The notes under the pieces were generated by a model that was not told the origin of the DNA, made no database searches, and was given only the letters and a program-made list of their open reading frames with translations. Positions 1 through 64,000 of a DNA stretch of 64,000 bases are shown here, in pieces (position 1 is the first letter of the stretch; each line of letters begins with the position of its first letter). Where the stretch lies: the NCBI GenBank assembly GCA_903862885.1, contig CAIOZU010000018.1:1-64000 (forward strand), given 5' to 3'. A program made the position numbers and the translations under genes. Source of the DNA: an uncultured Pseudomonadota bacterium (lineage in GTDB: Bacteria > Pseudomonadota > Gammaproteobacteria > Steroidobacterales > Steroidobacteraceae).

Positions 1-49
1 CACTTGCCGCAGACCTGAGTCGCTAACCGTTTGATATCGCTTAAAGAAA

Positions 50-125
<76 letters not shown>

Positions 126-158
126 ACAGCGCGCGCGCCCAAACAGCAACGCGGCTGC

Positions 159-189
159 GTATTAGATCGGTCAACCCTGCGGGCGTCAA
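159..189 (-). promoter_or_regulatory. Candidate promoter of tRNA-Phe
   Basis: On the minus strand TTGACG (184-189) is followed after 18-19 bases by CTAATA/TAATAC (159-165), then by a GC-rich stretch up to the tRNA. A GC-rich discriminator is typical of stable-RNA promoters. The rest of the interval to base 307 shows nothing I can support as a gene. Confidence 0.4.
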
Positions 190-307
190 GGAACTCTCGC
201 CGGCGCGATGCAAACAGGCCCTAACGGGCATGCCGACGCGAGCGATCAACCAAGAGAAAGCGAACCGCCATCTGCCTCAACAGTGGGGCGCCAAACAGAC
301 AACTTAG

Positions 308-601
308 CTATTCGGGCGTATCGGCTTTTCCAGTGCTCGGCTCCAAGAAGCCCTCTGGCCGAGTCGCGCCCGCTCCAAATAGAAATTTCTCCATCTCCGC
401 CACCAAAAACTGCCGCGCCTTCGGCTCAATCGGGGTCAACCGATACTCATTAATCAACATCGTTTGATGATCAACCCAGCGCTGCCAGCCCTGCTTTGAG
501 ACCTGCTCATAAATACGCTGTCCAAGGGCGCCTGGATAAGGGGCGTAGTCCATGCCCTCTAACGGCTCCCCCAGCACCACACACTGCACCACACGCGACA
601 T
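308..601 (-). CDS. yggX: YggX family Fe(II)-trafficking / oxidative-damage protection protein
   Basis: 97 residues, close to the family length of about 90. It has the family N-terminus with conserved Cys7, the EGMDYAPYPGALG segment and the later ISKQGWQRW-like motif. YggX is a small cytosolic protein that limits oxidative damage to iron-sulfur clusters and DNA, probably through labile Fe(II). AGGAG lies 7 bases before the start. It follows mutY after 18 bases, the same mutY-yggX pairing as in enterobacteria, so both are probably co-transcribed. The last 15 residues are acidic and not conserved as far as I recall. Confidence 0.95.
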   Translation of the reverse strand: MSRVVQCVVLGEPLEGMDYAPYPGALGQRIYEQVSKQGWQRWVDHQTMLINEYRLTPIEPKARQFLVAEMEKFLFGAGATRPEGFLEPSTGKADTPE

Positions 602-619
602 AAAATCTCCTAAAGTCGA

Positions 620-1699
620 TCAGCGGATCGACTCGCCAGACAGCTGATGAAGAATGAGACCCGAGACAGGAGCGGCGAGCCCAATTTTCTGCTCACGACC
701 CAACGAATACCAACGCTCTTCAGGTAGCTTAACCCCTCGCGTAGATGCTTGGCGAAGATCGCACACGATGGGCTGAATCTTCAGTTCAAAATGCGTAAAA
801 ACATGCGTCATTTCAGGCAAGGACTGCAACGAACGCGGATCGAATGCCGGCGCGCGCGTCGCGACCGCAGCCTGCAAGGCGCTGAGCTCAGAAAATTCGG
901 GGAAACCCCATAAGCCACCCCACACACCGCGTTCAGGTCGCTGCATGAGCAGCAGTCCGAGGCGCGCGCGAATGACCAACCAAAAAACAGGCCGTACCGG
1001 CCTCACCCGAGCCCGCTTCGGCGCAGGGAAATCCCCTATCCGACCTAAGGCGCGCGCGAGGCAGCCTTGCGCCACCGGGCAGCGCTCGCACTGTGGTCGG
1101 CTTCGCGTACACAGCGTCGCGCCCAAATCCATGATTGCCTGAGTGAACTGCGCGGCCTGTCGAGCGGGCGTTACCTGCTCACTGAAGGACCACAGCTGAC
1201 GCATGACCGCTGCACTGTTGGCGGCTCCCCCAACGGCGAACCATCGAGCCAGCACCCGCTTCACATTCCCATCTAAAATTGGATGACGCTCATCTAAAGC
1301 TAAGGCCAAAATGGCGCCAGCCGTCGACCGGCCAATGCCAGGCAGCGCCATCAACGCCTCTTGAGTGACCGGAAAATGACCGCCCCCCTCGCCACTCATC
1401 CACTGCGCGGCACGATGCAGATGACGAGCCCGCGCGTAATAACCCAGACCAGACCAGTGATGTAGCACCTCATCCAAAGACGCCGCTGCCAGCGTGCTCA
1501 CCTGAGGAAAGCGCTGCATGAATCGTTCGAAGTAAGGAATGACCGTCACCACCTGTGTCTGCTGCAGCATGATTTCAGACACCCACACACGATAGGGTGT
1601 GCGATTGAGCTGCCAAGGCAATTGATGACGGCCGTGACTTTTGAACCACCTCAGCAGTGCGGGCGCAAAGTGAGCGGGATCAGGCCGTTGGCTACGCAC
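620..1699 (-). CDS. mutY: A/G-specific adenine DNA glycosylase MutY
   Basis: 359 residues. MutY removes adenine mispaired with 8-oxoguanine. Visible elements are catalytic Glu42 in SEIMLQQTQ, the helix-hairpin-helix LPGIGRSTAGA (119-129), catalytic Asp143 in ILDGNVKR, and the 4Fe-4S loop Cys197-x6-Cys204-x2-Cys207-x5-Cys213. The C-terminal half (from about 225) is the NUDIX-like domain that recognises 8-oxoG. The chosen start is GTG; there is no ATG nearby in frame. It lies 9 bases after the upstream yceI gene and 18 before yggX, so it looks like part of a longer leftward operon. mutM, acting on the same lesion, is elsewhere in the window. Confidence 0.97.
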   Translation of the reverse strand: MRSQRPDPAHFAPALLRWFKSHGRHQLPWQLNRTPYRVWVSEIMLQQTQVVTVIPYFERFMQRFPQVSTLAAASLDEVLHHWSGLGYYARARHLHRAAQWMSGEGGGHFPVTQEALMALPGIGRSTAGAILALALDERHPILDGNVKRVLARWFAVGGAANSAAVMRQLWSFSEQVTPARQAAQFTQAIMDLGATLCTRSRPQCERCPVAQGCLARALGRIGDFPAPKRARVRPVRPVFWLVIRARLGLLLMQRPERGVWGGLWGFPEFSELSALQAAVATRAPAFDPRSLQSLPEMTHVFTHFELKIQPIVCDLRQASTRGVKLPEERWYSLGREQKIGLAAPVSGLILHQLSGESIR

Positions 1700-1708
1700 T
1701 GGCGTCGC

Positions 1709-2320
1709 TCATCGCCGCAACGGCTGCGCTACAGTCGCCGGCACCGACGGAGTCGCTATCAGGGTCAAATGGACGATCACATCTACCTGATGGCCCACCA
1801 CCGTCGCATCCACCCACTCGCCTGAACCGAGACCAAAATCAAGCCGATTCAAACGGACGCGCGCATCTAAGGTGGCACCATGGACGGTCTGAGCCCATAC
1901 AAAAGGGAATGCTATTCGCTTGGTGCGACCTTTGATCGTCAAATCTGCATCGCCCACTGGTCCGTTGACGGTCTGTCGTATGGCCACCGTCCGAAAAGTG
2001 GCATCTGGAAATTGACTAATAGCAAACCAATCTGCAGTCGCCAATGCCTGATCACGCTCCGAACTACGCGTATCGAGCGATCGCAGATGAATCACCACGT
2101 CTAACAAAGAACCCGCCAGATCAGAAGCGGCATATCGGACAGTCGCGACAAAATCCTTGATGACTCCCGTGAACTGCTCTCCCTGTTGGACACCCACGAA
2201 TGACAGCGTGCTTTGGTCTTTAATGACCCGATACGTCGGCGCCAAGGCGTGGGCAGATGATCCCGTTGCGACGGCCATGATCCATCCCACCACGACCGCG
2301 CGACTCAGATGGTGGCGCAT
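1709..2320 (-). CDS. YceI family periplasmic protein (second copy)
   Basis: 203 residues from the ATG at 2320, which has AGGAG about 10 bases upstream; the frame is open further upstream but without such a site. Residues 1-25 form a signal peptide ending near SSAHA. The rest is a YceI-type lipocalin-like beta barrel: TYRVIKDQSTLSF at the start, then FPDATFRT and a GDADLTIKGRTK segment. YceI proteins bind isoprenoid or amphiphilic ligands in the periplasm and often accompany cytochrome b561. The protein is clearly diverged from the other YceI copy (2878-3462), so this is not a recent duplication. Ligand unknown. Confidence 0.85.
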   Translation of the reverse strand: MRHHLSRAVVVGWIMAVATGSSAHALAPTYRVIKDQSTLSFVGVQQGEQFTGVIKDFVATVRYAASDLAGSLLDVVIHLRSLDTRSSERDQALATADWFAISQFPDATFRTVAIRQTVNGPVGDADLTIKGRTKRIAFPFVWAQTVHGATLDARVRLNRLDFGLGSGEWVDATVVGHQVDVIVHLTLIATPSVPATVAQPLRR

Positions 2321-2330
2321 AGAGTGACTC

Positions 2331-2876
2331 CTAAAGAAAAGGCGCCATGCGCTGCCAGGTGCCATCGCGATCAATCCAATGGCGCTTACCGGCGGCAGCC
2401 ACATGTACGCATAACAAGCACATCAATACATACACGGCGCCCACATGCACGTCCTTAGCCAATATTTTGATGTGTGGATTCGACTCCACGAGAGCGGGCA
2501 GATGGATATAGCCAAACCACTGCAGCGGGAAACCGGCGGCTGAGTTGTATAGCCAACCCGACAAAGGCATTACCCACATGACTATGTAGAACGCCACCCT
2601 CACGATCCGAGCCGCCACGCGTTGCCACCGGGAACTCACTACACTGATTGGGGCTGCGTCAATCAAGCGCCACAGGGACCGCACACCAATCAGCACCAGC
2701 AAGCTGATGCCGAGGGATTTATGTAACGTATAAGCGCGATACTTGGCGAACCCGAGCGGCAAGTCCACCATATAAAACCCCAGTGAGATGCTAGCGCCAT
2801 ACAAAAGAAGCATCCCCCAATGAAGCCACCGCGCCCCTACGCCCCAGCGGTCTACGGATGAACGCAAGCGTTGCAC
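2331..2876 (-). CDS. Cytochrome b561 (CybB-like)
   Basis: 182 residues from a GTG at 2876, which sits directly after the TAA of the upstream yceI gene, with AAGG overlapping that stop. Four membrane segments are visible. Heme-ligand histidines are present in ARWLHW near the start, YTLHKSLG in the next segment, and DVHVGA and CVHVAAAGKRH in the last. The family passes electrons between the quinone pool and periplasmic acceptors. Being flanked by two yceI genes mirrors the yceJ-yceI arrangement of E. coli and suggests a shared lipid-soluble redox partner. The 28-codon upstream extension overlaps yceI and is rejected. Confidence 0.9.
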   Translation of the reverse strand: MQRLRSSVDRWGVGARWLHWGMLLLYGASISLGFYMVDLPLGFAKYRAYTLHKSLGISLLVLIGVRSLWRLIDAAPISVVSSRWQRVAARIVRVAFYIVMWVMPLSGWLYNSAAGFPLQWFGYIHLPALVESNPHIKILAKDVHVGAVYVLMCLLCVHVAAAGKRHWIDRDGTWQRMAPFL

Positions 2877-2877
2877 C

Positions 2878-3462
2878 TTAGGCCTTAGGCACAAAGGCCT
2901 CAATTTCAACCCGAATCTGAACGTCATCGCCCACAGCACCCAAAGACGATTGCATACCAAAGTCCGAACGATGGATGATCGTGGTTCCCGTGAACCCTAC
3001 GGCGGGTGCTTTTTTCATTGGATGCTCGCCTAATTTATTGAGCTTGACATCAAGGACGACGGGCTGAGTGACCCCTTTTAAGGTGAGTTCGCCATAGAGC
3101 TTACCGCCACCATGGCCATCGCTCTCTACCTTCTTGCCCACAAATCGCATCTGTGGAAACTGCGCCGCATCTAACCACTGCGCACTCAGCATATGAGCAT
3201 TCCAAGTGGCATCGCCTAATTCAAGACTGCTGACCGGAATGGACACGTCAACAGTCGATTGCGACCAAGCCTCATTATCAAAAACAAAACGACCCTCAGC
3301 CACTTTAAATAGACCGATAGACGTGGAGAACCCCAAGTGATTGATATAAAAAGAAACGCGTGAGTGCGCCGTATCCAACGTGTACACCACCGGTGCGGCA
3401 TTGACGGCGCAGGCCAGCGTACTCCATAAAAAGGCCATCACCACGGCTAGCCGTCGACTCAT
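2878..3462 (-). CDS. YceI family periplasmic protein (first copy)
   Basis: 194 residues from the ATG at 3462, which has GGAG six bases upstream; ATGs at 3465 and 3474 are alternatives. Residues 1-22 form a signal peptide ending ACAVNA/A. The mature part is a canonical YceI domain: YTLDTAHSRVSFYINHLG, FVFDNEAW, FPQMRFVGKKV, GELTLKGVTQPV, and FGMQSSLG before the end. It is first gene of the leftward set yceI-b561-yceI-mutY-yggX, with the b561 start touching its stop. The 254 bases upstream to 3716 contain no gene I can support. Confidence 0.93.
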   Translation of the reverse strand: MSRRLAVVMAFLWSTLACAVNAAPVVYTLDTAHSRVSFYINHLGFSTSIGLFKVAEGRFVFDNEAWSQSTVDVSIPVSSLELGDATWNAHMLSAQWLDAAQFPQMRFVGKKVESDGHGGGKLYGELTLKGVTQPVVLDVKLNKLGEHPMKKAPAVGFTGTTIIHRSDFGMQSSLGAVGDDVQIRVEIEAFVPKA

Positions 3463-3716
3463 CATTCTCTCCATAACAAAAAGTGTCTCCTAAGATACCC
3501 CACACCCGCTCGCCGGCAGCGCCCGCGATCGGCATAACATTGTCTCCCATCACACGACTCGCCGCGACCCCTACCCGCCTAAAATGCAGGATTAATGAGG
3601 CCATGGGCTCTAGCTGGTCACATCGCGGGCGGATCGTGCGGATCGCCCACGCACGTTAAGACCTTGCTGCGCTCAAGGCATTGCGCTGACTGCAAAGACC
3701 GGCCATCCTGTCGCCC

Positions 3717-4958
3717 ATGGGCAAACGCTTCACCCTCTATGTCGTTTTGGCGATGCTGCTAGGCATCGCGGCGGGCAGCATCTGCCATGCACTGATTGAC
3801 AGCGAGATAGCACGTGCGAGCCTCAGCGGTCACTTTTCGCTTGTCACCGACGCCTTTCTGCGTCTCATCAAGATGATCATCGCCCCCCTGGTTTTCTCCA
3901 CACTCTCAGTGGGTATTGCGCGCATGCAAGATACCCGCAGCCTGGGCCGCGTGGGACTGCGGTCCATGCTCTGGTTTATGGTCGCTTCGCTGGTCTCGCT
4001 GAGTCTTGGGCTTGTGATGGTGAATCTCATCGCCCCAGGCAGCGGCCTCCACCTGCCACTGCCACCCGCTGATGCCGCCAGCGCCGCCTCCGCCACCACA
4101 CTGAGCGTGCACGATTTTATGATCCACCTGGTCCCACGCTCTTTTGCTGAAGCCATGGCAAACAATGAGATCTTGCAGATCGTGGTGTTTTCTGTATTTT
4201 TTGGCGTCGCCTTGGGTCAGTTGGGCCAACGGGCGGCTCATCTCACCGATCTGATCGAGCAGCTGTCGCACGTCATGCTCAAGGTCACCGGCTTCGTGAT
4301 GCTCGCAGCACCGGTCGCTGTATTTGCGGCCATCACAGCGACCATCATGAATGAGGGCCTCGGGGTGCTGGTGAATTACGGCCGCTTTCTTGGCGGCTTC
4401 TTTCTGGCTTTAATATTGCTGTGGTGCGCACTGCTGGCCATGGGCTTTTTGTTTATCCGCGGCCGAGTCTGGCGTCTCATTCCTTTTGTTCGTGAGCCTG
4501 TGCTGCTCGCCTTCTCGACAGCCAGCTCAGAGGCGGCGTACCCTAAAACGCTTGAACAACTCGGTCGCTTTGGCGTCTCTGAACGCATCTCCAGTTTTGT
4601 ATTGCCTCTGGGTTACTCATTTAACCTCGACGGCTCGACCATGTATTGCACGTTCGCTACCCTGTTTATCGCTCAGGCCTACGGCATTCATCTGGCTTTC
4701 AGCCAGCAAGTCACCATGCTCTTGTTACTCATGATCACGAGCAAGGGGATGGCGGGCGTTCCACGGGCATCGCTCGTGGTGATCGCCGCCATGCTCGGCC
4801 ACTTCGGTATTCCAGAGGCGGGCCTGCTCCTCGTACTTGCAGTCGACCACGTGTTAGACATGGGACGAAGCGCGACCAACGTGTGGGGCAACTGCGTCGC
4901 GACTGCCGTGGTCGCCGCCTGGGAGGGGGAACTCGGGCCAGACCATGTAGAGACTTGA
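3717..4958 (+). CDS. Dicarboxylate/amino acid:cation symporter (DAACS family)
   Basis: 413 residues, close to the usual 400-430. It is an inner-membrane sodium- or proton-coupled carrier of C4-dicarboxylates or glutamate/aspartate. Visible are the early FLRLIKMIIAPLVFSTLSVG segment, the serine-rich re-entrant loop AFSTASSEAAYPKT (262-275 region), the unwound helix motif FNLDGSTMYCT, and the C-terminal hairpin with GVPRASLV followed by DMGRSATNVWGN. These match the DctA/GltP group. I cannot assign the substrate. The start is ATG with a weak ribosome site. It is monocistronic, with a tRNA gene downstream. Confidence 0.92.
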   Translation: MGKRFTLYVVLAMLLGIAAGSICHALIDSEIARASLSGHFSLVTDAFLRLIKMIIAPLVFSTLSVGIARMQDTRSLGRVGLRSMLWFMVASLVSLSLGLVMVNLIAPGSGLHLPLPPADAASAASATTLSVHDFMIHLVPRSFAEAMANNEILQIVVFSVFFGVALGQLGQRAAHLTDLIEQLSHVMLKVTGFVMLAAPVAVFAAITATIMNEGLGVLVNYGRFLGGFFLALILLWCALLAMGFLFIRGRVWRLIPFVREPVLLAFSTASSEAAYPKTLEQLGRFGVSERISSFVLPLGYSFNLDGSTMYCTFATLFIAQAYGIHLAFSQQVTMLLLLMITSKGMAGVPRASLVVIAAMLGHFGIPEAGLLLVLAVDHVLDMGRSATNVWGNCVATAVVAAWEGELGPDHVET

Positions 4959-5080
4959 TCTACACACCCTATTTCCCCACAGGGCAAAGACAGATCAAGT
5001 AAAAACGGCTCAAACCTTGTAACCTAGACACGTCAACAGCGTGTGTCTGGCAGCGCCGCCTGGCGCACCAGCTGCGTGGA

Positions 5081-5110
5081 TTGCCAAGGTCGCGAGAAGA
5101 CTCGTAGAAT
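5081..5110 (+). promoter_or_regulatory. Promoter of tRNA-Gly
   Basis: TTGCCA (5081-5086) and TAGAAT (5105-5110) are separated by 18 bases, and the tRNA begins 21 bases later after a G/C-rich discriminator. Spacing and position fit a sigma-70 stable-RNA promoter. Confidence 0.55.
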
Positions 5111-5131
5111 TGCGTCGTCGTCGAGTCGAGT

Positions 5132-5205
5132 GCGGGTGTAGTTCAATGGTAGAACTGCAGCTTCCCAAGCTGCTAGCGTGGGTTCGATTCCCATCACCCG
5201 CTCCA
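5132..5205 (+). tRNA. tRNA-Gly (anticodon CCC)
   Basis: 74 bases with encoded CCA. The acceptor stem is GCGGGTG/CACCCGC, the D arm GTTC...GAAC, the anticodon arm GCAGC-TTCCCAA-GCTGC, and the T arm contains GGTTCGATTCC. Anticodon CCC reads GGG. A short T run follows the CCA. Confidence 0.97.
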
Positions 5206-5255
5206 ACTTTTTCATCGCGCTCTGCGCTGGCCATTCAGACCACCGATGGATAACG

Positions 5256-6695
5256 CTAGCGAGCCGTAGTCGCGCCTAGCGCTCGACGATGACGCGCCCA
5301 CGCATACGCGGGGGCGGCCAGAGCCAGGAGCACGCAAGCAAACACGCCTGAGTGCACATCCTCACTGACCGTCGCCACTAAAAAAGTGGCTGATCCCAGC
5401 AAGACGATCCAGGTCGTCCAAGGATAGCCCCATGCCTTAAAAGGCCTGAGCGTGGACGGCTCCATCCGCCGCAAGCGCACCACCGCTGCGTAAGCAGACA
5501 AGTAATTCAGCACATACAAGACAGCGGCCACGGCGATGAGCTGCTCTAGCGTACCGCTGAGAATCAGTAAAGCCACCATGAGTGCAGTCAATCCAAGCGC
5601 CACACGCGGAGTGCCACTCGCGCTGACTTCCGTTGCCCGACTCGGTAGCAACCCATCTCGACCCACCGCATAGAGCACACGAGGCGCCCCCAGCAAAATC
5701 GCATTCACTAAGCTCAGCACGGTCATCAGAGACACGGCGGTGACGAAAATATCAGCGCCCCGTGGCAATATCGCGCGCGCCACCTCTGCGGCAGGCAAGG
5801 TAGAGGCGGCCAAAACAGGCAGCGACAAGGCATGCAAAAACCCCAGATTGATGAACACATATAAAGCGGTCACCAGCAAAGCACAACCGATCATAGCCTT
5901 AGGAATTGTGCGCGATGCATCCACCGTCTCTTCAGCCATATAGATAGCGCCGTACCACCCATCGTAGGTGACAACGACACTGCGAAGTGCCGGCACAAGG
6001 GCGGCGATCATCCCCAGCGACCACCAGGGCAGGGTACTGGCTGAATGAAGCAGCGGCGGCGCAGCCAGCGCGCCATGCGGCACTGGCACCACAAAGCACG
6101 CGACGGCCAGCAGCACCAGTAAGGCACCGACCAACATGCTGATCACATTTTGCACGGTACTGCCGAGGCGAATCCCAGCCCAATGCAAAGCAGTCAAGCT
6201 CGCGACGATCAATAAGGCAATGACTTCTAAGTCAAGACTCGCGCCGCGGGTGGCGAGCGGCGGGATCCACAAAACCAGTAAGGCGCACGCTGGATGGATA
6301 ATCGGTTGCAACCCAGGCCATAACGCCAATAAAAACTCAGCCGCCGTCACGGCCACATAAGCCGCAGCCACACAATTAGCTAACCAATCATTCCAACCCA
6401 TCACAAACCCAAATCGCTCGCCGAAAGCACGTCTCGCGTAAACATAAAATCCGCCAGCTAACGGCAGCATGGCTGCTAATTCAGCAACCGAAATAGCACC
6501 CAGCAGCGCATAGACGCCACCCAGTATCCAAATCATCGAAATTAAAGTGCCATCACCGAGCGCGGCGGCCACAGGGCCTGGTAATCGCAAAATGCCAACG
6601 CCAATGGTGTTTCCAAAAGCCAACGCCACGCCGAAGCCGAGACCCAATATTCGAGTGAGTGCGGCGGTGGGTTTGAGCGGACTAGTCACAGTCAC
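5256..6695 (-). CDS. APC superfamily amino acid permease
   Basis: 479 residues with about 12 membrane helices. The first helix carries the unwound glycine motif FGNTIGVGILRLPG typical of amino acid-polyamine-organocation permeases, followed by GGVYALLGAISVAELAAMLP and the EETVDASRTIPKAM motif after helix 6. It probably exchanges or imports an amino acid; the substrate cannot be read from the sequence. Its ATG overlaps the stop of the GNAT gene in an ATGA junction, so translation is coupled. The permease and acetyltransferase may act on the same amine or amino acid, which is inference. Confidence 0.9.
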   Translation of the reverse strand: MTVTSPLKPTAALTRILGLGFGVALAFGNTIGVGILRLPGPVAAALGDGTLISMIWILGGVYALLGAISVAELAAMLPLAGGFYVYARRAFGERFGFVMGWNDWLANCVAAAYVAVTAAEFLLALWPGLQPIIHPACALLVLWIPPLATRGASLDLEVIALLIVASLTALHWAGIRLGSTVQNVISMLVGALLVLLAVACFVVPVPHGALAAPPLLHSASTLPWWSLGMIAALVPALRSVVVTYDGWYGAIYMAEETVDASRTIPKAMIGCALLVTALYVFINLGFLHALSLPVLAASTLPAAEVARAILPRGADIFVTAVSLMTVLSLVNAILLGAPRVLYAVGRDGLLPSRATEVSASGTPRVALGLTALMVALLILSGTLEQLIAVAAVLYVLNYLSAYAAVVRLRRMEPSTLRPFKAWGYPWTTWIVLLGSATFLVATVSEDVHSGVFACVLLALAAPAYAWARHRRALGATTAR

Positions 6696-7291
6696 GGTGC
6701 AAGCAGCGGCACATCGGGTGCCGCATGCTTGGCCACATGACCGACGGCTCTGGGGTCATCAAATACTTCAACCCGTCGCTCATAGGCGACGAAACCCGAG
6801 CGTAGATAAAAAGCTAAGGCTTTCGGGTGATCCAGCGTGCAGGTATGCACCCATAAACGCTGAATGGGCCGTTGCCAAGCGAGCTCAAGCGCGCGGTTCA
6901 TCAGCCATCGCCCCGTCCCGCGATCACGGGCGATGGGCGATAGGCCAAAAAAAGCAAGCTCGCACTCTCCCGCTGTACGAAAATCCAATTCGAGCAAGCC
7001 CTCGTCTTTCCCGTCCATAGAGAGCGCGTACACCCACACGTTGGCGTCATCGAGTATTTTTTGAAGTCGCTCGGCTGACATCTCCAGTCGAGAAGACCAC
7101 AACCACTCCTGCCCAAGATAAGCAAACAGGGATCGATACCAAGCCAGCGGGGGATTCGGCATACGCCGTAATTGCCAATCGATAGTCGACGGGTCAGGCC
7201 GAGCCAAGGCTTGAGTCGTCATCTCAAGACAGGTCACCACCGCGGCAAGCTTGCCTGCGGGCACATCACTATAACCAACAGGTAACAGCAT
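6692..7291 (-). CDS. GNAT family N-acetyltransferase
   Basis: About 200 residues from the ATG at 7291, preceded by AAGGA. The frame is open upstream to 7540, but that part has odd composition and would run into the trmB start region, so I reject it. The C-terminal half holds a GNAT fold: ELAFFGLSPIARDRGTGRWLM, with the acetyl-CoA-binding R-D-R-G-T-G, then TLDHPKALAFYLRSGF. The N-terminal 80 residues are not recognised. Its substrate is unknown. It is translationally coupled to the downstream permease and divergent from trmB. I considered and dropped a role in arginine synthesis because nothing links it to that operon. Confidence 0.8.
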   Translation of the reverse strand: MLLPVGYSDVPAGKLAAVVTCLEMTTQALARPDPSTIDWQLRRMPNPPLAWYRSLFAYLGQEWLWSSRLEMSAERLQKILDDANVWVYALSMDGKDEGLLELDFRTAGECELAFFGLSPIARDRGTGRWLMNRALELAWQRPIQRLWVHTCTLDHPKALAFYLRSGFVAYERRVEVFDDPRAVGHVAKHAAPDVPLLAP

Positions 7292-7504
7292 CACTGACCC
7301 ATCCTTTGGCTTCACCGAGACTACCTTCGCACAAGGATCGATCCGGTGCCACCCCCGCGAGGCTCTATACACCGATCGTAAGCACCGCCGCGCACGGTCC
7401 ACGCGCATCGTACGGTGCGATACTATGCGCCACAGCCACCCAATCCAGTCGTCCACCCGCCTACGCTGCCAGCCTAAACGGATGCGTTCACACCCTGAGT
7501 CCCC

Positions 7505-8227
7505 ATGACGAGTCAAAACCCCAGCGACCTCCCTGCCCAACCTAACCGTGCGATCCGCTCCTTCGTCTTACGACAAGGCCGCATCACGTCCGCGCAGTCT
7601 AGAGCGCTTGCGCAGCTGTGGCCTTCATACGGACTGGATTTCACCGGAGGGACCCTCGACTTAGATGCGATTTTTGAGCGGCACGCGCCACGCACACTGG
7701 AGATTGGCTTTGGAGATGGTGAATCGCTGGTGACGATCGCAGCCGCCCATCCAGAGCGCGACTACATCGGCCTCGAGGTACATGAGCCTGGCGTCGGACA
7801 CTGCCTCTTGGCAGCCCAGCAAGCAGATCTTAAAAATCTCAGAGTGATGCGCCACGATGCCGTTGAGGTACTGATGCACGCACTAAAATCTGATGATCTA
7901 GATGAAGTGCTGATTTACTTCCCAGATCCGTGGCCTAAGAAACGCCACCACAAGCGACGCATCATCCAGCCGGCGTTCGTGCAGCTGCTGGGCGAACGCA
8001 TTCAGCCTGGAGGACGACTACGGCTAGCAACCGATTGGGCTCCCTACGCACACTGGATGCTCGACGTACTCAGCACCAGTAATTGCTTTGATAACGCGGC
8101 GCTGGATCAAGGTTTTGTCAAGCGCCCAGCCGAACGGCCGGTGACTAAATTTGAGCGACGCGGATTAAGGCTAGGTCATGTCGCCCATGACCTAGAGTTC
8201 ATACGGAAAGTGGTGTCTATCACTTAG
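7505..8227 (+). CDS. trmB: tRNA (guanine-N7-)-methyltransferase TrmB
   Basis: 240 residues. It makes m7G46 in tRNA with S-adenosylmethionine. The SAM-binding motif LEIGFGDGESLV lies near residue 58-70, followed by FPDPWPKKRHHKRR, the diagnostic TrmB motif, and a C-terminal TKFERRG. The start is the ATG at 7505. The stop overlaps the convergent Rieske gene by 4 bases. Confidence 0.97.
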   Translation: MTSQNPSDLPAQPNRAIRSFVLRQGRITSAQSRALAQLWPSYGLDFTGGTLDLDAIFERHAPRTLEIGFGDGESLVTIAAAHPERDYIGLEVHEPGVGHCLLAAQQADLKNLRVMRHDAVEVLMHALKSDDLDEVLIYFPDPWPKKRHHKRRIIQPAFVQLLGERIQPGGRLRLATDWAPYAHWMLDVLSTSNCFDNAALDQGFVKRPAERPVTKFERRGLRLGHVAHDLEFIRKVVSIT

Positions 8228-8598
8228 AGATAGGCGTGCAAATCAACACCCGGCACCAACTCCACTGAGCCGTCCACCACGCGCACCGGAATGCGCCGTA
8301 ATGCGTCACCCACGCAGGGCCCAGCCACACACGCACCACTGGCCAGATCAAAGAGCGCTCCATGAGATCGACACGCAAGCCACGTGCCGGTGGGATCCAT
8401 AAACTCGTTAGGCCGCAGATTCAGCGCATGGCCAGCGTGCGGGCATCGATTCTGATAGGCATGAACCACGCCATGCTGCAAGACAACAACACCCCGCAAA
8501 GGCCAGTCACCCTCACCCACTGAGACCTCACAAATACCTAGGTCAGGCAGCGTGGCAAGCGAACACAGCACGTGCACATTCGGACGTTCGTCCGTCAC
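8224..8598 (-). CDS. Rieske [2Fe-2S] ferredoxin-like protein
   Basis: 124 residues. It has a complete Rieske cluster site: Cys52-Pro-His54 (CPHAGH) and Cys76-x2-His79 (CRSHG). The protein has no membrane helix or signal peptide, so it is a small soluble ferredoxin of the NirD/naphthalene-dioxygenase ferredoxin type. No oxygenase partner is nearby. Its ATG overlaps the ampG stop by 4 bases, so it is co-translated with ampG, a pairing that gives no clear function. Redox partner unknown. Confidence 0.88.
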   Translation of the reverse strand: MTDERPNVHVLCSLATLPDLGICEVSVGEGDWPLRGVVVLQHGVVHAYQNRCPHAGHALNLRPNEFMDPTGTWLACRSHGALFDLASGACVAGPCVGDALRRIPVRVVDGSVELVPGVDLHAYL

Positions 8599-9839
8599 AA
8601 ATTACTGTCCATCGCCACAATACGTGATCGCAAAATAATGAGCAGCAACAAACCAGGCACAGCCGCCAAAAAAGTGAGCACAAAAAACTCGGTCCAACCG
8701 ACTTGGCCAATCAAATAGGCCGCTACGGGCCCAATAAAACTACGCGCAGCCGCCGACAGCGCTGACAACGCGGCGAACTGAAAAGCGCTAAAGCGCACAT
8801 CACACAGCGCCATTAGGAAGGCGCCGAACACGGTTGCACCCATAGCACCCGCTAAGTTATCAAAACCAACTGTCACCACCATCACCGCCATGTCGTGACC
8901 AGCGAGCGCAAGCCAGGAATACAGCAAATTGGTCACCGCCTGCAAAATACCAAATATCAGTAGCGACCGAAAAAGACCGAGTCGTGCGAACACCAACCCG
9001 CCAATCGCTGTACCCAACAGAATGGACACAATCATGGTCGTTTTTGCGACCGCCCCGACTTCCGCTGCAGTAAAGCCAACGCCTTTAATTAAAAAAGCGG
9101 TGGACAGCGATAACGCAGCGGCATCGCCTACTTTGTACAACACCACCAGCACTAAAATAGCGATGGCGCCGGGTCGTGCCAGTAAATTCTTCAACGGTTC
9201 CATCACCGCAGCACGCAAACTGCTTGGGGGCACCACCGCTCGCTCAGGCTCCGGAGCATTCGCTGTTAGCAACAGCGTGGCCGCCATGAATACCGCCATC
9301 AGTAAGTACGTGTTACGCCAACCGATGTACTGAGAAAGCACGAGCGCCACCGCACCTGAGATCAAGCTGGCCAGGCGCCAACCTAACTGCACCGCAGTCG
9401 AACCGATGCCACGCTCCACCGGTCGCAAGGTATCCGTCCGATAGGCGTCGATCACCACATCCTGAGAAGCCGACAGGAAGGACAACAACACAGCCAGCAA
9501 CGCCACCACATAAATCGTGTCACTCGGTGCTTGCAACCCAAGCAATGCCACCACCACGGCGATCGCGGCTTGAAACAAGACGATCCAACCACGGCGCCGA
9601 CCGAAAAACGGCGGCACAAAGCGATCTAAAAAAGGCGCCCACAGAAACTTGAAGGTATACGGCACACCGACCAAGGTCAGCCAACCAATGGTCTTCAGAT
9701 CAAGGCCTACCGAGGCGAGCCATGCCTGCAAAGTGCCTTGAGCCAAGTTGAAAGGCAGTCCGGATGCAAAGCCTAAGGTCAGGGCGGCAGCCACCCGTCG
9801 GTTGCCGAGCACGTCTGAGATCTTTAATCGTTCAGCCAT
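8595..9839 (-). CDS. ampG: AmpG-like MFS permease (muropeptide transport)
   Basis: 414 residues with about 12 membrane helices. The N-terminus has LTLGFASGLPFNLAQGTLQAWL, then the SASQDVVIDAYRTD segment between helices 4 and 5, both hallmarks of AmpG. AmpG imports anhydromuropeptides for cell-wall recycling. The length fits the shorter group rather than the 14-helix E. coli protein of about 490 residues. It sits in a leftward run xthA-ampG-Rieske with a 9-base gap before it and a 4-base overlap after it. Amp-type beta-lactamase genes are not nearby, so a recycling role is most likely. Confidence 0.88.
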   Translation of the reverse strand: MAERLKISDVLGNRRVAAALTLGFASGLPFNLAQGTLQAWLASVGLDLKTIGWLTLVGVPYTFKFLWAPFLDRFVPPFFGRRRGWIVLFQAAIAVVVALLGLQAPSDTIYVVALLAVLLSFLSASQDVVIDAYRTDTLRPVERGIGSTAVQLGWRLASLISGAVALVLSQYIGWRNTYLLMAVFMAATLLLTANAPEPERAVVPPSSLRAAVMEPLKNLLARPGAIAILVLVVLYKVGDAAALSLSTAFLIKGVGFTAAEVGAVAKTTMIVSILLGTAIGGLVFARLGLFRSLLIFGILQAVTNLLYSWLALAGHDMAVMVVTVGFDNLAGAMGATVFGAFLMALCDVRFSAFQFAALSALSAAARSFIGPVAAYLIGQVGWTEFFVLTFLAAVPGLLLLIILRSRIVAMDSNL

Positions 9840-9848
9840 TCGTCCACC

Positions 9849-10622
9849 TCAAAGTACGTAGTCATAATCAAGCGTGAGCGGGGCATGATCCGAAAAACGA
9901 CTCTCCACCCAGATGCTCGCGCCTTGAATCTGTTTGGCGAGAGTGGGCGTCACCACCTGATAATCTAATCGCCACCCCACGTTCTTAGCCCACGCCTGAC
10001 CCCGGTTCGACCACCACGTGTATTGATCCGGCAATGCGTTCACTGCCCGAAATCCATCCACATACTGTACCCGGTTAAATAGATCATCCAACCAAGCGCG
10101 CTCTTCAGGCAGAAAACCGGAATTCTTCTGATTTGCACGCCAGTTTTTAAGATCAATGGCCTGATGAGCGATGTTCCAGTCCCCACACAGCACGACCTCG
10201 CGACCCGTGCGCTTCAACGTCTCGAGGTGCGGCATGAAGGCGGCCAGAAACCGATACTTTGCCTCTTGCCGCTCGGGACTCGAAGAGCCTGACGGCAAAT
10301 ACACAGAAATCACCGATAGCTTCCCAAACCGGGCTTCGAGATACCGCCCCTCGGCATCAAACTCGACCGACCCCATGCCATGGATCAGCTCGTCCGGACG
10401 GCGGCGCGAATAAATCGCCACTCCACTGTAGCCCCGCTTCTCCGCGTGCCGCCAAGTGGCATGGTAGCCAGACGGCTGAAACAGGAGCGGAGCCACATCC
10501 TCATCGCTGCAGCGAGTTTCCTGCAAGCACACGATGTCAATATTCTGCCCGGGCAGCCAGTCATAGAACCCCTTGCGGGCAGCTGCTCGGATACCATTGC
10601 AGTTCAGTGTTGTTATCCGCAT
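9849..10622 (-). CDS. xthA: Exodeoxyribonuclease III
   Basis: 257 residues from the ATG at 10622, which gives the family N-terminus MRITTLNCNGIRAA; a further ATG at 10634 adds four residues. It is an AP endonuclease and 3' exonuclease of base-excision repair. The conserved metal and catalytic motifs are present: LQETRCSD, SVYLPSG, CGDWNIAH, RLDYQV and SDHAPLTLDY. Divergent from pyrE, as in several gammaproteobacteria and pseudomonads. It starts the leftward group with ampG and the Rieske gene. Confidence 0.95.
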   Translation of the reverse strand: MRITTLNCNGIRAAARKGFYDWLPGQNIDIVCLQETRCSDEDVAPLLFQPSGYHATWRHAEKRGYSGVAIYSRRRPDELIHGMGSVEFDAEGRYLEARFGKLSVISVYLPSGSSSPERQEAKYRFLAAFMPHLETLKRTGREVVLCGDWNIAHQAIDLKNWRANQKNSGFLPEERAWLDDLFNRVQYVDGFRAVNALPDQYTWWSNRGQAWAKNVGWRLDYQVVTPTLAKQIQGASIWVESRFSDHAPLTLDYDYVL

Positions 10623-10667
10623 GCTCTCAATCATAGCAAGTGAGCTGCCATTAACGAGGATCTCTGA

Positions 10668-11318
10668 ATGCAGGCGTTCAAACTCGACTTCCTAGCGCTG
10701 GTGTTACGTTTAGGGGTACTGCGCTTTGGCCAATTCACTCTGAAATCGGGACGCCAAAGCCCCTACTTCTTTAATGCTGGCTTATTTGATACCGGCAGCG
10801 CCATCGCGGGTCTCGGCCGCGCCTATGGCGCGGCACTGGCGGAATCCAACTTATCCTTCGATATGCTATTCGGGCCCGCCTATAAAGGCATCCCCCTGGT
10901 GGCCGCCACTGCCGCTGCCCTCGCTGACCAACAGCACCGTGATGTCCCTTTCTGCTTCAACCGCAAAGAAGCCAAGGACCATGGCGAGGGAGGCTACATC
11001 GTCGGCCGGGCGCTGGCGGGGCGTGTCTTGATCGTCGATGATGTCATCACTGCGGGCACCGCTATTCGTGAGTCCATTGATCTGATTGAACGGGCCGGTG
11101 CGACACCCTGCGGCGTGCTGTTGGCACTGGATCGTGAAGAACGTGGACGCGACTCTACCCAGTCGGCGGTGCAAGAAGTCCGCGACCGCTTCGGACTACC
11201 GGTGGTATCAATCCTCACCCTCACCGAGCTGATCGCCGGTCTTGAATCGGGTATCGGGCAGGTGTCCCCTCAGGCGCTGGCTGATCTGAGGCAATATCGG
11301 ATGACCTATGGGGCTTAG
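10668..11318 (+). CDS. pyrE: Orotate phosphoribosyltransferase
   Basis: 216 residues, standard length. It converts orotate and PRPP to OMP in pyrimidine synthesis. Visible are [16 protein letters not shown] near residue 23, GPAYKGIPL, the KDHGEGG catalytic loop and the PRPP site [14 protein letters not shown]. The start is ATG with GAGG upstream. Divergent from xthA. Confidence 0.97.
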
Positions 11319-11420
11319 GCAGACCAAAGTCCGGCCATTTTAGCCCTAAGCTGTGACGCCGCTCTCAAACGCCGGGTGTCGCAGGTGCGCACCCCGCCGG
11401 ATTACCGGCACACTTGGGTG

Positions 11421-12065
11421 ATGTGCCCTGTATACCGCCCACTGCTGCTGAGCATCGCGCTGGCCCTTGTGGCCGGTCGTGTCTCAGCCGCGCCCGGCAG
11501 CACCCAGCCAGTCTATAAATGGACGGATGCACAAGGCGGTGTCCACTATGGTGACGCGGTCCCACCACAATACGCCGAACAAGATAAATCACTGATTAAC
11601 GCACAAGGCGTGATCGTAGGAACCATCCCGGGCCGGCGCACACCCGAACAACTGGAAGCGGAAGCCGCCAAGCATCGCATCGAGGATTCCGCCCATCAGG
11701 CCATCCTACAAGGGCGTCAGCGAGATCAAAATCTCTTAACGACTTATCTGTCGGTCCAAGAGATTGAGGCGCTACGGGATCGTCGTGCGGAACTCCTGGA
11801 AGCACAAGCCCGTGTCACCATTCAGTACCGCGAGCAAGTGCGTCTGCGCCAGCAACAACTCGAGCATGAGTTAGCACATTTTAAACCCTACAACTCAGCA
11901 CCTAACGCTCAGCAGCCACCGCAAACGTTACTTGAAAATCTGGCTAACACACTGGATGAGAGTGCCGCGCAAGAGCGCAACCTGAATATCAAGCGCGCAG
12001 AACTTGATCGGCTTAAAATGCAATTTGCGAGTGACATCGCGCGCTTTAAAGAACTGAAGCCCTAA
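11421..12065 (+). CDS. DUF4124 domain exported protein with coiled coil
   Basis: 214 residues from the ATG at 11421; the frame extends to a GTG at 11376, but the later ATG gives a clean signal peptide (LLLSIALALVAGRVSA). After cleavage comes a DUF4124 domain: VYKWTDAQGGVHYGDAVPP. Residues from about 80 to the end are charged and glutamine-rich with heptad character, typical of a periplasmic coiled coil. Function unknown; such proteins are common in gammaproteobacteria. Convergent with dut, 19 bases away. Confidence 0.85.
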   Translation: MCPVYRPLLLSIALALVAGRVSAAPGSTQPVYKWTDAQGGVHYGDAVPPQYAEQDKSLINAQGVIVGTIPGRRTPEQLEAEAAKHRIEDSAHQAILQGRQRDQNLLTTYLSVQEIEALRDRRAELLEAQARVTIQYREQVRLRQQQLEHELAHFKPYNSAPNAQQPPQTLLENLANTLDESAAQERNLNIKRAELDRLKMQFASDIARFKELKP

Positions 12066-12084
12066 AAAAACGTCTTACCTGCGG

Positions 12085-12540
12085 TCAACGACGGCCCGAA
12101 CTACCAAAGCCACTGGCGGAACGGTCAGTACTCACAAAAGCCTCGACGATCTTCAGTTCGACCTGCACCACGGGCACGATCACTAACTGAGCGATACGTT
12201 CACCCGGCTCAATCCGAAAAGTGACGGCACTGCGATTCCAGGCCGAGACCATCAATTGGCCTTGGTAGTCAGAGTCAATCAAACCGACCAGATTACCCAG
12301 CACAATGCCGTGCTTATGGCCAAGCCCTGAACGAGGCAAGATGAGGGCAGCAAGACTCGGGTCATCCAAATGAATAGCCATGCCCGTCGGCACTAATTCC
12401 GTTTGTCCGGGCTGCAAATCCAGCGCCGTCGACAAACACGCTCGCAAATCAAGCCCTGCGGAACCCTCCGTCGCATAAGCTGGCAACGGCCACTCACTGC
12501 CCAGCCTTGAATCTAATAGCCGAATGTTTAAAGACTGCAT
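12085..12540 (-). CDS. dut: dUTP diphosphatase
   Basis: 151 residues, the normal trimeric dUTPase length. The five motifs are present, including [45 protein letters not shown] and the C-terminal glycine-rich arm [11 protein letters not shown] that closes over the substrate. It removes dUTP and supplies dUMP. It follows coaBC after 4 bases, the usual proteobacterial coaBC-dut pair. Confidence 0.97.
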
Positions 12541-12544
12541 GGTA

Positions 12545-13783
12545 TTAGCTTGCCTGCGGCACGAGCGCAGCTAAAGGATGCCGCGTCAGGCGATAACGCT
12601 CAGCCACCACGGCTATAAATTCTCGCGCCAACTGATCTTTTGATTGTAATGCCAACTCACGTCGACCCCCCGACCAAAGAAGCAGCAAAGCGTTGTCATC
12701 ACGATCAAAAGCGCGATCAACACCTACCTCATTGGCAGCAATCAAATCCAACCGTTTGCGTGTCAATTTATCACGCGCGTACCGCTCGACATCGTTGGTC
12801 TCTGCAGCAAACCCAACAGTAAAAGGCGGTCGCTCAAGCGCGGCGATAGAGGCCAAAATATCCGGTGCGCGCTGTAAATGCAGCTCGAGGTGTTCGCTGG
12901 TCTTTTTCATCTTCTGGGGCGCATAGGCTGCTGGCTGATAATCGGCAACTGCCGCAGCACCGATGTATACATGAGCACCCACCACCGCCTCATGGACGGC
13001 ACGATACATTTGCTCGGCGGTTTCCACGTTGATGCGCCGAATGCCGCGCGGTGTCGACAACATCACCGGGCCCGCAATCAGCGTGACCTCAGCGCCGGCA
13101 TCGCGCGCGGCGGCGGCCACGGCAAACCCCATTTTCCCGGAACTGCGATTACTGATAAAGCGCACCGGGTCCAACGGTTCACGCGTAGGCCCTGCGCTGA
13201 TGACCAGTTTCTTACCGGTGAGCGGCCCATTCTCAACACCAGAGAAAAGCGCCGCCGCCAAGTCATCTGCCTCCCACATCCGTCCTGGACCCTGTTCACC
13301 GCACGCTTGATCGCCACTGGCGGGCCCAAGCACCCGCACACCGCGAGCGCGCAGCGTATCGACATTCGTTTGAGTGGCCGCATGCGCCCACATCTGGTGG
13401 TTCATGGCGGGCGCTACCGACACAGGCGCCTCGGTGGCAAGACACAAGGTGGTCAGCAAATCGTCCGCCCGACCGCCGGCGAGGCGCGCCAATATATCCG
13501 CGCTGGCGGGTGCGATGAGCACGTGCTCAGCCCAGCGCGCGAGCTCAATGTGCCCCATCGCGGCTTCAGCGGCCGCATCCCACAAAGACGTACGCACCGG
13601 GCGGCCGGATAAAGCCTGAAAAGTCAGCGGCGTGACAAACTGACACGCGCCTTCCGTCATGACCACCTGCACCTCCGCATGGCGCTCCCGTAGGCGGCGC
13701 ACCAATTCAGCGGCCTTATAGGCGGCAATGCCCCCGGTAACCCCAAGAACGATACGGCTCGGCGATGATGAGAAAGAAAGCAT
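12545..13783 (-). CDS. coaBC: Bifunctional phosphopantothenoylcysteine decarboxylase / phosphopantothenate-cysteine ligase
   Basis: 412 residues from the ATG at 13783. The frame is open another 65 codons upstream, but that would overlap the rpmB promoter zone, and 412 fits the family. The N-terminal flavoprotein half (CoaC) shows [18 protein letters not shown] and the PAMNHQMW active-site motif. The C-terminal half (CoaB) shows [25 protein letters not shown] and [11 protein letters not shown]. It makes 4'-phosphopantetheine in CoA synthesis. Divergent from rpmB-rpmG; coaD is also in this window. Confidence 0.96.
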
Positions 13784-13967
13784 GGGGTCATTATCGACCT
13801 GGGTAGGGCCCACTTCCAAGACCGCACAATACGGGGCCGAGCACTGATAGTTATGCTGCACCGCAGCAATCAGAGAGAAATAACGGATTAAAGCCCCGGC
13901 GGTCCCCTCCGCGTTGATCACCCGCGCGCTCTCCCTAAAGCGCCTCACGACCGATGTGTAATTGAGT

Positions 13968-13996
13968 TTGCATCCCATGGGCCTCGATGGTTAAAT
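13968..13996 (+). promoter_or_regulatory. Candidate promoter of rpmB-rpmG
   Basis: TTGCAT (13968-13973) and TTAAAT (13991-13996) are separated by 17 bases and lie 43 bases before the rpmB start. An AGGATG ribosome site follows just before the ATG. Confidence 0.5.
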
Positions 13997-14038
13997 ACGC
14001 GGCTCTCTGGCCTTGGGGGCTGGATAGGATGAATTTTT

Positions 14039-14275
14039 ATGTCACGAGTCTGTCAGATCACCGGCGCTAAGCCGATAGTTGGAAACACGGTGTCGCACGC
14101 GAATAATCGCAAGCGTCGTCGGTTCCTTCCAAACCTCCATACGCAGCGCTTTTGGCTCGAAGAGGAAAACCGCTGGGTTACGCTCAAGCTATCTGCCCGC
14201 GGCTTGCGCACGGTGGAAAAACACGGCATCACCAAGATTCTGGTGGATCTACGCGCTCGTGGCGTACGCGTCTAA
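14039..14275 (+). CDS. rpmB: 50S ribosomal protein L28
   Basis: 78 residues, the exact family length. It begins [20 protein letters not shown] and continues with the basic [18 protein letters not shown] segment. It is followed 19 bases later by rpmG, the conserved L28-L33 pair. Confidence 0.98.
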
Positions 14276-14294
14276 CCGACGCTAGGAGTTATAG

Positions 14295-14450
14295 ATGCGC
14301 GACAAAATCAAGTTAGTGTCGAGTGCCGGTACCGGTCACTACTACACGACTACCAAGAACAAGCGTCTTCATCCTGAAAAGATGGAGATTTCAAAGTTTG
14401 ATCCGGTCGTGCGAAAGCACGTACCGTATAAAGAAGCCAAGATCAAATAA
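14295..14450 (+). CDS. rpmG: 50S ribosomal protein L33
   Basis: 51 residues, starting [20 protein letters not shown] and ending near [10 protein letters not shown]. It is the cysteine-free L33 type that does not need zinc. A TAGGAGTT site lies just upstream. It is co-transcribed with rpmB and followed by a hairpin terminator. Confidence 0.97.
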
Positions 14451-14452
14451 GT

Positions 14453-14484
14453 GTCAGACGCAGTCCTTAGACTGCGTCTGACTT
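14453..14484. terminator. Bidirectional terminator between rpmG and the desaturase gene
   Basis: A perfect 13-bp inverted repeat (14453-14465 with 14470-14482) encloses a 4-base loop. Only short T-rich stretches flank it on either side, so it may serve both converging transcripts, with moderate strength. Confidence 0.65.
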
Positions 14485-14488
14485 GATC

Positions 14489-15685
14489 TTAAGTGGCCAC
14501 CGCTTGCTCAGCGTTCGCCAACCGATATCCCTTAAGAGACTGCGCAAACGCTTGCAAACGTTCGACGCCGCTCGCCTCCGCTTCAGCAATCCACTGGCGT
14601 AAGTGCGCGATTAATCGCTCGTTATTACCAATCGTGCCACTCCAAAGCACAGTTAAACGGTCTCTAAACTCATAGACCGTACGCAGTGCGGCATGTTCAG
14701 CAAGCACTTGCTGTAAGCGCGCTTTCGCCGTTTCATCTAACAAGTTCGGGTGACGCACCAATAAGCGTCTCACTTGCGATCCCAAAGAGCCTGCTCCACG
14801 CGCCACTTCCGCCTTAAGAACAGGCAACGTGACCGCGCGCGCGTAATTGCGCAGCACATCCATGCGCGCGGTAATCAAGGTACGCACCGTCTCTAAATCC
14901 ACCACTGCGCGCGGGACATCTGTCAGCGCCCTAGGCGCTACTTTGCGCACCTTGGCTAAGCCGACACTCGATAGCAGCCGCAGCATAATCCAGCCAATAT
15001 CTATCTCACCGCGGCGCATGGAGAAGCGCGCAGAAGATGGAAAAGCATGGTGGTTATTGTGCAATTCCTCACCGCCCACCACCAGCCCCCAAGGAACCAC
15101 ATTGCGAGCCGCGTTGTCACACTCAAAGGTACGATAACCAATCGCGTGGCCAACGCCATTAATAACTCCCGCAGCAAACAGCGGCATCGCAATTAATTGC
15201 ACTGACAAAATAATAATCCCAGGCACGCCAAACAACAGCAAATCAACCAACACTAAGGTGGTAATGCCTAAATTGCGGTGGCTGCTATACACATGCCGTT
15301 CTAGCCAATCATTCGGCGTACCGCGACCATACTGCTCAACGAGGCCGGCATCTTGGGTGGACGCTCGGTACACCTCAGCGCCTTCCAATAGAATTTTCTT
15401 AAGGCCCAATATAACGGGGCTGTGCGGATCGCCGGTCAAGTCTGAGAATGCATGATGTTTGCGATGTACAGCAACCCACTCTCGGGTCACCATCCCTGAG
15501 CTGTACCAAATCCAAAAACGGAAAAAATGTCTTAGTACCGGGTGCAAATCGACTGCCCGATGGGCTGCATCTCGATGCAGGTACAAGGTGACGGCCATCA
15601 TGGTGATTTGCACCAACAAGAACGTAACCAGCGCATAGCCCCAAAAACTCAGCGGGCATAAGCCATACAAAAAATTCAGATCCAC
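14489..15685 (-). CDS. Membrane fatty acid desaturase (acyl-CoA delta-9 type)
   Basis: 398 residues. The three histidine boxes of the di-iron site are present: HRDAAHR near residue 38, HRKHHAFSD near 75, and HNNHHAF near 220. Two hydrophobic blocks separate them, as in stearoyl-CoA desaturase-like enzymes. It introduces a cis double bond into acyl chains in the inner membrane. About 110 residues after the last box form a C-terminal extension with charged helices that I do not recognise. No separate electron donor gene is adjacent. Monocistronic. Confidence 0.92.
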   Translation of the reverse strand: MDLNFLYGLCPLSFWGYALVTFLLVQITMMAVTLYLHRDAAHRAVDLHPVLRHFFRFWIWYSSGMVTREWVAVHRKHHAFSDLTGDPHSPVILGLKKILLEGAEVYRASTQDAGLVEQYGRGTPNDWLERHVYSSHRNLGITTLVLVDLLLFGVPGIIILSVQLIAMPLFAAGVINGVGHAIGYRTFECDNAARNVVPWGLVVGGEELHNNHHAFPSSARFSMRRGEIDIGWIMLRLLSSVGLAKVRKVAPRALTDVPRAVVDLETVRTLITARMDVLRNYARAVTLPVLKAEVARGAGSLGSQVRRLLVRHPNLLDETAKARLQQVLAEHAALRTVYEFRDRLTVLWSGTIGNNERLIAHLRQWIAEAEASGVERLQAFAQSLKGYRLANAEQAVAT

Positions 15686-15869
15686 TTAAACGGTACTCCC
15701 GATGATGACGCCACCTTCATGCAAAAAAGCCGAACCCCAATGCTGAGTATAACCCCGCTAGACTCAACTCCAACCGAGCAATAATGAATGCGTAGACACG
15801 GGGTAACACTCCCCGGAGTGAGGGCGGAAGTGGTATTTTTCAATACTGTGACGCCATTGGTGATTTTTC

Positions 15870-16712
15870 ATGCCAGAACTGCCTGAGGTAGAGACCACCT
15901 GCCGTGGCTTAGCGCCCTGGCTGATCGGCGTGCGAATTCAAGACGTCCAGGTGCGCGAGCGGCGCATGCGTTGGCCACTGGTGCGATCCTTCGAATCAGA
16001 TCTCAAGGGACAGACGATTCGTACAGTCCATCGCCGTGCAAAATACATTCTGATCGAAATGGCCGAGCGCACCCTGATGATCCACTTGGGGATGTCAGGC
16101 AGCCTGCGGGTAGTCGACCCTCAGGTGTCACCAAAGACACATGACCATGTCGATGTGCTACTGGCCTCAGGTCGGTGCGTTCGCTTTAACGACCCGCGTC
16201 GTTTCGGCAGTCTCCATGTGATTCACGGTGATCCCGGGCAGCACCCGCTACTGGCGAAACTCGGTCCAGAGCCATTATCTGAGACCTTCTCAGCTGACTG
16301 GCTTCACCGCCGCACGCGCCGTCGCCAAGTGGCTATTAAGCCATTCATCATGAATGCCATGATCGTCGTGGGGGTAGGCAATATTTACGCCAGCGAGGCG
16401 CTGTTCCAAGCGGGGGTTCATCCTGCGAGGACCGCCGGCAAGCTCACGATGGCCGAGTGCGTGAAACTAGTCGGCGCCATAAAAAAAGTGCTCAGCGCCG
16501 CGATCACGGCGGGCGGCACCACGCTCAGGGACTACGTCAACAGCGACGGGCACCCCGGCTATTTTCAGCAAAAATTATTCGTATACGGCCGAACGTCTGA
16601 GCCTTGCCGTCGCTGCCAGACTCCTATTCGACACAAGGTCCAAGGGCAACGCACCACCTTCTGGTGTCCAACCTGTCAGCGCCAGTCGCCCAAGGCGATT
16701 AAGCCCACCTAG
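15870..16712 (+). CDS. mutM: Formamidopyrimidine-DNA glycosylase
   Basis: 280 residues beginning MPELPEVETT, where Pro2 becomes the nucleophilic N-terminus and Glu3 is catalytic. The beta-sandwich contains the RAKYILIEM lysine region, followed by the H2TH motif with VGNIYASEALF. The C-terminal zinc finger has CRRC...CPTC. It excises oxidised purines, complementing mutY at the start of the window. Convergent with ggt. Confidence 0.97.
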   Translation: MPELPEVETTCRGLAPWLIGVRIQDVQVRERRMRWPLVRSFESDLKGQTIRTVHRRAKYILIEMAERTLMIHLGMSGSLRVVDPQVSPKTHDHVDVLLASGRCVRFNDPRRFGSLHVIHGDPGQHPLLAKLGPEPLSETFSADWLHRRTRRRQVAIKPFIMNAMIVVGVGNIYASEALFQAGVHPARTAGKLTMAECVKLVGAIKKVLSAAITAGGTTLRDYVNSDGHPGYFQQKLFVYGRTSEPCRRCQTPIRHKVQGQRTTFWCPTCQRQSPKAIKPT

Positions 16713-16730
16713 ACGTCACGGCACATACGC

Positions 16731-18425
16731 TCAGTAAACAAGACCGACGCCAACACCACGCGGATCGGAAGCGGCTTCGATCGCACCCGTTGTGAAATTC
16801 CAGGTGATCGCCTGCGTATTACCCCAGCGATACTTACTCTCCACAAGGACGTGCCCTAGGCTCTCGAGTGCCGCGCGCTCCGAAGCCGTGAGCGCGCCGG
16901 CCTCATACATCACGGTATCTGGTAGGTACTGATGGTGCAGGCGTGGTGCAGCCACTATTTGCTCGGCACTCTGTCCATCCAACCAACCCAACATCCCGCC
17001 CAGCACATTGGTGATAATCGTGCTGCCGCCCGGTGAGCCGGTAATCAATAACCCACTCGAGGTTTCAACGAAGGTCGGCGTCATACTCGACAGAGGTCGT
17101 TTGCCAGGTGCTATTGCATTGGCCGCAGCCCCTACCAGACCATAGGCATCGGGTGCACCCACGGCAACGGAGAAATCATCCATCGTGTCATTTAGCAACA
17201 CGCCGGTCTCCGGAATCATGTAGGTCGCGCCAAAAAATAAATTAACGGACTGCGTCGCAGCCACCTGATTTCCGTCTCTATCCAGAATCGAGAAATGGGT
17301 GGTTGAGGTGCTCTCGACACCTGTTGCCGCGGATCTTAAATCTGCAGAGGGCGTCGCTCGATCCACTCGAATGGATGTGCGCTGTCCAGCTGCATACCAA
17401 GGACTTAGCAGCTGCTCGGTTGGAATCTGCACAAAATCCGGATCGCCCAAATACTCGGCGCGATCACGATAACCATGCCGCAATGCTTCAATCAACAGAT
17501 GTCTGCGCATGGTCGCATCAGCATGCGACAGATCGTAGCCTGCCAAAATACCCAAGGTATCAGCCATTACCAAACCACCAGCCGACGGGGGCGGCGCGGT
17601 GACTACACGCGCCCCCCGATACTGAAAGCGAATCGGCTCACGCTCAATAATGTGATACGCGCTTAAATCAGCTGCTGTCCAAATGCCCCCGTCGTGGCGG
17701 ATCTGATCGACCATACGATGCGCAGTGGCCCCTCGATAAAAGTCTTCTGCCCGTGACGCGGCAATCAGCGCCAAGGTACGAGCCAAGGCGGGCTGGCGCA
17801 CCTTGAATCCGATCGGCGGCACTTGGCCCTTTAATAAGAAGATGGAAGCGGCAGCGGGCGAGGCCGCTAATCGCGCCTGCTTAACGCGAATCGCATTCGC
17901 TAGACGCTCATACAATAGAAAGCCATCCCGAGAAATACGAATCGCAGGCGCCATGCTTTGGGTCAGCGGCAAACGCCCGTAGCGCGCCGCAAGCCACGCC
18001 CATGCAGCAGGCGTGCCCGGAATGCCAGCAGACAAAGGTCCGTCCTTGGATGCGGCTGCGATCGGCTTACCGTCTGCATCAAGGTACATATCGCGAGCGG
18101 CTGCTCGCGGTGCCGTCTCACGACCATCTAGCATGACATCGCGACCAGTGGCTGCTACATGCAGCAGATAAAACCCGCCGCCACCCACTCCGGAACTGGC
18201 AGGCTCGACCACCGACAGCATGGCGCTCACCGCGACCGCTGCATCAAAGGCATTGCCACCGGCAGCTAAGACATCAAGCCCAGCTTGGGTCGCCAGCGGA
18301 TGCGCACTCGCAATAGCGCTACGGGCTGGCTTGAGATCAGAAGCACCCGACTCAGATGCTACATTGAGCAGTACCGCTAGAATGAAAACGGCACGTAAGG
18401 CGATCGATCGCCACAAAAACTGCAC
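16731..18425 (-). CDS. ggt: Gamma-glutamyltransferase (periplasmic)
   Basis: 564 residues with an N-terminal signal peptide (about 28 residues). The autocatalytic cleavage site lies at STTHFSILD: the threonine after the serine-threonine pair becomes the N-terminus of the small subunit. GGGGFYLLH and the PLSSMTPTFV and GSPGGSTIITNVL motifs of the glutamate site are present. It hydrolyses glutathione and other gamma-glutamyl compounds. Its first base is also the last base of coaD, so the two are coupled, an unusual partner for coaD. Confidence 0.95.
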   Translation of the reverse strand: MQFLWRSIALRAVFILAVLLNVASESGASDLKPARSAIASAHPLATQAGLDVLAAGGNAFDAAVAVSAMLSVVEPASSGVGGGGFYLLHVAATGRDVMLDGRETAPRAAARDMYLDADGKPIAAASKDGPLSAGIPGTPAAWAWLAARYGRLPLTQSMAPAIRISRDGFLLYERLANAIRVKQARLAASPAAASIFLLKGQVPPIGFKVRQPALARTLALIAASRAEDFYRGATAHRMVDQIRHDGGIWTAADLSAYHIIEREPIRFQYRGARVVTAPPPSAGGLVMADTLGILAGYDLSHADATMRRHLLIEALRHGYRDRAEYLGDPDFVQIPTEQLLSPWYAAGQRTSIRVDRATPSADLRSAATGVESTSTTHFSILDRDGNQVAATQSVNLFFGATYMIPETGVLLNDTMDDFSVAVGAPDAYGLVGAAANAIAPGKRPLSSMTPTFVETSSGLLITGSPGGSTIITNVLGGMLGWLDGQSAEQIVAAPRLHHQYLPDTVMYEAGALTASERAALESLGHVLVESKYRWGNTQAITWNFTTGAIEAASDPRGVGVGLVY

Positions 18426-18940
18426 TAACGCGTCCCCGCACTCGCCGCCGCCAGCTCCGCGTATCTCTTACGCATCTCAGTCGCCACGATGGGATGTACA
18501 AACTCAGCCACATCTCCGCCCAGGGTGGCTATTTCCCGAACGAGTGTTGATGAGATGAACGTGAACTGTTCTTTAGGGGTCAAAAATACATGTTCGATAT
18601 CAGGGGACAGATGCCGACTCATGTTTGCGAGCTGGAACTCAAATTCAAAGTCAGATACGGCACGTAGACCACGCACCACCACCTGCAAATTATTTTTTTT
18701 CGCAAATTCGACCGTGAGCCCAGCGTAGCCCATGACTTCAACATTCGGCAGATCGCCCACTACTGCACGCGCCATCGTGATTCTCTGCTCGAGCGAGAAC
18801 ATCGGTGTCTTAGTTGAGTTCCCAGCGATGGCCACTACCACACGCTGGAAAATGCCTGCGGCGCGTCGCACCAAATCCTCATGTCCATTGGTGAGTGGAT
18901 CAAACGTGCCTGGATAGACGGCGCTATGCTTCAGGTTCAT
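18425..18940 (-). CDS. coaD: Phosphopantetheine adenylyltransferase
   Basis: 171 residues, usual 160-170. It carries [15 protein letters not shown] with the TxGH nucleotidyltransferase signature and [10 protein letters not shown] near the C-terminus. It makes dephospho-CoA. It lies 3 bases after rsmD, the widespread rsmD-coaD pair. Confidence 0.97.
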
Positions 18941-18943
18941 GAT

Positions 18944-19648
18944 TTATTTTTCCGTTAATAAAAGCAGACTCTCACTAGCCACTGGCTGCTGACAACGCAA
19001 CAGCAGTGCCCGAACAGCCCCGGCACGGGTGTCGCGCAACACCTCCCACGAAGCAGGCAACTCAATCGCATCGCTGTCCGTCGCGCGCTCTAAATAAATA
19101 AGAGCATCAGGCGCAAGCCAGCCCCCCTTATCGAGCAGTTTACACAATTCTGCCAGACGACCCATTCCGAAGGGGGGATCTAAGAACACCAAGCTAAAGG
19201 GCGTCGGCTGCTGTTTTAAATAATGAAAGGCATCGTCAATGATCACCCGGCCACAGGGTGACTGAAAGGTTTGCAGCGTGTCTTTGAGTGCGTTGGCCGC
19301 CGCCCGATCGCACTCAAGGAAAACCACGTCCGCCGCGCCTCGTGAGATCGCCTCAAGACCCAGTGCCCCGCTGCCAGCAAACAGATCCAGTGCCCGTACG
19401 TTCACCACCTGGCCCTGTAGCCAATTAAAAAGTGTCTCGCGGACTCGATCGGGCGTCGGTCGCAAATCAGGGACCGACGGAAAACGGATACGGCGGCCAC
19501 GCCACTGCCCGCCAATAATTCGCACCGAGTGAGCCCAACCGTCTGCGGGCGTGGCTGCCGGCTTTTTCGCCAGACGTGTCGGGGGGGCGGATCTGCGCTT
19601 AGACGGTGGTGGCACGGGTGTCTCAGTAGCAATCAGGAGTCTAGGCAA
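18944..19648 (-). CDS. rsmD: 16S rRNA (guanine966-N2)-methyltransferase RsmD
   Basis: About 234 residues if the TTG at 19648 is used. The conserved domain begins only at SVRIIGGQWRGRRIRFP (about residue 41), so the Ala/Pro-rich N-terminus may be shorter in reality. The SAM motif LDLFAGSGALGLEAISRGA and the catalytic FLDPPF motif are clear. It is first in the leftward rsmD-coaD-ggt group and divergent from ftsY. Confidence 0.92.
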   Translation of the reverse strand: MPRLLIATETPVPPPSKRRSAPPTRLAKKPAATPADGWAHSVRIIGGQWRGRRIRFPSVPDLRPTPDRVRETLFNWLQGQVVNVRALDLFAGSGALGLEAISRGAADVVFLECDRAAANALKDTLQTFQSPCGRVIIDDAFHYLKQQPTPFSLVFLDPPFGMGRLAELCKLLDKGGWLAPDALIYLERATDSDAIELPASWEVLRDTRAGAVRALLLRCQQPVASESLLLLTEK

Positions 19649-19774
19649 GCCCTCGACATCATACCCGCGAGACCCAAAGGCCGTACCCCCAGATCACTCG
19701 GGCGAGCCGACAGCGGCTAATTGAGTGAAGAGCCCGAACGCCCGCTAGAATGGTCACCTCACCTACGGGGCCTT

Positions 19775-20788
19775 ATGTTCGATTTTCTAAAAAAACAACC
19801 CGCTCAGCGCACTCAGCAGACGACCCTCCCCACAGAGTCGGCCGTCCCCCGTGGCGGGCTGTTTAGTCGTCTCAAGAACCGGCTGACCTCGGGGGGCTCA
19901 AAACTCACTCAGGATCTAGCGGCCCTTTGGCCTGGCCGAAAAATCGATGCAGAGCTACTGGATGATCTGGAGACACGCCTGTTAACTGCAGACGTCGGCA
20001 TCCCTGCGACCGAGCAGATTTTAAAGACATTGCGTCAACGCGTGGCGCGGCGAGAACTCAATGATCTAGACGCCCTACTGGCGGCCCTCCGATCGGCCAT
20101 CACCGACTTACTGACACCCATCGCACATCCGCTGGTCATTAATCGGAGCCACTGCCCCTATGTGATCCTCGTCGTTGGCGTTAATGGCTCGGGGAAAACC
20201 ACGTCCATTGGCAAACTGGCTTGCCATCTACAGGCGCAGGGGCACTCCGTTTTGTTGGCTGCCGGTGATACCTTTAGGGCGGCCGCGGTCGAACAACTGG
20301 AAATCTGGGGTCAACGAAACAACGTTCCCGTCATCTCGCAGGCCTCCGGTGCAGATCCGGCAGCTGTTATCTTTGATGCGTTCTCAGCAGCTCGAGCGCG
20401 CACGATGAACGTGCTCATCGCTGACACAGCAGGACGCCTGCAAACGCAATCGCATCTGATGGATGAGCTAAAGAAAATAAAGCGTGTCCTGATGCGCCAA
20501 GAGGCGAGTGCGCCACATGAGGTGTTGCTAGTCCTCGACGGCAGCCAAGGACAAAATGCCCTGTCACAGGCACGCCTGTTCCATGAGGCCCTCGGCGTCA
20601 CCGGTCTGATTCTGACTAAGCTGGATGGCACCGCCAAAGGTGGCATCCTGATCGCCATTGCGAAAGAACTCGGCATTCCGCTGCGTTTTGTAGGAACGGG
20701 CGAGGCCATCAGTGATTTCGGTGAATTTGATGTACAGGATTTTGTGAGTCATTTGATCAGTGCACCCCGCGAGTCCGACAGTGGATGA
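19775..20788 (+). CDS. ftsY: Signal recognition particle receptor FtsY
   Basis: 337 residues from the ATG at 19775; an in-frame TTG at 19721 is rejected. TAGAAT at 19746-19751 could be the -10 box. The N domain is followed by the GTPase G domain with GVNGSGKTTSIGKLA, DTFRAAAVEQL, DTAGRLQTQ and TKLDGTAKGG. It docks ribosome-nascent chains at the membrane. The acidic A domain of E. coli FtsY is missing, which is common in short forms. ftsX follows directly; ftsE, normally between them, is absent. Confidence 0.96.
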   Translation: MFDFLKKQPAQRTQQTTLPTESAVPRGGLFSRLKNRLTSGGSKLTQDLAALWPGRKIDAELLDDLETRLLTADVGIPATEQILKTLRQRVARRELNDLDALLAALRSAITDLLTPIAHPLVINRSHCPYVILVVGVNGSGKTTSIGKLACHLQAQGHSVLLAAGDTFRAAAVEQLEIWGQRNNVPVISQASGADPAAVIFDAFSAARARTMNVLIADTAGRLQTQSHLMDELKKIKRVLMRQEASAPHEVLLVLDGSQGQNALSQARLFHEALGVTGLILTKLDGTAKGGILIAIAKELGIPLRFVGTGEAISDFGEFDVQDFVSHLISAPRESDSG

Positions 20789-21740
20789 GCCAACCGGCTA
20801 TTTACGCGGCGTTAGGCGCAAAGCCCCGCATGCTGAAGGGCCCATCCGTCGTCATTTCAAATGGTGCCTGACCGCATTACGGTACTGTGCACTCACTCCG
20901 CTCAGCACGCTACTCACCATGGCCGCCGTCGGTATGGCCATCGTCTTACCCACGGAGCTTGCCCTCCTGCAGCAAGCTGCGACGGCGATCGAGCGCTCTG
21001 TCGATGCATCGGATCTATCCATTTATCTATCGCCCACATTGAGCGACACGGATCTCAATACACACTTGACGGCTCTCAGAGCGCGTTCAGAGGTAGCCGT
21101 CGTCCGTGTCATTAGCCCCGCAGAAAGTCTCGCGGAACTCGCCGCGGCCTCTGAACTGAAGACGGCGCTCACGCACCTGCCTAGCCAGTCGCTACCGACC
21201 ACGGTCATCGTGCGCCCCACCCTCACCCTCAGTGTGCAGCGCCTACGCACACTGGCTGATGAGTTAGGCGCGCTTCCAGGCGTGGATCAGGTCAGGGTGG
21301 ATCTGGAATGGTTTACCCACGTGCAACAGGTCAGTGCCGCGGGTCGGCAGTTTTTTTATCGTGTGGCGGCAAGCCTAATAGTCACGGTCCTGCTGTTAAT
21401 CGGCGTTACCTTACATTGGGCGTTGGCAGCCTACCGCGGCGGCCAGCGAGCCGATGCCGCCTTACCCTCGAGAGCCACCTTGGTGTATCTGGCCGCCACT
21501 TACGGTTTCGGTGGCGGGGCCTTGGCATGGGCTTTTCACACACTGGGTGCGCGCCTGTTCGCGAAACCTGTCGGTGATGTGCTAACGGCCGTCGGACTGC
21601 GCGCGCAGGTCAACCCCATGGACTGGCCAGCCGCGGTTCTTTTGTTGGCCATCGGCACGCTGGTGTGCGCAACGGCCGCCCTTCTACTGACTGCTTTTGG
21701 GCCCTCCTCTCAGGATAAACGGCGCCCAATTAGAAAATAA
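20760..21740 (+). CDS. ftsX: FtsX-like cell division membrane protein, without FtsE
   Basis: 326 residues from GTG 20760, overlapping the ftsY end by 29 bases; GTG 20781 is an alternative start. FtsX is the membrane half of the FtsEX complex, which controls septal peptidoglycan hydrolases. Membrane segments are at about 46-67, 204-222, 241-262 and 290-312, with a periplasmic domain between the first two, the FtsX layout. The first segment has the family LTPLSTLLTMAAVGMA motif. The cytoplasmic loop between segments 2 and 3 (about 220-240) is short and lacks the usual EI-V-KLVGATD-FI-RPF motif that contacts FtsE. The gene stands exactly between ftsY and rpoH, so its identity is well supported by position. 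Confidence 0.82.
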   Translation: MHPASPTVDEPTGYLRGVRRKAPHAEGPIRRHFKWCLTALRYCALTPLSTLLTMAAVGMAIVLPTELALLQQAATAIERSVDASDLSIYLSPTLSDTDLNTHLTALRARSEVAVVRVISPAESLAELAAASELKTALTHLPSQSLPTTVIVRPTLTLSVQRLRTLADELGALPGVDQVRVDLEWFTHVQQVSAAGRQFFYRVAASLIVTVLLLIGVTLHWALAAYRGGQRADAALPSRATLVYLAATYGFGGGALAWAFHTLGARLFAKPVGDVLTAVGLRAQVNPMDWPAAVLLLAIGTLVCATAALLLTAFGPSSQDKRRPIRK

Positions 21741-21783
21741 CTATCTGATTTATAACAGTATATTTATTGAACTACGGAGTGAG

Positions 21784-21810
21784 TTAGCACTCAAACTATT
21801 GGAGTGCTAA
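21784..21810 (+). promoter_or_regulatory. CIRCE operator (HrcA binding site) upstream of rpoH
   Basis: TTAGCACTC (21784-21792), nine bases, then GAGTGCTAA (21802-21810). This is the full CIRCE inverted repeat with both 9-base arms intact and the canonical 9-base spacer. It ends 45 bases before the rpoH start, so HrcA should repress rpoH transcription. I do not find a convincing sigma-70 -35/-10 pair around it; the AT-rich stretch 21741-21772 is the likely promoter area. Confidence 0.9.
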
Positions 21811-21855
21811 AATTCAACCGCCCGGCACCCTAGCCCGGGGAGGACATGGTTCTTT

Positions 21856-22737
21856 ATGACAACGCTTGCGCTGGCCCCTGCTTGCCCGGCTGAGTATTCG
21901 CCGCTGACATTGAGCGGCCCGGTCGGTAGTTTGGATGCCTACATCGACGCGGTCACTCGCGTTCCCGTTATTTCTCGTGAAGATGAGCTGCGTCTTGCGC
22001 TCAATTTGCGCGACCACAGTGATCTCGAGGCCGCTCGGCAACTCGTGATGTCACATTTGCGCTTTGTCGTACACATCGCGCGTGGCTACACCGGCTACGG
22101 CCTGCCCTTGGGTGATCTGGTCCAAGAAGGTAACGTCGGTTTGATGAAAGCCGTCAAGCGATTCAACCCCGATGTAGGGGTGCGCTTGGTCTCTTTTGCC
22201 ATCCATTGGATTCGGGCCGAAATTCACGAATACGTGCTGCGCAATTGGCGCTTGGTCAAGGTGGCGACTACCAAAGCCCAGCGGAAGTTGTTTTTTAACC
22301 TGCGCAAATCCAAGAAGCACTTGGGTTGGCTGTCGGCTGAAGAAACCCAAACCGTTGCGCGCGAGTTAGGCGTCACGGTAGCTGAAGTGTCACAGATGGA
22401 GCAGCGTCTATCCGCGCGGGATGTGACTTTTGACCCACTGCCAAACGCAGACGATGAGGAGGAGGCGTTTTCGCCAGCCGCTTATCTGCAGGCCGCCGAT
22501 GCAGACCCGGCGGTGGCGGTTGAGCGCCATGAGTGGGAAGACACCACGCTGGTTCGTTTACGCTCCGCACTATCCACTCTAGATGCTCGCAGCCGCGATA
22601 TTTTAGAGCGTCGCTGGTTGGTTGACGACAACAAGGCGACCTTGCACGAACTGGCCGACGAATACGCCGTCTCTGCCGAGCGTATCCGCCAAATCGAGAC
22701 CAGCGCCCTAAAGAAACTCAAAGCCATCATGGCCTAA
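21856..22737 (+). CDS. rpoH: Heat-shock sigma factor RpoH (sigma-32)
   Basis: 293 residues, close to E. coli's 284. Region 2 shows [14 protein letters not shown]-like and [18 protein letters not shown], and [19 protein letters not shown]. The RpoH box [10 protein letters not shown] follows. Region 4 ends with an HTH at [25 protein letters not shown] lies 11 bases before the ATG. A 5-bp pairing CCCGG/CCGGG just before this site could partly mask it. It follows ftsX, the usual order. A perfect CIRCE repeat lies upstream. Confidence 0.96.
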
Positions 22738-22744
22738 ACACCAC

Positions 22745-22772
22745 CCGGCCCTCACGGGCCGGTCGTGTTTTT
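22745..22772 (+). terminator. Rho-independent terminator after rpoH
   Basis: CCGGCCC (22745-22751), loop TCAC, GGGCCGG (22756-22762), followed by TCGTG and five T. It begins 8 bases after the rpoH stop. Confidence 0.85.
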
Positions 22773-22841
22773 CCCACCATCGACGCCTCCGTGCCGCACG
22801 GGTACGCTCGCGACGCTGACTCAATCGACTGAGGATCTGTC

Positions 22842-24149
22842 ATGACCCGCAACAGCGATCTCCAGACTCTGCGCGAACAGGCCGTTCCTCGCGGTGTTTC
22901 CAACATGCTGCCGGTATTCGCCGAGCGTGCCCAGAATGCTGAGCAATGGGATGTCGATGGCAAACGCTACATCGACTTCGCGGCCGGCATTGCTGTGCTC
23001 AACACCGGCCACTTGCATCCCGACATCAAAGCGGCCGTGAGTGCGCAGCTTGAGAAGTTCTCACATACCTGCTTTCAGGTAACTCAATATGAGTCGTATG
23101 TGCGACTCGCGGACCGGCTCAACCACTTAGCCCCCGGTGCAACGCCAAAGAAAACCATTCTGGTAACAACGGGCGCTGAAGCAGTCGAAAATGCAGTCAA
23201 AATCGCCCGCGCCCATACCCAACGGTCGGCTGTTATTTCGTTCTCTGGCAGCTTTCATGGCCGCACGATGTATGCCATGGGCCTCACTGGGAAAGTATCT
23301 CCCTACAAGACGGGGTTTGGCCCCATGCCATCGGAAATCTACCACCTACCGTTTCCTGCAGAATACTTGGGCGTGACCCCAAGTCAGACGCTGAGCGCGC
23401 TAGAGACTTTATTCAAAGCAGATGTCGAACCGGCGCGTGTCGCCGCGATTATCATTGAACCGGTGCAAGGCGAAGGCGGCTTTTATCCTGCACCCATCGA
23501 GTTTCTTAAAGAGATTCGCCGCCTGTGTACCTTGCATGGCATTGTCATGATCGTTGATGAAGTGCAAACCGGTTTTGCACGCACCGGAAAAATGTTTGCC
23601 ATTGAGTATGCCGACGTTGAACCCGATCTGATCACAGTGGCTAAAAGTTTGGCCGGCGGATTCCCACTCGCTGGTGTCATTGGCAAAGCGGACATCATGG
23701 ACGCGCCCGCTCCAGGGGGTTTGGGTGGCACCTATGCAGGATCCCCAATCAGCTGTGCCGCCGCTTTGGCAGTACTTGATGTCATTGAAAAAGAGCGACT
23801 GTGCGAACGCGCCAACATCTTAGGCGCTATTTTAAGAAAACGGCTCAATGGCTTTCGCAGCAAGGGCCTTGACTGTGTTGGTGATGTCCGCGGCCTCGGC
23901 GCGATGATCGCCATGGAGCTGGTTAAAAATGGCGATGCCCAGCAGCCTGATACGGATCTGACCAAAGCCCTCGTGCAGCGAGCCGCCGCCAATGGGCTAC
24001 TCATTTTGTCGTGTGGCACGCGCGCCAATGTCATCCGGTTTCTGGCACCACTCACCGCCAGCGAATCAATCATTCAAGAAGGCCTCGACATTCTAGAACG
24101 GTCTCTGCTGGAATTAACGGCCGTGGACAGCGAAGCGAAACGCGCCTAG
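22842..24149 (+). CDS. gabT: 4-aminobutyrate aminotransferase
   Basis: 435 residues, class III PLP transaminase. It shows TGAEAVENAVKIAR, SFSGSFHGRT, IIEPVQGEGGF, IVDEVQTGFARTGK and the PLP lysine in VAKSLAGGFPL. The sequence closely follows GabT, converting GABA and 2-oxoglutarate to succinate semialdehyde and glutamate. No gabD is adjacent. The start ATG has GAGGATC upstream. It is a different protein from the ArgD-type transaminase at 49-50 kb. Confidence 0.9.
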   Translation: MTRNSDLQTLREQAVPRGVSNMLPVFAERAQNAEQWDVDGKRYIDFAAGIAVLNTGHLHPDIKAAVSAQLEKFSHTCFQVTQYESYVRLADRLNHLAPGATPKKTILVTTGAEAVENAVKIARAHTQRSAVISFSGSFHGRTMYAMGLTGKVSPYKTGFGPMPSEIYHLPFPAEYLGVTPSQTLSALETLFKADVEPARVAAIIIEPVQGEGGFYPAPIEFLKEIRRLCTLHGIVMIVDEVQTGFARTGKMFAIEYADVEPDLITVAKSLAGGFPLAGVIGKADIMDAPAPGGLGGTYAGSPISCAAALAVLDVIEKERLCERANILGAILRKRLNGFRSKGLDCVGDVRGLGAMIAMELVKNGDAQQPDTDLTKALVQRAAANGLLILSCGTRANVIRFLAPLTASESIIQEGLDILERSLLELTAVDSEAKRA

Positions 24150-24161
24150 CTCAGATTGAGC

Positions 24162-25814
24162 CTAGCTCTGTAACTGTCGGCCGGGTGCAATATCATTGAC
24201 TGAGGTCACAAGCTCAATGAGCCTTGGCCCATCTGCCGCTAAGGCGCCATTCAGTGCCGCTGCAAACTCAGCGGTAGCGAGCACTCGAGTGGCAGGCACA
24301 CCCGATGCTTCTGAGAGCGCAACAAAATCGGGGTTCACTAAATCGGTCGCTATGGTCCGGCCTGGGAATCGATTGTCCTGATGCATGCGAATGGTGCCAA
24401 AGCTTTGGTTATTCACTACCAAAAACACTACGCGTGCCCGATGGACGGCCGCCGTCACTAAATCTTGCGCCGCCATCATGAAGCAGCCATCACCAGAGAC
24501 AGCCACCACGCGACGAGTCGGTTGCCACAACGCCGCCGCAATACCCGCTGGCACGCCGTAACCCATCGCCCCACTTTGTGGCGCCAACTGCGTTCCAAAT
24601 TGGCCATGCTCAAAGAATCGGTGTAGCCATGCGGCGTAGTTGCCGGCACCATTCGTCACAATAGAGTCCGCTGGCAACTGCCGCCTCAGCTCCAAAAATA
24701 CTTCGCTGAGATTAACCTGGCCTGTCACCCTGACCGGCAACACATCCTGCTCATATAACGCACGGCACTGCCTCGCCCAGTCACGCCACGGTCGCACGGT
24801 GGGCGCGGCACTCGCGGCCAATGCCAGTGCCGCACGGGAGGGCGAGGCAACGGCACCGAAAGCCGTTGGAAACACACGATTTAGATCGACAGGCCGCATG
24901 GCGATATGCAGCACTCTACTGGCACTGGTAGCGGGATCAAGACGCGTGTAACCGCCCGTCTCCACGTCGCCCAACGCCGTCCCTAAAGCCAGCACCACAT
25001 CCGCCTCCGCCAGTGCCCGCTTAGCGCCTTGACCGAGAGCGAAGCCCATCTCACCGACATAGGCCTTGTGCGCATTGTCCATCAAGTCTTTACGCCGAAA
25101 GGCGCTCACCACCGGCAAGCCCCAAGCGTCAGCGAACTGCCCCAGTGCCTTCACTCCCTCCGCCGACCAACCGCTGCCACCAATCCACAGCAGTGGCTGC
25201 TTAGCCTGTGACAGTCGATCGAGAACGACGCGCGTAGCCTCTGGCTGCAATGGCGTCTCCGTCCGCTCTACCCACGGTGCCACCGGCACGTCGCACGATG
25301 CGTCTAATATGTCCTCTGGCAAGCTGATAACGACTGGCCCTGGACGTCCATTCATCGCGGTCTCAAAGGCGGTCACTAAGAGCGCCGACGTGCGCTGAGG
25401 ATCATCCAGCGTAAAGACTGCCTTAGCCACCGTGCCAAACATCGCCTGATAATCGATTTCCTGAAAGGCATCTCGGCCGCGATCTGTGGTCGCCACCTGT
25501 CCAATAAACACCAACAGGGGCGTCGCATCCTGCTGCGCCGTGTGGATCGCGATACTGGCGTGACTGGCGCCTGGCCCTCGGGTCACGAAACACACGCCAG
25601 GTCGGCCAGTTAGCTTGCCAACCGCCTCAGCCATGTTGGCGGCATTCGCCTCATGGCGACAGGTAATCAAACGCAGTTGACTGCGCACATCAAACAAAGC
25701 ATCCAGCACGGCAAGATAACTCTCACCAGCCACTGCGAAGGCCAGCGTCACCCGCTGAGCGCACAAACCCGCCACCAGCACGTGCGCAACCGTTCGTTGA
25801 GACGACGTTGTCAT
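24162..25814 (-). CDS. Acetolactate synthase-like thiamine diphosphate enzyme
   Basis: 550 residues from the ATG at 25814; an upstream frame extension of 24 codons is rejected. The N-terminal PYR domain has the catalytic glutamate in RHEANAANMAEAVGKLTG, followed by the central FAD-like or empty domain. The C-terminal PP domain carries SGDGCFMMAAQDL...VNNQSFG, the GDG-NN cofactor motif. It resembles the large-subunit-only branch rather than biosynthetic IlvB: no small subunit or ilvC is nearby. It could be a benzoylformate decarboxylase- or oxalyl-type lyase. Substrate cannot be assigned. Tail-to-tail with gabT. Confidence 0.85.
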   Translation of the reverse strand: MTTSSQRTVAHVLVAGLCAQRVTLAFAVAGESYLAVLDALFDVRSQLRLITCRHEANAANMAEAVGKLTGRPGVCFVTRGPGASHASIAIHTAQQDATPLLVFIGQVATTDRGRDAFQEIDYQAMFGTVAKAVFTLDDPQRTSALLVTAFETAMNGRPGPVVISLPEDILDASCDVPVAPWVERTETPLQPEATRVVLDRLSQAKQPLLWIGGSGWSAEGVKALGQFADAWGLPVVSAFRRKDLMDNAHKAYVGEMGFALGQGAKRALAEADVVLALGTALGDVETGGYTRLDPATSASRVLHIAMRPVDLNRVFPTAFGAVASPSRAALALAASAAPTVRPWRDWARQCRALYEQDVLPVRVTGQVNLSEVFLELRRQLPADSIVTNGAGNYAAWLHRFFEHGQFGTQLAPQSGAMGYGVPAGIAAALWQPTRRVVAVSGDGCFMMAAQDLVTAAVHRARVVFLVVNNQSFGTIRMHQDNRFPGRTIATDLVNPDFVALSEASGVPATRVLATAEFAAALNGALAADGPRLIELVTSVNDIAPGRQLQS

Positions 25815-25858
25815 GGCCTCAGTGTAAACCAGCCCGTCTCTGGGGAGCCAAGGTTTAT

Positions 25859-26473
25859 CTAAGATCGGGGCACGGGACCACACCATCCCGGCAGATAATT
25901 AGCCCGTTCGCTCTTGGCGAGGACCAAAGCCTCCTCAAGGGCTTTGTTAAATCGGTCAGTGACCCGTGCTTTTTTTATGTGTCGCCTTAAAAAATCTGCC
26001 CATAAAAACTCACTAAAAGGCGTCGTGTCCTTCGCAAAGCCGCCCACCAGACGTAGCTGCCCAGCGAGGCTGCGGAAAGGGTCATCAATTAATTGATCGA
26101 TACTGCGCGGCAAGCGAGCGGGACTTTGGCGTCGCCCCTTCTCATCGTAAGGGTGCATCCAGGCGCGATGATCTAAGTAACTCCAAAACGCATCCCGATC
26201 CAACGCACGTAAGTCAGCAACGACAGTAATGGCGACCTCGGTCACGCCCTCATCATGTAAGGCACGAACTAAGTGGTGGTGATCAATAATGTAATAGCGA
26301 TCCTTATAGCCTTGAATAACGGGTATCAGGTGATCACTGAGAAACTTTAGCTTGTGCCGCTGTGCACGCCAATGCTTTCGTTTTGCGCGCACTTCACGAA
26401 GTCCGACCGTGATCTGGGTAGGCAGCAAGGAATGCACTTTGACGATTTCAAGACGCGGCTCACGCACTATCAT
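25859..26473 (-). CDS. ParB-like nuclease-family protein (ParBc_2 type), orphan
   Basis: 204 residues from the ATG at 26473, preceded by GAGGAG. It opens with LEIVKVHSLLPTQITVGLREV and continues with YYIIDHHHLVRALHDEGV, a ParB/sulfiredoxin-like fold motif. This type of stand-alone ParB-like protein is of unknown function; there is no ParA, parS-like repeat or DNA-binding HTH that I can see. C-terminal part includes SIDQLIDDPFRSLAGQLR and an aromatic FSEFLWADFLRRHI segment. It stands 44 bases upstream of the TPP enzyme gene on the same strand. Confidence 0.75.
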   Translation of the reverse strand: MIVREPRLEIVKVHSLLPTQITVGLREVRAKRKHWRAQRHKLKFLSDHLIPVIQGYKDRYYIIDHHHLVRALHDEGVTEVAITVVADLRALDRDAFWSYLDHRAWMHPYDEKGRRQSPARLPRSIDQLIDDPFRSLAGQLRLVGGFAKDTTPFSEFLWADFLRRHIKKARVTDRFNKALEEALVLAKSERANYLPGWCGPVPRS

Positions 26474-26691
26474 CGTTTTCTCCTCGAATGTCATTAGGCA
26501 CTGAGTCATCTAACACGAATGCGCATACAAAGGCGAGTCTTTAACATGGCGCATCGGCAAAGCACCTGAAAAACACAGTGCCCTCGGCTAAAATGAGCTG
26601 GCCATGCATGCTGTGTGGCGCGTGCTGATCTAAGTGATACGCCGTGTCTATACTGACTCATTAACTGCGCGGATCAATCAATTAGAGTCTC

Positions 26692-26868
26692 ATGGTTAAA
26701 CAGCGTGCTCACCACGGCCATGGATGAACTGCATCGGATTTAAAGAAATTAAAGAAGCTAGTAGCCAGCGGCACTGCGCGCGCAGAGATCGCCATAAAGC
26801 TCGGACGCAGCAAGGCGTCGGTTTATCAGCGGATTGCTATTTTAGGCTTAGGGTCTCGTCAGGCATAG
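26692..26868 (+). pseudogene. Small HTH protein interrupted by one TGA stop
   Basis: From ATG 26692 the frame reads MVKQRAHHGHG, then TGA at 26725-26727, then TASDLKKLKKLVASG and ARAEIAIKLGRSKASVYQRI to a TAG at 26866. The part after the stop is a clear helix-turn-helix of the small family that normally has Trp-Thr at its start, so the TGA very likely replaces a TGG (one base change). No other start codon lies between the stop and the HTH. Full length would be 58 residues. The region from 26474 to 26691 shows no gene. Function of the intact family: putative small DNA-binding protein. Confidence 0.65.
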
Positions 26869-26881
26869 CGGCTAATGGCCA

Positions 26882-27901
26882 CTATAGAAGACGAACCAAT
26901 TGCTTTCCTAAGTTCTTTCCATACAAAAGACCCAAGAAAGCCGTCGGTGCATTTTCTAGTCCATCGGCGATGGTTTCGCGATACTTCAATCGACCACTCG
27001 CCACAGCAGAAGCGAGCTCCGCCTGTGCCCACGGCACAATCTGTGGATTCTCAAATACGATGAAGCCTTGAACTTTCAATCGTGAGCGCAAAATCACCAT
27101 CGGGTTCTTAAGTGGCACCGGCGTGCCCTCATAACCGGCAATCATGCCGCACACAGCCACCCGCCCAAAGGCATTCATTTGTCCAAGGACCGCATCAAAC
27201 ACCGGTCCACCCACGTTCTCGAAGTAGGCATCGATGCCTTTAGGAGTGACTTTGGCAATCGCCTCAGCCAAGGCCGACTCATCGCTTACGGCTTTATAGT
27301 CGACGCACGCGTCAAAGCCCAGCTCATTGACCACGTAGTCACACTTTTCTGGGCCGCCCGCAATACCTACCGCGCGGCAACCCCGCGCCTTGGCTAACTG
27401 ACCCACCACGCTGCCCACGGCGCCAGCGGCTGCACTGACGACGACCGTCTCTCCGGGCTTTGCCTCACAGATCATCGACAAGCCATACCATGCGGTGATG
27501 CCCGGCATGCCCACCGCGCCTAGATAGGCGGATAAGGGGACATGGCGGGTATCGACTTTTTGTAGCATCGCGAGTCCAGCACCCTCTACCAGGGCATATT
27601 CTTGCCAGCCGCCGTAGCCTGCCACATGATCCCCCACCGCGTAATCGGGATGGCCGCTTGCCACGACTTCACCGACCGTTCCGCCGATCATGACTTCATC
27701 CAGGGGCTGTGGCGGTGCGTACGACTTCGCCGTGCTCATCCGTCCACGCATATAAGGATCAAGCGATAGAAAATGATGCCTGACAAGAACCTGCCCGGCG
27801 CCTGCCGCGGGAATCGCCACCGACTCCATACGGAAATTGTCGATCGACGCGCGCGCACCGGGGCGCGAAGCCAAGACGATTCTGCGATTCATACTATTCA
27901 T
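26882..27901 (-). CDS. NADP-dependent MDR oxidoreductase (CurA / prostaglandin reductase-like)
   Basis: 339 residues. It is a zinc-free medium-chain reductase: early LDPYMRGRMS, then VVSAAAGAVGSVVGQLAKARGC as the nucleotide-binding motif, and YFENVGGPVFDAVL. These match the leukotriene B4 dehydrogenase/CurA group that reduces enone double bonds. Substrate unknown. It sits alone between the broken HTH gene and gltD. The start could be the first or the fourth codon (both Met). Confidence 0.9.
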   Translation of the reverse strand: MNSMNRRIVLASRPGARASIDNFRMESVAIPAAGAGQVLVRHHFLSLDPYMRGRMSTAKSYAPPQPLDEVMIGGTVGEVVASGHPDYAVGDHVAGYGGWQEYALVEGAGLAMLQKVDTRHVPLSAYLGAVGMPGITAWYGLSMICEAKPGETVVVSAAAGAVGSVVGQLAKARGCRAVGIAGGPEKCDYVVNELGFDACVDYKAVSDESALAEAIAKVTPKGIDAYFENVGGPVFDAVLGQMNAFGRVAVCGMIAGYEGTPVPLKNPMVILRSRLKVQGFIVFENPQIVPWAQAELASAVASGRLKYRETIADGLENAPTAFLGLLYGKNLGKQLVRLL

Positions 27902-27939
27902 ATCGGTGCCCTAGCAACCCATTGTCTTTAAATAAAGGC

Positions 27940-29361
<1,422 letters not shown>

Positions 29362-32300
29362 TTAAGCGGCCCTCCTTAAATTCTCAATTAAGCTGTCGAT
29401 TTCCATAGCCTTTGGCTTGACTAACCAGAACTTCCCTAAATAGGAACGTAGGTCATTCAATATGTCCTGCCCCCACGCACTGCCGGTGTAAGTGACGTGC
29501 GCTTCAATCAGACCGCGCAAGTGATGAATGTTTTGCTCGGCACCATCAATGGTAATGCGATGAATATCAACCAACTCATGGTTGTATCGATCTACGAAAT
29601 CTCGATCAAGATCCAACACATAAGCGAAGCCGCCCGTGAAGCCGGCACCAAAATTGAGGCCGGTCCGCCCCAGTACACACACGACACCGCCCGTCATGTA
29701 CTCGCAGCAGTGATCACCCGCGCCTTCAATGACAGCGATGGCCCCTGAGTTCCTGACCGCAAAGCGCTCGCCAGCGGTACCTGCGGCATATAACTCACCA
29801 CCCGTCGCGCCATACAGACAGGTGTTACCCATGATAGGCGTCTCGCGCGCGACGAAAGTCACGCCGGGTGGTGGCGCCAATACGATTCGGCCCCCTGCCA
29901 TTCCCTTGCCAACATAATCATTGGCATCACCTTCCAAGTGCAAGTTCAAACCACCGGCGTTCCACACCCCAAGACTTTGTCCAGCCGAACCGGACAGGTG
30001 CACATTGAGCGGACGATCACTCATCCCGTAATTGCCGTAGCGCCTCGCAATCTCGCCCGATAGGCGTGCTCCAATGGAGCGGTCGCGATTGGAGACGGGA
30101 TAACTAAAGGATCCCCCCTTGCCGCTGTCGATGGCGCTGCGCATATCCGACCACATCTGCTCTGCCAGTACGCCCTTATCAAATGGGTTATTGCGTGGAT
30201 CTAAGCAATACTGTGGCGCATCACTCGCCAGACCGGCGGTCGACAAGATGGGCGACAGATCTAATTTGCGTTGCTTTGCGGTCTGACCCTCCAGAATGGT
30301 CAAGTATTCAGTTCGACCGATCAGATCGGCCAGATGCGTGACCCCAAGACTGGCCATCAACTCGCGACACTCTTCGGCTACAAACTGGAAGTAGTTCACC
30401 ACCATCTCTGGCAAACCAATAAAGTAGCGCTTTCTCAACACCTCATGCTGTGTCGCAACGCCGGTGGCGCAGTTATTCAAATGGCAGATGCGAAGGTACT
30501 TACACCCCAGAGCGACCATCGGTGCAGTGCCAAATCCAAAGCTTTCTGCGCCAATGATGGCAGCCTTAATCACATCAAGGCCAGTTTTTAATCCCCCGTC
30601 GGTTTGTAGTCGGACACGATGGCGCATGTCATTAATGCGCAGAGTCTGATGAGCCTCAGCGAGGCCTAGCTCCCATGGAGTACCCGCATATTTGATCGAT
30701 GACAGCGGGCTCGCACCGGTACCGCCGTCATAACCTGAGATCGTAATCAGATCGGCATAGGCTTTGGCGACACCCGCGGCAATCGTCCCCACCCCAGGCT
30801 CAGCCACCAACTTCACCGACACCAACGCCTGAGGATTCACCTGTTTTAAGTCAAAAATGAGCTGCGCCAAATCTTCAATGGAATAAATATCGTGATGCGG
30901 CGGTGGCGAAATAAGCCCGACCCCCGGACGCGCGAAGCGCAAGCGCGCAATCATCTCGTTCACCTTGTGACCCGGCAACTGTCCGCCCTCGCCGGGCTTA
31001 GCGCCTTGTGCCACTTTAATCTGTAGCACTTCGGCATTCACCAAGTACTCAGGAGTGACGCCAAATCGGCCACTGGCTACTTGCTTAATTTTCGAATTGC
31101 GTTCGGTACCAAAACGGCTCGGATCCTCACCGCCTTCGCCTGAGTTAGAGCGCGCGCCCAAGCGATTCATTGCAATGGCAAGCGCCTCATGCGCTTCTGG
31201 AGACAAAGCACCCAACGACATGCCCGCCGAGTCAAATCGCTTACAAATGTCAGCGACTGATTCCACCTCCGCCAAAGGCACAGGTGTAGCGGATGGTTTA
31301 AGCGCAAAAAGATCGCGCAGACACGAGGCAGGCCGATCATTCACTAAATTGGCGTATTGGCGGTAGTCCTCATAGTCTCCAGACACAACCGCGGTCTGAA
31401 GTGCCGCGATCACGTCGGCGTTATACATGTGGTATTCACCGCCGTGAACCGCCTTCAGTAAGCCGCCCTGATCAATTTTGGACATCGGATCCCACGCTTT
31501 GGCAGCCAGGACGCGCTGATCTTCTTCCAGATCCGAAAAGTCAGCGCCTTGAATTCGACTGACGGTGCCACTGAAGCAGCAGTCAACGACCTCACTTCCA
31601 AGACCCACAATCTCAAACAGCTGCGAGCTGCGATAGCTCGCAATGGTCGAGATGCCCATCTTGGACATGATCTTATAAAGCCCCTTACGGATTCCCCGCC
31701 GATAGCTACGACCGAGTTCTGCGCGCGTCTCAGCGGTGACGGATACCGCGCCGGTACGCATCATTTCAAACAATGTTTGATAGGCCATGTAAGGATAAAC
31801 GGCCGTGGCGCCATAACCGATCAGACAGGCAAAGTGATGCGGATCACGGGCTGTCCCTGTCTCAATAAGTAGGTTGCACTTACATCGCAGCCCCGCCTGC
31901 ACTAAGCGATGATGCACGGCGCCGGTTGCTAACAGCGCATGAATCGGCACTTTGCCCTCGACTAAGTAACGGTCAGAGAGCAGCAACACCAACTTACCCG
32001 CACGAACTGCTGACTCTGCTTGGTCGGCAATCCGCTTTATACCTGCTTGTAGACTCTCATCCGCTGGATGCTGCAGATCAATGAACTCATGAGTCACATC
32101 CATTTCGGTGTGCGCCAAAATCTGCCGCAGCTTGCGCTGCGAGAGAATAGGTGAATTCAGAACAATCTGCTTAGCGTGCTCAGGCGAGGGCGAGAATACG
32201 TTGCATTCAGGGCCAATTTGCGTCTGCAGACTCATCACGATGGATTCGCGTAGCGGATCAATCGGTGGATTAGTCACCTGAGCGAATTGCTGTCTAAAGT

Positions 32301-33888
32301 AATCATAGAGACTGCGAATTTTGTGTGATAACACGGGCATGGGCGTGTCATCCCCCATGGAACCGACCGCCTCACTCTCATCAACCGCAAGGACGCGAAT
32401 GATTTCGTCGCGTTCTTCTTGGGTGATGTTGAACATTTTGCGGTAGCGATCGAGCGTTTCAGATTCCATCGGCTCAGCCGCGAGCCGCGCATCAATCAAA
32501 TCACTCTCTAAGTAACGAACGCCTTTTTTGAGCCATGCCTTGTAGGGATGACGCACTTTCAAGATGGAGTCGATGCGCTCGGAATCCAGCAACTCGCCAG
32601 TTTGCAGGTCTAAAGCCAGCATTTCCCCTGGGCCCATTTTCCCTTTCTTGACGACATCTTCCGGTCGATACGGCCACACGCCGATTTCGGATGCGATGGT
32701 CAAGTGGCGATCGCGCGTGATGACCCAGCGGGCGGGTCGAAGGCCATTACGATCGAGCGTGCACGCCGCATAGCGGCCATCGGTCAGGACGATCCCAGCT
32801 GGCCCATCCCACGGCTCCATATGCGGGCCATAAAACTCGTAGAACGCGCGTAGATCGGGATCAATGCTGTCGATCGTCTGCCAGGCTGGCGGAACCAGTA
32901 GCCGCATGGCATGGAGCACATCAAGGCCACCCATCAGCAGAACCTCGAGCATATTGTCGAGCGTCTGAGAATCGGAGCCGGTCAACGACACCAATGGTTG
33001 TATGTCACTCAAGTCTGGAAGGACCGGAGAGCGAAAGAGGGGGCCACGGGCCACCGCCCACTGGCGGTTGCCTTGAATCGCATTGATCTCGCCATTGTGC
33101 GCAAGAAATCGGTAGGGGTGCGCCAAGCGCCATTGCGGCATGGTGTTAGTGGAGAAGCGCTGATGGAAAACAGCCACCGAACTCTCAAGCCTAGGGTCCT
33201 TCAGGTCAGTAAAGAATTCAGCCAAGTACTGCGGCATGACCATGGCCTTATAGACCAAAGTGCTTGCTGACAAAGAAGGCATATAAAAGAGAGGGTCTTT
33301 TTGCTCGAGGGCTTTTTCCGTGCGCCGGCGAGCCAAAAACAAGCGGCGGTTGAAACTCGCCTCATCAATGTCATCCGGACAGGTAACAAACACTTGCTCT
33401 AGACGCGGGAGCGTACGCAAGGCCTCAGCCCCACACACCTCGGGGCGGATCGGCAAGAGTCGCCAACCGGACACAATCAAGCCTTCGCGAACTAACTGAG
33501 ACTCCAGAGCCTGCTTGGCTCGCGCCGCGACCTCCTCATAGCGGGATAAGAACGCAATACCACTGGCAATGCGAAGACCCAAATGAATGCCGGCCTCTGC
33601 GGCAATCGCCCGCAGGAATGCCTCCGGCTTTTTCAATAACAAACCGCAACCGTCACCGGTTTTGCCGTCGGCGGCCACCGCACCACGATGCGTGAGCCGA
33701 TTCAAAGATCCGATCGCCGTTTCAACCAGCCAGTGACTGGGCTTGTCGTCTAAATTGGCGATTAAGCCGAAACCACAGCTGTCTCGCTCATAGGCGGGGT
33801 CATAAAGACCCGCCGCATCATGCCCGCCATGGGCAAGCGCCGCCGCACTGGTCGGTAATGGCCGTTCTGTTACTTGGCTCAGTTCCAT
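29362..33888 (-). CDS. gltB: Glutamate synthase large subunit
   Basis: 1508 residues. A 37-residue propeptide precedes the catalytic Cys38 (RDSCGFG) of the glutaminase domain. The FMN-binding synthase domain has [18 protein letters not shown] and the GxG region, and the 3Fe-4S cysteines lie in [13 protein letters not shown] and nearby. The C-terminal glucosamine-like beta-helix domain contains the repeated G-xx-G pattern ([24 protein letters not shown]). It forms 2-oxoglutarate + glutamine to two glutamate with GltD. The first gene of gltBD. Confidence 0.98.
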
Positions 33889-33960
33889 CGGCTCGCCCTC
33901 GCGCCCCGGGAGGGAGCGCTTTAATGTGGACGGCGACTATGACGATCCAACAGCCCTAGG

Positions 33961-33983
33961 TCAATGCTGCAAAGCAGCATTGA
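33961..33983. promoter_or_regulatory. Inverted repeat upstream of gltB
   Basis: TCAATGCTGC and GCAGCATTGA flank AAA, a perfect 10-bp repeat 73 bases upstream of the gltB start and 35 bases past the end of the RND gene. No T run follows on either strand, so it is not a normal intrinsic terminator. It may be an operator for gltBD; function is unproven. Confidence 0.4.
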
Positions 33984-34018
33984 TGGTGCAGCGCAACATT
34001 TATGGCGATTAACGAGAC

Positions 34019-37000
34019 CTATTCGCTGGGTGCGCCGGTGATCCACTTGCCGAACTTAGGTGACAACCACCGTTCCCAATCATCGACGACGGTGAACATC
34101 GCCGGGACCATCACCAAGGTCAAAAAAGTCGAGGTGATGATGCCGCCAATCACCGCCACCGCCATCGGCCGACGAAATTCATCGCCTTCTCCCAGGCCTA
34201 AGGCGCTTGGCAGCATACCGGCGATCATCGCAATGCTGGTCATCACGATAGGCTGCGCTCGCTTATGCCCGGCTTCTAGCAAGGCGGTGACCCGGTCTTT
34301 ACCGGCTCGCATCTCTTCAATGGCGAAGTCGACCAGCAAAATAGAGTTCTTGGCCACAATCCCCATCAACATCAGAATGCCAATGACAACGGCCATCGAA
34401 AATGGGATGCCGAGTACCAGGAGTGCCACCACCGCACCCCCCAAAGCAAGAGGTAGCGCGGACAAAATAGTGAGTGGCTGAAAGAAACGAGCAAACAATA
34501 AGACCAGCACCGAAAAAACCAACAGCACACCCGCACCAATCGCCAAAGCAAAGTTAGTAAACAACTCCTTCATGAACTCACCCGTCCCTACCGACACCGG
34601 TCGCACGCCCGCGGGCAACCTCTTAAAGGCGGGTAGCGCGTCAATCTTTTTCTGAGCATCCCCAAACTGAACGCCTGGCGCCAAATCCGCATCGATCATT
34701 AAACGGCGACTTTGGTTATAACGCCTGACTGTGGCCGGGCCCTGGCCATACGCGATATCAGCGACCGCCTTTAATGGCACCGTGGCGCCGGATGCCGTCG
34801 ACACAGGCAGATTCTCAATGGTCGACAGATCCTGACGCGAGGACTCCTTGAGGCTCACCCGAATGGGCACCTGTCGATCAACCAGAGAGAACTTCGCATC
34901 ATTCTGTGAAATATCACCGAGCGTAGCGATCCGAATGGTCTGTCCGATGGCCTGCACGGTGACACCCAATTCAGCCGCCAGATCGAGTCGCGGCTTGATC
35001 ACTAATTCCGGTCGAGGCAGATCGCCATTGATCCGCGGATCACGCAACTCCTTAAGTCCGCGCATCTGATCCACCACTAAACGCGCACCCTCTTCCACGG
35101 CTGCCGGGTCATCGCCTGTCATATACAAGGTATAGTCCCGACCGCCGCCAAAGCCACCACCGTCCGAGGAAAACTGCACGCGCGCGTCTGGGATAGAGCG
35201 CAGTTCTGGCAGCACCGCATCTTCCCATTGCTTCTGAGACATGGGTCGTGCTTCGCGCGGCACCAAAGACACATACAGCGTGGCATTACGTACTTGGCCG
35301 TCCTCATCAGAGCCGATCGTCTCTACGATGTCAGTCACTTCTTTATGCCGCTTAAGAAGCGTCGTCGCCGCAGCGGACACAGCGGCGGTCTGCTCCAAGC
35401 GCACACCCGGAGGTAACTCAATCGTCACCATACTGCTGGCCACATCCGACGGTGGCGAAAAAGTCTTCGACATCATCGACAGTCCTACTAGAGCGGCCAC
35501 AAAAAACCCTGCACCAACCGTCAAGGTGGTACGACGGTGGGACACACAGCGACGCAGCCATATCAAATAAGCGGCCATCAAACGACCATCTAAGTGCGGC
35601 GCCTCCGGTCTCGCTTGCAAACCAAACGCGGCGACCACTGGAGTGATCAAGCGCGCCACCAGCAGCGACATAAAGACCGCCGCTGCGACCGTCAAGCCAA
35701 ACTGTTTAAAGTACTGGCCGCTGATGCCGCTCATGAAACTCACCGGCACAAACACCGCAATAATCGTCGCCGACGTGGCGACCACAGCCAGACCGATTTC
35801 ATCTGCCGCATCCAATGCGGCCTGATAAGGCGTTTTACCCATTCGGATATGACGCATGATATTTTCGACTTCAACAATGGCGTCATCTACTAAGACACCG
35901 GCCACCAAAGACAGAGCCAGCAAACTGACTTGATTTAAGGTGAAATCCAAATAGGCCATCACCGCGAAGGTGGGAATCGCTGACAGGGGAATCGCTAGCG
36001 CAGAAATCGCCGTCGCGCGCCATTCACGTAAGAACAGCCAGACCACCAACACCGCCAAAGCCGACCCTTCAAGCAAGGCTTCGATCGCCGACCGGTACGT
36101 ACGCTTGGTTGAGTCCACAGTGGTAAACACCATCTGCAGCGACACTTGAGGGGTCTCTTTAAGTATTTTGGCAACTTCCCTTTGGACAGCCGCCAACACC
36201 GCCACATCCGACCCACCCTTCGCGCGAAACACGCCGAAAGTGGTTGCCGGCACACCATTGAGCCGTGACAGATTGCGAATCTCACTCACGCCATCGCGCA
36301 CATCAGCGATGTCATCGAGGCGCGCCACCCGACCACCCGCCAGCTCAATACGTGTGGCGCCTAACTGCGCAGATGTCCGCGCACCGCCCAGTACGCGTAT
36401 GGATTGCTCACCACCCGCCACCTGCGCGCGACCACCCGGCGGATCTAGATTAAGACTCCGCAGTTGCTGATTAACCTGCACGGCGGTAATGCCAAGCGCT
36501 TGCATGCGCGCAGAGTCCAGATCAATGCGAATCTCCCGACTCACACCGCCACCGCGAGTCACCTGCGCGACACCCTGCACACCGAGCAGACGCTTAGTGA
36601 CTGTGTTATCGACGAACCAACTGAGCTGCTCCTCGGTCAGCGCAGAGGTACTGACCGCATAATAAGCGATCGCCCCGCCATCAGCGTCTACTCGAGAGAC
36701 AGAAGGCTCTTGAATGCCTTCAGGCAATTCAGGGCGTACGCGCGCTACGGCATCACGCACATCATTAACCGCACGGTCAATCGGCGTGCCAATCTGAAAC
36801 TCGATCCAAATACTCGCCGAGCCTTCCACTGCGCGAGAAGTGATGTTATGCACATTGCCGATACTGGCAACACCACCCTCAATCTTTTGCAGAATCTGCG
36901 TTTCCATCTCGCTCGGCGCCGCGCCCGGCTGAGACACCTGAACATGCACCATGGGGAAGGCAATGTCGGGATTTAGATTAATTGGCAGGCGAATAAATGC

Positions 37001-37084
37001 AACCACGCCCACGAACATCAGCACCATGAAAAGTACGAGCGGAAAAATCGGGTGCTTGATCGCCCAAGCCGAAATGTTTTTCAT
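34019..37084 (-). CDS. RND family efflux pump inner-membrane transporter
   Basis: 1021 residues, typical of HAE1 pumps. It has the N-terminal helix, a large porter domain, and VAGVLVDDAIVEVENIMRH with the paired aspartates of the proton relay. Repeated at the second half are the GGAVVALLV and KNSILLVDFAIEE motifs. The gene overlaps the adaptor gene by 4 bases. No outer-membrane channel gene is adjacent, so the pump must use a TolC-like protein encoded elsewhere. Substrate cannot be assigned. Confidence 0.93.
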   Translation of the reverse strand: MKNISAWAIKHPIFPLVLFMVLMFVGVVAFIRLPINLNPDIAFPMVHVQVSQPGAAPSEMETQILQKIEGGVASIGNVHNITSRAVEGSASIWIEFQIGTPIDRAVNDVRDAVARVRPELPEGIQEPSVSRVDADGGAIAYYAVSTSALTEEQLSWFVDNTVTKRLLGVQGVAQVTRGGGVSREIRIDLDSARMQALGITAVQVNQQLRSLNLDPPGGRAQVAGGEQSIRVLGGARTSAQLGATRIELAGGRVARLDDIADVRDGVSEIRNLSRLNGVPATTFGVFRAKGGSDVAVLAAVQREVAKILKETPQVSLQMVFTTVDSTKRTYRSAIEALLEGSALAVLVVWLFLREWRATAISALAIPLSAIPTFAVMAYLDFTLNQVSLLALSLVAGVLVDDAIVEVENIMRHIRMGKTPYQAALDAADEIGLAVVATSATIIAVFVPVSFMSGISGQYFKQFGLTVAAAVFMSLLVARLITPVVAAFGLQARPEAPHLDGRLMAAYLIWLRRCVSHRRTTLTVGAGFFVAALVGLSMMSKTFSPPSDVASSMVTIELPPGVRLEQTAAVSAAATTLLKRHKEVTDIVETIGSDEDGQVRNATLYVSLVPREARPMSQKQWEDAVLPELRSIPDARVQFSSDGGGFGGGRDYTLYMTGDDPAAVEEGARLVVDQMRGLKELRDPRINGDLPRPELVIKPRLDLAAELGVTVQAIGQTIRIATLGDISQNDAKFSLVDRQVPIRVSLKESSRQDLSTIENLPVSTASGATVPLKAVADIAYGQGPATVRRYNQSRRLMIDADLAPGVQFGDAQKKIDALPAFKRLPAGVRPVSVGTGEFMKELFTNFALAIGAGVLLVFSVLVLLFARFFQPLTILSALPLALGGAVVALLVLGIPFSMAVVIGILMLMGIVAKNSILLVDFAIEEMRAGKDRVTALLEAGHKRAQPIVMTSIAMIAGMLPSALGLGEGDEFRRPMAVAVIGGIITSTFLTLVMVPAMFTVVDDWERWLSPKFGKWITGAPSE

Positions 37085-38253
37085 GCCGCGTCTTTAGTCG
37101 TCGCCAAACGCACTAATTGCCCGACTCGCAAGAATGCCCCTGCCAGGGTAACGACACGTTCCGTGCCGTCGAGGCCCTCCACAATCACAATACCGCTGAC
37201 TTGCGTGCCGCCGACCTTGACAGCACGCCGTAGCACTCGATTGTCGGGGCCTACGATCAGAACGTAGTTTCCTTTAGCGTCAGACATCAGCGCAGTCTGC
37301 GGAATAATCGGGCGAACATCACTACCCACGGACACTTCGCCACGGGCAAAAGCGCCCGGTCTTAGATTGGGGTCATGTGGAAGCGTGATTCTAATTTCGC
37401 CTAAGCGCGTCTGAGGATCAATCACCGCTGCCAGCAAGCGCACCGAGCCCTTAAAGGCGGCGTCCACCCCAGTGACGTGTACCGCCGCTTCTTGACCCAC
37501 TTTTAATTTAGGCAAATCCTGCTCGGCGATTTGCGCACGCATCTCCACGTCAGCGCCGCGCGCCAATCTAAACAGCGGTGGCGCCCCCGGCGTCACGGCT
37601 TGACCCACCTCCGCGGTGCGCGTCAACACCAAACCATTGTCTGGCGCCTGAATATCCGTCCGACCTCTGCGCGCTTCGACTTCAGCGACCTGCGCCTCGG
37701 CGGCCTTAACACGCGCTCGGGTGGTGGCCACTTGGGCATGGCGGCGATCGACCTCTTCTTTCGATAAAGCACCCACCGAGTCAGCAATCGTTTCCGCTCG
37801 TCGATAATCCGCTTCAGCGAGCGCAGCCTCAGCGCGCATCTGCTCCAATGACGCATGCAAGCTTGCGACCTGTGCGCCAACCACCGCCGTATCAAGACGC
37901 GCGAGCACTTGCCCGCGGTGCACCATATCCCCCACTTCCACCAAGACGGCCGCAATTCGGCCGCTGTCACTGTCTACACCAATTGGTAGGTCATAACGCG
38001 CCACAATGGCGCCAGTGAAGGTGGCTGTCATTGAGAAAGCCGTTCGGCCTGGCGGTGTGGCCGTGATCAACGGCGCGCTTTCAAGCTCAGTCAGTGCCGG
38101 CGTACTCGCATGCCGATGAAAGTAGGCGGTGACCGATAAGACGAGCACGAGCGCGAGCGCGCCCACTATGACCGCGCGTCGTGACACGCCTGCCAGCGAC
38201 TGGGCGTCCTCGGCTTGCGCAGCAGCGGAGTCAATCGATTGGGGTTCATTCAC
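37081..38253 (-). CDS. RND efflux periplasmic adaptor (membrane fusion protein)
   Basis: 390 residues. After a cytoplasmic charged start and one membrane anchor (about residues 27-45) comes the lipoyl-like half IAAVLVEVGDMVHRGQVLARLD, an alpha-helical hairpin (about 115-180), and the second lipoyl half IQAPDNGLVLTRTAEVGQAVTPG. The beta-barrel and membrane-proximal domains follow. It joins the transporter to an outer-membrane channel. It is first in the operon and starts the pair. Confidence 0.92.
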   Translation of the reverse strand: MNEPQSIDSAAAQAEDAQSLAGVSRRAVIVGALALVLVLSVTAYFHRHASTPALTELESAPLITATPPGRTAFSMTATFTGAIVARYDLPIGVDSDSGRIAAVLVEVGDMVHRGQVLARLDTAVVGAQVASLHASLEQMRAEAALAEADYRRAETIADSVGALSKEEVDRRHAQVATTRARVKAAEAQVAEVEARRGRTDIQAPDNGLVLTRTAEVGQAVTPGAPPLFRLARGADVEMRAQIAEQDLPKLKVGQEAAVHVTGVDAAFKGSVRLLAAVIDPQTRLGEIRITLPHDPNLRPGAFARGEVSVGSDVRPIIPQTALMSDAKGNYVLIVGPDNRVLRRAVKVGGTQVSGIVIVEGLDGTERVVTLAGAFLRVGQLVRLATTKDAA

Positions 38254-38305
38254 GGACGTAAACTCTTACGGGGATGGCTAATTATACGCCATTTTGCGCA
38301 GGGCC

Positions 38306-39337
38306 TCAGAGAGTGGATGGGTTTGTGACCGAATCGACGCCTAGCAAGCGCGCCACCTGTCGATCGGCCCAACTTTCGCGCTTGATACCATCCAGAAATC
38401 CGCAGTGCCCCCCGTAACGGGCCGTAGTGACGGTTAAGCTAGGCGACTGCGCTAAGCGAACCACGTCCTCAATATTGATGATTGGATCATCCTCAGCCAT
38501 ATAGATGTGACTCTTAACCGCCAAGTCAGCCAAGCGCTCTCCGACGAGCGCATAGTCATTCAGATAGGCAATAGAATCTTTGTAGGATGTATAGCGCGTC
38601 ACTAAGTGTTCGGTCATCCCCGCCAGACTGCGTCGCTTCAGCAGGTCATCCTTGTCATAAAGCGCTGGCCATGCTCGCTGCTTAATCATTAAGGAACGGC
38701 GCCACTTGCGAATGAAGTAGTGGCGATAGATCACAAAGGAGCTGTCTAACTGTCGCATGGTTCGTGCCGGGTCCAGTACCGGACAAATAGCAATCACCTG
38801 CGCTAATTGAAGATTGTGAGCCGGCGCATTGGCTGCCACACGCAACGCAAAGTTACCTCCTAAGGAATAGCCAACGAGCGACATCTCACGGTGCGGCCAT
38901 CGCTTAGCAATCGCTTGAATCGCCCCCAACACTTCAGGCAGCCGACAGGAGTGAAAAATATCCGGATTTAAGTGATGTGTCGGTCCGTGATCACGAAAAT
39001 TAAGCCGAAATACATCAAAGCCCTGGGCATACAGAAAAGCGGCGCACGAGAGGACATACACGGACTCGGCATTACCCTCCCACCCGTGCAGCAGCACGAC
39101 GAGGCGACCCGTGCTGTGCGGAGACGCCGAGTAGTGCCCTAGTAAACGCACACCCTCGCCGCAGTCTAACAGCACGTCTTCGCTGGCAGCCAATAGCGTC
39201 CGCGCTCGATGCTGCACAAACCAGCGCCGTGGCAGCATGGCGGACAAGATCGACTGGAGGTGGCCGCTTCTAAAAAACCATGACGGTCTAAATAGGGGCA
39301 ATCCATTCGCTATTGGCTGTGCGCCCCCATCACTCAC
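38306..39337 (-). CDS. YheT-like alpha/beta hydrolase
   Basis: 343 residues. The nucleophile elbow is GYSLGGN near residue 157, with LLHGWEGN as the oxyanion strand motif and the catalytic His probably in GGHCGF. The N-terminal RPSWFFRSGHLQSIL block and FRLNFRDHGPTHHLN are typical of the YheT/EMB8 branch, whose physiological substrate is not established. It overlaps the ABC permease gene by 8 bases, so it belongs to that operon. Confidence 0.88.
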   Translation of the reverse strand: MSDGGAQPIANGLPLFRPSWFFRSGHLQSILSAMLPRRWFVQHRARTLLAASEDVLLDCGEGVRLLGHYSASPHSTGRLVVLLHGWEGNAESVYVLSCAAFLYAQGFDVFRLNFRDHGPTHHLNPDIFHSCRLPEVLGAIQAIAKRWPHREMSLVGYSLGGNFALRVAANAPAHNLQLAQVIAICPVLDPARTMRQLDSSFVIYRHYFIRKWRRSLMIKQRAWPALYDKDDLLKRRSLAGMTEHLVTRYTSYKDSIAYLNDYALVGERLADLAVKSHIYMAEDDPIINIEDVVRLAQSPSLTVTTARYGGHCGFLDGIKRESWADRQVARLLGVDSVTNPSTL

Positions 39338-40133
39338 GAATGCCGATCCCCTTATACATCAGCCAAACGGCCAGTCCGTATAGAAGCACAGCGAAGCCTG
39401 CCATGATCGAAAATGACAAACCTACATCCACATCCGCTACGCCGAGAAAGCCATAGCGAAAGCCATTGACCATGTAAAGAACGGGGTTGGCATGCGACAG
39501 CATCTGCGCCCAGCTTGGCAAGAGTGAAATAGAGTAGAACACACCGCCTAAATAAGTGAGTGGCGTCAGTATAAAAGTGGGAAACCAAGAGACGTGATCA
39601 AAGTTTTTAGCGAATACGCCGTTTATGAATCCACCCAAAGAAAAAACAATCGACGTCAACAACACGGCCGCGACAATGAGCGGCGCATTGTTTACGTGTA
39701 GATGAGTGAAAAATAACGCCACGACGGTGACCACTAAGCCAACCAACAGGCCGCGCACCACACCACCCGCCACATAACCTGCGACGATCAGCCAATTTGG
39801 CAAGGGTGACACGAGCAGTTCTTCGACGTGTTTACCAAAGCGAGCACCAAAAAAACTAGCGACGACATTCGCATAAGAGTTTGTGATTACCGACATCATG
39901 ATTAACCCAGGAGCGATGTACTGCATGTAGTCATAGCCCCCTATCTTTCCAATGCGTGCACCGATCAGCGAACCAAAGATCACAAAATAGAGGGTGGCGG
40001 TCACACCAGATGGCACGATGGTCTGCCCCCAAATGCGAATAATACGAGTGAACTCGCGGCGCACAATCGTCGTGAAGCCGATCCAATCGGCGCGCGCACG
40101 AGAGGCCTCATAGGGCGTATTGAGTTCGCTCAT
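39330..40133 (-). CDS. ABC-2 type transporter permease (YadH-like)
   Basis: 267 residues with six membrane helices, the ABC-2 export fold. It contains QTIVPSGVTATLYFVIFG and the FLTPLTYLGGVFYS-like segment in its last third (LTPLTYLGGVFYSISLLP). It pairs with the ATPase immediately upstream with a 4-base overlap. Such pairs (YadGH) export an unidentified envelope compound or drug. Confidence 0.92.
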   Translation of the reverse strand: MSELNTPYEASRARADWIGFTTIVRREFTRIIRIWGQTIVPSGVTATLYFVIFGSLIGARIGKIGGYDYMQYIAPGLIMMSVITNSYANVVASFFGARFGKHVEELLVSPLPNWLIVAGYVAGGVVRGLLVGLVVTVVALFFTHLHVNNAPLIVAAVLLTSIVFSLGGFINGVFAKNFDHVSWFPTFILTPLTYLGGVFYSISLLPSWAQMLSHANPVLYMVNGFRYGFLGVADVDVGLSFSIMAGFAVLLYGLAVWLMYKGIGIRE

Positions 40134-41089
40134 TCGCCACCTCCAACCGCACGCGCATCCGATTCTTTGACTTGATGGGTGCTCACTAGGCGCATAAAGA
40201 GCTCTTCGAGACGGTTGACCTTGTTACGCATGGAGACCACATCGACCCCTTGAGCGGCCAATCTAATGAAGATGTCATTTAGGCTTCGGCTCTTAGAGAC
40301 CTCTACTTCAAGCGTATGCGAATCAGATAAAGAAACACTATACCCCGGCAGATGGGGGACGACCAAACAGGGCTCACGCAGGTTAAGCAAAAACGTTTCT
40401 GTTTGTAACTTTCGAAGCACGTTACTCATTAAGCCGTGCTCAATGATCTTGCCCTTGTCGATAATCGCTAAGTGGCGACAAAGGTTTTCGGCTTCTTCGA
40501 GATAATGGGTTGTCAAAATAATGGTGACGCCACGCTCATTGGTTTCTCGGAGGAAGTCCCACATGGTGCGACGGATCTCGATGTCGACCCCGGCGGTCGG
40601 TTCGTCTAATATCAGTAGACGCGGCTCATGCACCAATGCACGCGCAATCATTAGCCGTCTTTTCATGCCACCCGACAGGGTGCGCGCAATGGCTTTGCGC
40701 TTCTCCCACAATTGCAGCTGCTTTAGATAGCGCTCGGTGCGCTCACGCGCAAGCGGACGTGGAATTCCGTAGAAGCCCGCTTGATTTAATAGAATGTTTT
40801 CAACCGATTCGAATTGATTAAAGTTGATCTCTTGCGGGACTACCCCAATGCACGACTTGGCTAAGCCCGTTTCTCGATCAATGTCATGACCAAATACCGA
40901 CACCGTGCCATTGGATTTGCGCACCAACGAAGTGGAAATACCGATGGTAGTCGTTTTGCCCGCCCCGTTCGGTCCTAGTAAAGCGAAGAAGTCGCCCTGC
41001 TCTACATCAAGATCAATCCCTTTAAGGGCTTGGACACCGTTGGCATAAGTCTTAACTAACTGCCGTATTGAGAGAGCGTGCATAGACAT
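40130..41089 (-). CDS. ABC transporter ATP-binding protein (YadG-like)
   Basis: About 320 residues from the ATG at 41089 (ATG 41083 is an alternative). It has Walker A GPNGAGKTT, signature LSGGMKRR, Walker B LLILDEPTAGVD and the H-loop TTHYLEEAE. It drives the ABC-2 permease that follows. The last 80 residues form the C-terminal domain common in export ATPases. First gene of the three-gene set ATPase-permease-hydrolase. Confidence 0.95.
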   Translation of the reverse strand: MSMHALSIRQLVKTYANGVQALKGIDLDVEQGDFFALLGPNGAGKTTTIGISTSLVRKSNGTVSVFGHDIDRETGLAKSCIGVVPQEINFNQFESVENILLNQAGFYGIPRPLARERTERYLKQLQLWEKRKAIARTLSGGMKRRLMIARALVHEPRLLILDEPTAGVDIEIRRTMWDFLRETNERGVTIILTTHYLEEAENLCRHLAIIDKGKIIEHGLMSNVLRKLQTETFLLNLREPCLVVPHLPGYSVSLSDSHTLEVEVSKSRSLNDIFIRLAAQGVDVVSMRNKVNRLEELFMRLVSTHQVKESDARAVGGGE

Positions 41090-41182
41090 AGAGGTGCCCC
41101 AGAAACAAGAGAAGCAATCGGCCGGGCGCAAGGGTAAGACGATCAATCGACAGCGGCAAGCCGTGCTTACCCTAACATTTGT

Positions 41183-41845
41183 TCATACCGGCAGTTCTTT
41201 TTGCTTTTTGAATGGGCGCAGCCCATCTGCCGCCAGCAACTGCAGGCCGAGCAGGTGCGTGCCAGGCGCTGGGGGTGGTGGGGATTGTAGGGAATGTGCC
41301 AGCAGGCCGTTCCAAAAGAAGCGGTGATAGCCCCAGCGGGCGGCGAGTCGGGGCGCGGCCCAGTTGGCGCCGCTGTCAACGGCAGACAGCGGCAGCGCTC
41401 GCCACGCGCGGTGGGTGGAAGGGCTCATGCCAAGCGCAAGAGCTGCCGTTAAAAGGTCACCGCGCGTCAAGTGCCACACGAAGAAAGCCACCATGCGCGC
41501 GAAGGCGCGGACCGCATCGGAGAGCGCAGGGGATGCTGGAAAGGCGAGTGCGCCGCGTCGCCAGGGACCGATGTCATCAAATGCCATATCAAATAGGGTG
41601 TAGGGGCAGGCGGCGATAGTCTTCACTGCCTCCGCATCGAGCAGACCCAAATGACTAGCAAGCGAAGCACGTAAGCCAAAGGGAGGCTCTTTAGGACACT
41701 CGATGGTCCGCTCGGCTACCAAACAAAGAAAAGTCTCATTCATTTCGTGAATAGAGCGAAGGGTGCTGTCGTCCAGCAAGGCCGTCGGAAACACCGGCTG
41801 AGTCGTAAAAGACGATATCGCAACTAAGGGCTTGGCTCTCGGCAT
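41183..41845 (-). CDS. FlhD-like protein with C-terminal extension
   Basis: 220 residues. I do not recognise the full protein, but residues about 28-92 (LRSIHEMNETFLCLVAERTI...LASHLGLL...LFDMAFDD) align by eye with the core of FlhD ([20 protein letters not shown]...FRFDS), which is about 115 residues in E. coli. The remaining 125 residues have no FlhD counterpart and include an amphipathic HTH-like stretch (GDLLTAALALGMSPSTHRAW). It is transcribed away from the FlhC-like gene at 41970, so the pair resembles a divergent flhD/flhC. Flagellar genes are absent here. Identity is inference. Confidence 0.55.
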   Translation of the reverse strand: MPRAKPLVAISSFTTQPVFPTALLDDSTLRSIHEMNETFLCLVAERTIECPKEPPFGLRASLASHLGLLDAEAVKTIAACPYTLFDMAFDDIGPWRRGALAFPASPALSDAVRAFARMVAFFVWHLTRGDLLTAALALGMSPSTHRAWRALPLSAVDSGANWAAPRLAARWGYHRFFWNGLLAHSLQSPPPPAPGTHLLGLQLLAADGLRPFKKQKELPV

Positions 41846-41969
41846 AGACGCGCTCCCAGAAATTCCCTCGGGGGGGATTGGCTTTATTCTGTGGTCAGCG
41901 TACAGTTTTGGTTGATTTTTACCAAAAATAATTTCTATTGAAAATTAAATATCTAGGAATTTCAATAAT
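41846..41969. promoter_or_regulatory. AT-rich divergent promoter region with two inverted repeats
   Basis: This short region separates the FlhD-like and FlhC-like genes and is markedly AT-rich between 41900 and 41969. TTTTGGT (41906-41912) pairs with ACCAAAA (41921-41927). TATTGAAA (41936-41943) pairs with TTTCAATA (41960-41967), right before the FlhC-like ATG. These are candidate operators; AGGA at 41955-41958 is the likely ribosome site of the FlhC-like gene. Confidence 0.45.
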
Positions 41970-42533
41970 ATGAGAACTAGTGACGACCGCTACACCAAGG
42001 ACCGCGAGCGCATCGATCTGGCACTGCGGATGATTCAGCACGAGGCCAGAACCACCACCATCCGTCACTGGACGGGTCTCACGGATGATCGCATCCGCAA
42101 GCTGTACCACACCTACGTGGCGGCGATCACACCCACGGTTCGCCGTCACCGCGGAAAATCACCGACGCAAACGGCTTTTTTTCTAAAGAATGCGGACCAT
42201 CGTAGGCAAACGGCCACCTTAGCTGGCCTATTTGCTTTGTTAGGTCTGTTGCACACCACCGACCCGGCGCCGCTCGGCAGTGCGGCGGGGCTCGAGCGCG
42301 GTATTTTGGTGTGTCGCACCTATGAAACCTATCTCCTCTTGCAGCACCCTATTTATTTGTCTTTTGAGCATGCCTTGCGTTTGTTGTCTTTATTGCAGCG
42401 CCGCTCTGAACTCAAACCGGATACCTGTCGGGGGTGCCAAAGCCTCCGAGTGATCGACGCCTTAGGCAGCAGAATGGCCCATTGTGAGTGGTGCGATGAG
42501 GACGCACGAGATCAGCTACTGAAAGCCAGTTAG
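41970..42533 (+). CDS. FlhC-like zinc-binding transcriptional regulator
   Basis: 187 residues, close to E. coli FlhC (192). It has the early helical region RIDLALRMIQHEARTTTI, matching FlhC's start, and near the end the four cysteines Cys153-x2-Cys156-x15-Cys172-x2-Cys175, against C-x2-C-x16-C-x2-C in E. coli FlhC, the zinc site. The LYHTYV helix also fits. FlhC binds DNA together with FlhD and activates flagellar genes. Here the apparent FlhD partner lies divergently upstream. What genes it controls is unknown, as no motility genes are in the window. Confidence 0.65.
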   Translation: MRTSDDRYTKDRERIDLALRMIQHEARTTTIRHWTGLTDDRIRKLYHTYVAAITPTVRRHRGKSPTQTAFFLKNADHRRQTATLAGLFALLGLLHTTDPAPLGSAAGLERGILVCRTYETYLLLQHPIYLSFEHALRLLSLLQRRSELKPDTCRGCQSLRVIDALGSRMAHCEWCDEDARDQLLKAS

Positions 42534-42542
42534 AATGTCCCG

Positions 42543-43514
42543 ATGCGCTGGTCGCGCACAACAAGGCCCATGTCACGCGCTCCTCATATTTTTGCCGGCC
42601 CCTATATCCATCGATCCAGCGAGCACCGCAAGGATGCCGCTTGGATCGCCGCGGCACTAGAACGCCCTAGCTCCCGCTTTGTGGTGCTGTGGCAAGATCA
42701 AAATCTCATTCACCCGACGCACGAACCACAGGCTGCACTGGTCGAACGCGCTTGCCTACCGAAAGAGGCGCTCGACCAAGCGATCTTTCTGGGACAGCGA
42801 GAGAACACGGCCTTCTTTGCAATTGAAATCAAAGATCGCTCCGTCTGCGCTCTACCATCGGGAAGCGCCTTCAAAGAATTGCGCGCGTGGGGGGGCTCAC
42901 TGACCCATCCTGAGGCGGGTCTACTCGCCTACGCACGCGCTTTGGTTTATTGGCGCGCGCGTCACCGCCATTGTGGCCAATGTGGCGCACCTAACATGGC
43001 CATCGATGCGGGACACGTCATGCGTTGCACGCGTGAGGGCTGCGCCACTCAAGCGTTTCCGCGTATTGACCCGGCCATCATCGTCCTGGTGACTCATGAA
43101 GAGCAGGCGCTCCTTGGGCGACAAGCCAGCTGGCCTCAAGGTCGATACTCCACCATCGCGGGTTTTGTTGAACCGGGCGAAAGCTTAGAAGATGCGGTGC
43201 GGCGAGAAGTAAAAGAAGAGACCGGCGTGGACGCAACACACGTGCGCTATCACTCCTCCCAACCGTGGCCGTTCCCCTCGTCACTGATGATTGGATTTGA
43301 GGCGAAGGCCAGTAGCTCCCTACTCGCTTGTCCGGATGGTGAACTGGAGGACGCACGTTGGTTTAGCTACGCAGATATCCAAGCGGGAACCCCCCTACTG
43401 CCACCGCCCGCCTCTATCTCCTTTCAATTAATTGCCGCCTGGTATGCGCGCGGCACAGGCCGTCGACTGATCGATGAGCCGGCCATCATCCATCAACAAA
43501 AACGCCCTGCCTGA
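42543..43514 (+). CDS. nudC: NADH pyrophosphatase / RNA NAD-decapping hydrolase NudC
   Basis: 323 residues (ATG 42570 is a shorter alternative). The zinc ribbon Cys-x2-Cys...Cys-x4-Cys (HCGQCGAPN, CTREGCATQ) precedes the Nudix box GFVEPGESLEDAVRREVKEETG, and the diagnostic SQPWPFPSSLMIGF follows. It hydrolyses NADH and removes NAD caps from RNA. It follows the FlhC-like gene by 9 bases and overlaps the TSUP gene. Confidence 0.93.
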   Translation: MRWSRTTRPMSRAPHIFAGPYIHRSSEHRKDAAWIAAALERPSSRFVVLWQDQNLIHPTHEPQAALVERACLPKEALDQAIFLGQRENTAFFAIEIKDRSVCALPSGSAFKELRAWGGSLTHPEAGLLAYARALVYWRARHRHCGQCGAPNMAIDAGHVMRCTREGCATQAFPRIDPAIIVLVTHEEQALLGRQASWPQGRYSTIAGFVEPGESLEDAVRREVKEETGVDATHVRYHSSQPWPFPSSLMIGFEAKASSSLLACPDGELEDARWFSYADIQAGTPLLPPPASISFQLIAAWYARGTGRRLIDEPAIIHQQKRPA

Positions 43515-44290
43515 TGGATTGGAGTGCGGTGTTTTTGTTAGGCGCGGCTTTCGCCGCCGGCTGCATCGACTCCATTGTCGGAGGCGGTGGATTAATTCAG
43601 CTCCCCGCCCTATTGGCAGGCCTCCCCGCCGAGTTGCCCTCGTTCCTGTTGGGCACTAATAAGTTAGCCAGCCTGATGGGCACGGGCAGTGCCGCACTGC
43701 GCTACGCACGTCATGTTGTGTTTTCATGGCAAACACTGGTGCCCGCCGCCTGCATCGCTTTTGTCGCCTCGCTAGCCGGATCCATCACGGTCACTCATGT
43801 GTCGCCCACAGTCTTCAGGCCCATGGTGCCAGTCGTTTTATTAATCGTCTTAACCTACACGGTGATGCGTAAGGATCTCGGTCAGACGCACGCGCCCCGA
43901 CACCTAACACCCCAAGCCATCGGCATAGGCCTCGCATTGATCGGTGGGGTGGGATTTTACGACGGATTTTTTGGCCCTGGCACGGGCAGTTTTTTGATGC
44001 TGCTGTTCATTCGCTTTTATGGCTTCGACTTTTTAAACGCAGCCGCATCCGCTCGTTTAATCAATTGCGCCACCAATGCCGCCGCAATTTTATGGTTTGG
44101 CAGTCATGGACATGTCCTTTGGTTTTTAGGCACACTGATGGCGATCGCCAATGTGGCGGGCGCTCAAGTCGGTACGCGCCTGGCGATCCGTCAGGGCTCC
44201 GCTTTTGTGCGCCTATTGTTCATTGCCATCGTCGCCGTGCTTATCCTGAAGACGGGATGGGATGCAGTTAAAATTCTACAACCCCGTTGA
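43514..44290 (+). CDS. TSUP family membrane transporter (TauE/SafE, YfcA-like)
   Basis: 258 residues with about eight membrane helices. It begins with an FAAGCIDSIVGGGGLIQLPALL motif and repeats the pattern in the second half (GFYDGFFGPGTGSFLML), the two-fold TSUP repeat. It exports sulfite or organosulfonates in characterised members; the substrate here is unknown. The ATG overlaps the stop of nudC. Confidence 0.9.
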   Translation: MDWSAVFLLGAAFAAGCIDSIVGGGGLIQLPALLAGLPAELPSFLLGTNKLASLMGTGSAALRYARHVVFSWQTLVPAACIAFVASLAGSITVTHVSPTVFRPMVPVVLLIVLTYTVMRKDLGQTHAPRHLTPQAIGIGLALIGGVGFYDGFFGPGTGSFLMLLFIRFYGFDFLNAAASARLINCATNAAAILWFGSHGHVLWFLGTLMAIANVAGAQVGTRLAIRQGSAFVRLLFIAIVAVLILKTGWDAVKILQPR

Positions 44291-44296
44291 GCCGCT

Positions 44297-45067
44297 ATGT
44301 GTCTATTGGTATTCGCTTGGAAAACACAGCCCACTGCGCCGTTCGTGCTGGTGGCCAATCGAGATGAGTTACATGCGAGACCGAGCGCGCCCTTGGAATG
44401 GTGGTCACAGCCACGCATTCTCGGTGGCCGAGACTTACAAAGTGGCGGCACTTGGCTTGCCATGGATGCCGATGGACGATTGGGTGCCATCACCAACCTA
44501 CGCGGTGCCCCAACGCCGAGCCAAGCCCCTAGCCGCGGCGAATTGATCCCCTGCTTCTTGGCATCGGGCTTAAGTCCCGCTGATTTTTTTAAAGCACTCG
44601 CACCGGAAGTGCCTCGCTATGCGGGCTTTAATCTGCTGTTAGGCAACTCACATGAATTACTGGTCTTAAGCAGTGCGGATCCCCAGCGGCCGCGCCGCTT
44701 AGCCGCTGGCATCTATGCCATCAGTAACAATCCCCTCGATGCAGACTGGCCTAAAGTGCGTCGAGCGCGGGCGGCACTGGCGGCGGTACTCACCGAAAGC
44801 CCCCTCACCACAGAGTCTCTACTGGAGACGCTGGCCGATCGAACCGAAGCCGACGTGCAGGATCTACCCCAGACGGGCTTAACAATGGCCCGCGAGCGCA
44901 CCTTGTCGAGCGCCTTTATCGTTGACGACACCTATGGCACGCGCTGTACGACCGCGGTACACCACCGTGGGTTGTCCATTGATGTGGTGGAGCAATCCTT
45001 CACAGCGGACGGGGGTAAAAGTGGACGGCGCACCGAGCGGATAGACCTCCAAAACACAGCCGAGTAG
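44297..45067 (+). CDS. NRDE (TANGO2) family protein
   Basis: 256 residues starting MCLLVFAWKT and containing the family NRDE motif (VLVANRDELHARPS) and GGRDLQSGGTWLAM. Cys2 would be the N-terminal nucleophile if Met is removed. TANGO2 homologues are linked to heme or lipid handling, with an unsettled activity. It lies 6 bases after the TSUP gene and is the last gene of that run. Confidence 0.9.
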   Translation: MCLLVFAWKTQPTAPFVLVANRDELHARPSAPLEWWSQPRILGGRDLQSGGTWLAMDADGRLGAITNLRGAPTPSQAPSRGELIPCFLASGLSPADFFKALAPEVPRYAGFNLLLGNSHELLVLSSADPQRPRRLAAGIYAISNNPLDADWPKVRRARAALAAVLTESPLTTESLLETLADRTEADVQDLPQTGLTMARERTLSSAFIVDDTYGTRCTTAVHHRGLSIDVVEQSFTADGGKSGRRTERIDLQNTAE

Positions 45068-45118
45068 CCCTTTTGCGCGGCAGGCGACGGCCGAGCACTC
45101 GGTGGATCCACAGGCCAC

Positions 45119-45162
45119 TTGACAGGTACGCATAAATATGCAAAATATGCGAACTTTATGCA
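45119..45162 (+). promoter_or_regulatory. Candidate ArgR box and promoter of the arginine operon
   Basis: TTGACA (45119-45124) is a perfect -35 box; AAATAT (45143-45148) 18 bases later is a plausible -10. Over the spacer and -10 lies CGCATAAATATGCA (45129-45142), nearly an ARG-box palindrome of the TGCATAAATATGCA type. TATGC half-sites recur at 45146 and 45157, two helical turns apart from the first. Transcription would begin a few bases before the ATG at 45158, and no Shine-Dalgarno is seen. ArgR with arginine would block the promoter. Position of the start is inferred. Confidence 0.6.
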
Positions 45163-45634
45163 AACTGCCCCCCCACCACTGCCCCCAGCCGACCCGAGAC
45201 CCACCGAAGATCGGCGCGACACCCTGAAACGACTCATCAGTCAGGGCCGGATCGGGCGCCAGTCTGAACTCGTGCGGCTGCTCCAATCGGCAGGCCACGC
45301 CGTCACCCAGTCGAGTGTGAGTCGAGACTTACGCGATCTGGGGGTGGCTAAGAGGGGTGACCGTTACGTGTTGGATACCACGGGCAGTTCTCCTGCGGCG
45401 GGTTTGCCTGCGGTGGCCGCCTTTGTGCAAAGCGTGGTGGCTGCCGGCCCACATTTAATCGTGATCCGCACCACCACCGGTTCGGCCTCCAGTGTGGCAG
45501 CGGCCATCGATCAACGCCAATGGCCGGACATTGTCGGCACGCTCTCAGGTGACGATACGATATTTATCGCCACCACCGACGAGGGCGCGCAACGCACGCT
45601 ACTCGCTCGCCTTCAATCTTTTCAATCCCGCTAA
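45158..45634 (+). CDS. argR: Arginine repressor ArgR
   Basis: 158 residues from the ATG at 45158. The TTG at 45119 would also fit the frame, but it is the T-T-G of the -35 box. The N-terminal winged HTH has SQGRIGRQSELVRLLQSAGHAVTQSSVSRDLRDLGV, the ArgR pattern. The C-terminal domain has VIRTTTGSASSVAAAID and the GTLSGDDTIFIAT motif that binds arginine and forms the hexamer. It controls arginine synthesis and probably itself. First gene of the operon; argG starts 9 bases after its stop. Confidence 0.92.
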   Translation: MQTAPPPLPPADPRPTEDRRDTLKRLISQGRIGRQSELVRLLQSAGHAVTQSSVSRDLRDLGVAKRGDRYVLDTTGSSPAAGLPAVAAFVQSVVAAGPHLIVIRTTTGSASSVAAAIDQRQWPDIVGTLSGDDTIFIATTDEGAQRTLLARLQSFQSR

Positions 45635-45643
45635 AGAACCGCT

Positions 45644-46876
45644 ATGACTCAGTCAACAACGGGCGCTAAGCCCATTTTGCTCGCATTTTCTGGTGGCCTA
45701 GACACGTCTTTTTGCGTGCCGTGGTTAATCGAAACCTATCAGCGTCCGGTGATCACCGTGACCGTTGATACCGGTGGCATCGATGCGGATGCAGCGAAAA
45801 CCCTCGCCCAGCGCTCCCAACAGCTGGGTGCGATCAGCCATCACTTGGTGCCTGCCAAACCTCAGTACTTCGATCGCGTCCTCAAATTTTTATTAATGGG
45901 CAATGCACGACGCGGCCAACTGTATCCCTTCTGCGTGGGCGCTGAACGCGTCTTACAAGCACAGATGATCGCTAGTATGGCGACCACTTTAGGATCCACT
46001 ACCGTCGCGCACGGCTGCACGGCCGCGGGCAACGATCAAGTGCGCTTTGAAGTGGCGCTGCGTACCTTAGCGCCGGGCTTAGAGATCTTAGCGCCGGTCC
46101 GTGACCACGCCTTTAAGCGCACCGAACAACTTGCCTTTCTGCAGACCAGGCAGCTGCCAGTGCCGCCTCATGGCGCCGCCTACTCTGTGAATCGCGGCTT
46201 ATGGGGTGTCACCATCGGCGGCACCGAGACACTGACCTCGACCGGCAGCATTCCCGATGAGGCATGGGTTCTAAGTCGTGATGCCTTTAGCGCGCCCCGC
46301 GCGCCTGTACGCCATTCCCTGTCTTTTAAAAGTGGTGTTCCCAGTGCACTCAATGGTGTCGCCATGGACCCCGTCGCGATCATCGAGCAATTGGAAACTC
46401 TGGCCGCACCTTATGCTATTGGTCGCGGCATCCATCTAGGCGACACCGTCATTGGCACTAAAGGACGGGTCGCTTTTGAAGCGCCAGCGGCCGAAGTGCT
46501 CCTGACCGCGCATCGCGAATTAGAAAAACTGGTGCTGACGGGTCGTCAAGCGCGCATTAAGGAATTAGTGGCGATGCCTTATGGCGACTTGGTACACGAA
46601 GGCCATCACCTCGATCCGGTGTGCCGTGACATTGAAGCGCTACTGATGTCTTCACAGGAACGTGTCAGCGGTGATGTCCACTTATTATTTCGGCCCGGTA
46701 GTGTATTCATCGAGGGCGTTTCATCGCCTTGGTCTCTGATGACTGCATCTAAAGGCGTCTACGGTGAAGCCGCTGGCGAATGGACACCTGCCGATGCGCT
46801 CGGTTACTCCAAGATGCTGGCTCTCCCTGGTACTTTCTATACGCGCGCTGGCCAACAAGCGAAGGCTAAGTCATGA
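45644..46876 (+). CDS. argG: Argininosuccinate synthase
   Basis: 410 residues. It has the ATP pyrophosphatase P-loop AFSGGLDTSFC, the GCTAAGNDQVRFEVAL motif (the family's TGKGNDQVRFE) and a late GEAAGEWTP near the end. It condenses citrulline with aspartate. The motif variant resembles the argG type found with acyl-citrulline pathways, as I remember it. The next gene overlaps by 4 bases. Confidence 0.95.
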   Translation: MTQSTTGAKPILLAFSGGLDTSFCVPWLIETYQRPVITVTVDTGGIDADAAKTLAQRSQQLGAISHHLVPAKPQYFDRVLKFLLMGNARRGQLYPFCVGAERVLQAQMIASMATTLGSTTVAHGCTAAGNDQVRFEVALRTLAPGLEILAPVRDHAFKRTEQLAFLQTRQLPVPPHGAAYSVNRGLWGVTIGGTETLTSTGSIPDEAWVLSRDAFSAPRAPVRHSLSFKSGVPSALNGVAMDPVAIIEQLETLAAPYAIGRGIHLGDTVIGTKGRVAFEAPAAEVLLTAHRELEKLVLTGRQARIKELVAMPYGDLVHEGHHLDPVCRDIEALLMSSQERVSGDVHLLFRPGSVFIEGVSSPWSLMTASKGVYGEAAGEWTPADALGYSKMLALPGTFYTRAGQQAKAKS

Positions 46877-47949
46877 AATCTGTCGTCGTTGATAAAATTG
46901 CATCGATCACCCAAGCGCGCGCACTGGGCCATGAGTTACGAATCTCGGAAGACATCCCCTGTGAAGAGGGTGTAATCATTGTGGTTGAGGTGCTCACCGA
47001 GAAAAATACCTACAACATGCTGGAACTGACCAGCGGCCGCATGGCTAAAGTTTCCAAGGGCGACATCGTGGCCGGCGCCTTGGGACATCGCAAAGCATTG
47101 TTTGGCTACTCGGGTCATGTCCCCACCCAGATCAAACCGGGCGATGTCATCCAAATGCTCAATATTGGCGGTGTGCTCGGCGTATGCGATTCAGCCAACG
47201 CAGACCGCGGCCGTCCTTTTGACTGCCGTGTCTTAGGAGTTGTTTTACAGTTCCCTTTCCTAGGCGAGCGAATCGGCGTGCCAGCGCGCATCGGCCAACG
47301 ACCTCTCGATCTGGCAGCGCCACTGAACACACAAGGCGTGCCTGTGATCGCATTGGCTGGCACTTGCATGGAAGCCGGGAAAACCGCCGCAGCTTGCGCC
47401 ATCATCTCGCGCATGCGCCACCGCGGTCTTGCCGTGCACGCATTCAAAGCCACCGGCGTCTCCTTACGCCGCGACATCCTTGCAATGGAAGATGCCGGTG
47501 CACGGCGCTCCATGATCTTCACCGACTTTGGTGTGGGCACAACAACCGCCGCCGTCGGCCCCGCATTGACGCGCGCCATGCTCACCGAGATGGCCGTAGG
47601 ACAACCGGACGTCATCGTCTTTGAGTTGGGGGATGGCCTATTAGGAACCTACGGGGTTGAAGCGATCTTGGCAGCGGCCGATATCCGCCAGTCACTGACT
47701 GCGGTCGTTCTGTCCGCGAATGACCCGGTCGCCGCGTGGGGCGGCGTCAAGTTGCTGCGCGATAAATTCCTGATTGAGCCAGCGGTGGTCACTGGGCCTG
47801 CCACGGATAACCAAGTGGGCGTCGACATCATAGCGGCACAAATGGGGGTCAGCGCGTTCAATGCCCGAAGCCATGGCACAGAACTCGGCGATCATTTGCT
47901 GGAAGTCACCGGACTTTCCGCCAAGTTCCCCGCTAAATCGGCCGCCTGA
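46873..47949 (+). CDS. Uncharacterised P-loop protein in the arginine operon
   Basis: 358 residues. I do not recognise it with certainty; the P-loop and layout recall DUF1611-type proteins. An N-terminal beta-rich domain (about 1-150) has KVSKGDIVAGALGHRKA and IKPGDVIQML. The C-terminal domain holds a P-loop GTCMEAGKT (163-171), then AFKATGVSLRRD and a VIVFELGDGLLG strand that could be a Walker B-like site. There is no GNAT or other known acyltransferase motif. Both neighbours overlap it, so it is tied to arginine synthesis. Some DUF1611 members have been reported as D-glutamate N-acetyltransferases (DgcN; recalled). A role as the missing N-acylglutamate synthase is inference. Confidence 0.6.
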   Translation: MKSVVVDKIASITQARALGHELRISEDIPCEEGVIIVVEVLTEKNTYNMLELTSGRMAKVSKGDIVAGALGHRKALFGYSGHVPTQIKPGDVIQMLNIGGVLGVCDSANADRGRPFDCRVLGVVLQFPFLGERIGVPARIGQRPLDLAAPLNTQGVPVIALAGTCMEAGKTAAACAIISRMRHRGLAVHAFKATGVSLRRDILAMEDAGARRSMIFTDFGVGTTTAAVGPALTRAMLTEMAVGQPDVIVFELGDGLLGTYGVEAILAAADIRQSLTAVVLSANDPVAAWGGVKLLRDKFLIEPAVVTGPATDNQVGVDIIAAQMGVSAFNARSHGTELGDHLLEVTGLSAKFPAKSAA

Positions 47950-49016
47950 TGAACAGCCGCTTAAAAATTCCAACGGTCATTCTGGGTGGCACGGGCTATG
48001 TCGCTGGCGAACTCATTCGCCTGCTGCATATGCATCCTCACTTCGAGCGGGTGGCGGTGGTATCTGACTCTAAACCAGGCACGTCGGTGGCGAGTGCATT
48101 CCCCCACTTGGCATCGATCGTAGGCGAGCAGAGCTTTGTGTCGATCGACAGCGCGCAGCAATTACTGTGCGAGGCAACCGACAGCCTGGTGCTGGCAGCA
48201 GCCCCCCATGGTGTCTCAGCCACTCTCATCGACCAGCTTCTCACCGGCACAGCACGCGCCGGGCGATACCCTAAGGTGGTGGACATCTCAGCAGACTATC
48301 GTTTTAGAGATGCGGCTGCGTACCAGACTGTCTATCAGCATGCACATGGCGCACCGGACCGTCTGAGTGAGTTCACCTGCGCATTACCCGAACACACCAC
48401 CACCCTAGCCAGTCCACATGTTGCCCATCCAGGCTGCTTTGCCACGGCTATGTTGTTATCAATCGTTCCCTTAGTTGCGCTGCAACTGATCGAGCCGCGT
48501 GTGTTTGTCAGCGGCATCACTGGCAGCACCGGATCAGGCCGCACACCCACCGACGGAACCCATCACCCCCGAAGACACAGCGACCTCTACTCTTATGGCG
48601 CACTCCAACACCGGCATGCTCCAGAAGTCAGGTCGATCGTAAAAACCGTGACGGGTCAATCCATCGAGTGTCACTTTGTCCCGCACTCCGGACCCTTTGC
48701 GCGTGGCATCCATGCCACGACACAGGCCACTCTGATTAAACCGTTCTCCTCGCAGGAAATGATCGCCGCACTGCGTGATTTTTACGCAGATCAGCCATTC
48801 GTCCATGTCTTAGGTCATGCGCCGCGTCTCAAGGATGTGGTCAGCAGCAACTACGCGCATCTCTCAGCCACCACCGATGGCACCACGGTCGCCGTGGTCT
48901 CCGCCATCGATAACCTAACCAAAGGCGCGGCGGGCGGAGCCCTCCAGTGGGCTAATCGACTGTTTGGCTTTGAGCAAAGCACAGGATTGACTGCGCCTGC
49001 CCCCGGTTGGACTTAA
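47949..49016 (+). CDS. argC: N-acyl-gamma-glutamyl-phosphate reductase
   Basis: 355 residues. Rossmann start ILGGTGYVAGELIRLL, catalytic Cys163 in HPGCFATA, and the GITGSTGSGRTP and HFVPHSGPFARGIHATT segments, where the His-Pro-His type of residue acts in catalysis. It reduces acylglutamyl phosphate with NADPH. The ATG overlaps the preceding stop by one base. The closest pattern is the Bacteroidetes/Xanthomonas ArgC subtype, as I recall it. Confidence 0.95.
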   Translation: MNSRLKIPTVILGGTGYVAGELIRLLHMHPHFERVAVVSDSKPGTSVASAFPHLASIVGEQSFVSIDSAQQLLCEATDSLVLAAAPHGVSATLIDQLLTGTARAGRYPKVVDISADYRFRDAAAYQTVYQHAHGAPDRLSEFTCALPEHTTTLASPHVAHPGCFATAMLLSIVPLVALQLIEPRVFVSGITGSTGSGRTPTDGTHHPRRHSDLYSYGALQHRHAPEVRSIVKTVTGQSIECHFVPHSGPFARGIHATTQATLIKPFSSQEMIAALRDFYADQPFVHVLGHAPRLKDVVSSNYAHLSATTDGTTVAVVSAIDNLTKGAAGGALQWANRLFGFEQSTGLTAPAPGWT

Positions 49017-49037
49017 TTCTTAGGATATCCGCACATC

Positions 49038-50192
49038 ATGGTCACGGCAGTCCCTCACCACCCCAGTCACTTAGCACAGGTATTTGCGCAATACCCGTTG
49101 GAAGTGGTGCGCGCTCAAGGCTGTTGGCTAGAAGGACGCGACGGACAACGGGTGCTTGATTTCTATGGCGGCCATGCCGTGGCAGCGCTCGGCTACGGGC
49201 ATCCGCGCTGGATCGAGGCTCTGGAGCGACAAGCGCGTTCAGTCCTTTTTCAAACCAACGCCATCCCTATGGCGGTCCGCGAACGGGCTGCCGAGCGCTT
49301 AGTGGCTTTTGCAGGTCTAGGACTTGATCAGGTGTTCTTCGTGAACTCAGGGGCTGAAGCCAATGAAAATGCCCTGCGTACCGCGTTTCGCTTAACGGGA
49401 CGCCGACAAGCTATTGCCCTTGAACACGGCTGGCATGGTCGCACGGCCGCCGCGGGAGCTATCACTTTTGGTGCGCGTGACAAGTGGTATGGCTTTCCGC
49501 AGACGCCGTTTGATGTGCAATGGATTTCGCGCACCGATCCGGCTGCTGCACTCGCCATCACCCGAGACACTGCCTGTGTGATGGTCGAGCCCGTGCAGGG
49601 GCTCGCGGGGGCCTTTGAGGTACCCGTCGATGTACTGCGTGCACTGCGTGCGCGCTGCGACGAGGTCGGTGCGCTGTTGATTTTTGATGAGGTGCAATGC
49701 GGTGTTGGTCGTACTGGATATCCCTTTGGCGCCAACCGCGTCGGGGTCACGCCCGACCTGCTGACCACCGCCAAGGCCCTTGGGGCCGGCTTCCCAGTGT
49801 CCGCGTTGCTGATGTCACCGCAAGTCGCCGGTGCGCTCAAGATTGAAGACATGGGGACCACCTTTGGTGGCGGCCCATTGGCCTGTGCGATCGTTGAAAC
49901 GGTCATCGATATCATCGAGTCAGAAGGTTTGCTTGAAAACGTTAACGCCATGTCGAGTCTCATTCAGAACACCTGTGTCGGTGGGGTGGTGAGTGGGGTA
50001 CAAGGCGCCGGCTTACTGCTCGGTCTAAAAACCACACGCCCCGCTAAGGCCATCCAAAAAGAATTATTGGCACGTGGCGTCTTTGCAGGCACCGCCGCCG
50101 ATCCACACATTTTGAGACTGCTACCGCCCTTCACTCTCACCGCAGAACACGTGGGACTACTGGCTCAGGCACTCCAGGAGTTAGCCCCATGA
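49038..50192 (+). CDS. argD: N-acylornithine aminotransferase (ArgD type)
   Basis: 384 residues, class III PLP transaminase. It shows DFYGGHAVAALGYGHP, NSGAEANENALR, EHGWHGRTAAAG, MVEPVQG, LIFDEVQCGVGRTG and the PLP lysine in TTAKALGAG. It makes acylornithine from the semialdehyde. It lies in the arg operon, where its role is unambiguous. Start ATG with GGATATCC upstream, 21 bases after argC. Confidence 0.93.
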   Translation: MVTAVPHHPSHLAQVFAQYPLEVVRAQGCWLEGRDGQRVLDFYGGHAVAALGYGHPRWIEALERQARSVLFQTNAIPMAVRERAAERLVAFAGLGLDQVFFVNSGAEANENALRTAFRLTGRRQAIALEHGWHGRTAAAGAITFGARDKWYGFPQTPFDVQWISRTDPAAALAITRDTACVMVEPVQGLAGAFEVPVDVLRALRARCDEVGALLIFDEVQCGVGRTGYPFGANRVGVTPDLLTTAKALGAGFPVSALLMSPQVAGALKIEDMGTTFGGGPLACAIVETVIDIIESEGLLENVNAMSSLIQNTCVGGVVSGVQGAGLLLGLKTTRPAKAIQKELLARGVFAGTAADPHILRLLPPFTLTAEHVGLLAQALQELAP

Positions 50193-51190
50193 GTCTCGCC
50201 CGCTTCCTAGATCTCGCTGACCTCTCCCCGGAGGAAATCCGAGATCTTCTCGCCTTAGCTGATCGACTCCAGCAACATCCGGAACCACAAGCGTTAGCCG
50301 GAAAAATTCTGGGACTGATATTTTTAAATCCTTCCTTAAGGACTTTGGCCTCGATGCAAGCCGGCATGGCGCGACTCGGCGGCAGTTCTTTCGTGATCAC
50401 CCCCGGCCACGGCACCTGGGCACTGGAAACACGCACCGGGGTCGCCATGGACGGCGCCGCGGCCGAGCACGTCCGCGAGGGGCTTCCCGTGCTCGCGTCT
50501 TATTGTGATGTGATGGGCATTCGCGCATTCGCCGAGGGCCATGATCTGGCCAACGACGTGGCTGATACACATTTTAAGAGCATGGCGGCTCTGATTAAAA
50601 AGCCACTCATCAATTTAGAGTCGGCGATCAATCATCCCTGTCAAGCGCTCGCCGACTGGAAGACACTAGATGATCTTCACATCGCACCGCGCACCAAATT
50701 TGTCTTGTCATGGGTGCCACACCCACGCGCACTGCCACTCGCCGTTCCAGCGGCCACAGCGCACATGGCAGCGCTTCGCGGTCACGAAGTGGTGGTGCTT
50801 CGCCCCGATGGCTTCGCGCTACCCGATGCGGTCATAGATCGCGCACGGGCCGCTGCGCGACTGAGTGGCGGCTCGATCACCGAGACCGATGATCGTGACA
50901 GTGCGCTGAAAGGCGCTCACGTGGTTTATGCCAAAGAGTGGGGCTCGACACGACACTATGGCGATGCAGAGGCCGATGCGTCGCTGCGTCGCTCCCTCAC
51001 CAACTGGCAGCTCACCGAACAGACCTTTGCTCAAGCCACGCCCCACTGCAAGCTCATGCACTGCTTGCCAGTGAGACGTAATGTCGCGATCGCAGAATCC
51101 CTCCTGGATGGACCGCGCAGCGTCGTATTGCAAGAAGCACACAACCGACTGGTGGTGCAGATGGCCATCTTGTATCGCTTACTTAAATAA
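50189..51190 (+). CDS. argF': N-acylornithine carbamoyltransferase (succinyl- or acetyl-ornithine)
   Basis: 333 residues. Carbamoyl-phosphate residues are conserved: Ser49-Leu-Arg51-Thr52, Trp77, Arg112, His149-Pro-Cys-Gln152, and His291-Cys-Leu-Pro-Val-Arg296-Arg-Asn. Numbering runs almost the same as in the Xanthomonas campestris enzyme. There, Glu92 fixes acetylornithine specificity and Lys302 is carboxylated; the matching residues here are Ala92 (MDGAAAEH) and Ala300. Bacteroides succinylornithine transcarbamylase has Pro90 and Ile at these places. The WVPHPRALPLAVP and HCLPVRRN segments also look like the Bacteroides protein. It is therefore more likely a succinyl- than acetyl-ornithine enzyme. 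Overlaps argD by 4 bases. Confidence 0.88.
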   Translation: MSLARFLDLADLSPEEIRDLLALADRLQQHPEPQALAGKILGLIFLNPSLRTLASMQAGMARLGGSSFVITPGHGTWALETRTGVAMDGAAAEHVREGLPVLASYCDVMGIRAFAEGHDLANDVADTHFKSMAALIKKPLINLESAINHPCQALADWKTLDDLHIAPRTKFVLSWVPHPRALPLAVPAATAHMAALRGHEVVVLRPDGFALPDAVIDRARAAARLSGGSITETDDRDSALKGAHVVYAKEWGSTRHYGDAEADASLRRSLTNWQLTEQTFAQATPHCKLMHCLPVRRNVAIAESLLDGPRSVVLQEAHNRLVVQMAILYRLLK

Positions 51191-51205
51191 TCTTACTCAA
51201 ATAAT
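51178..51205 (+). repeat. Tandem 14-base repeat over the argF' stop codon
   Basis: CTTACTTAAATAAT (51178-51191) is followed directly by CTTACTCAAATAAT (51192-51205), one mismatch. The first unit contains the argF' TAA stop. The remaining gap to argB is a pyrimidine-rich stretch (51206-51250) with few G. This is the largest gap inside the operon. Confidence 0.8.
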
Positions 51206-51264
51206 TCTCTCACTCGACGATTCCGACTCTCTCTTTTCTTTTTTATTCACTTGCAGGAACTTCC

Positions 51265-52203
51265 ATGAGCTACCGCCCCGAACAAGCTGCCGCCATTCGC
51301 GCCATGCGCAGCGCCGCACCGTACATCCGCATGTACAAGGGCAAAGTCTTCATCGTTAAGATTGGGGGTGCCATATTCTCGAACCCTCAAGCGGTCCGAT
51401 CACTGGTCGAGCAGGTGGCGATCTTGCATCAGGTTGGCATCCGGGTGGTCCTAGTGCACGGCGGCGGTCCACAGTTAGATGAAATGCAGCGCTCCCTCGG
51501 TGTGGAACCGACCCTGATCGACGGCCGGCGAGTAACCGATGAAAAAACGGTCGAGTTAACCGTCATGGTGCTCAACGGTCTTCTGAACACACAGCTGCTC
51601 AGTCTGTGTCGCGAATTGGGGCTCGATGCGGTAGGCATCTCAGGTCTTGATGGCGGCTTAGTGCGCGCGCATAAAAGAGCGCCTGTAAAAAGCACGAGCG
51701 GCGTGCTGGTGGATTATGGGCAGGTAGGCGACATCGAAGGAGTGGATCCGCACGTAATCCGCTCATTACTGGATGCGGGCTATATGCCGATCGTCAGTCC
51801 ACTGTCAGCCGATGCAGAAGGCAATGTACTGAATATCAATGCCGACACGGTCGCCGCGCATCTGGGTGCAGCGCTCGGTGCTGAGAAGCTACTACTTTGC
51901 ACCGGTGCTGCCGGAATTTTTGAGCAACTCGCTGATCCTTCGACGTTGGTGTCCTACACGGACTTGGCTGGACTGAAGCGTCTCGAAGCGCTCGGTTGCT
52001 TTGCGGATGGTATGCTGCCCAAAGCAGGAGCGATTGAGACCGCGATCAAAGGCGGCGTTCGCCGCGTACATGTGATCTCGTTTAAGTCTACCGATGCCCT
52101 ATTGGCGGAAGTGTTCACCAACGAAGGGCTTGGCACGCTGATTGTTGCCGATATCAAAGTCCTGTCGCCCGCTGAGCAAGTCGTGGGGGCAAAAAAACCA
52201 TGA
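51265..52203 (+). CDS. argB: N-acylglutamate kinase
   Basis: 312 residues, amino-acid kinase fold. It has VKIGGAIF with the ATP-site lysine, VVLVHGGGPQLDEM, NINADTVAAHLGAALGA and GMLPKAGAIETAIKGG. All catalytic residues look present. The N-terminal helix EQAAAIRAMRSAAPYIRMYKGK resembles the extension that makes arginine-sensitive kinases (inferred). Unlike the Xanthomonas kinase there is no fused GNAT domain, so it does not supply the missing synthase. AGGAACTTCC lies before the ATG, and argH overlaps its end. Confidence 0.95.
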   Translation: MSYRPEQAAAIRAMRSAAPYIRMYKGKVFIVKIGGAIFSNPQAVRSLVEQVAILHQVGIRVVLVHGGGPQLDEMQRSLGVEPTLIDGRRVTDEKTVELTVMVLNGLLNTQLLSLCRELGLDAVGISGLDGGLVRAHKRAPVKSTSGVLVDYGQVGDIEGVDPHVIRSLLDAGYMPIVSPLSADAEGNVLNINADTVAAHLGAALGAEKLLLCTGAAGIFEQLADPSTLVSYTDLAGLKRLEALGCFADGMLPKAGAIETAIKGGVRRVHVISFKSTDALLAEVFTNEGLGTLIVADIKVLSPAEQVVGAKKP

Positions 52204-53387
52204 GCCGCTTATGGGACAAGGGTAAGCCGCTTGACCAAGCAGTCCTTGAATACACAGCGGGTGAAGATTTCGCCTTGGATGAGCGACTGGTGTCTTATGA
52301 CATTCAAGCCTCTCTGGCCCACGCTCAGAGTCTGCACACGGCGGGCCTGCTGTCGGCTGCTGATTTAGCAACTCTCACGAGCGCATTAGATGAGGTCGCG
52401 GCGGCACATGAGAAGGGGGCTTGGCAGATCACCCTTCAAGATGAAGATGGACAAACCGCACTCGAGGCACAGCTGACCGAGCGCGTGGGTCCGATCGGCG
52501 GTCGCATTCACTTAGGACGCTCACGAAACGATCAGGTCCTAACGGCACTGCGTCTCTACCTCAAAGACGCTAACCGGGACCTCACTCGCGGCGCTGAAGC
52601 GGTAGCGACAGCGCTTGATCGACTGGCGGCGAGGCACCCAAAGCTCGTACTGCCCGGTTACACGCACATGCAACAGGCCATGCCGAGCTCCGTGGATTTA
52701 TGGGCGGGTGGTTTTGCATCGGAGTTTAGAGACAATACAAGCCGCTTAGCGCAGGCCATCGGTCGGGCTGACAAAAACCCACTGGGTTCTGCGGCCGGCT
52801 ACGGCACCCCGGGTCTACCATTGAATCGAGATGACACCAAACAGCGCTTGGGTTTTGCGGTGAACCATGAGCCGGTGACTGCCGTACAACTGTCGCGCGG
52901 CAAGGCCGAAGCGCAGTTGCTATTTGAAATCGCACTCATGATGACTGATGCCGGGCGACTGGCGGCGGACCTATTGCTGTTTTACACACAAGAGTTTGCA
53001 TTTATCACGCTGCCGGATCATTTCACTACCGGCTCATCGATCATGCCGCAAAAGCGTAATCCGGATGTGTTCGAATTGATTCGCGGCCGCAGCAGTAGCG
53101 CACACGCCTGCTTATCAGAGGTGCTGGGGATCATTGCGAAATTGCCGAGTGGCTATCAGCGCGACCTGCAGCTCATTAAAGTGCCGCTGTTCCGCGGCAT
53201 CGATCTGGCGTTACAGACTCTTCAGATTTTACCCATGGCGTTGGATGGCCTTCAGTTTAGACCAGAGAACCTACACTTGGATCCTGCGATCCACGCCGCT
53301 GAGCGCGCCAATCGCTTGGTCGTCGAAAAAGGCATACCCTTTCGTGATGCCTATCGACAGGTCGCCGCTGATCTTCTTAAGAAGTAA
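52200..53387 (+). CDS. argH: Argininosuccinate lyase, short and atypical
   Basis: 395 residues, about 50 shorter than usual (430-460), missing the C-terminal tail after FRDAYRQVAADLL. Catalytic elements are present: GRSRNDQV, PGYTHMQQAMPSS with the conserved His, and the GSSIMPQKRNPD loop with the catalytic Ser. The conserved EDxH-xx-E segment is changed: Glu82-Asp83-Gly84-Gln85-Thr, where nearly all ASLs have His at 85. It splits argininosuccinate to arginine and fumarate. Last gene of the operon, overlapping argB by 4 bases; convergent with fghA. Confidence 0.85.
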   Translation: MSRLWDKGKPLDQAVLEYTAGEDFALDERLVSYDIQASLAHAQSLHTAGLLSAADLATLTSALDEVAAAHEKGAWQITLQDEDGQTALEAQLTERVGPIGGRIHLGRSRNDQVLTALRLYLKDANRDLTRGAEAVATALDRLAARHPKLVLPGYTHMQQAMPSSVDLWAGGFASEFRDNTSRLAQAIGRADKNPLGSAAGYGTPGLPLNRDDTKQRLGFAVNHEPVTAVQLSRGKAEAQLLFEIALMMTDAGRLAADLLLFYTQEFAFITLPDHFTTGSSIMPQKRNPDVFELIRGRSSSAHACLSEVLGIIAKLPSGYQRDLQLIKVPLFRGIDLALQTLQILPMALDGLQFRPENLHLDPAIHAAERANRLVVEKGIPFRDAYRQVAADLLKK

Positions 53388-53389
53388 GC

Positions 53390-54235
53390 TCAGCCGCCCA
53401 ACACAGCGGCATGATGGCGCAGATGATCTTCAACATAACTTTGGATGAAATAGTACCCGTGGTCATAGGCCGCGTGCATACGCAGTTCAACCTTCTGACC
53501 AGCTAATCGACACGCTTCTACAAAACGCTCTGGCATGAGTTGTTTCGCTAGAAACGGATCCGCTGTGCCTTGATCAATCAGAATACGGGTAGGGCACTGC
53601 TGATCAAGCACCAGTGCACTGGCATCATAAGCCAACCAACGGCTCTGATCTGCACCAAGATAGCCAGTGAATGCTTTTTGCCCCCAAGGGCAGTGACTGG
53701 GTGCTGCAATGGGTGCGAACGCGGAGATTGATCGGTATCGATCGAGATTTCGCAAGCCAATGACCAATGCACCGTGTCCACCCATCGAATGACCAAAAAT
53801 TCCCTGCGCATCCGCGCGGGCAGGGAACGTACTGTGGATTAAAGCGGGCAGTTCCTCGCTCACATACTGGTACATTTTATAGTGGGCAGACCATGGCGCT
53901 TCGGTAGCATCAACGTAAAAGCCAGCACCACGACCAAAGTCCCAGTCGGCAGTATCCCCTGCGAGACTGACGTCGCGTGGGCTGGTGTCTGGGGCCACCA
54001 ACATCAGTCCTAATTCCGCTGCAATGCGCTGGGCACCCGCTTTGATCGCGAATGTTTCTTCAGTGCACGTCAGCCCCGCCAAGTAATAGAGCACCGGCAC
54101 TGGACCTAACTGCGCCTGTGGCGGCTGATAAACGGAAAAGCGCATCGAGGATTGACACACACTCGAGGCGTGCTTGTAGTAACCCTGTACGCCGCCAAAA
54201 CAGCGGTGCTCCGATATCGTCTCGTGAGTAGTCAT
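53390..54235 (-). CDS. fghA: S-formylglutathione hydrolase
   Basis: 281 residues, esterase-D type. The nucleophile is in GHSMGGHGALV, the LAGLTCTEETFAIKAGAQR block and PDTSPRDVSLAGDTADWDFG are diagnostic, and the catalytic His lies in AYDHGYYFI. It hydrolyses S-formylglutathione to formate. It follows adhC by 19 bases, forming the glutathione-dependent formaldehyde detoxification pair. Convergent with argH with no space between. Confidence 0.95.
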   Translation of the reverse strand: MTTHETISEHRCFGGVQGYYKHASSVCQSSMRFSVYQPPQAQLGPVPVLYYLAGLTCTEETFAIKAGAQRIAAELGLMLVAPDTSPRDVSLAGDTADWDFGRGAGFYVDATEAPWSAHYKMYQYVSEELPALIHSTFPARADAQGIFGHSMGGHGALVIGLRNLDRYRSISAFAPIAAPSHCPWGQKAFTGYLGADQSRWLAYDASALVLDQQCPTRILIDQGTADPFLAKQLMPERFVEACRLAGQKVELRMHAAYDHGYYFIQSYVEDHLRHHAAVLGG

Positions 54236-54254
54236 GTGCGCTCTAAAATGACGA

Positions 54255-55364
54255 TCAGTACACCACCACGCTTCGAATCGACTCGCCGGAGTGCATCAAG
54301 TCAAAAGCGTCATTGATGCGATCGAGCGGCATCTGGTGAGTAATCAGTGGATCGATCTGAATTTTTCCATCCATATACCAGTCGACAATTTTAGGCACAT
54401 CAGTGCGTCCACGGGCGCCCCCAAAAGCGGTGCCTTTCCACACACGACCGGTGACCAACTGGAAGGGTCGGGTCGCAATTTCTTGGCCGGCACCCGCCAC
54501 ACCAATAATGATGGCCTCACCCCAACCCCGATGACAGCATTCCAATGCCTGTCGCATCAAATGCACATTACCTACGCATTCGAAGCTGTAATCGGCACCA
54601 CCATCCGTGAGTGACACCAGATAAGGCACCAAGTCTCCCTCGACTTCTTTGGGGTTGACGAAGTGGGTCATGCCGAATTTTTCAGCCAACGCCTGACGCC
54701 TCGGATTGAGGTCAACACCAATGATTTTGTTAGCACCGGCCATGCGCGCGCCCTGAATCACGTTCAGACCAATGCCGCCTAGACCAAACACCACCACATT
54801 GGCGCCTGGCTCCACCTTGGCGGTATTAATCACCGCACCGATACCCGTGGTCACGCCGCAACCGATGTAGCACACCTTATCGAAGGGTGCATCGTCGCGA
54901 ATTTTAGCGACGGCAATTTCTGGCAAGACGCTGTAATTAGAGAAAGTGGAGCAGCCCATGTAGTGGTGCACTTTGTCTTTGCCGATAGAAAATCGGCTGG
55001 TGCCATCTGGCATCACACCCTGCCCTTGGGTGGCACGGATCGCCGTGCACAAATTCGTTTTATGAGAGGTACAGCTTTTGCACTCCCGACACTCGGGGGT
55101 ATACAGCGGGATCACATGGTCCCCCTTTTTAAGGGTCCGAACCCCTGGCCCCACGTCCACCACGACGCCCGCGCCTTCATGCCCCAAAATCACGGGGAAC
55201 AAACCCTCCGGATCAGCGCCTGAGCGGGTGAACTCATCGGTATGACAGACCCCGGATGCGCGCATTTCGATCAGCACCTCACCGGCCTTCGGACCCTCCA
55301 GGTCAAGGGTCACGACCTCCAACGGTTTTCCAGCAGCATAGGCAATTGCGGCGCGCGTCTTCAT
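54255..55364 (-). CDS. adhC: S-(hydroxymethyl)glutathione dehydrogenase / class III alcohol dehydrogenase
   Basis: 369 residues from the ATG at 55364, with AGGAG upstream; the GTG one codon before is not preferred. Catalytic zinc: [10 protein letters not shown] and GHEGAGVV; structural zinc: [15 protein letters not shown]. The NAD site is [14 protein letters not shown], preceded by [11 protein letters not shown]. It oxidises S-hydroxymethylglutathione. No frmR-like regulator is adjacent. A palindrome lies in front. Confidence 0.97.
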
Positions 55365-55396
55365 CACTCATTCTCCTGACATTTTAACGACCATCG

Positions 55397-55415
55397 GCCT
55401 GTCGATTCGACAGGC
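55397..55415. promoter_or_regulatory. 19-base palindrome upstream of adhC-fghA
   Basis: GCCTGTCGA (55397-55405), T, TCGACAGGC (55407-55415): a perfect 9-bp inverted repeat around one base, 33 bases before the adhC start. The position fits an operator near the promoter. No protein for it can be named. It is too short in loop and lacks a T run to be a terminator. Confidence 0.5.
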
Positions 55416-55667
55416 AGTATCGCCGACTTCTGTGCAGGACGCACGGGCTCTGATCGAGGCCTCTAGGCCAACCTCACCCGGCATCCCAATTGCCCGGAGT
55501 ATCCCATCGCTACTTTATATAAGTAATTGAATTTAAACAAATTATTAGCTTATGAACCTGAGCGTTCACGCGCTTTACGCGCCAACCGCTGAGAATCGCA
55601 TGATCCTTCAGACAAAGCGCACGAGCGCGTCTTATGATCAGCGCATCTCCCTTCGGATCAGCCTGCT
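55416..55667. other. Intergenic region before the M20 peptidase
   Basis: No gene is seen. The stretch 55512-55556 is strongly AT-rich. TTGAAT (55527-55532) with TATGAA (55551-55556) 18 bases later could be a promoter for the peptidase; the opposite strand could hold the adhC promoter. Neither is firm. Confidence 0.35.
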
Positions 55668-57083
55668 ATGAAACCCATCCTGACCGCCATCCTGTGTGGG
55701 GCGCTACTCGCTGTATCCACTGGGGCTCACAGCGACTCTCCCCTCGACGCCAGCGCGGAGGCGCGCGCCCTGCTTGCCACCTTAGTCAGCTTTGATACCG
55801 CAAGCGGCCACGGCCAAGTGCGCCCGATGGCGGAGTATCTTGCCACCCAATTCAAAGCGGCTGGATTTGACGCCGCCGACATCACGCTCCTCCCACTTGG
55901 CGACACCGCCTCGCTGATCGTCCGCTACCACGGTGATGGCAGTAGCGGCAAACCCATTGCCTTTATGGCACACATGGATGTGGTGCCCGCAAAACGCAGC
56001 GATTGGCAACGCGATCCCTTCACTTTGGTTGAGGAAAACGGTTATTTTTTTGGACGCGGCACACTGGATATGAAAGAAGATGTGGCGCTGCTCACGGAGA
56101 CATTTATCCGACTGAAACGCGCTCACTTCACTCCCAGTCATGACCTGATCATTGTATTCACTGGAGATGAAGAAACGTCTGAAGACACGGCGCATGACTT
56201 AGTAGATCACCACCGCGACTTAATCGATGCGGAATACGCACTGAATGGTGACATGGGCAGCGGTGTGTTGGATGCTGCCACGGGCAAGCCGCTGCTCTTT
56301 TATTTACAAGGCGCCGAAAAGAGTGTGGCGGCCTTCACCTTAACGGCCAAAAACCCCGGTGGCCACAGCTCACAACCGCGTCCAGACAACGCCATTTACG
56401 AATTAGCCACAGCACTCACAGCCATCAGCCATTATCAGTTCCCGACACAATCCAATAGCTGGACCTTGAGTGATTTTAAAGCCGCCAGTGCGGTCACGCC
56501 GGGGCCGCTTGGCAAAGCCATGGCTCGCTTTGCTGATCACCCCAAAGATCAAACAGCCGCCGCGACGATCGCCCAGTCGCCTCAATATGTCGGCAAATTA
56601 AAAACCACCTGTGTTGCGACCCAAATCAGCGGTGGCCATGCGGAAAACGCCCTGCCGCAAACCGCCTCCGCTGTAGTGAACTGCCGTATTTTTCCAGGCA
56701 CGTCTGCTGACGCGGTGCAAAGTCGTCTACACGCATTGGCCGGCCCCACCATCACCATCACTTCAAACTACCCACCTACCTACTCTGACCCCTCACCACT
56801 CCGACCCGATGTGGTGGCAGCGGTCAAGACTGCTGTGGGCGCTGCCAACCCCGGAGCGATCGTGTCGCCCACCATGGTGGCTTATGCAACCGATGGATCC
56901 GTCTTTAGAAATGCAGGCATACCCACCTACGGCGTTGGCAGCATGTTTATCAAAGATGGCGAAAATTATTCACACGGACTAGACGAACGCATTCCGGTGG
57001 ATCGCTTTTATAATGGCTTGATTTACTGGGACGTGATCATCCACACGCTGGCAGGCGCCTCATCAGCGAACAGTATAAAATAA
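55668..57083 (+). CDS. Exported M20 family metallopeptidase
   Basis: 471 residues with a signal peptide ending near AHS/DS (about residue 23). Zinc ligands and catalytic residues follow the M20 pattern: AHMDVVP, GRGTLDMKEDV, TGDEETSED and the late SHGLDERI. A lid domain lies around residues 210-330. It probably trims periplasmic peptides or acyl-amino acids (carboxypeptidase or aminoacylase type). ArgE is also M20, but it is cytoplasmic, whereas this one is exported. It stands alone, about 2.3 kb from the arg operon. Confidence 0.85.
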   Translation: MKPILTAILCGALLAVSTGAHSDSPLDASAEARALLATLVSFDTASGHGQVRPMAEYLATQFKAAGFDAADITLLPLGDTASLIVRYHGDGSSGKPIAFMAHMDVVPAKRSDWQRDPFTLVEENGYFFGRGTLDMKEDVALLTETFIRLKRAHFTPSHDLIIVFTGDEETSEDTAHDLVDHHRDLIDAEYALNGDMGSGVLDAATGKPLLFYLQGAEKSVAAFTLTAKNPGGHSSQPRPDNAIYELATALTAISHYQFPTQSNSWTLSDFKAASAVTPGPLGKAMARFADHPKDQTAAATIAQSPQYVGKLKTTCVATQISGGHAENALPQTASAVVNCRIFPGTSADAVQSRLHALAGPTITITSNYPPTYSDPSPLRPDVVAAVKTAVGAANPGAIVSPTMVAYATDGSVFRNAGIPTYGVGSMFIKDGENYSHGLDERIPVDRFYNGLIYWDVIIHTLAGASSANSIK

Positions 57084-57171
57084 GTCCCCTCTCAGGCTGA
57101 TGTGTTCAAAGCCAATGATGGCTGCATCAGCCGCCCACAGACACTCTCCATCAGGATCCTGACACGCTACC

Positions 57172-57600
57172 ATGAGTATTTGGTTCGCCGCATCCCCTGA
57201 CCTCACCGCGCTCAACCGAACGTTCAAAAAGGGCCTAGCGACCTATTTGAATATTAACGTCACCGCTATCGGCGATAACTGGTTATTGGGCACTTTGCCT
57301 GTCACCGAACGCACGCACCAACCCATGGGGCTTTTACATGGCGGCGCCTCAGTCGTGCTCGCAGAAACCTTAGGTAGCGTAGGCTCTTACTTGTGTATTG
57401 ACCCGGACAAGTACGTCTGCGTGGGTCAAGAAATTAATGCCAGTCATTTACGCAGCGCTGCATCCGGCCTCGTCACCGGGACAGCACGTGCACTGCGCAT
57501 TGGCCGCCGCAGCCATGTATGGCAAATCGATATCGCGGATGAGCACGGTGATTTAATCTGCACCTCTCGACTGACCGTTGCCGTCATACAGCGGCGTTGA
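57172..57600 (+). CDS. Hotdog-fold thioesterase (PaaI/MenI type)
   Basis: 142 residues. It has the hotdog helix motif HQPMGLLHGGASVVLAETLGSVGSY, with the catalytic Glu after GGASVVLAE, and INASHLRSA. It matches the YbdB/MenI/EntH acyl-CoA thioesterase group. Its CoA substrate is unknown. It overlaps the start region of the lptM frame but the true lptM start is later. Confidence 0.9.
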   Translation: MSIWFAASPDLTALNRTFKKGLATYLNINVTAIGDNWLLGTLPVTERTHQPMGLLHGGASVVLAETLGSVGSYLCIDPDKYVCVGQEINASHLRSAASGLVTGTARALRIGRRSHVWQIDIADEHGDLICTSRLTVAVIQRR

Positions 57601-57632
57601 TCGACCGACTCAAATTGAAGACAGGAGAACAC

Positions 57633-57812
57633 ATGCGCTTTTGTGCCTTACTATCGCTGATGGCTGCGCTTCTATCAGGTTGTGGTCAGAAGGGTCCATT
57701 GGTGCTGCCAAATCGCACCAAGCCTGAGCATGTACCAGTGAATACCCCTGCCTCACCGTCGACCTCAGTGGATGCGGTCCCTTCGACTCATTCAACCTCG
57801 GGTGTGCCTTAA
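57633..57812 (+). CDS. lptM: LptM-like (YifL) small lipoprotein
   Basis: 59 residues from the ATG at 57633, with AGGAG eight bases upstream; the upstream frame extension is rejected. It has a signal peptide with lipobox LSGC, then GQKGPLVLP, the motif of LptM, which helps assemble the LPS translocon LptDE. A Pro/Thr/Ser-rich tail follows. In many genomes this gene precedes lysA; here it precedes polA by 5 bases. Confidence 0.85.
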   Translation: MRFCALLSLMAALLSGCGQKGPLVLPNRTKPEHVPVNTPASPSTSVDAVPSTHSTSGVP

Positions 57813-57817
57813 CGCTT

Positions 57818-60583
57818 ATGACGGATACTCAGCGACTTTATTTGATTGACGGCTCGTCTTACCTCTATCGAGCCTTTCATGCGTTGCCACCGTTTTCAAA
57901 CTCCCGCGGTCAACCCACCAATGCCATCTTTGGTGTGATCAACATGCTACAAAAGTTTTTACGTGAGGCAACGCCTACGCATATCGCCGTGGTATTTGAC
58001 GCGCCGGGTCGCACGTTCCGGGACGACTTATTCGAGGCCTATAAGGCCCACCGCCCGCCCATGCCGGATGAACTGCGCTCGCAAATCGCGCCCCTATTAG
58101 AAGCGGTAGAGGCCATGGGCCTCCCTTTACTGCGCATCGAAGGCGTCGAGGCGGATGATGTGATCGGCACGCTCACCAAGACCGGCGTGGCGGCGGGCAT
58201 GCAAATCGTTATCTCCACCGGCGATAAAGACATGGCCCAGCTGGTGGACGAGCACGTGACTTTAATTAATACCATGACGGGCACCACGCTGGATCGTGCG
58301 GGCGTTAAAGCCAAGTTTGACGTGTACCCTGAGCAAATTGTCGACTATCTGGCGCTGATCGGCGACAGCTCCGACAATATCCCCGGTGTCCCTAAGGTGG
58401 GACCTAAAACGGCCGCGAAGTGGCTTTCTACTTATGGCACAGCGGCGAGTCTGATCGCCCATGCCGAAGCCATTGAGGGCAAGGTCGGAGAGAGTTTGCG
58501 TGCGCATCTCGATACGCTCGCGCTCTCACAAAATCTGGCGCAGATTCGCTGCGATTTGACCCTGCCATTGTCGCTTGCAGAACTCGGCCGGCGGAACCCC
58601 GATGTGCCGCGCTTAACAGCGCTCTACCAACTGCTTGAACTTAAAACCCTGCTGCGCGATTTAGAGCCGGGCGCGTCCTCAAAGAAAGAAGCGGCGCCCG
58701 CCGCCGCGATGCCAGTAGCGCCCACTGAGGAATCGACGGCGCTCGATGCATTCGCATCTGCCGTCGCCTCAGCACCACGCCACTACGAGACCGTGGCCAC
58801 GCCAGAGGCTTTCGAACATTGGATGGATGCCATTAGCAAAGCAGACGCGTTCTGCTTTGATACAGAAACCACGGGACTTGATTATCTAAGCGCCGAGATC
58901 GTGGGCATCTCTTTGTGTGTTGACTCAGGTCGCGCAGCCTACATTCCATTGGCACACGATGGTCCTGATGCCCCACCGCAGCTGTCGCGCACTTGGGTAC
59001 TGGAGCGTTTGAAGCCATTGCTTGAAGATCCACAGAAAAAAAAGCTGGCGCAGCACGCGAAATTCGACATGCATATTTTTGCCAACCACGGCATCCGAGT
59101 CGCGGGGGTGCAGTACGACACGATGCTGGAGTCGTATGTACTCAATAGTGTGACCACGCGCCATGATATGGATTCGATGGCAAAGCGTTATTTGGGCCTT
59201 GATACCATCACCTTCGAACAAGTGGCCGGCAAAGGGGCCAAGCAACTGACGTTTAACCAAGTGCCCGTGGACATTGCATCAGAGTATGCCGCGGAGGATG
59301 CGGACATCACTTGGCGATTACATCAAGTGCTGCATCGGCAGTTGCAGACAGTGCCTAAACTTGCCGTGCTGTATGACACCCTAGAGCAGCCCTTGCAGCC
59401 CGTGCTGCAGCGAATGGAGCGACGCGGTGTATTGATCGACGCTGTGTTTCTACGTGCCCTAGGACAAGAATTTGGCTTGCGGCTACAGGAGTTAGAGAAG
59501 GCCGCACACGACTCAGCGGGCGGTCCATTTAATCTGGAGTCGCCGAAACAGCTGCAGCACATCCTGTTTGAGAAGTTGGCCATCCCTGTGGTACGTCGCA
59601 CCCCAACCGGTCAGCCGTCGACGGCGGAAGATGTATTAGAAGAGCTTGCCTCACAGCATGCGCTACCCAAACTGATTTTAGAGTTTCGCGGTCTCGCCAA
59701 GCTTCGTAGCACCTATACGGAAGCCCTAGCGCAGCAAGTCAATCCGCGAACCGGGCGCGTGCACACCTCGTACCATCAGGCGATCACCGCCACCGGACGC
59801 TTGTCGTCGTCTGCGCCGAATTTACAGAACATTCCGATCCGAACCCAAGAGGGTCGCCGCATACGACAGGCGTTCACCGCACCGCCGGGACGACAGATCG
59901 TCGCGGCCGATTATTCGCAAATTGAGCTACGCATCATGGCGCACCTGTCGGGTGATCCAGGGCTTGTCAGCGCCTTTGCTAACCGCTTAGATGTCCATAG
60001 AGCCACCGCAGCGGAGATGTTCGCGGTGCCCTTAACCGATGTGTCAGATGAACAACGCCGTGCGGCGAAAGCAATCAACTTCGGGCTCATGTACGGCATG
60101 TCAGCCTTCGGCTTGGCCGCGCGACTCGATATCAGCCGAGCATCCGCTGCGCAATACATTGAGCGGTATTTTGAGCGTTACCCCGGTGTTCGTCTTTATA
60201 TGGAGGAGACCCGCCGAGTCGCCCGTGAGCAGGGCTTTGTCGAGACCGTCGAGGGCAGGCGACTCTATCTTCCCGATATTCAGTCACGCAATAAGCAACT
60301 GCAGCAGTATGCGGAACGCGCCGCTATCAACGCGCCCATGCAAGGCACGGCAGCCGATATTATTAAGCGCGCCATGATCGCGGTCGACTCGTGGATTGAA
60401 CGTGAGCGGGTACCGGCCAGTTTAGTCATGCAGGTACACGATGAGCTCGTACTGGAAGTCGACACGGACGCCTTATCCACAGTGCGGCCACAACTGGAGA
60501 AGTTAATGTGCGCAGCCGCGACCCTCGCCGTCGCGCTCGAAGTCGATATCGGTGTGGGCGCGAATTGGGATGAGGCGCATTAA
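57818..60583 (+). CDS. polA: DNA polymerase I
   Basis: 921 residues, similar to E. coli's 928. Domains: 5'-3' exonuclease (about 1-290, with VVFDAPGRTFR and GDSSDNIPGVPKVGPKTA), 3'-5' exonuclease with all three motifs (FDTETTGLD, HAKFDMHIF, YAAEDADITW), and the polymerase domain with DYSQIELRIMAHLSGD, RRAAKAINFGLMYGMS and QVHDELVLEV. Proofreading looks intact. It repairs and completes lagging strands. It ends at 60583 and its terminator is embedded in the convergent engB gene. Confidence 0.98.
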   Translation: MTDTQRLYLIDGSSYLYRAFHALPPFSNSRGQPTNAIFGVINMLQKFLREATPTHIAVVFDAPGRTFRDDLFEAYKAHRPPMPDELRSQIAPLLEAVEAMGLPLLRIEGVEADDVIGTLTKTGVAAGMQIVISTGDKDMAQLVDEHVTLINTMTGTTLDRAGVKAKFDVYPEQIVDYLALIGDSSDNIPGVPKVGPKTAAKWLSTYGTAASLIAHAEAIEGKVGESLRAHLDTLALSQNLAQIRCDLTLPLSLAELGRRNPDVPRLTALYQLLELKTLLRDLEPGASSKKEAAPAAAMPVAPTEESTALDAFASAVASAPRHYETVATPEAFEHWMDAISKADAFCFDTETTGLDYLSAEIVGISLCVDSGRAAYIPLAHDGPDAPPQLSRTWVLERLKPLLEDPQKKKLAQHAKFDMHIFANHGIRVAGVQYDTMLESYVLNSVTTRHDMDSMAKRYLGLDTITFEQVAGKGAKQLTFNQVPVDIASEYAAEDADITWRLHQVLHRQLQTVPKLAVLYDTLEQPLQPVLQRMERRGVLIDAVFLRALGQEFGLRLQELEKAAHDSAGGPFNLESPKQLQHILFEKLAIPVVRRTPTGQPSTAEDVLEELASQHALPKLILEFRGLAKLRSTYTEALAQQVNPRTGRVHTSYHQAITATGRLSSSAPNLQNIPIRTQEGRRIRQAFTAPPGRQIVAADYSQIELRIMAHLSGDPGLVSAFANRLDVHRATAAEMFAVPLTDVSDEQRRAAKAINFGLMYGMSAFGLAARLDISRASAAQYIERYFERYPGVRLYMEETRRVAREQGFVETVEGRRLYLPDIQSRNKQLQQYAERAAINAPMQGTAADIIKRAMIAVDSWIERERVPASLVMQVHDELVLEVDTDALSTVRPQLEKLMCAAATLAVALEVDIGVGANWDEAH

Positions 60584-60703
60584 TCGACGCAGCGCAGCAA
60601 AAATAACGAGTGTTTTGGCTGGGTCATGGGGAACTTCCCGTTCATGGAGCCGTCTGACTCTAGGTACGTCGCAAGACGCGCCCCGCTGCTCTCCCTCAGC
60701 GGG

Positions 60704-61354
60704 CTACTGGCCCCTAGTTTCAAGCGTTGGGCCAGCCTCGCCCAGCGTCGGTTCGCCGACGCTGGGCTCTTTTGAATTCAAATGGCGCTTTAAGGCACGG
60801 CGCGCCTCCTCCACCCCCGTCTTGGCGGGCGTCGAAAACAGCTGGGCACTCGCCCGCCCTTCAACTTCCCGACGCACCCGCGCCAAAGTCGAGGCGCCGG
60901 CGCTGCGTGACAGCTTGTCTGCTTTGGTCAGCAACAGGTGTACCGCTCGCCCACACGAATGGGAATACTCAATCATCTGCCAATCCTGATCGCCCAAGGG
61001 GCGTCGGGCGTCCATGATCAAAAATAGGGCCTTAAGGGACTCTCGAGACTTAAAATACGTTTCTAACAGACCTTTCCAGTGGGCCTGCAGCGGTCGCGGT
61101 ACCTTGGCAAAGCCATAGCCCGGCAAGTCGACGAGACGGCGGCCATCTTCTAGCTCAAAAAAATTGATCAGCTGGGTCTGACCCGGGGTTTTGGAGGTCT
61201 TGGCCAAGCCATGGCGCTGGGTGATGGCATTGATCGCACTGGACTTGCCACTGTTGGAGCGTCCGGCGAACACCACTTCAACACCGGTGTCGGCCACGAA
61301 CTGCGAGGGTTCATGCGCACCTTTTAGGTAGCGTGCGTGAGGGAAAGCCGACAT
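60704..61354 (-). CDS. engB: Ribosome biogenesis GTPase EngB (YsxC/YihA)
   Basis: About 216 residues from the ATG at 61354; the upstream GTG-like extension of ten residues overlaps the cytochrome promoter and is not preferred. GTPase motifs: GRSNSGKSS (usually GRSNAGKSS), DLPGYGFAKV and LTKADKLS. It assists large-subunit assembly. The C-terminal tail of about 14 residues beyond the GTPase domain is encoded by DNA that also forms the polA terminator hairpin. Divergent from cytochrome c4. Confidence 0.95.
   Translation of the reverse strand: MSAFPHARYLKGAHEPSQFVADTGVEVVFAGRSNSGKSSAINAITQRHGLAKTSKTPGQTQLINFFELEDGRRLVDLPGYGFAKVPRPLQAHWKGLLETYFKSRESLKALFLIMDARRPLGDQDWQMIEYSHSCGRAVHLLLTKADKLSRSAGASTLARVRREVEGRASAQLFSTPAKTGVEEARRALKRHLNSKEPSVGEPTLGEAGPTLETRGQ
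60740..60774 (+). terminator. polA terminator inside engB coding sequence
   Basis: GCCCAGCGTCGG (60740-60751), tetraloop TTCG, CCGACGCTGGGC (60756-60767), then TCTTTT: a 12-bp stem with a stable cUUCGg loop on the plus strand. It lies within the last codons of convergent engB. Confidence 0.85.
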
Positions 61355-61426
61355 CGTGTAGAATCTCAACGTGCGTGGCCCCACAGTCTATCAGGGCGAC
61401 GCGAGTGCCCACGGAGTCACATTGAG

Positions 61427-62089
61427 ATGAAGCATTTTTTTTGGGTTTCCGCGATCGGCGGATCCGTATTGAGTCTGGCCCTCGGTATGAGCACCGCCAT
61501 GGCGGGGGATGCCGCCTTAGTGGGCGATGCCAACGCGGGAGCGGCCAAGGCCCTGACCTGCGGCGCCTGCCACGGCACCAACGGCATGGCATTGAGCCCC
61601 GAATGGCCGAATTTAGCGGCCCAACACCATGAGTACACCCAACAACAGTTGGCCTATCTAAAATCCGGTGTTCGAGTGGCAGCAGCCATGAATGCCATGG
61701 CAGCCGCCTTGAGTGCTCAGGATATGGCCGATTTAGCCAGCTACTTTGAAAAACAGACCCCCACGGGCCTTGAAAGCGATGCGGGCTTGGCGCAAGCCGG
61801 TCAAGCGCTGTATCGAAGTGGCGTCGCCAGCCGCAACATCCCTTCCTGCATGGGCTGCCACGGCCCCAATGGCCGCGGCAATGGCCCCGCCAAGTGGCCA
61901 CAGATTCGTGGTCAAAACGCGAGCTATGTGGCCACGCAACTCACCCATTATGCTGAGAACGCACGCTACACATCCGTCGCCGGACAAGCCGCGGTTGATG
62001 CCAATGCAGAGATCATGATGACCATCGCCAAACGCTTGCGGCCTGAAGAAATCAAAGCGCTGGCGGCCTATGTGCAGGGTCTGCGCTGA
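61427..62089 (+). CDS. Diheme cytochrome c4
   Basis: 220 residues from the ATG at 61427. Signal peptide ends near TAMA/G (about residue 26). Two CXXCH heme sites are seen: CGACH (early) and CMGCH (second half), with WPNLAAQH and WPQIRGQ before the methionine ligand regions. It shuttles electrons to terminal oxidases in the periplasm. It is divergent from engB and followed by the dsbA-like gene, as in pseudomonads. Confidence 0.93.
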   Translation: MKHFFWVSAIGGSVLSLALGMSTAMAGDAALVGDANAGAAKALTCGACHGTNGMALSPEWPNLAAQHHEYTQQQLAYLKSGVRVAAAMNAMAAALSAQDMADLASYFEKQTPTGLESDAGLAQAGQALYRSGVASRNIPSCMGCHGPNGRGNGPAKWPQIRGQNASYVATQLTHYAENARYTSVAGQAAVDANAEIMMTIAKRLRPEEIKALAAYVQGLR

Positions 62090-62147
62090 GATATCGGCGA
62101 TGATGCGAGCCACGCGGCCAAGTCCACGACCTCATAAGGAGTTCTGA

Positions 62148-63002
62148 ATGAATCGATTGTTCCGTGGGCTATTGACTGTGATGGTCATCGCCTTGATAGG
62201 CTTAAGCGCCTGCACCCGTCACGCCACTCCAGTCGCCGGCAGTCACTCTACCCAAGCGTCGGCCACTGTGCGCCCAAAGGCTACTCAGTCTGGTCCGATT
62301 GAGCATGCCACAGGCATGACCGAAGAAAGCGATGGGGCCAATGACGCACTCACGGGGCTGTCCCCGATCGCCAGTGCGGTGGCGGCCAACACACCGGCCA
62401 TCGCAGCACCCATTCCATCTAAGTGGATTGAAGGAAAAAACTACAACTCACTCTCGCCTGCCCAGCCCACCAGTACAGCACCTGACAAAGTCGAGGTGGT
62501 TGAAGTGTTCTGGTACGGCTGTGGTCACTGCTATCACTTGGACTCCTATATCGAGAGTTGGCGACAAAAAGGTCAGCCAGCCTACGTAAATTTCCAGCGA
62601 GTGCCCGTGATGTGGAGTGACGTCCACAAGGCCCATGCGCGCTTGTTTTACACTTTGGAAGCCTTAGGTAAAATAGAGCAGTTGCACACACCGGTCTTCC
62701 GGGAAATCCATGTGAACAACAATTTCCTAGCGGCTCAAGATCCCGCGGAAACGGAACGGATGCAGCGCGCCTTCTTAAAAGCCAACGGTATATCAGATGC
62801 CGACTTTGATCGCACCTACCATTCATTCTCGGTTGAAAGCAAGCTGCGGCGCGCCGAAGAACTGACTCGTCGCTACAAAGTCACCGGCGTGCCCGTAATG
62901 GTGATCAACGGTAAATTCACCGCCGATGTGAGCACTGCCGGTGGCGAGTCACAACTCCTCGCATTGGTCACGGACCTGTCGGCTTCAGAACATAAACGAT
63001 AA
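62148..63002 (+). CDS. dsbA: DsbA-like thiol:disulfide oxidoreductase, predicted lipoprotein
   Basis: 284 residues. A lipobox (LSAC, Cys22) predicts membrane anchoring, followed by a Ser/Thr/Pro/Ala-rich linker to about residue 90. The thioredoxin-like domain has CxxC Cys125-Gly-His-Cys128 (FWYGCGHCYHL) and the cis-proline loop GVPVMVING. It introduces disulfides in exported proteins. Gammaproteobacterial DsbA is usually soluble, so the anchor and linker are unusual. AGGAG precedes the start. Downstream of cytochrome c4. Confidence 0.9.
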   Translation: MNRLFRGLLTVMVIALIGLSACTRHATPVAGSHSTQASATVRPKATQSGPIEHATGMTEESDGANDALTGLSPIASAVAANTPAIAAPIPSKWIEGKNYNSLSPAQPTSTAPDKVEVVEVFWYGCGHCYHLDSYIESWRQKGQPAYVNFQRVPVMWSDVHKAHARLFYTLEALGKIEQLHTPVFREIHVNNNFLAAQDPAETERMQRAFLKANGISDADFDRTYHSFSVESKLRRAEELTRRYKVTGVPVMVINGKFTADVSTAGGESQLLALVTDLSASEHKR

Positions 63003-63027
63003 GCATTTTGATAGACCCAATGCCTAA

Positions 63028-63055
63028 ACGCCCGCCTCATGCGGGCGTTTTTTTG
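63028..63055 (+). terminator. Terminator after the dsbA-like gene
   Basis: AACGCCCGC (63028-63036), loop CTCAT, GCGGGCGTT (63042-63050), with T continuing to 63055. It is also palindromic enough to serve the convergent PrsW gene. Confidence 0.9.
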
Positions 63056-63074
63056 TGCCCCTAAAGACGATGAC

Positions 63075-63998
63075 TTAGCTTTGAAACAGCTTGACCTGCC
63101 AGATGTCCTTACCGGTCACCGCCATAATGGGTCGCAGCGCCAGCAAAGCCGTCTTGCCCAGAGCGCGCTCTAACTGACCTAACTCGGCCAAACTACTGCG
63201 CGTCTGATCATCGAGCGGCAAATCCTCAAAGCCCGCTTCGCGCATCAGCAACAGCCCCTTAGCCCGCAACGCCAACTCGCCATGCAAGCGTAAGTAACAG
63301 AACAAGTCGACCAGATTCTCGCCACTGAATCGATCCCGCAAGGTCTGCAAATACACGCCGGCAGGTGTAGCCAAAAACTGGCCAGAGTTAATCGCTTTAA
63401 GCAGATTGATCTTGGCATCCAGATCTGATTCCATCCAGTCGCGCAAGCCTTTCTCAGAGTGCTTGAACGCAAAATACAATGCGCCTGGCAGAACGATCAA
63501 CATCACGACCGTGGCCAAAACCGGCTGCACCAGCAGATGATTAAAAGCGGAATGCACCATCACTGCAAACAAAAATCCGGGTAGAAAAATGATTAACCCA
63601 CTGTTGGGGCGGCGGTCATACAGAGCGACTGACACCATCGCAAAAAGACCCGTCGTCCCACCGTGCATCACTGCCGTCCCAAAGCCACGAATCAACTGCA
63701 CGAGCAACACCGCTTGCGAGCGCTCCGCTAAGTAGAAGACATTCTCCACCAAAGCGAATCCGGCGCCCAGTGCAAAACCGATGATCACCGCGTCAACCAA
63801 CAGACCCACTCGGCGGCTGCGCACGAAGTACACCACCGTCAAGCCCTTGAGAAACTCCTCGATCCAAGGCGACACATAGCGAGAGAAAGAGACAAACTCG
63901 ATATCCATGTGCGTGTAGGCGGCGGTATTCGCTAAAAAGCTTGCACCGGCCATCAAGGCGCCGATCGCAATAACCCCCAGGATCAACTTAAAAGACAC
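63075..63998 (-). CDS. PrsW family intramembrane protease-like protein (5' end may lie beyond the window)
   Basis: At least 307 residues from the GTG at 63998; the window ends two bases later, so the true start may be upstream. About seven membrane helices in the first 185 residues carry the family motifs: WIEEFLKGL (Glu47-Glu48), GFALVENVFYL (Glu85) and VHSAFNHLL, the likely catalytic or metal-binding set. The remaining 120 residues are soluble and helical, with no match I recognise. PrsW of Bacillus activates an ECF sigma factor; the role here is unknown. Confidence 0.75.
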   Translation of the reverse strand: MSFKLILGVIAIGALMAGASFLANTAAYTHMDIEFVSFSRYVSPWIEEFLKGLTVVYFVRSRRVGLLVDAVIIGFALGAGFALVENVFYLAERSQAVLLVQLIRGFGTAVMHGGTTGLFAMVSVALYDRRPNSGLIIFLPGFLFAVMVHSAFNHLLVQPVLATVVMLIVLPGALYFAFKHSEKGLRDWMESDLDAKINLLKAINSGQFLATPAGVYLQTLRDRFSGENLVDLFCYLRLHGELALRAKGLLLMREAGFEDLPLDDQTRSSLAELGQLERALGKTALLALRPIMAVTGKDIWQVKLFQS

Positions 63999-64000
63999 TA

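What the first reader, a model, noticed from the sequence alone, without database searches (positions are those of the whole stretch)
46873..47949. Uncharacterised P-loop protein could be the missing N-acylglutamate synthase or a new arginine-pathway enzyme
A 358-residue protein with a beta-rich N-terminal domain and a GTCMEAGKT P-loop (163-171) is fused by overlaps into the operon between argG and argC. It has no known arginine-pathway domain. DUF1611-type P-loop proteins include a reported glutamate N-acetyltransferase (DgcN, recalled), which makes an acyltransferase role reasonable. It could instead be an ATP-dependent ligase or a regulator.
Basis: inference. Interest (0 to 1): 0.75.

Follow-up and report, generated by a model that had tools for sequence, protein, structure and literature searches.

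The report
Candidate N-succinylglutamate synthase for arginine
A conserved, unnamed P-loop protein sits in the arginine operon of these bacteria where the enzyme for the first step is missing, and it probably attaches a succinyl group to glutamate to start arginine synthesis, a job normally done by quite different enzymes.

Summary
In detail: window 46873-47949 encodes a 358-aa P-loop protein, X, overlapping argG and argC. X is a conserved family. Of 117 genomes of the order, 82 have an X orthologue, 20 the Xanthomonas-type synthase-kinase (PF04768), none both, none ArgJ. One more with argB lacks both, probably because its contig ends; 14 show no argB-type match. X lies between argG and argC in 78 of 80, 27 of 27 and 4 of 4 loci, the last four from other orders. 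The operon's transcarbamylase lacks acetylornithine-type residues in every X locus examined, while 17 synthase-kinase genomes have them, so the pathway is probably succinylated. Best reading: X is the N-acylglutamate, probably N-succinylglutamate, synthase. No assay supports this. X fails the DUF1611/DgcN membership tests and is only a distant relative of that P-loop domain. Succinyl-CoA or ATP plus succinate as donor is open. Against: whole operons were swapped, GNAT proteins exist elsewhere in the genome, and in one genome a GNAT gene follows argH.

The parts
46873..47949 (+). X: candidate N-acylglutamate (N-succinylglutamate) synthase, 358 aa
46960..47292 (+). beta-rich N-terminal region of X (about residues 30-140), no family match
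   Evidence: (low confidence)
47359..47385 (+). Walker A GTCMEAGKT (residues 163-171); K170 and T171 invariant in 22 of 22 rows of alignment A4
47446..47448 (+). Lys192, invariant in 22 of 22 rows; aligned by hhalign with the lysine of the GYKP stretch of E. coli BioD
47473..47475 (+). Asp201, invariant in 22 of 22 rows
47623..47625 (+). Glu251 of ELGDG, invariant in 22 of 22 rows
45119..45634 (+). argR (arginine repressor; start codon uncertain)
45644..46876 (+). argG
47949..49016 (+). argC
49038..50192 (+). argD-type class III aminotransferase
50189..51190 (+). argF', acetyl/succinylornithine-type transcarbamylase with A92, P183, A300 at the three specificity sites
50462..50464 (+). argF' Ala92 (Glu92 in X. 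campestris acetylornithine transcarbamylase)
50735..50737 (+). argF' Pro183 (Asn185 in X. campestris numbering)
51086..51088 (+). argF' Ala300 (Lys302 in X. campestris numbering)
51265..52203 (+). argB, 312 aa, amino acid kinase only, no acetyltransferase domain
52200..53387 (+). argH

Best explanation
X catalyses the first step of a succinylated arginine pathway: it joins a succinyl group to the alpha-amino group of L-glutamate. ArgB, ArgC and ArgD then work on N-succinyl intermediates, argF' carbamoylates N-succinylornithine, a desuccinylase outside the operon (perhaps the lysine-pathway DapE) releases citrulline, and ArgG and ArgH finish. Shown: gene order, conservation, absence of known synthases, transcarbamylase residues, invariant P-loop and nearby residues. 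Inferred: the reaction, the succinyl group and the DapE role. Donor: I lean slightly to ATP plus succinate (an acyl-phosphate ligase), because the Walker A is canonical and a second invariant lysine lines up with one in dethiobiotin synthetase; succinyl-CoA is nearly as likely.
For: Same 117 genomes of the order: X orthologue (E<1e-50) 82, PF04768 20, both 0, ArgJ 0, TIGR01890 above cut-off 0, no TIGR01890 match 14; the one genome with an ArgB-type match but neither (G127) has its argD-argF'-argB-argH on a 4468-base contig that ends before the place of X. X lies between argG and argC in 78 of 80 genome-contig loci and 27 of 27 loci of other families; in 4 of 4 distant loci of other orders it follows argG and precedes argC, in one of them with a 580-base gap. 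argF' residues: 69 of 69 usable loci (of 80) and 30 of 30 sampled X genomes (of 82) read APA, APV or APE; 3 of 3 distant X operons with argF' read PPE, PPE, VPE; 17 of 20 synthase-kinase genomes gave a copy reading ENK or ENQ. Published rule: E/N/K for acetyl-, A,S,P,V,Q/P/V,I,E for succinylornithine enzymes (PMC4581275, passage). X is as conserved as argG (65.4% and 65.5% mean identity, 26 loci). In the window's genome TIGR01890 matches only ArgB; of its 13 GNATs, 9 hit no glutamate-synthase model at E<=1e-8 and the other 4 none at E<=0.001 (one of these 4 was also). X-like genes elsewhere neighbour M20 amidohydrolases, as expected if they make bonds that M20 enzymes cut.
Against: No activity data. 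The third argF' site in the window is Ala, not one of V/I/E. X and the synthase-kinase come with different whole operons, so this is operon replacement, not clean one-gene replacement; the rpoB tree counting switches is poorly resolved. Replication is 8 against 7 families. In G063 a GNAT gene of 172 aa lies about 300 bases downstream of argH on the same strand (TIGR01890 30.9 bits against 202.85); it is 47% identical to a GNAT of the window's own genome (L334), and G112 of the same genus has a TIGR01890 hit at a like place. 28 of 82 X genomes have weak TIGR01890 hits confined to the acetyltransferase part. Three of 17 X genomes searched have a true ArgE (G037, G046, G427), which a purely succinylated pathway does not need. 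PF04768 rang in none of the 14 control genomes.
Confidence: 0.58

Rival explanations
1. X is a CoA-dependent N-acetyltransferase, a DgcN-like enzyme turned to L-glutamate, making ordinary N-acetylglutamate.
Against: argF' lacks the acetylornithine residues in every X locus examined. CTP synthase and dethiobiotin synthetase score as high. X orthologues alone against DUF1611 give probability 2.
Confidence: 0.13
2. X is a regulator or accessory NTPase of the operon, and one of the GNAT proteins elsewhere makes N-acylglutamate.
For: P-loop domains are common in regulators; 13 GNATs in the window's genome. In G063 a GNAT gene follows argH, and its 47% identical relative (L334) is in the window's genome.
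Against: The operon already holds argR. X is as conserved as argG and follows argG even in other orders. X excludes the synthase-kinase in 102 of 102 genomes that have either. The G063 GNAT scores far below every glutamate-synthase cut-off, relatives on plasmids of Xanthomonas, Rhizobium, Agrobacterium and others are annotated only as GNAT family where annotated, and tblastn found it in no other of the operon loci held, 84 of which have at least 900 bases beyond the argH match, L199 among them. 54 of 82 X genomes have no TIGR01890 hit besides ArgB.
Confidence: 0.19
3. X is a transacylase or deacylase that moves the acyl group from N-acylcitrulline back to glutamate, filling both gaps of the operon at once.
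For: The operon also lacks a deacylase, whereas synthase-kinase genomes have an ArgE-like M20 gene next to the kinase in 6 of 6 searched; G063 and G050 show a single TIGR01892 match each, a DapE.
Against: Neither reaction needs a Walker A motif; DapE already cleaves an N-succinyl amide.
Confidence: 0.07

Closest known systems
DgcN / DUF1611 (PF07755, PF17396), incl. PDB 7xrj
   Same: P-loop domain of similar fold; similar short stretch after the P-loop (FRATGQT against FKATGVS); DgcN is titled an N-acetyltransferase and reported in a D-glutamate to L-glutamate pathway (passages)
   Different: Sub-threshold Pfam score, no DUF1611_N domain, P-loop GTCMEAGKT instead of GTD(C/G)xxGKxxT, location in the arginine operon
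Xanthomonas-type N-acetylglutamate synthase-kinase (PF04768)
   Same: Fills the first-step slot in the other operon type of the same order
   Different: Acetyltransferase domain fused to the kinase; pairs with acetylornithine-type argF'
Bacteroides succinylated pathway with BT3761 (PMC7311316, passages)
   Same: Succinylornithine transcarbamylase and proposed succinylated intermediates
   Different: BT3761 is over 50% identical to the N-acetylglutamate synthase Cabys_1732; that it is a GNAT is recalled. X was not compared with it directly
Dethiobiotin synthetase BioD
   Same: Walker A and a downstream lysine align; similar fold of the P-loop half
   Different: Short local alignment only (39 columns, probability 25); different N-terminal region and pathway

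Membership tests
DUF1611/DgcN | PF07755 score above curated cut-off | tested here: not met
   14.4 bits against 25; distant X 15.9 and 14.3; one X2 paralogue reaches 25.5
DUF1611/DgcN | DUF1611_N Rossmann-like domain PF17396 | tested here: not met
   No match in X; true member L280 scores 88.5
DUF1611/DgcN | P-loop GTD(C/G)xxGKxxT | tested here: not met
   X has GTCMEAGKT; 13 of 13 DUF1611 rows have GTDC or GTDG
DUF1611/DgcN | Shared overall fold | tested here: inconclusive
GNAT-type glutamate N-acetyltransferase (ArgA, synthase-kinase, S-NAGS) | GNAT or NAT domain | tested here: not met
   no such match in X
ArgJ | PF01960 | tested here: not met
   Not in X; 0 of 117 genomes
Arginine-pathway N-acylglutamate synthase (function) | Gene in an arginine operon that lacks another known synthase | tested here: met
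Arginine-pathway N-acylglutamate synthase (function) | Acylation of L-glutamate | not testable with these tools
   needs an assay
Succinylornithine-type transcarbamylase (argF') | A/S/P/V/Q at 92, P at 185, V/I/E at 302 | tested here: inconclusive
   Window A, P, A: two of three; three distant X operons fit all three
P-loop NTPase with canonical Walker A | GxxxxGK[ST] | tested here: met
   GTCMEAGKT; K and T invariant in 22 of 22 rows

The most novel reading that the evidence does not exclude
X is an ATP-dependent succinate:L-glutamate ligase: it phosphorylates succinate on a dethiobiotin-synthetase-like P-loop and passes the acyl group to glutamate. Arginine synthesis would then start without any acyl-CoA, and the lysine enzyme DapE would serve as its desuccinylase.
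Probability: 0.3. Interest if true: 0.88.

Novelty: new variant of a known kind. Interest (0 to 1): 0.72.

Why it matters
The known arginine-pathway glutamate acetyltransferases named in two papers are ArgJ or carry a GNAT-related domain (passages of PMC3827942 and PMC4490483; for C-NAGS the second paper says no relationship to other known NAGS, the first finds a GNAT domain in it). The 2015 review states that the gene for the enzyme that succinylates glutamate had not been identified; the 2020 GapMind paper proposes BT3761 for Bacteroides (passage). X would be a second, apparently unrelated answer in Gammaproteobacteria, would remove a false arginine gap from the annotation of many genomes, and would give a function to one branch of a P-loop superfamily whose other branches sit beside M20 amidohydrolases and ABC transporters.

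Tried and rejected
Rejected: DUF1611/DgcN membership. Rejected for the window's genome at the sensitivity used: a hidden ArgA, ArgJ or synthase-kinase. Rejected: chance ORF. Led nowhere: phmmer of X against PDB sequences gave one match, a resolvase at E 0.91, and the X profile none. The N-terminal region predicted alone was poor (pLDDT 58.6) and gave no PDB match at E<=0.001; this shows nothing about its fold. The viral structure library gave three matches at E<=0.001, two of them CTP synthases. Viral contig scans found no relative. One search built an rpoB tree with a wrong frame for G046; one search replaced it. Papers: the ten searches listed no paper on this gene; the library holds only open-licence PMC papers, so this is no proof of absence. 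The DgcN paper and the AOTCase/SOTCase mutation paper were not held; catalytic roles of BioD and DgcN residues are recalled. Not done: a search for X in other phyla; a direct comparison with BT3761.

Full report
WHAT IS THERE. Window 46873-47949 (+) encodes a 358-aa protein, X. It lies in a compact operon argR-argG-X-argC-argD-argF'-argB-argH (45119-53387; families). Its start overlaps the argG stop (ATGA) and its stop overlaps the argC start (TGATG). X passes no Pfam or NCBIfam cut-off; the best Pfam match is DUF1611 at 14.4 bits against 25. argB is a plain kinase of 312 aa. By these family searches no gene of the operon is a known N-acylglutamate synthase or deacylase.

HOW CONSERVED. Of 60 genomes searched (own included), 50 have a match, 48 of them at E<1e-130. 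A scan of genome contigs gave 195 related stretches, of which the best 80 were kept; several records are titled Steroidobacteraceae or Steroidobacter, and two named isolates are Povalibacter uvarum and Peristeroidobacter agariperforans. That the window is from this family is my inference from these titles. In 26 operons of other families of the order the mean identity to the window is 65.4% for X and 65.5% for argG, against 44.8-60.3% for the other six genes.

THE COMPLEMENTARY DISTRIBUTION. The same 117 genomes of the window's order were searched four times. X orthologue at E<1e-50: 82. PF04768, the acetyltransferase domain of the Xanthomonas-type synthase-kinase: 20. Both: 0. ArgJ: 0. TIGR01890 above its cut-off: 0. 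A TIGR01890 match at E<=0.001, whose main hit is the ArgB-like part, is found in 103 genomes: the 82, the 20 and G127. G127 (88% complete) has argD, argF', argB and argH on a contig of 4468 bases that ends before the place of X. The other 14 genomes have no TIGR01890 match, no X orthologue and no PF04768. Six genomes have only a weak X match (five paralogues and G127) and are not counted as orthologues. Counted by genomes the exclusion has Fisher p 1.2e-21, by families (8 against 7) 1.6e-4; neither corrects for ancestry. An rpoB tree of 26 genomes (26 of 30 searched gave rpoB) needs 6 changes between X-type and synthase-kinase-type; well-supported branches force at least 2 for each label, 9 of 23 inner branches are unresolved and the bootstrap had not settled. 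Repeated replacement of one operon by the other is likely, not proven. PF04768 rang in none of the 14 control genomes, so that search has no outside positive control.

PLACE OF X. By a rule of less than 390 bases between matches, argG and argC flank X in 78 of 80 genome-contig loci (L048 has no argG, argD or argF' match; in L092 only part of argG was taken) and in 27 of 27 loci of other families. In the class, 28 of 369 genomes match the X profile: five of the window's order, four strong ones of other orders (G427, G181, G374, G259; E 1e-101 to 1e-117) and 19 weak ones. In the four strong ones X again follows argG and precedes argC, in one with a gap of 580 bases; in the three with a long enough contig the order is argD-argF'-argB-argH-argG-X-argC.

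WHICH ACYL GROUP. Three residues separate acetylornithine from succinylornithine transcarbamylases: Glu92, Asn185, Lys302 against A/S/P/V/Q, P, V/I/E (PMC4581275, passage). The window's argF' has Ala, Pro, Ala. Of 80 genome-contig loci 69 gave a usable argF': 68 read APA and one APV. Of 30 X genomes sampled from 82 (own included) 23 read APV, 6 APA and 1 APE. Three distant X operons read PPE, PPE, VPE. Among the 20 synthase-kinase genomes 17 gave a copy reading ENK (14) or ENQ (3); of the other three, G053 gave a partial copy, G095 only a copy of another type, G111 only a weak match. A review notes that genomes with the synthase-kinase also encode acetylornithine transcarbamylase (PMC4490483, passage). 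So X goes with a non-acetyl, probably succinyl, pathway. The third residue of the window, Ala, is outside the published set.

OTHER CANDIDATES FOR STEP ONE. In the window's genome (99.3% complete) TIGR01890 finds only ArgB at E<=0.001. There are 13 GNAT matches. Ten were scanned against NCBIfam at E<=1e-8: six hit RimI, a spermidine acetyltransferase, a RiPP acetyltransferase or a few other acetyltransferases, one of them above a cut-off (RimI), and four hit nothing. One of those four and the remaining three were scanned at E<=0.001 without a glutamate-synthase hit. Against my reading: 28 of 82 X genomes show weak TIGR01890 hits confined to the acetyltransferase part, and in G063 one of these is a 172-aa GNAT gene about 300 bases downstream of argH, on the same strand, 47% identical to L334 of the window's genome; G112 of the same genus has a hit at a like distance. 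It scores 30.9 bits against 202.85 for TIGR01890 and 24.8 against 180 for PRK07922. Relatives on plasmids of Xanthomonas, Rhizobium and Agrobacterium are annotated GNAT family N-acetyltransferase. tblastn found no other copy in the loci held; 84 operon loci have at least 900 bases beyond the argH match. I take it for a general GNAT, but it is the best rival gene found. The window's genome also has a true DUF1611 protein (L280) that matches 7xrj at E 9e-89. It could acetylate glutamate, but it is not in the operon, and only 13 of 229 class genomes have a DUF1611 match at E<1e-50.

DEACYLASE. In 6 of 6 synthase-kinase genomes searched an ArgE-like M20 gene lies next to the kinase, in the three loci read between argG and argB; these copies score 130-180 bits, below the ArgE cut-off. 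No M20 gene is in the window's operon. The best TIGR01892 match of the window's genome and of G063, G050, G047, G029 and G181 is DapE, above the DapE cut-off. G063, on one contig, and G050 have no other TIGR01892 match. DapE removes succinyl from an amino acid derivative, so it might serve here; this is inference. But three of the 17 X genomes searched (G037, G046, G427) have a protein above the ArgE cut-off, which this picture does not explain. GapMind assigns a protein distantly related to DapE to the step in Bacteroides (PMC7311316, passage).

PARALOGUES. A branch at about 30% identity sits in an operon flavin reductase - M20 peptidase - X2. Another is often followed by an ABC transporter. 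A Priestia plasmid homologue lies with ornithine carbamoyltransferase, two ATP-grasp enzymes, an M20 peptidase and a PEP-mutase-family enzyme. Repeated M20 neighbours fit a family that makes N-acyl or peptide-like bonds.

CONCLUSION. X most likely makes N-acylglutamate, probably N-succinylglutamate (0.58 overall). The reaction and donor are not shown. Ten searches of an open-licence library listed no paper on this gene. The case is strong by genomic context and weak by chemistry; one LC-MS assay would go far to settle it.

Noticed in passing
L199:2478-2993 (-), G063; L334 in the window's genome: A 172-aa GNAT gene follows argH in G063 (G112 of the same genus has a TIGR01890 hit at a like place); its 47% identical relative is in the window's genome. 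Best rival gene for step one.
   Followed up: partly
L121-L125, L270, L271 (order); L258, L259 (class): X2, a paralogue at about 30% identity, lies in a flavin reductase - M20 peptidase - X2 operon; L258 is cut by its contig end before the flavin reductase. Families were scanned only for L122; the rest rests on tblastn or on reading.
   Followed up: partly
L260-L264, L267, L268, L272, L373, L375: A third branch of the superfamily is followed by an ABC-transporter-like gene of about 570 aa (family scanned only in L262; annotated so in L373 and L375; L265 and L266 do not clearly show it). Two plasmid members are annotated DUF1611 domain-containing protein.
   Followed up: partly
L374 (Priestia megaterium plasmid NZ_CP085446.1, 88630-89691): X homologue (24% identity, E 2e-20) in a phosphonate-type cluster with ornithine carbamoyltransferase, two ATP-grasp enzymes, M20 peptidase and a PEP-mutase-family enzyme.
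   Followed up: no
L136-L142, L215-L217: Seven genomes carry a transcarbamylase with odd specificity residues (KPS, RPS, QPS, APS, VPG); in the three read it lies beside a small thioesterase-like gene and near a polA-like gene (both named by eye), not in an arginine operon.
   Followed up: partly
L280 (G000 contig 13, 16133-16723): The window's genome also encodes a true DUF1611/DgcN-like protein.
   Followed up: partly
G037, G046, G427: Three X genomes encode a protein above the ArgE (TIGR01892) cut-off although their operon type is predicted succinylated.
   Followed up: no
G134 (L220), G113, G085, G135, G137, G141: X is split between two frames in G134 and lies on two contigs in G113; in the other four the match runs over one in-frame TGA. 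Not examined.
   Followed up: no
window 55668-57080: A 471-aa M20 family peptidase with a signal-peptide-like start (by eye) lies near the operon; L031 shows it too, and G002 has an M20 match about 9 kb from its X, not compared.
   Followed up: no
L048: This metagenome contig has argR-X-argC-argB without argG, argD or argF' matches; assembly artefact or real loss not decided.
   Followed up: no
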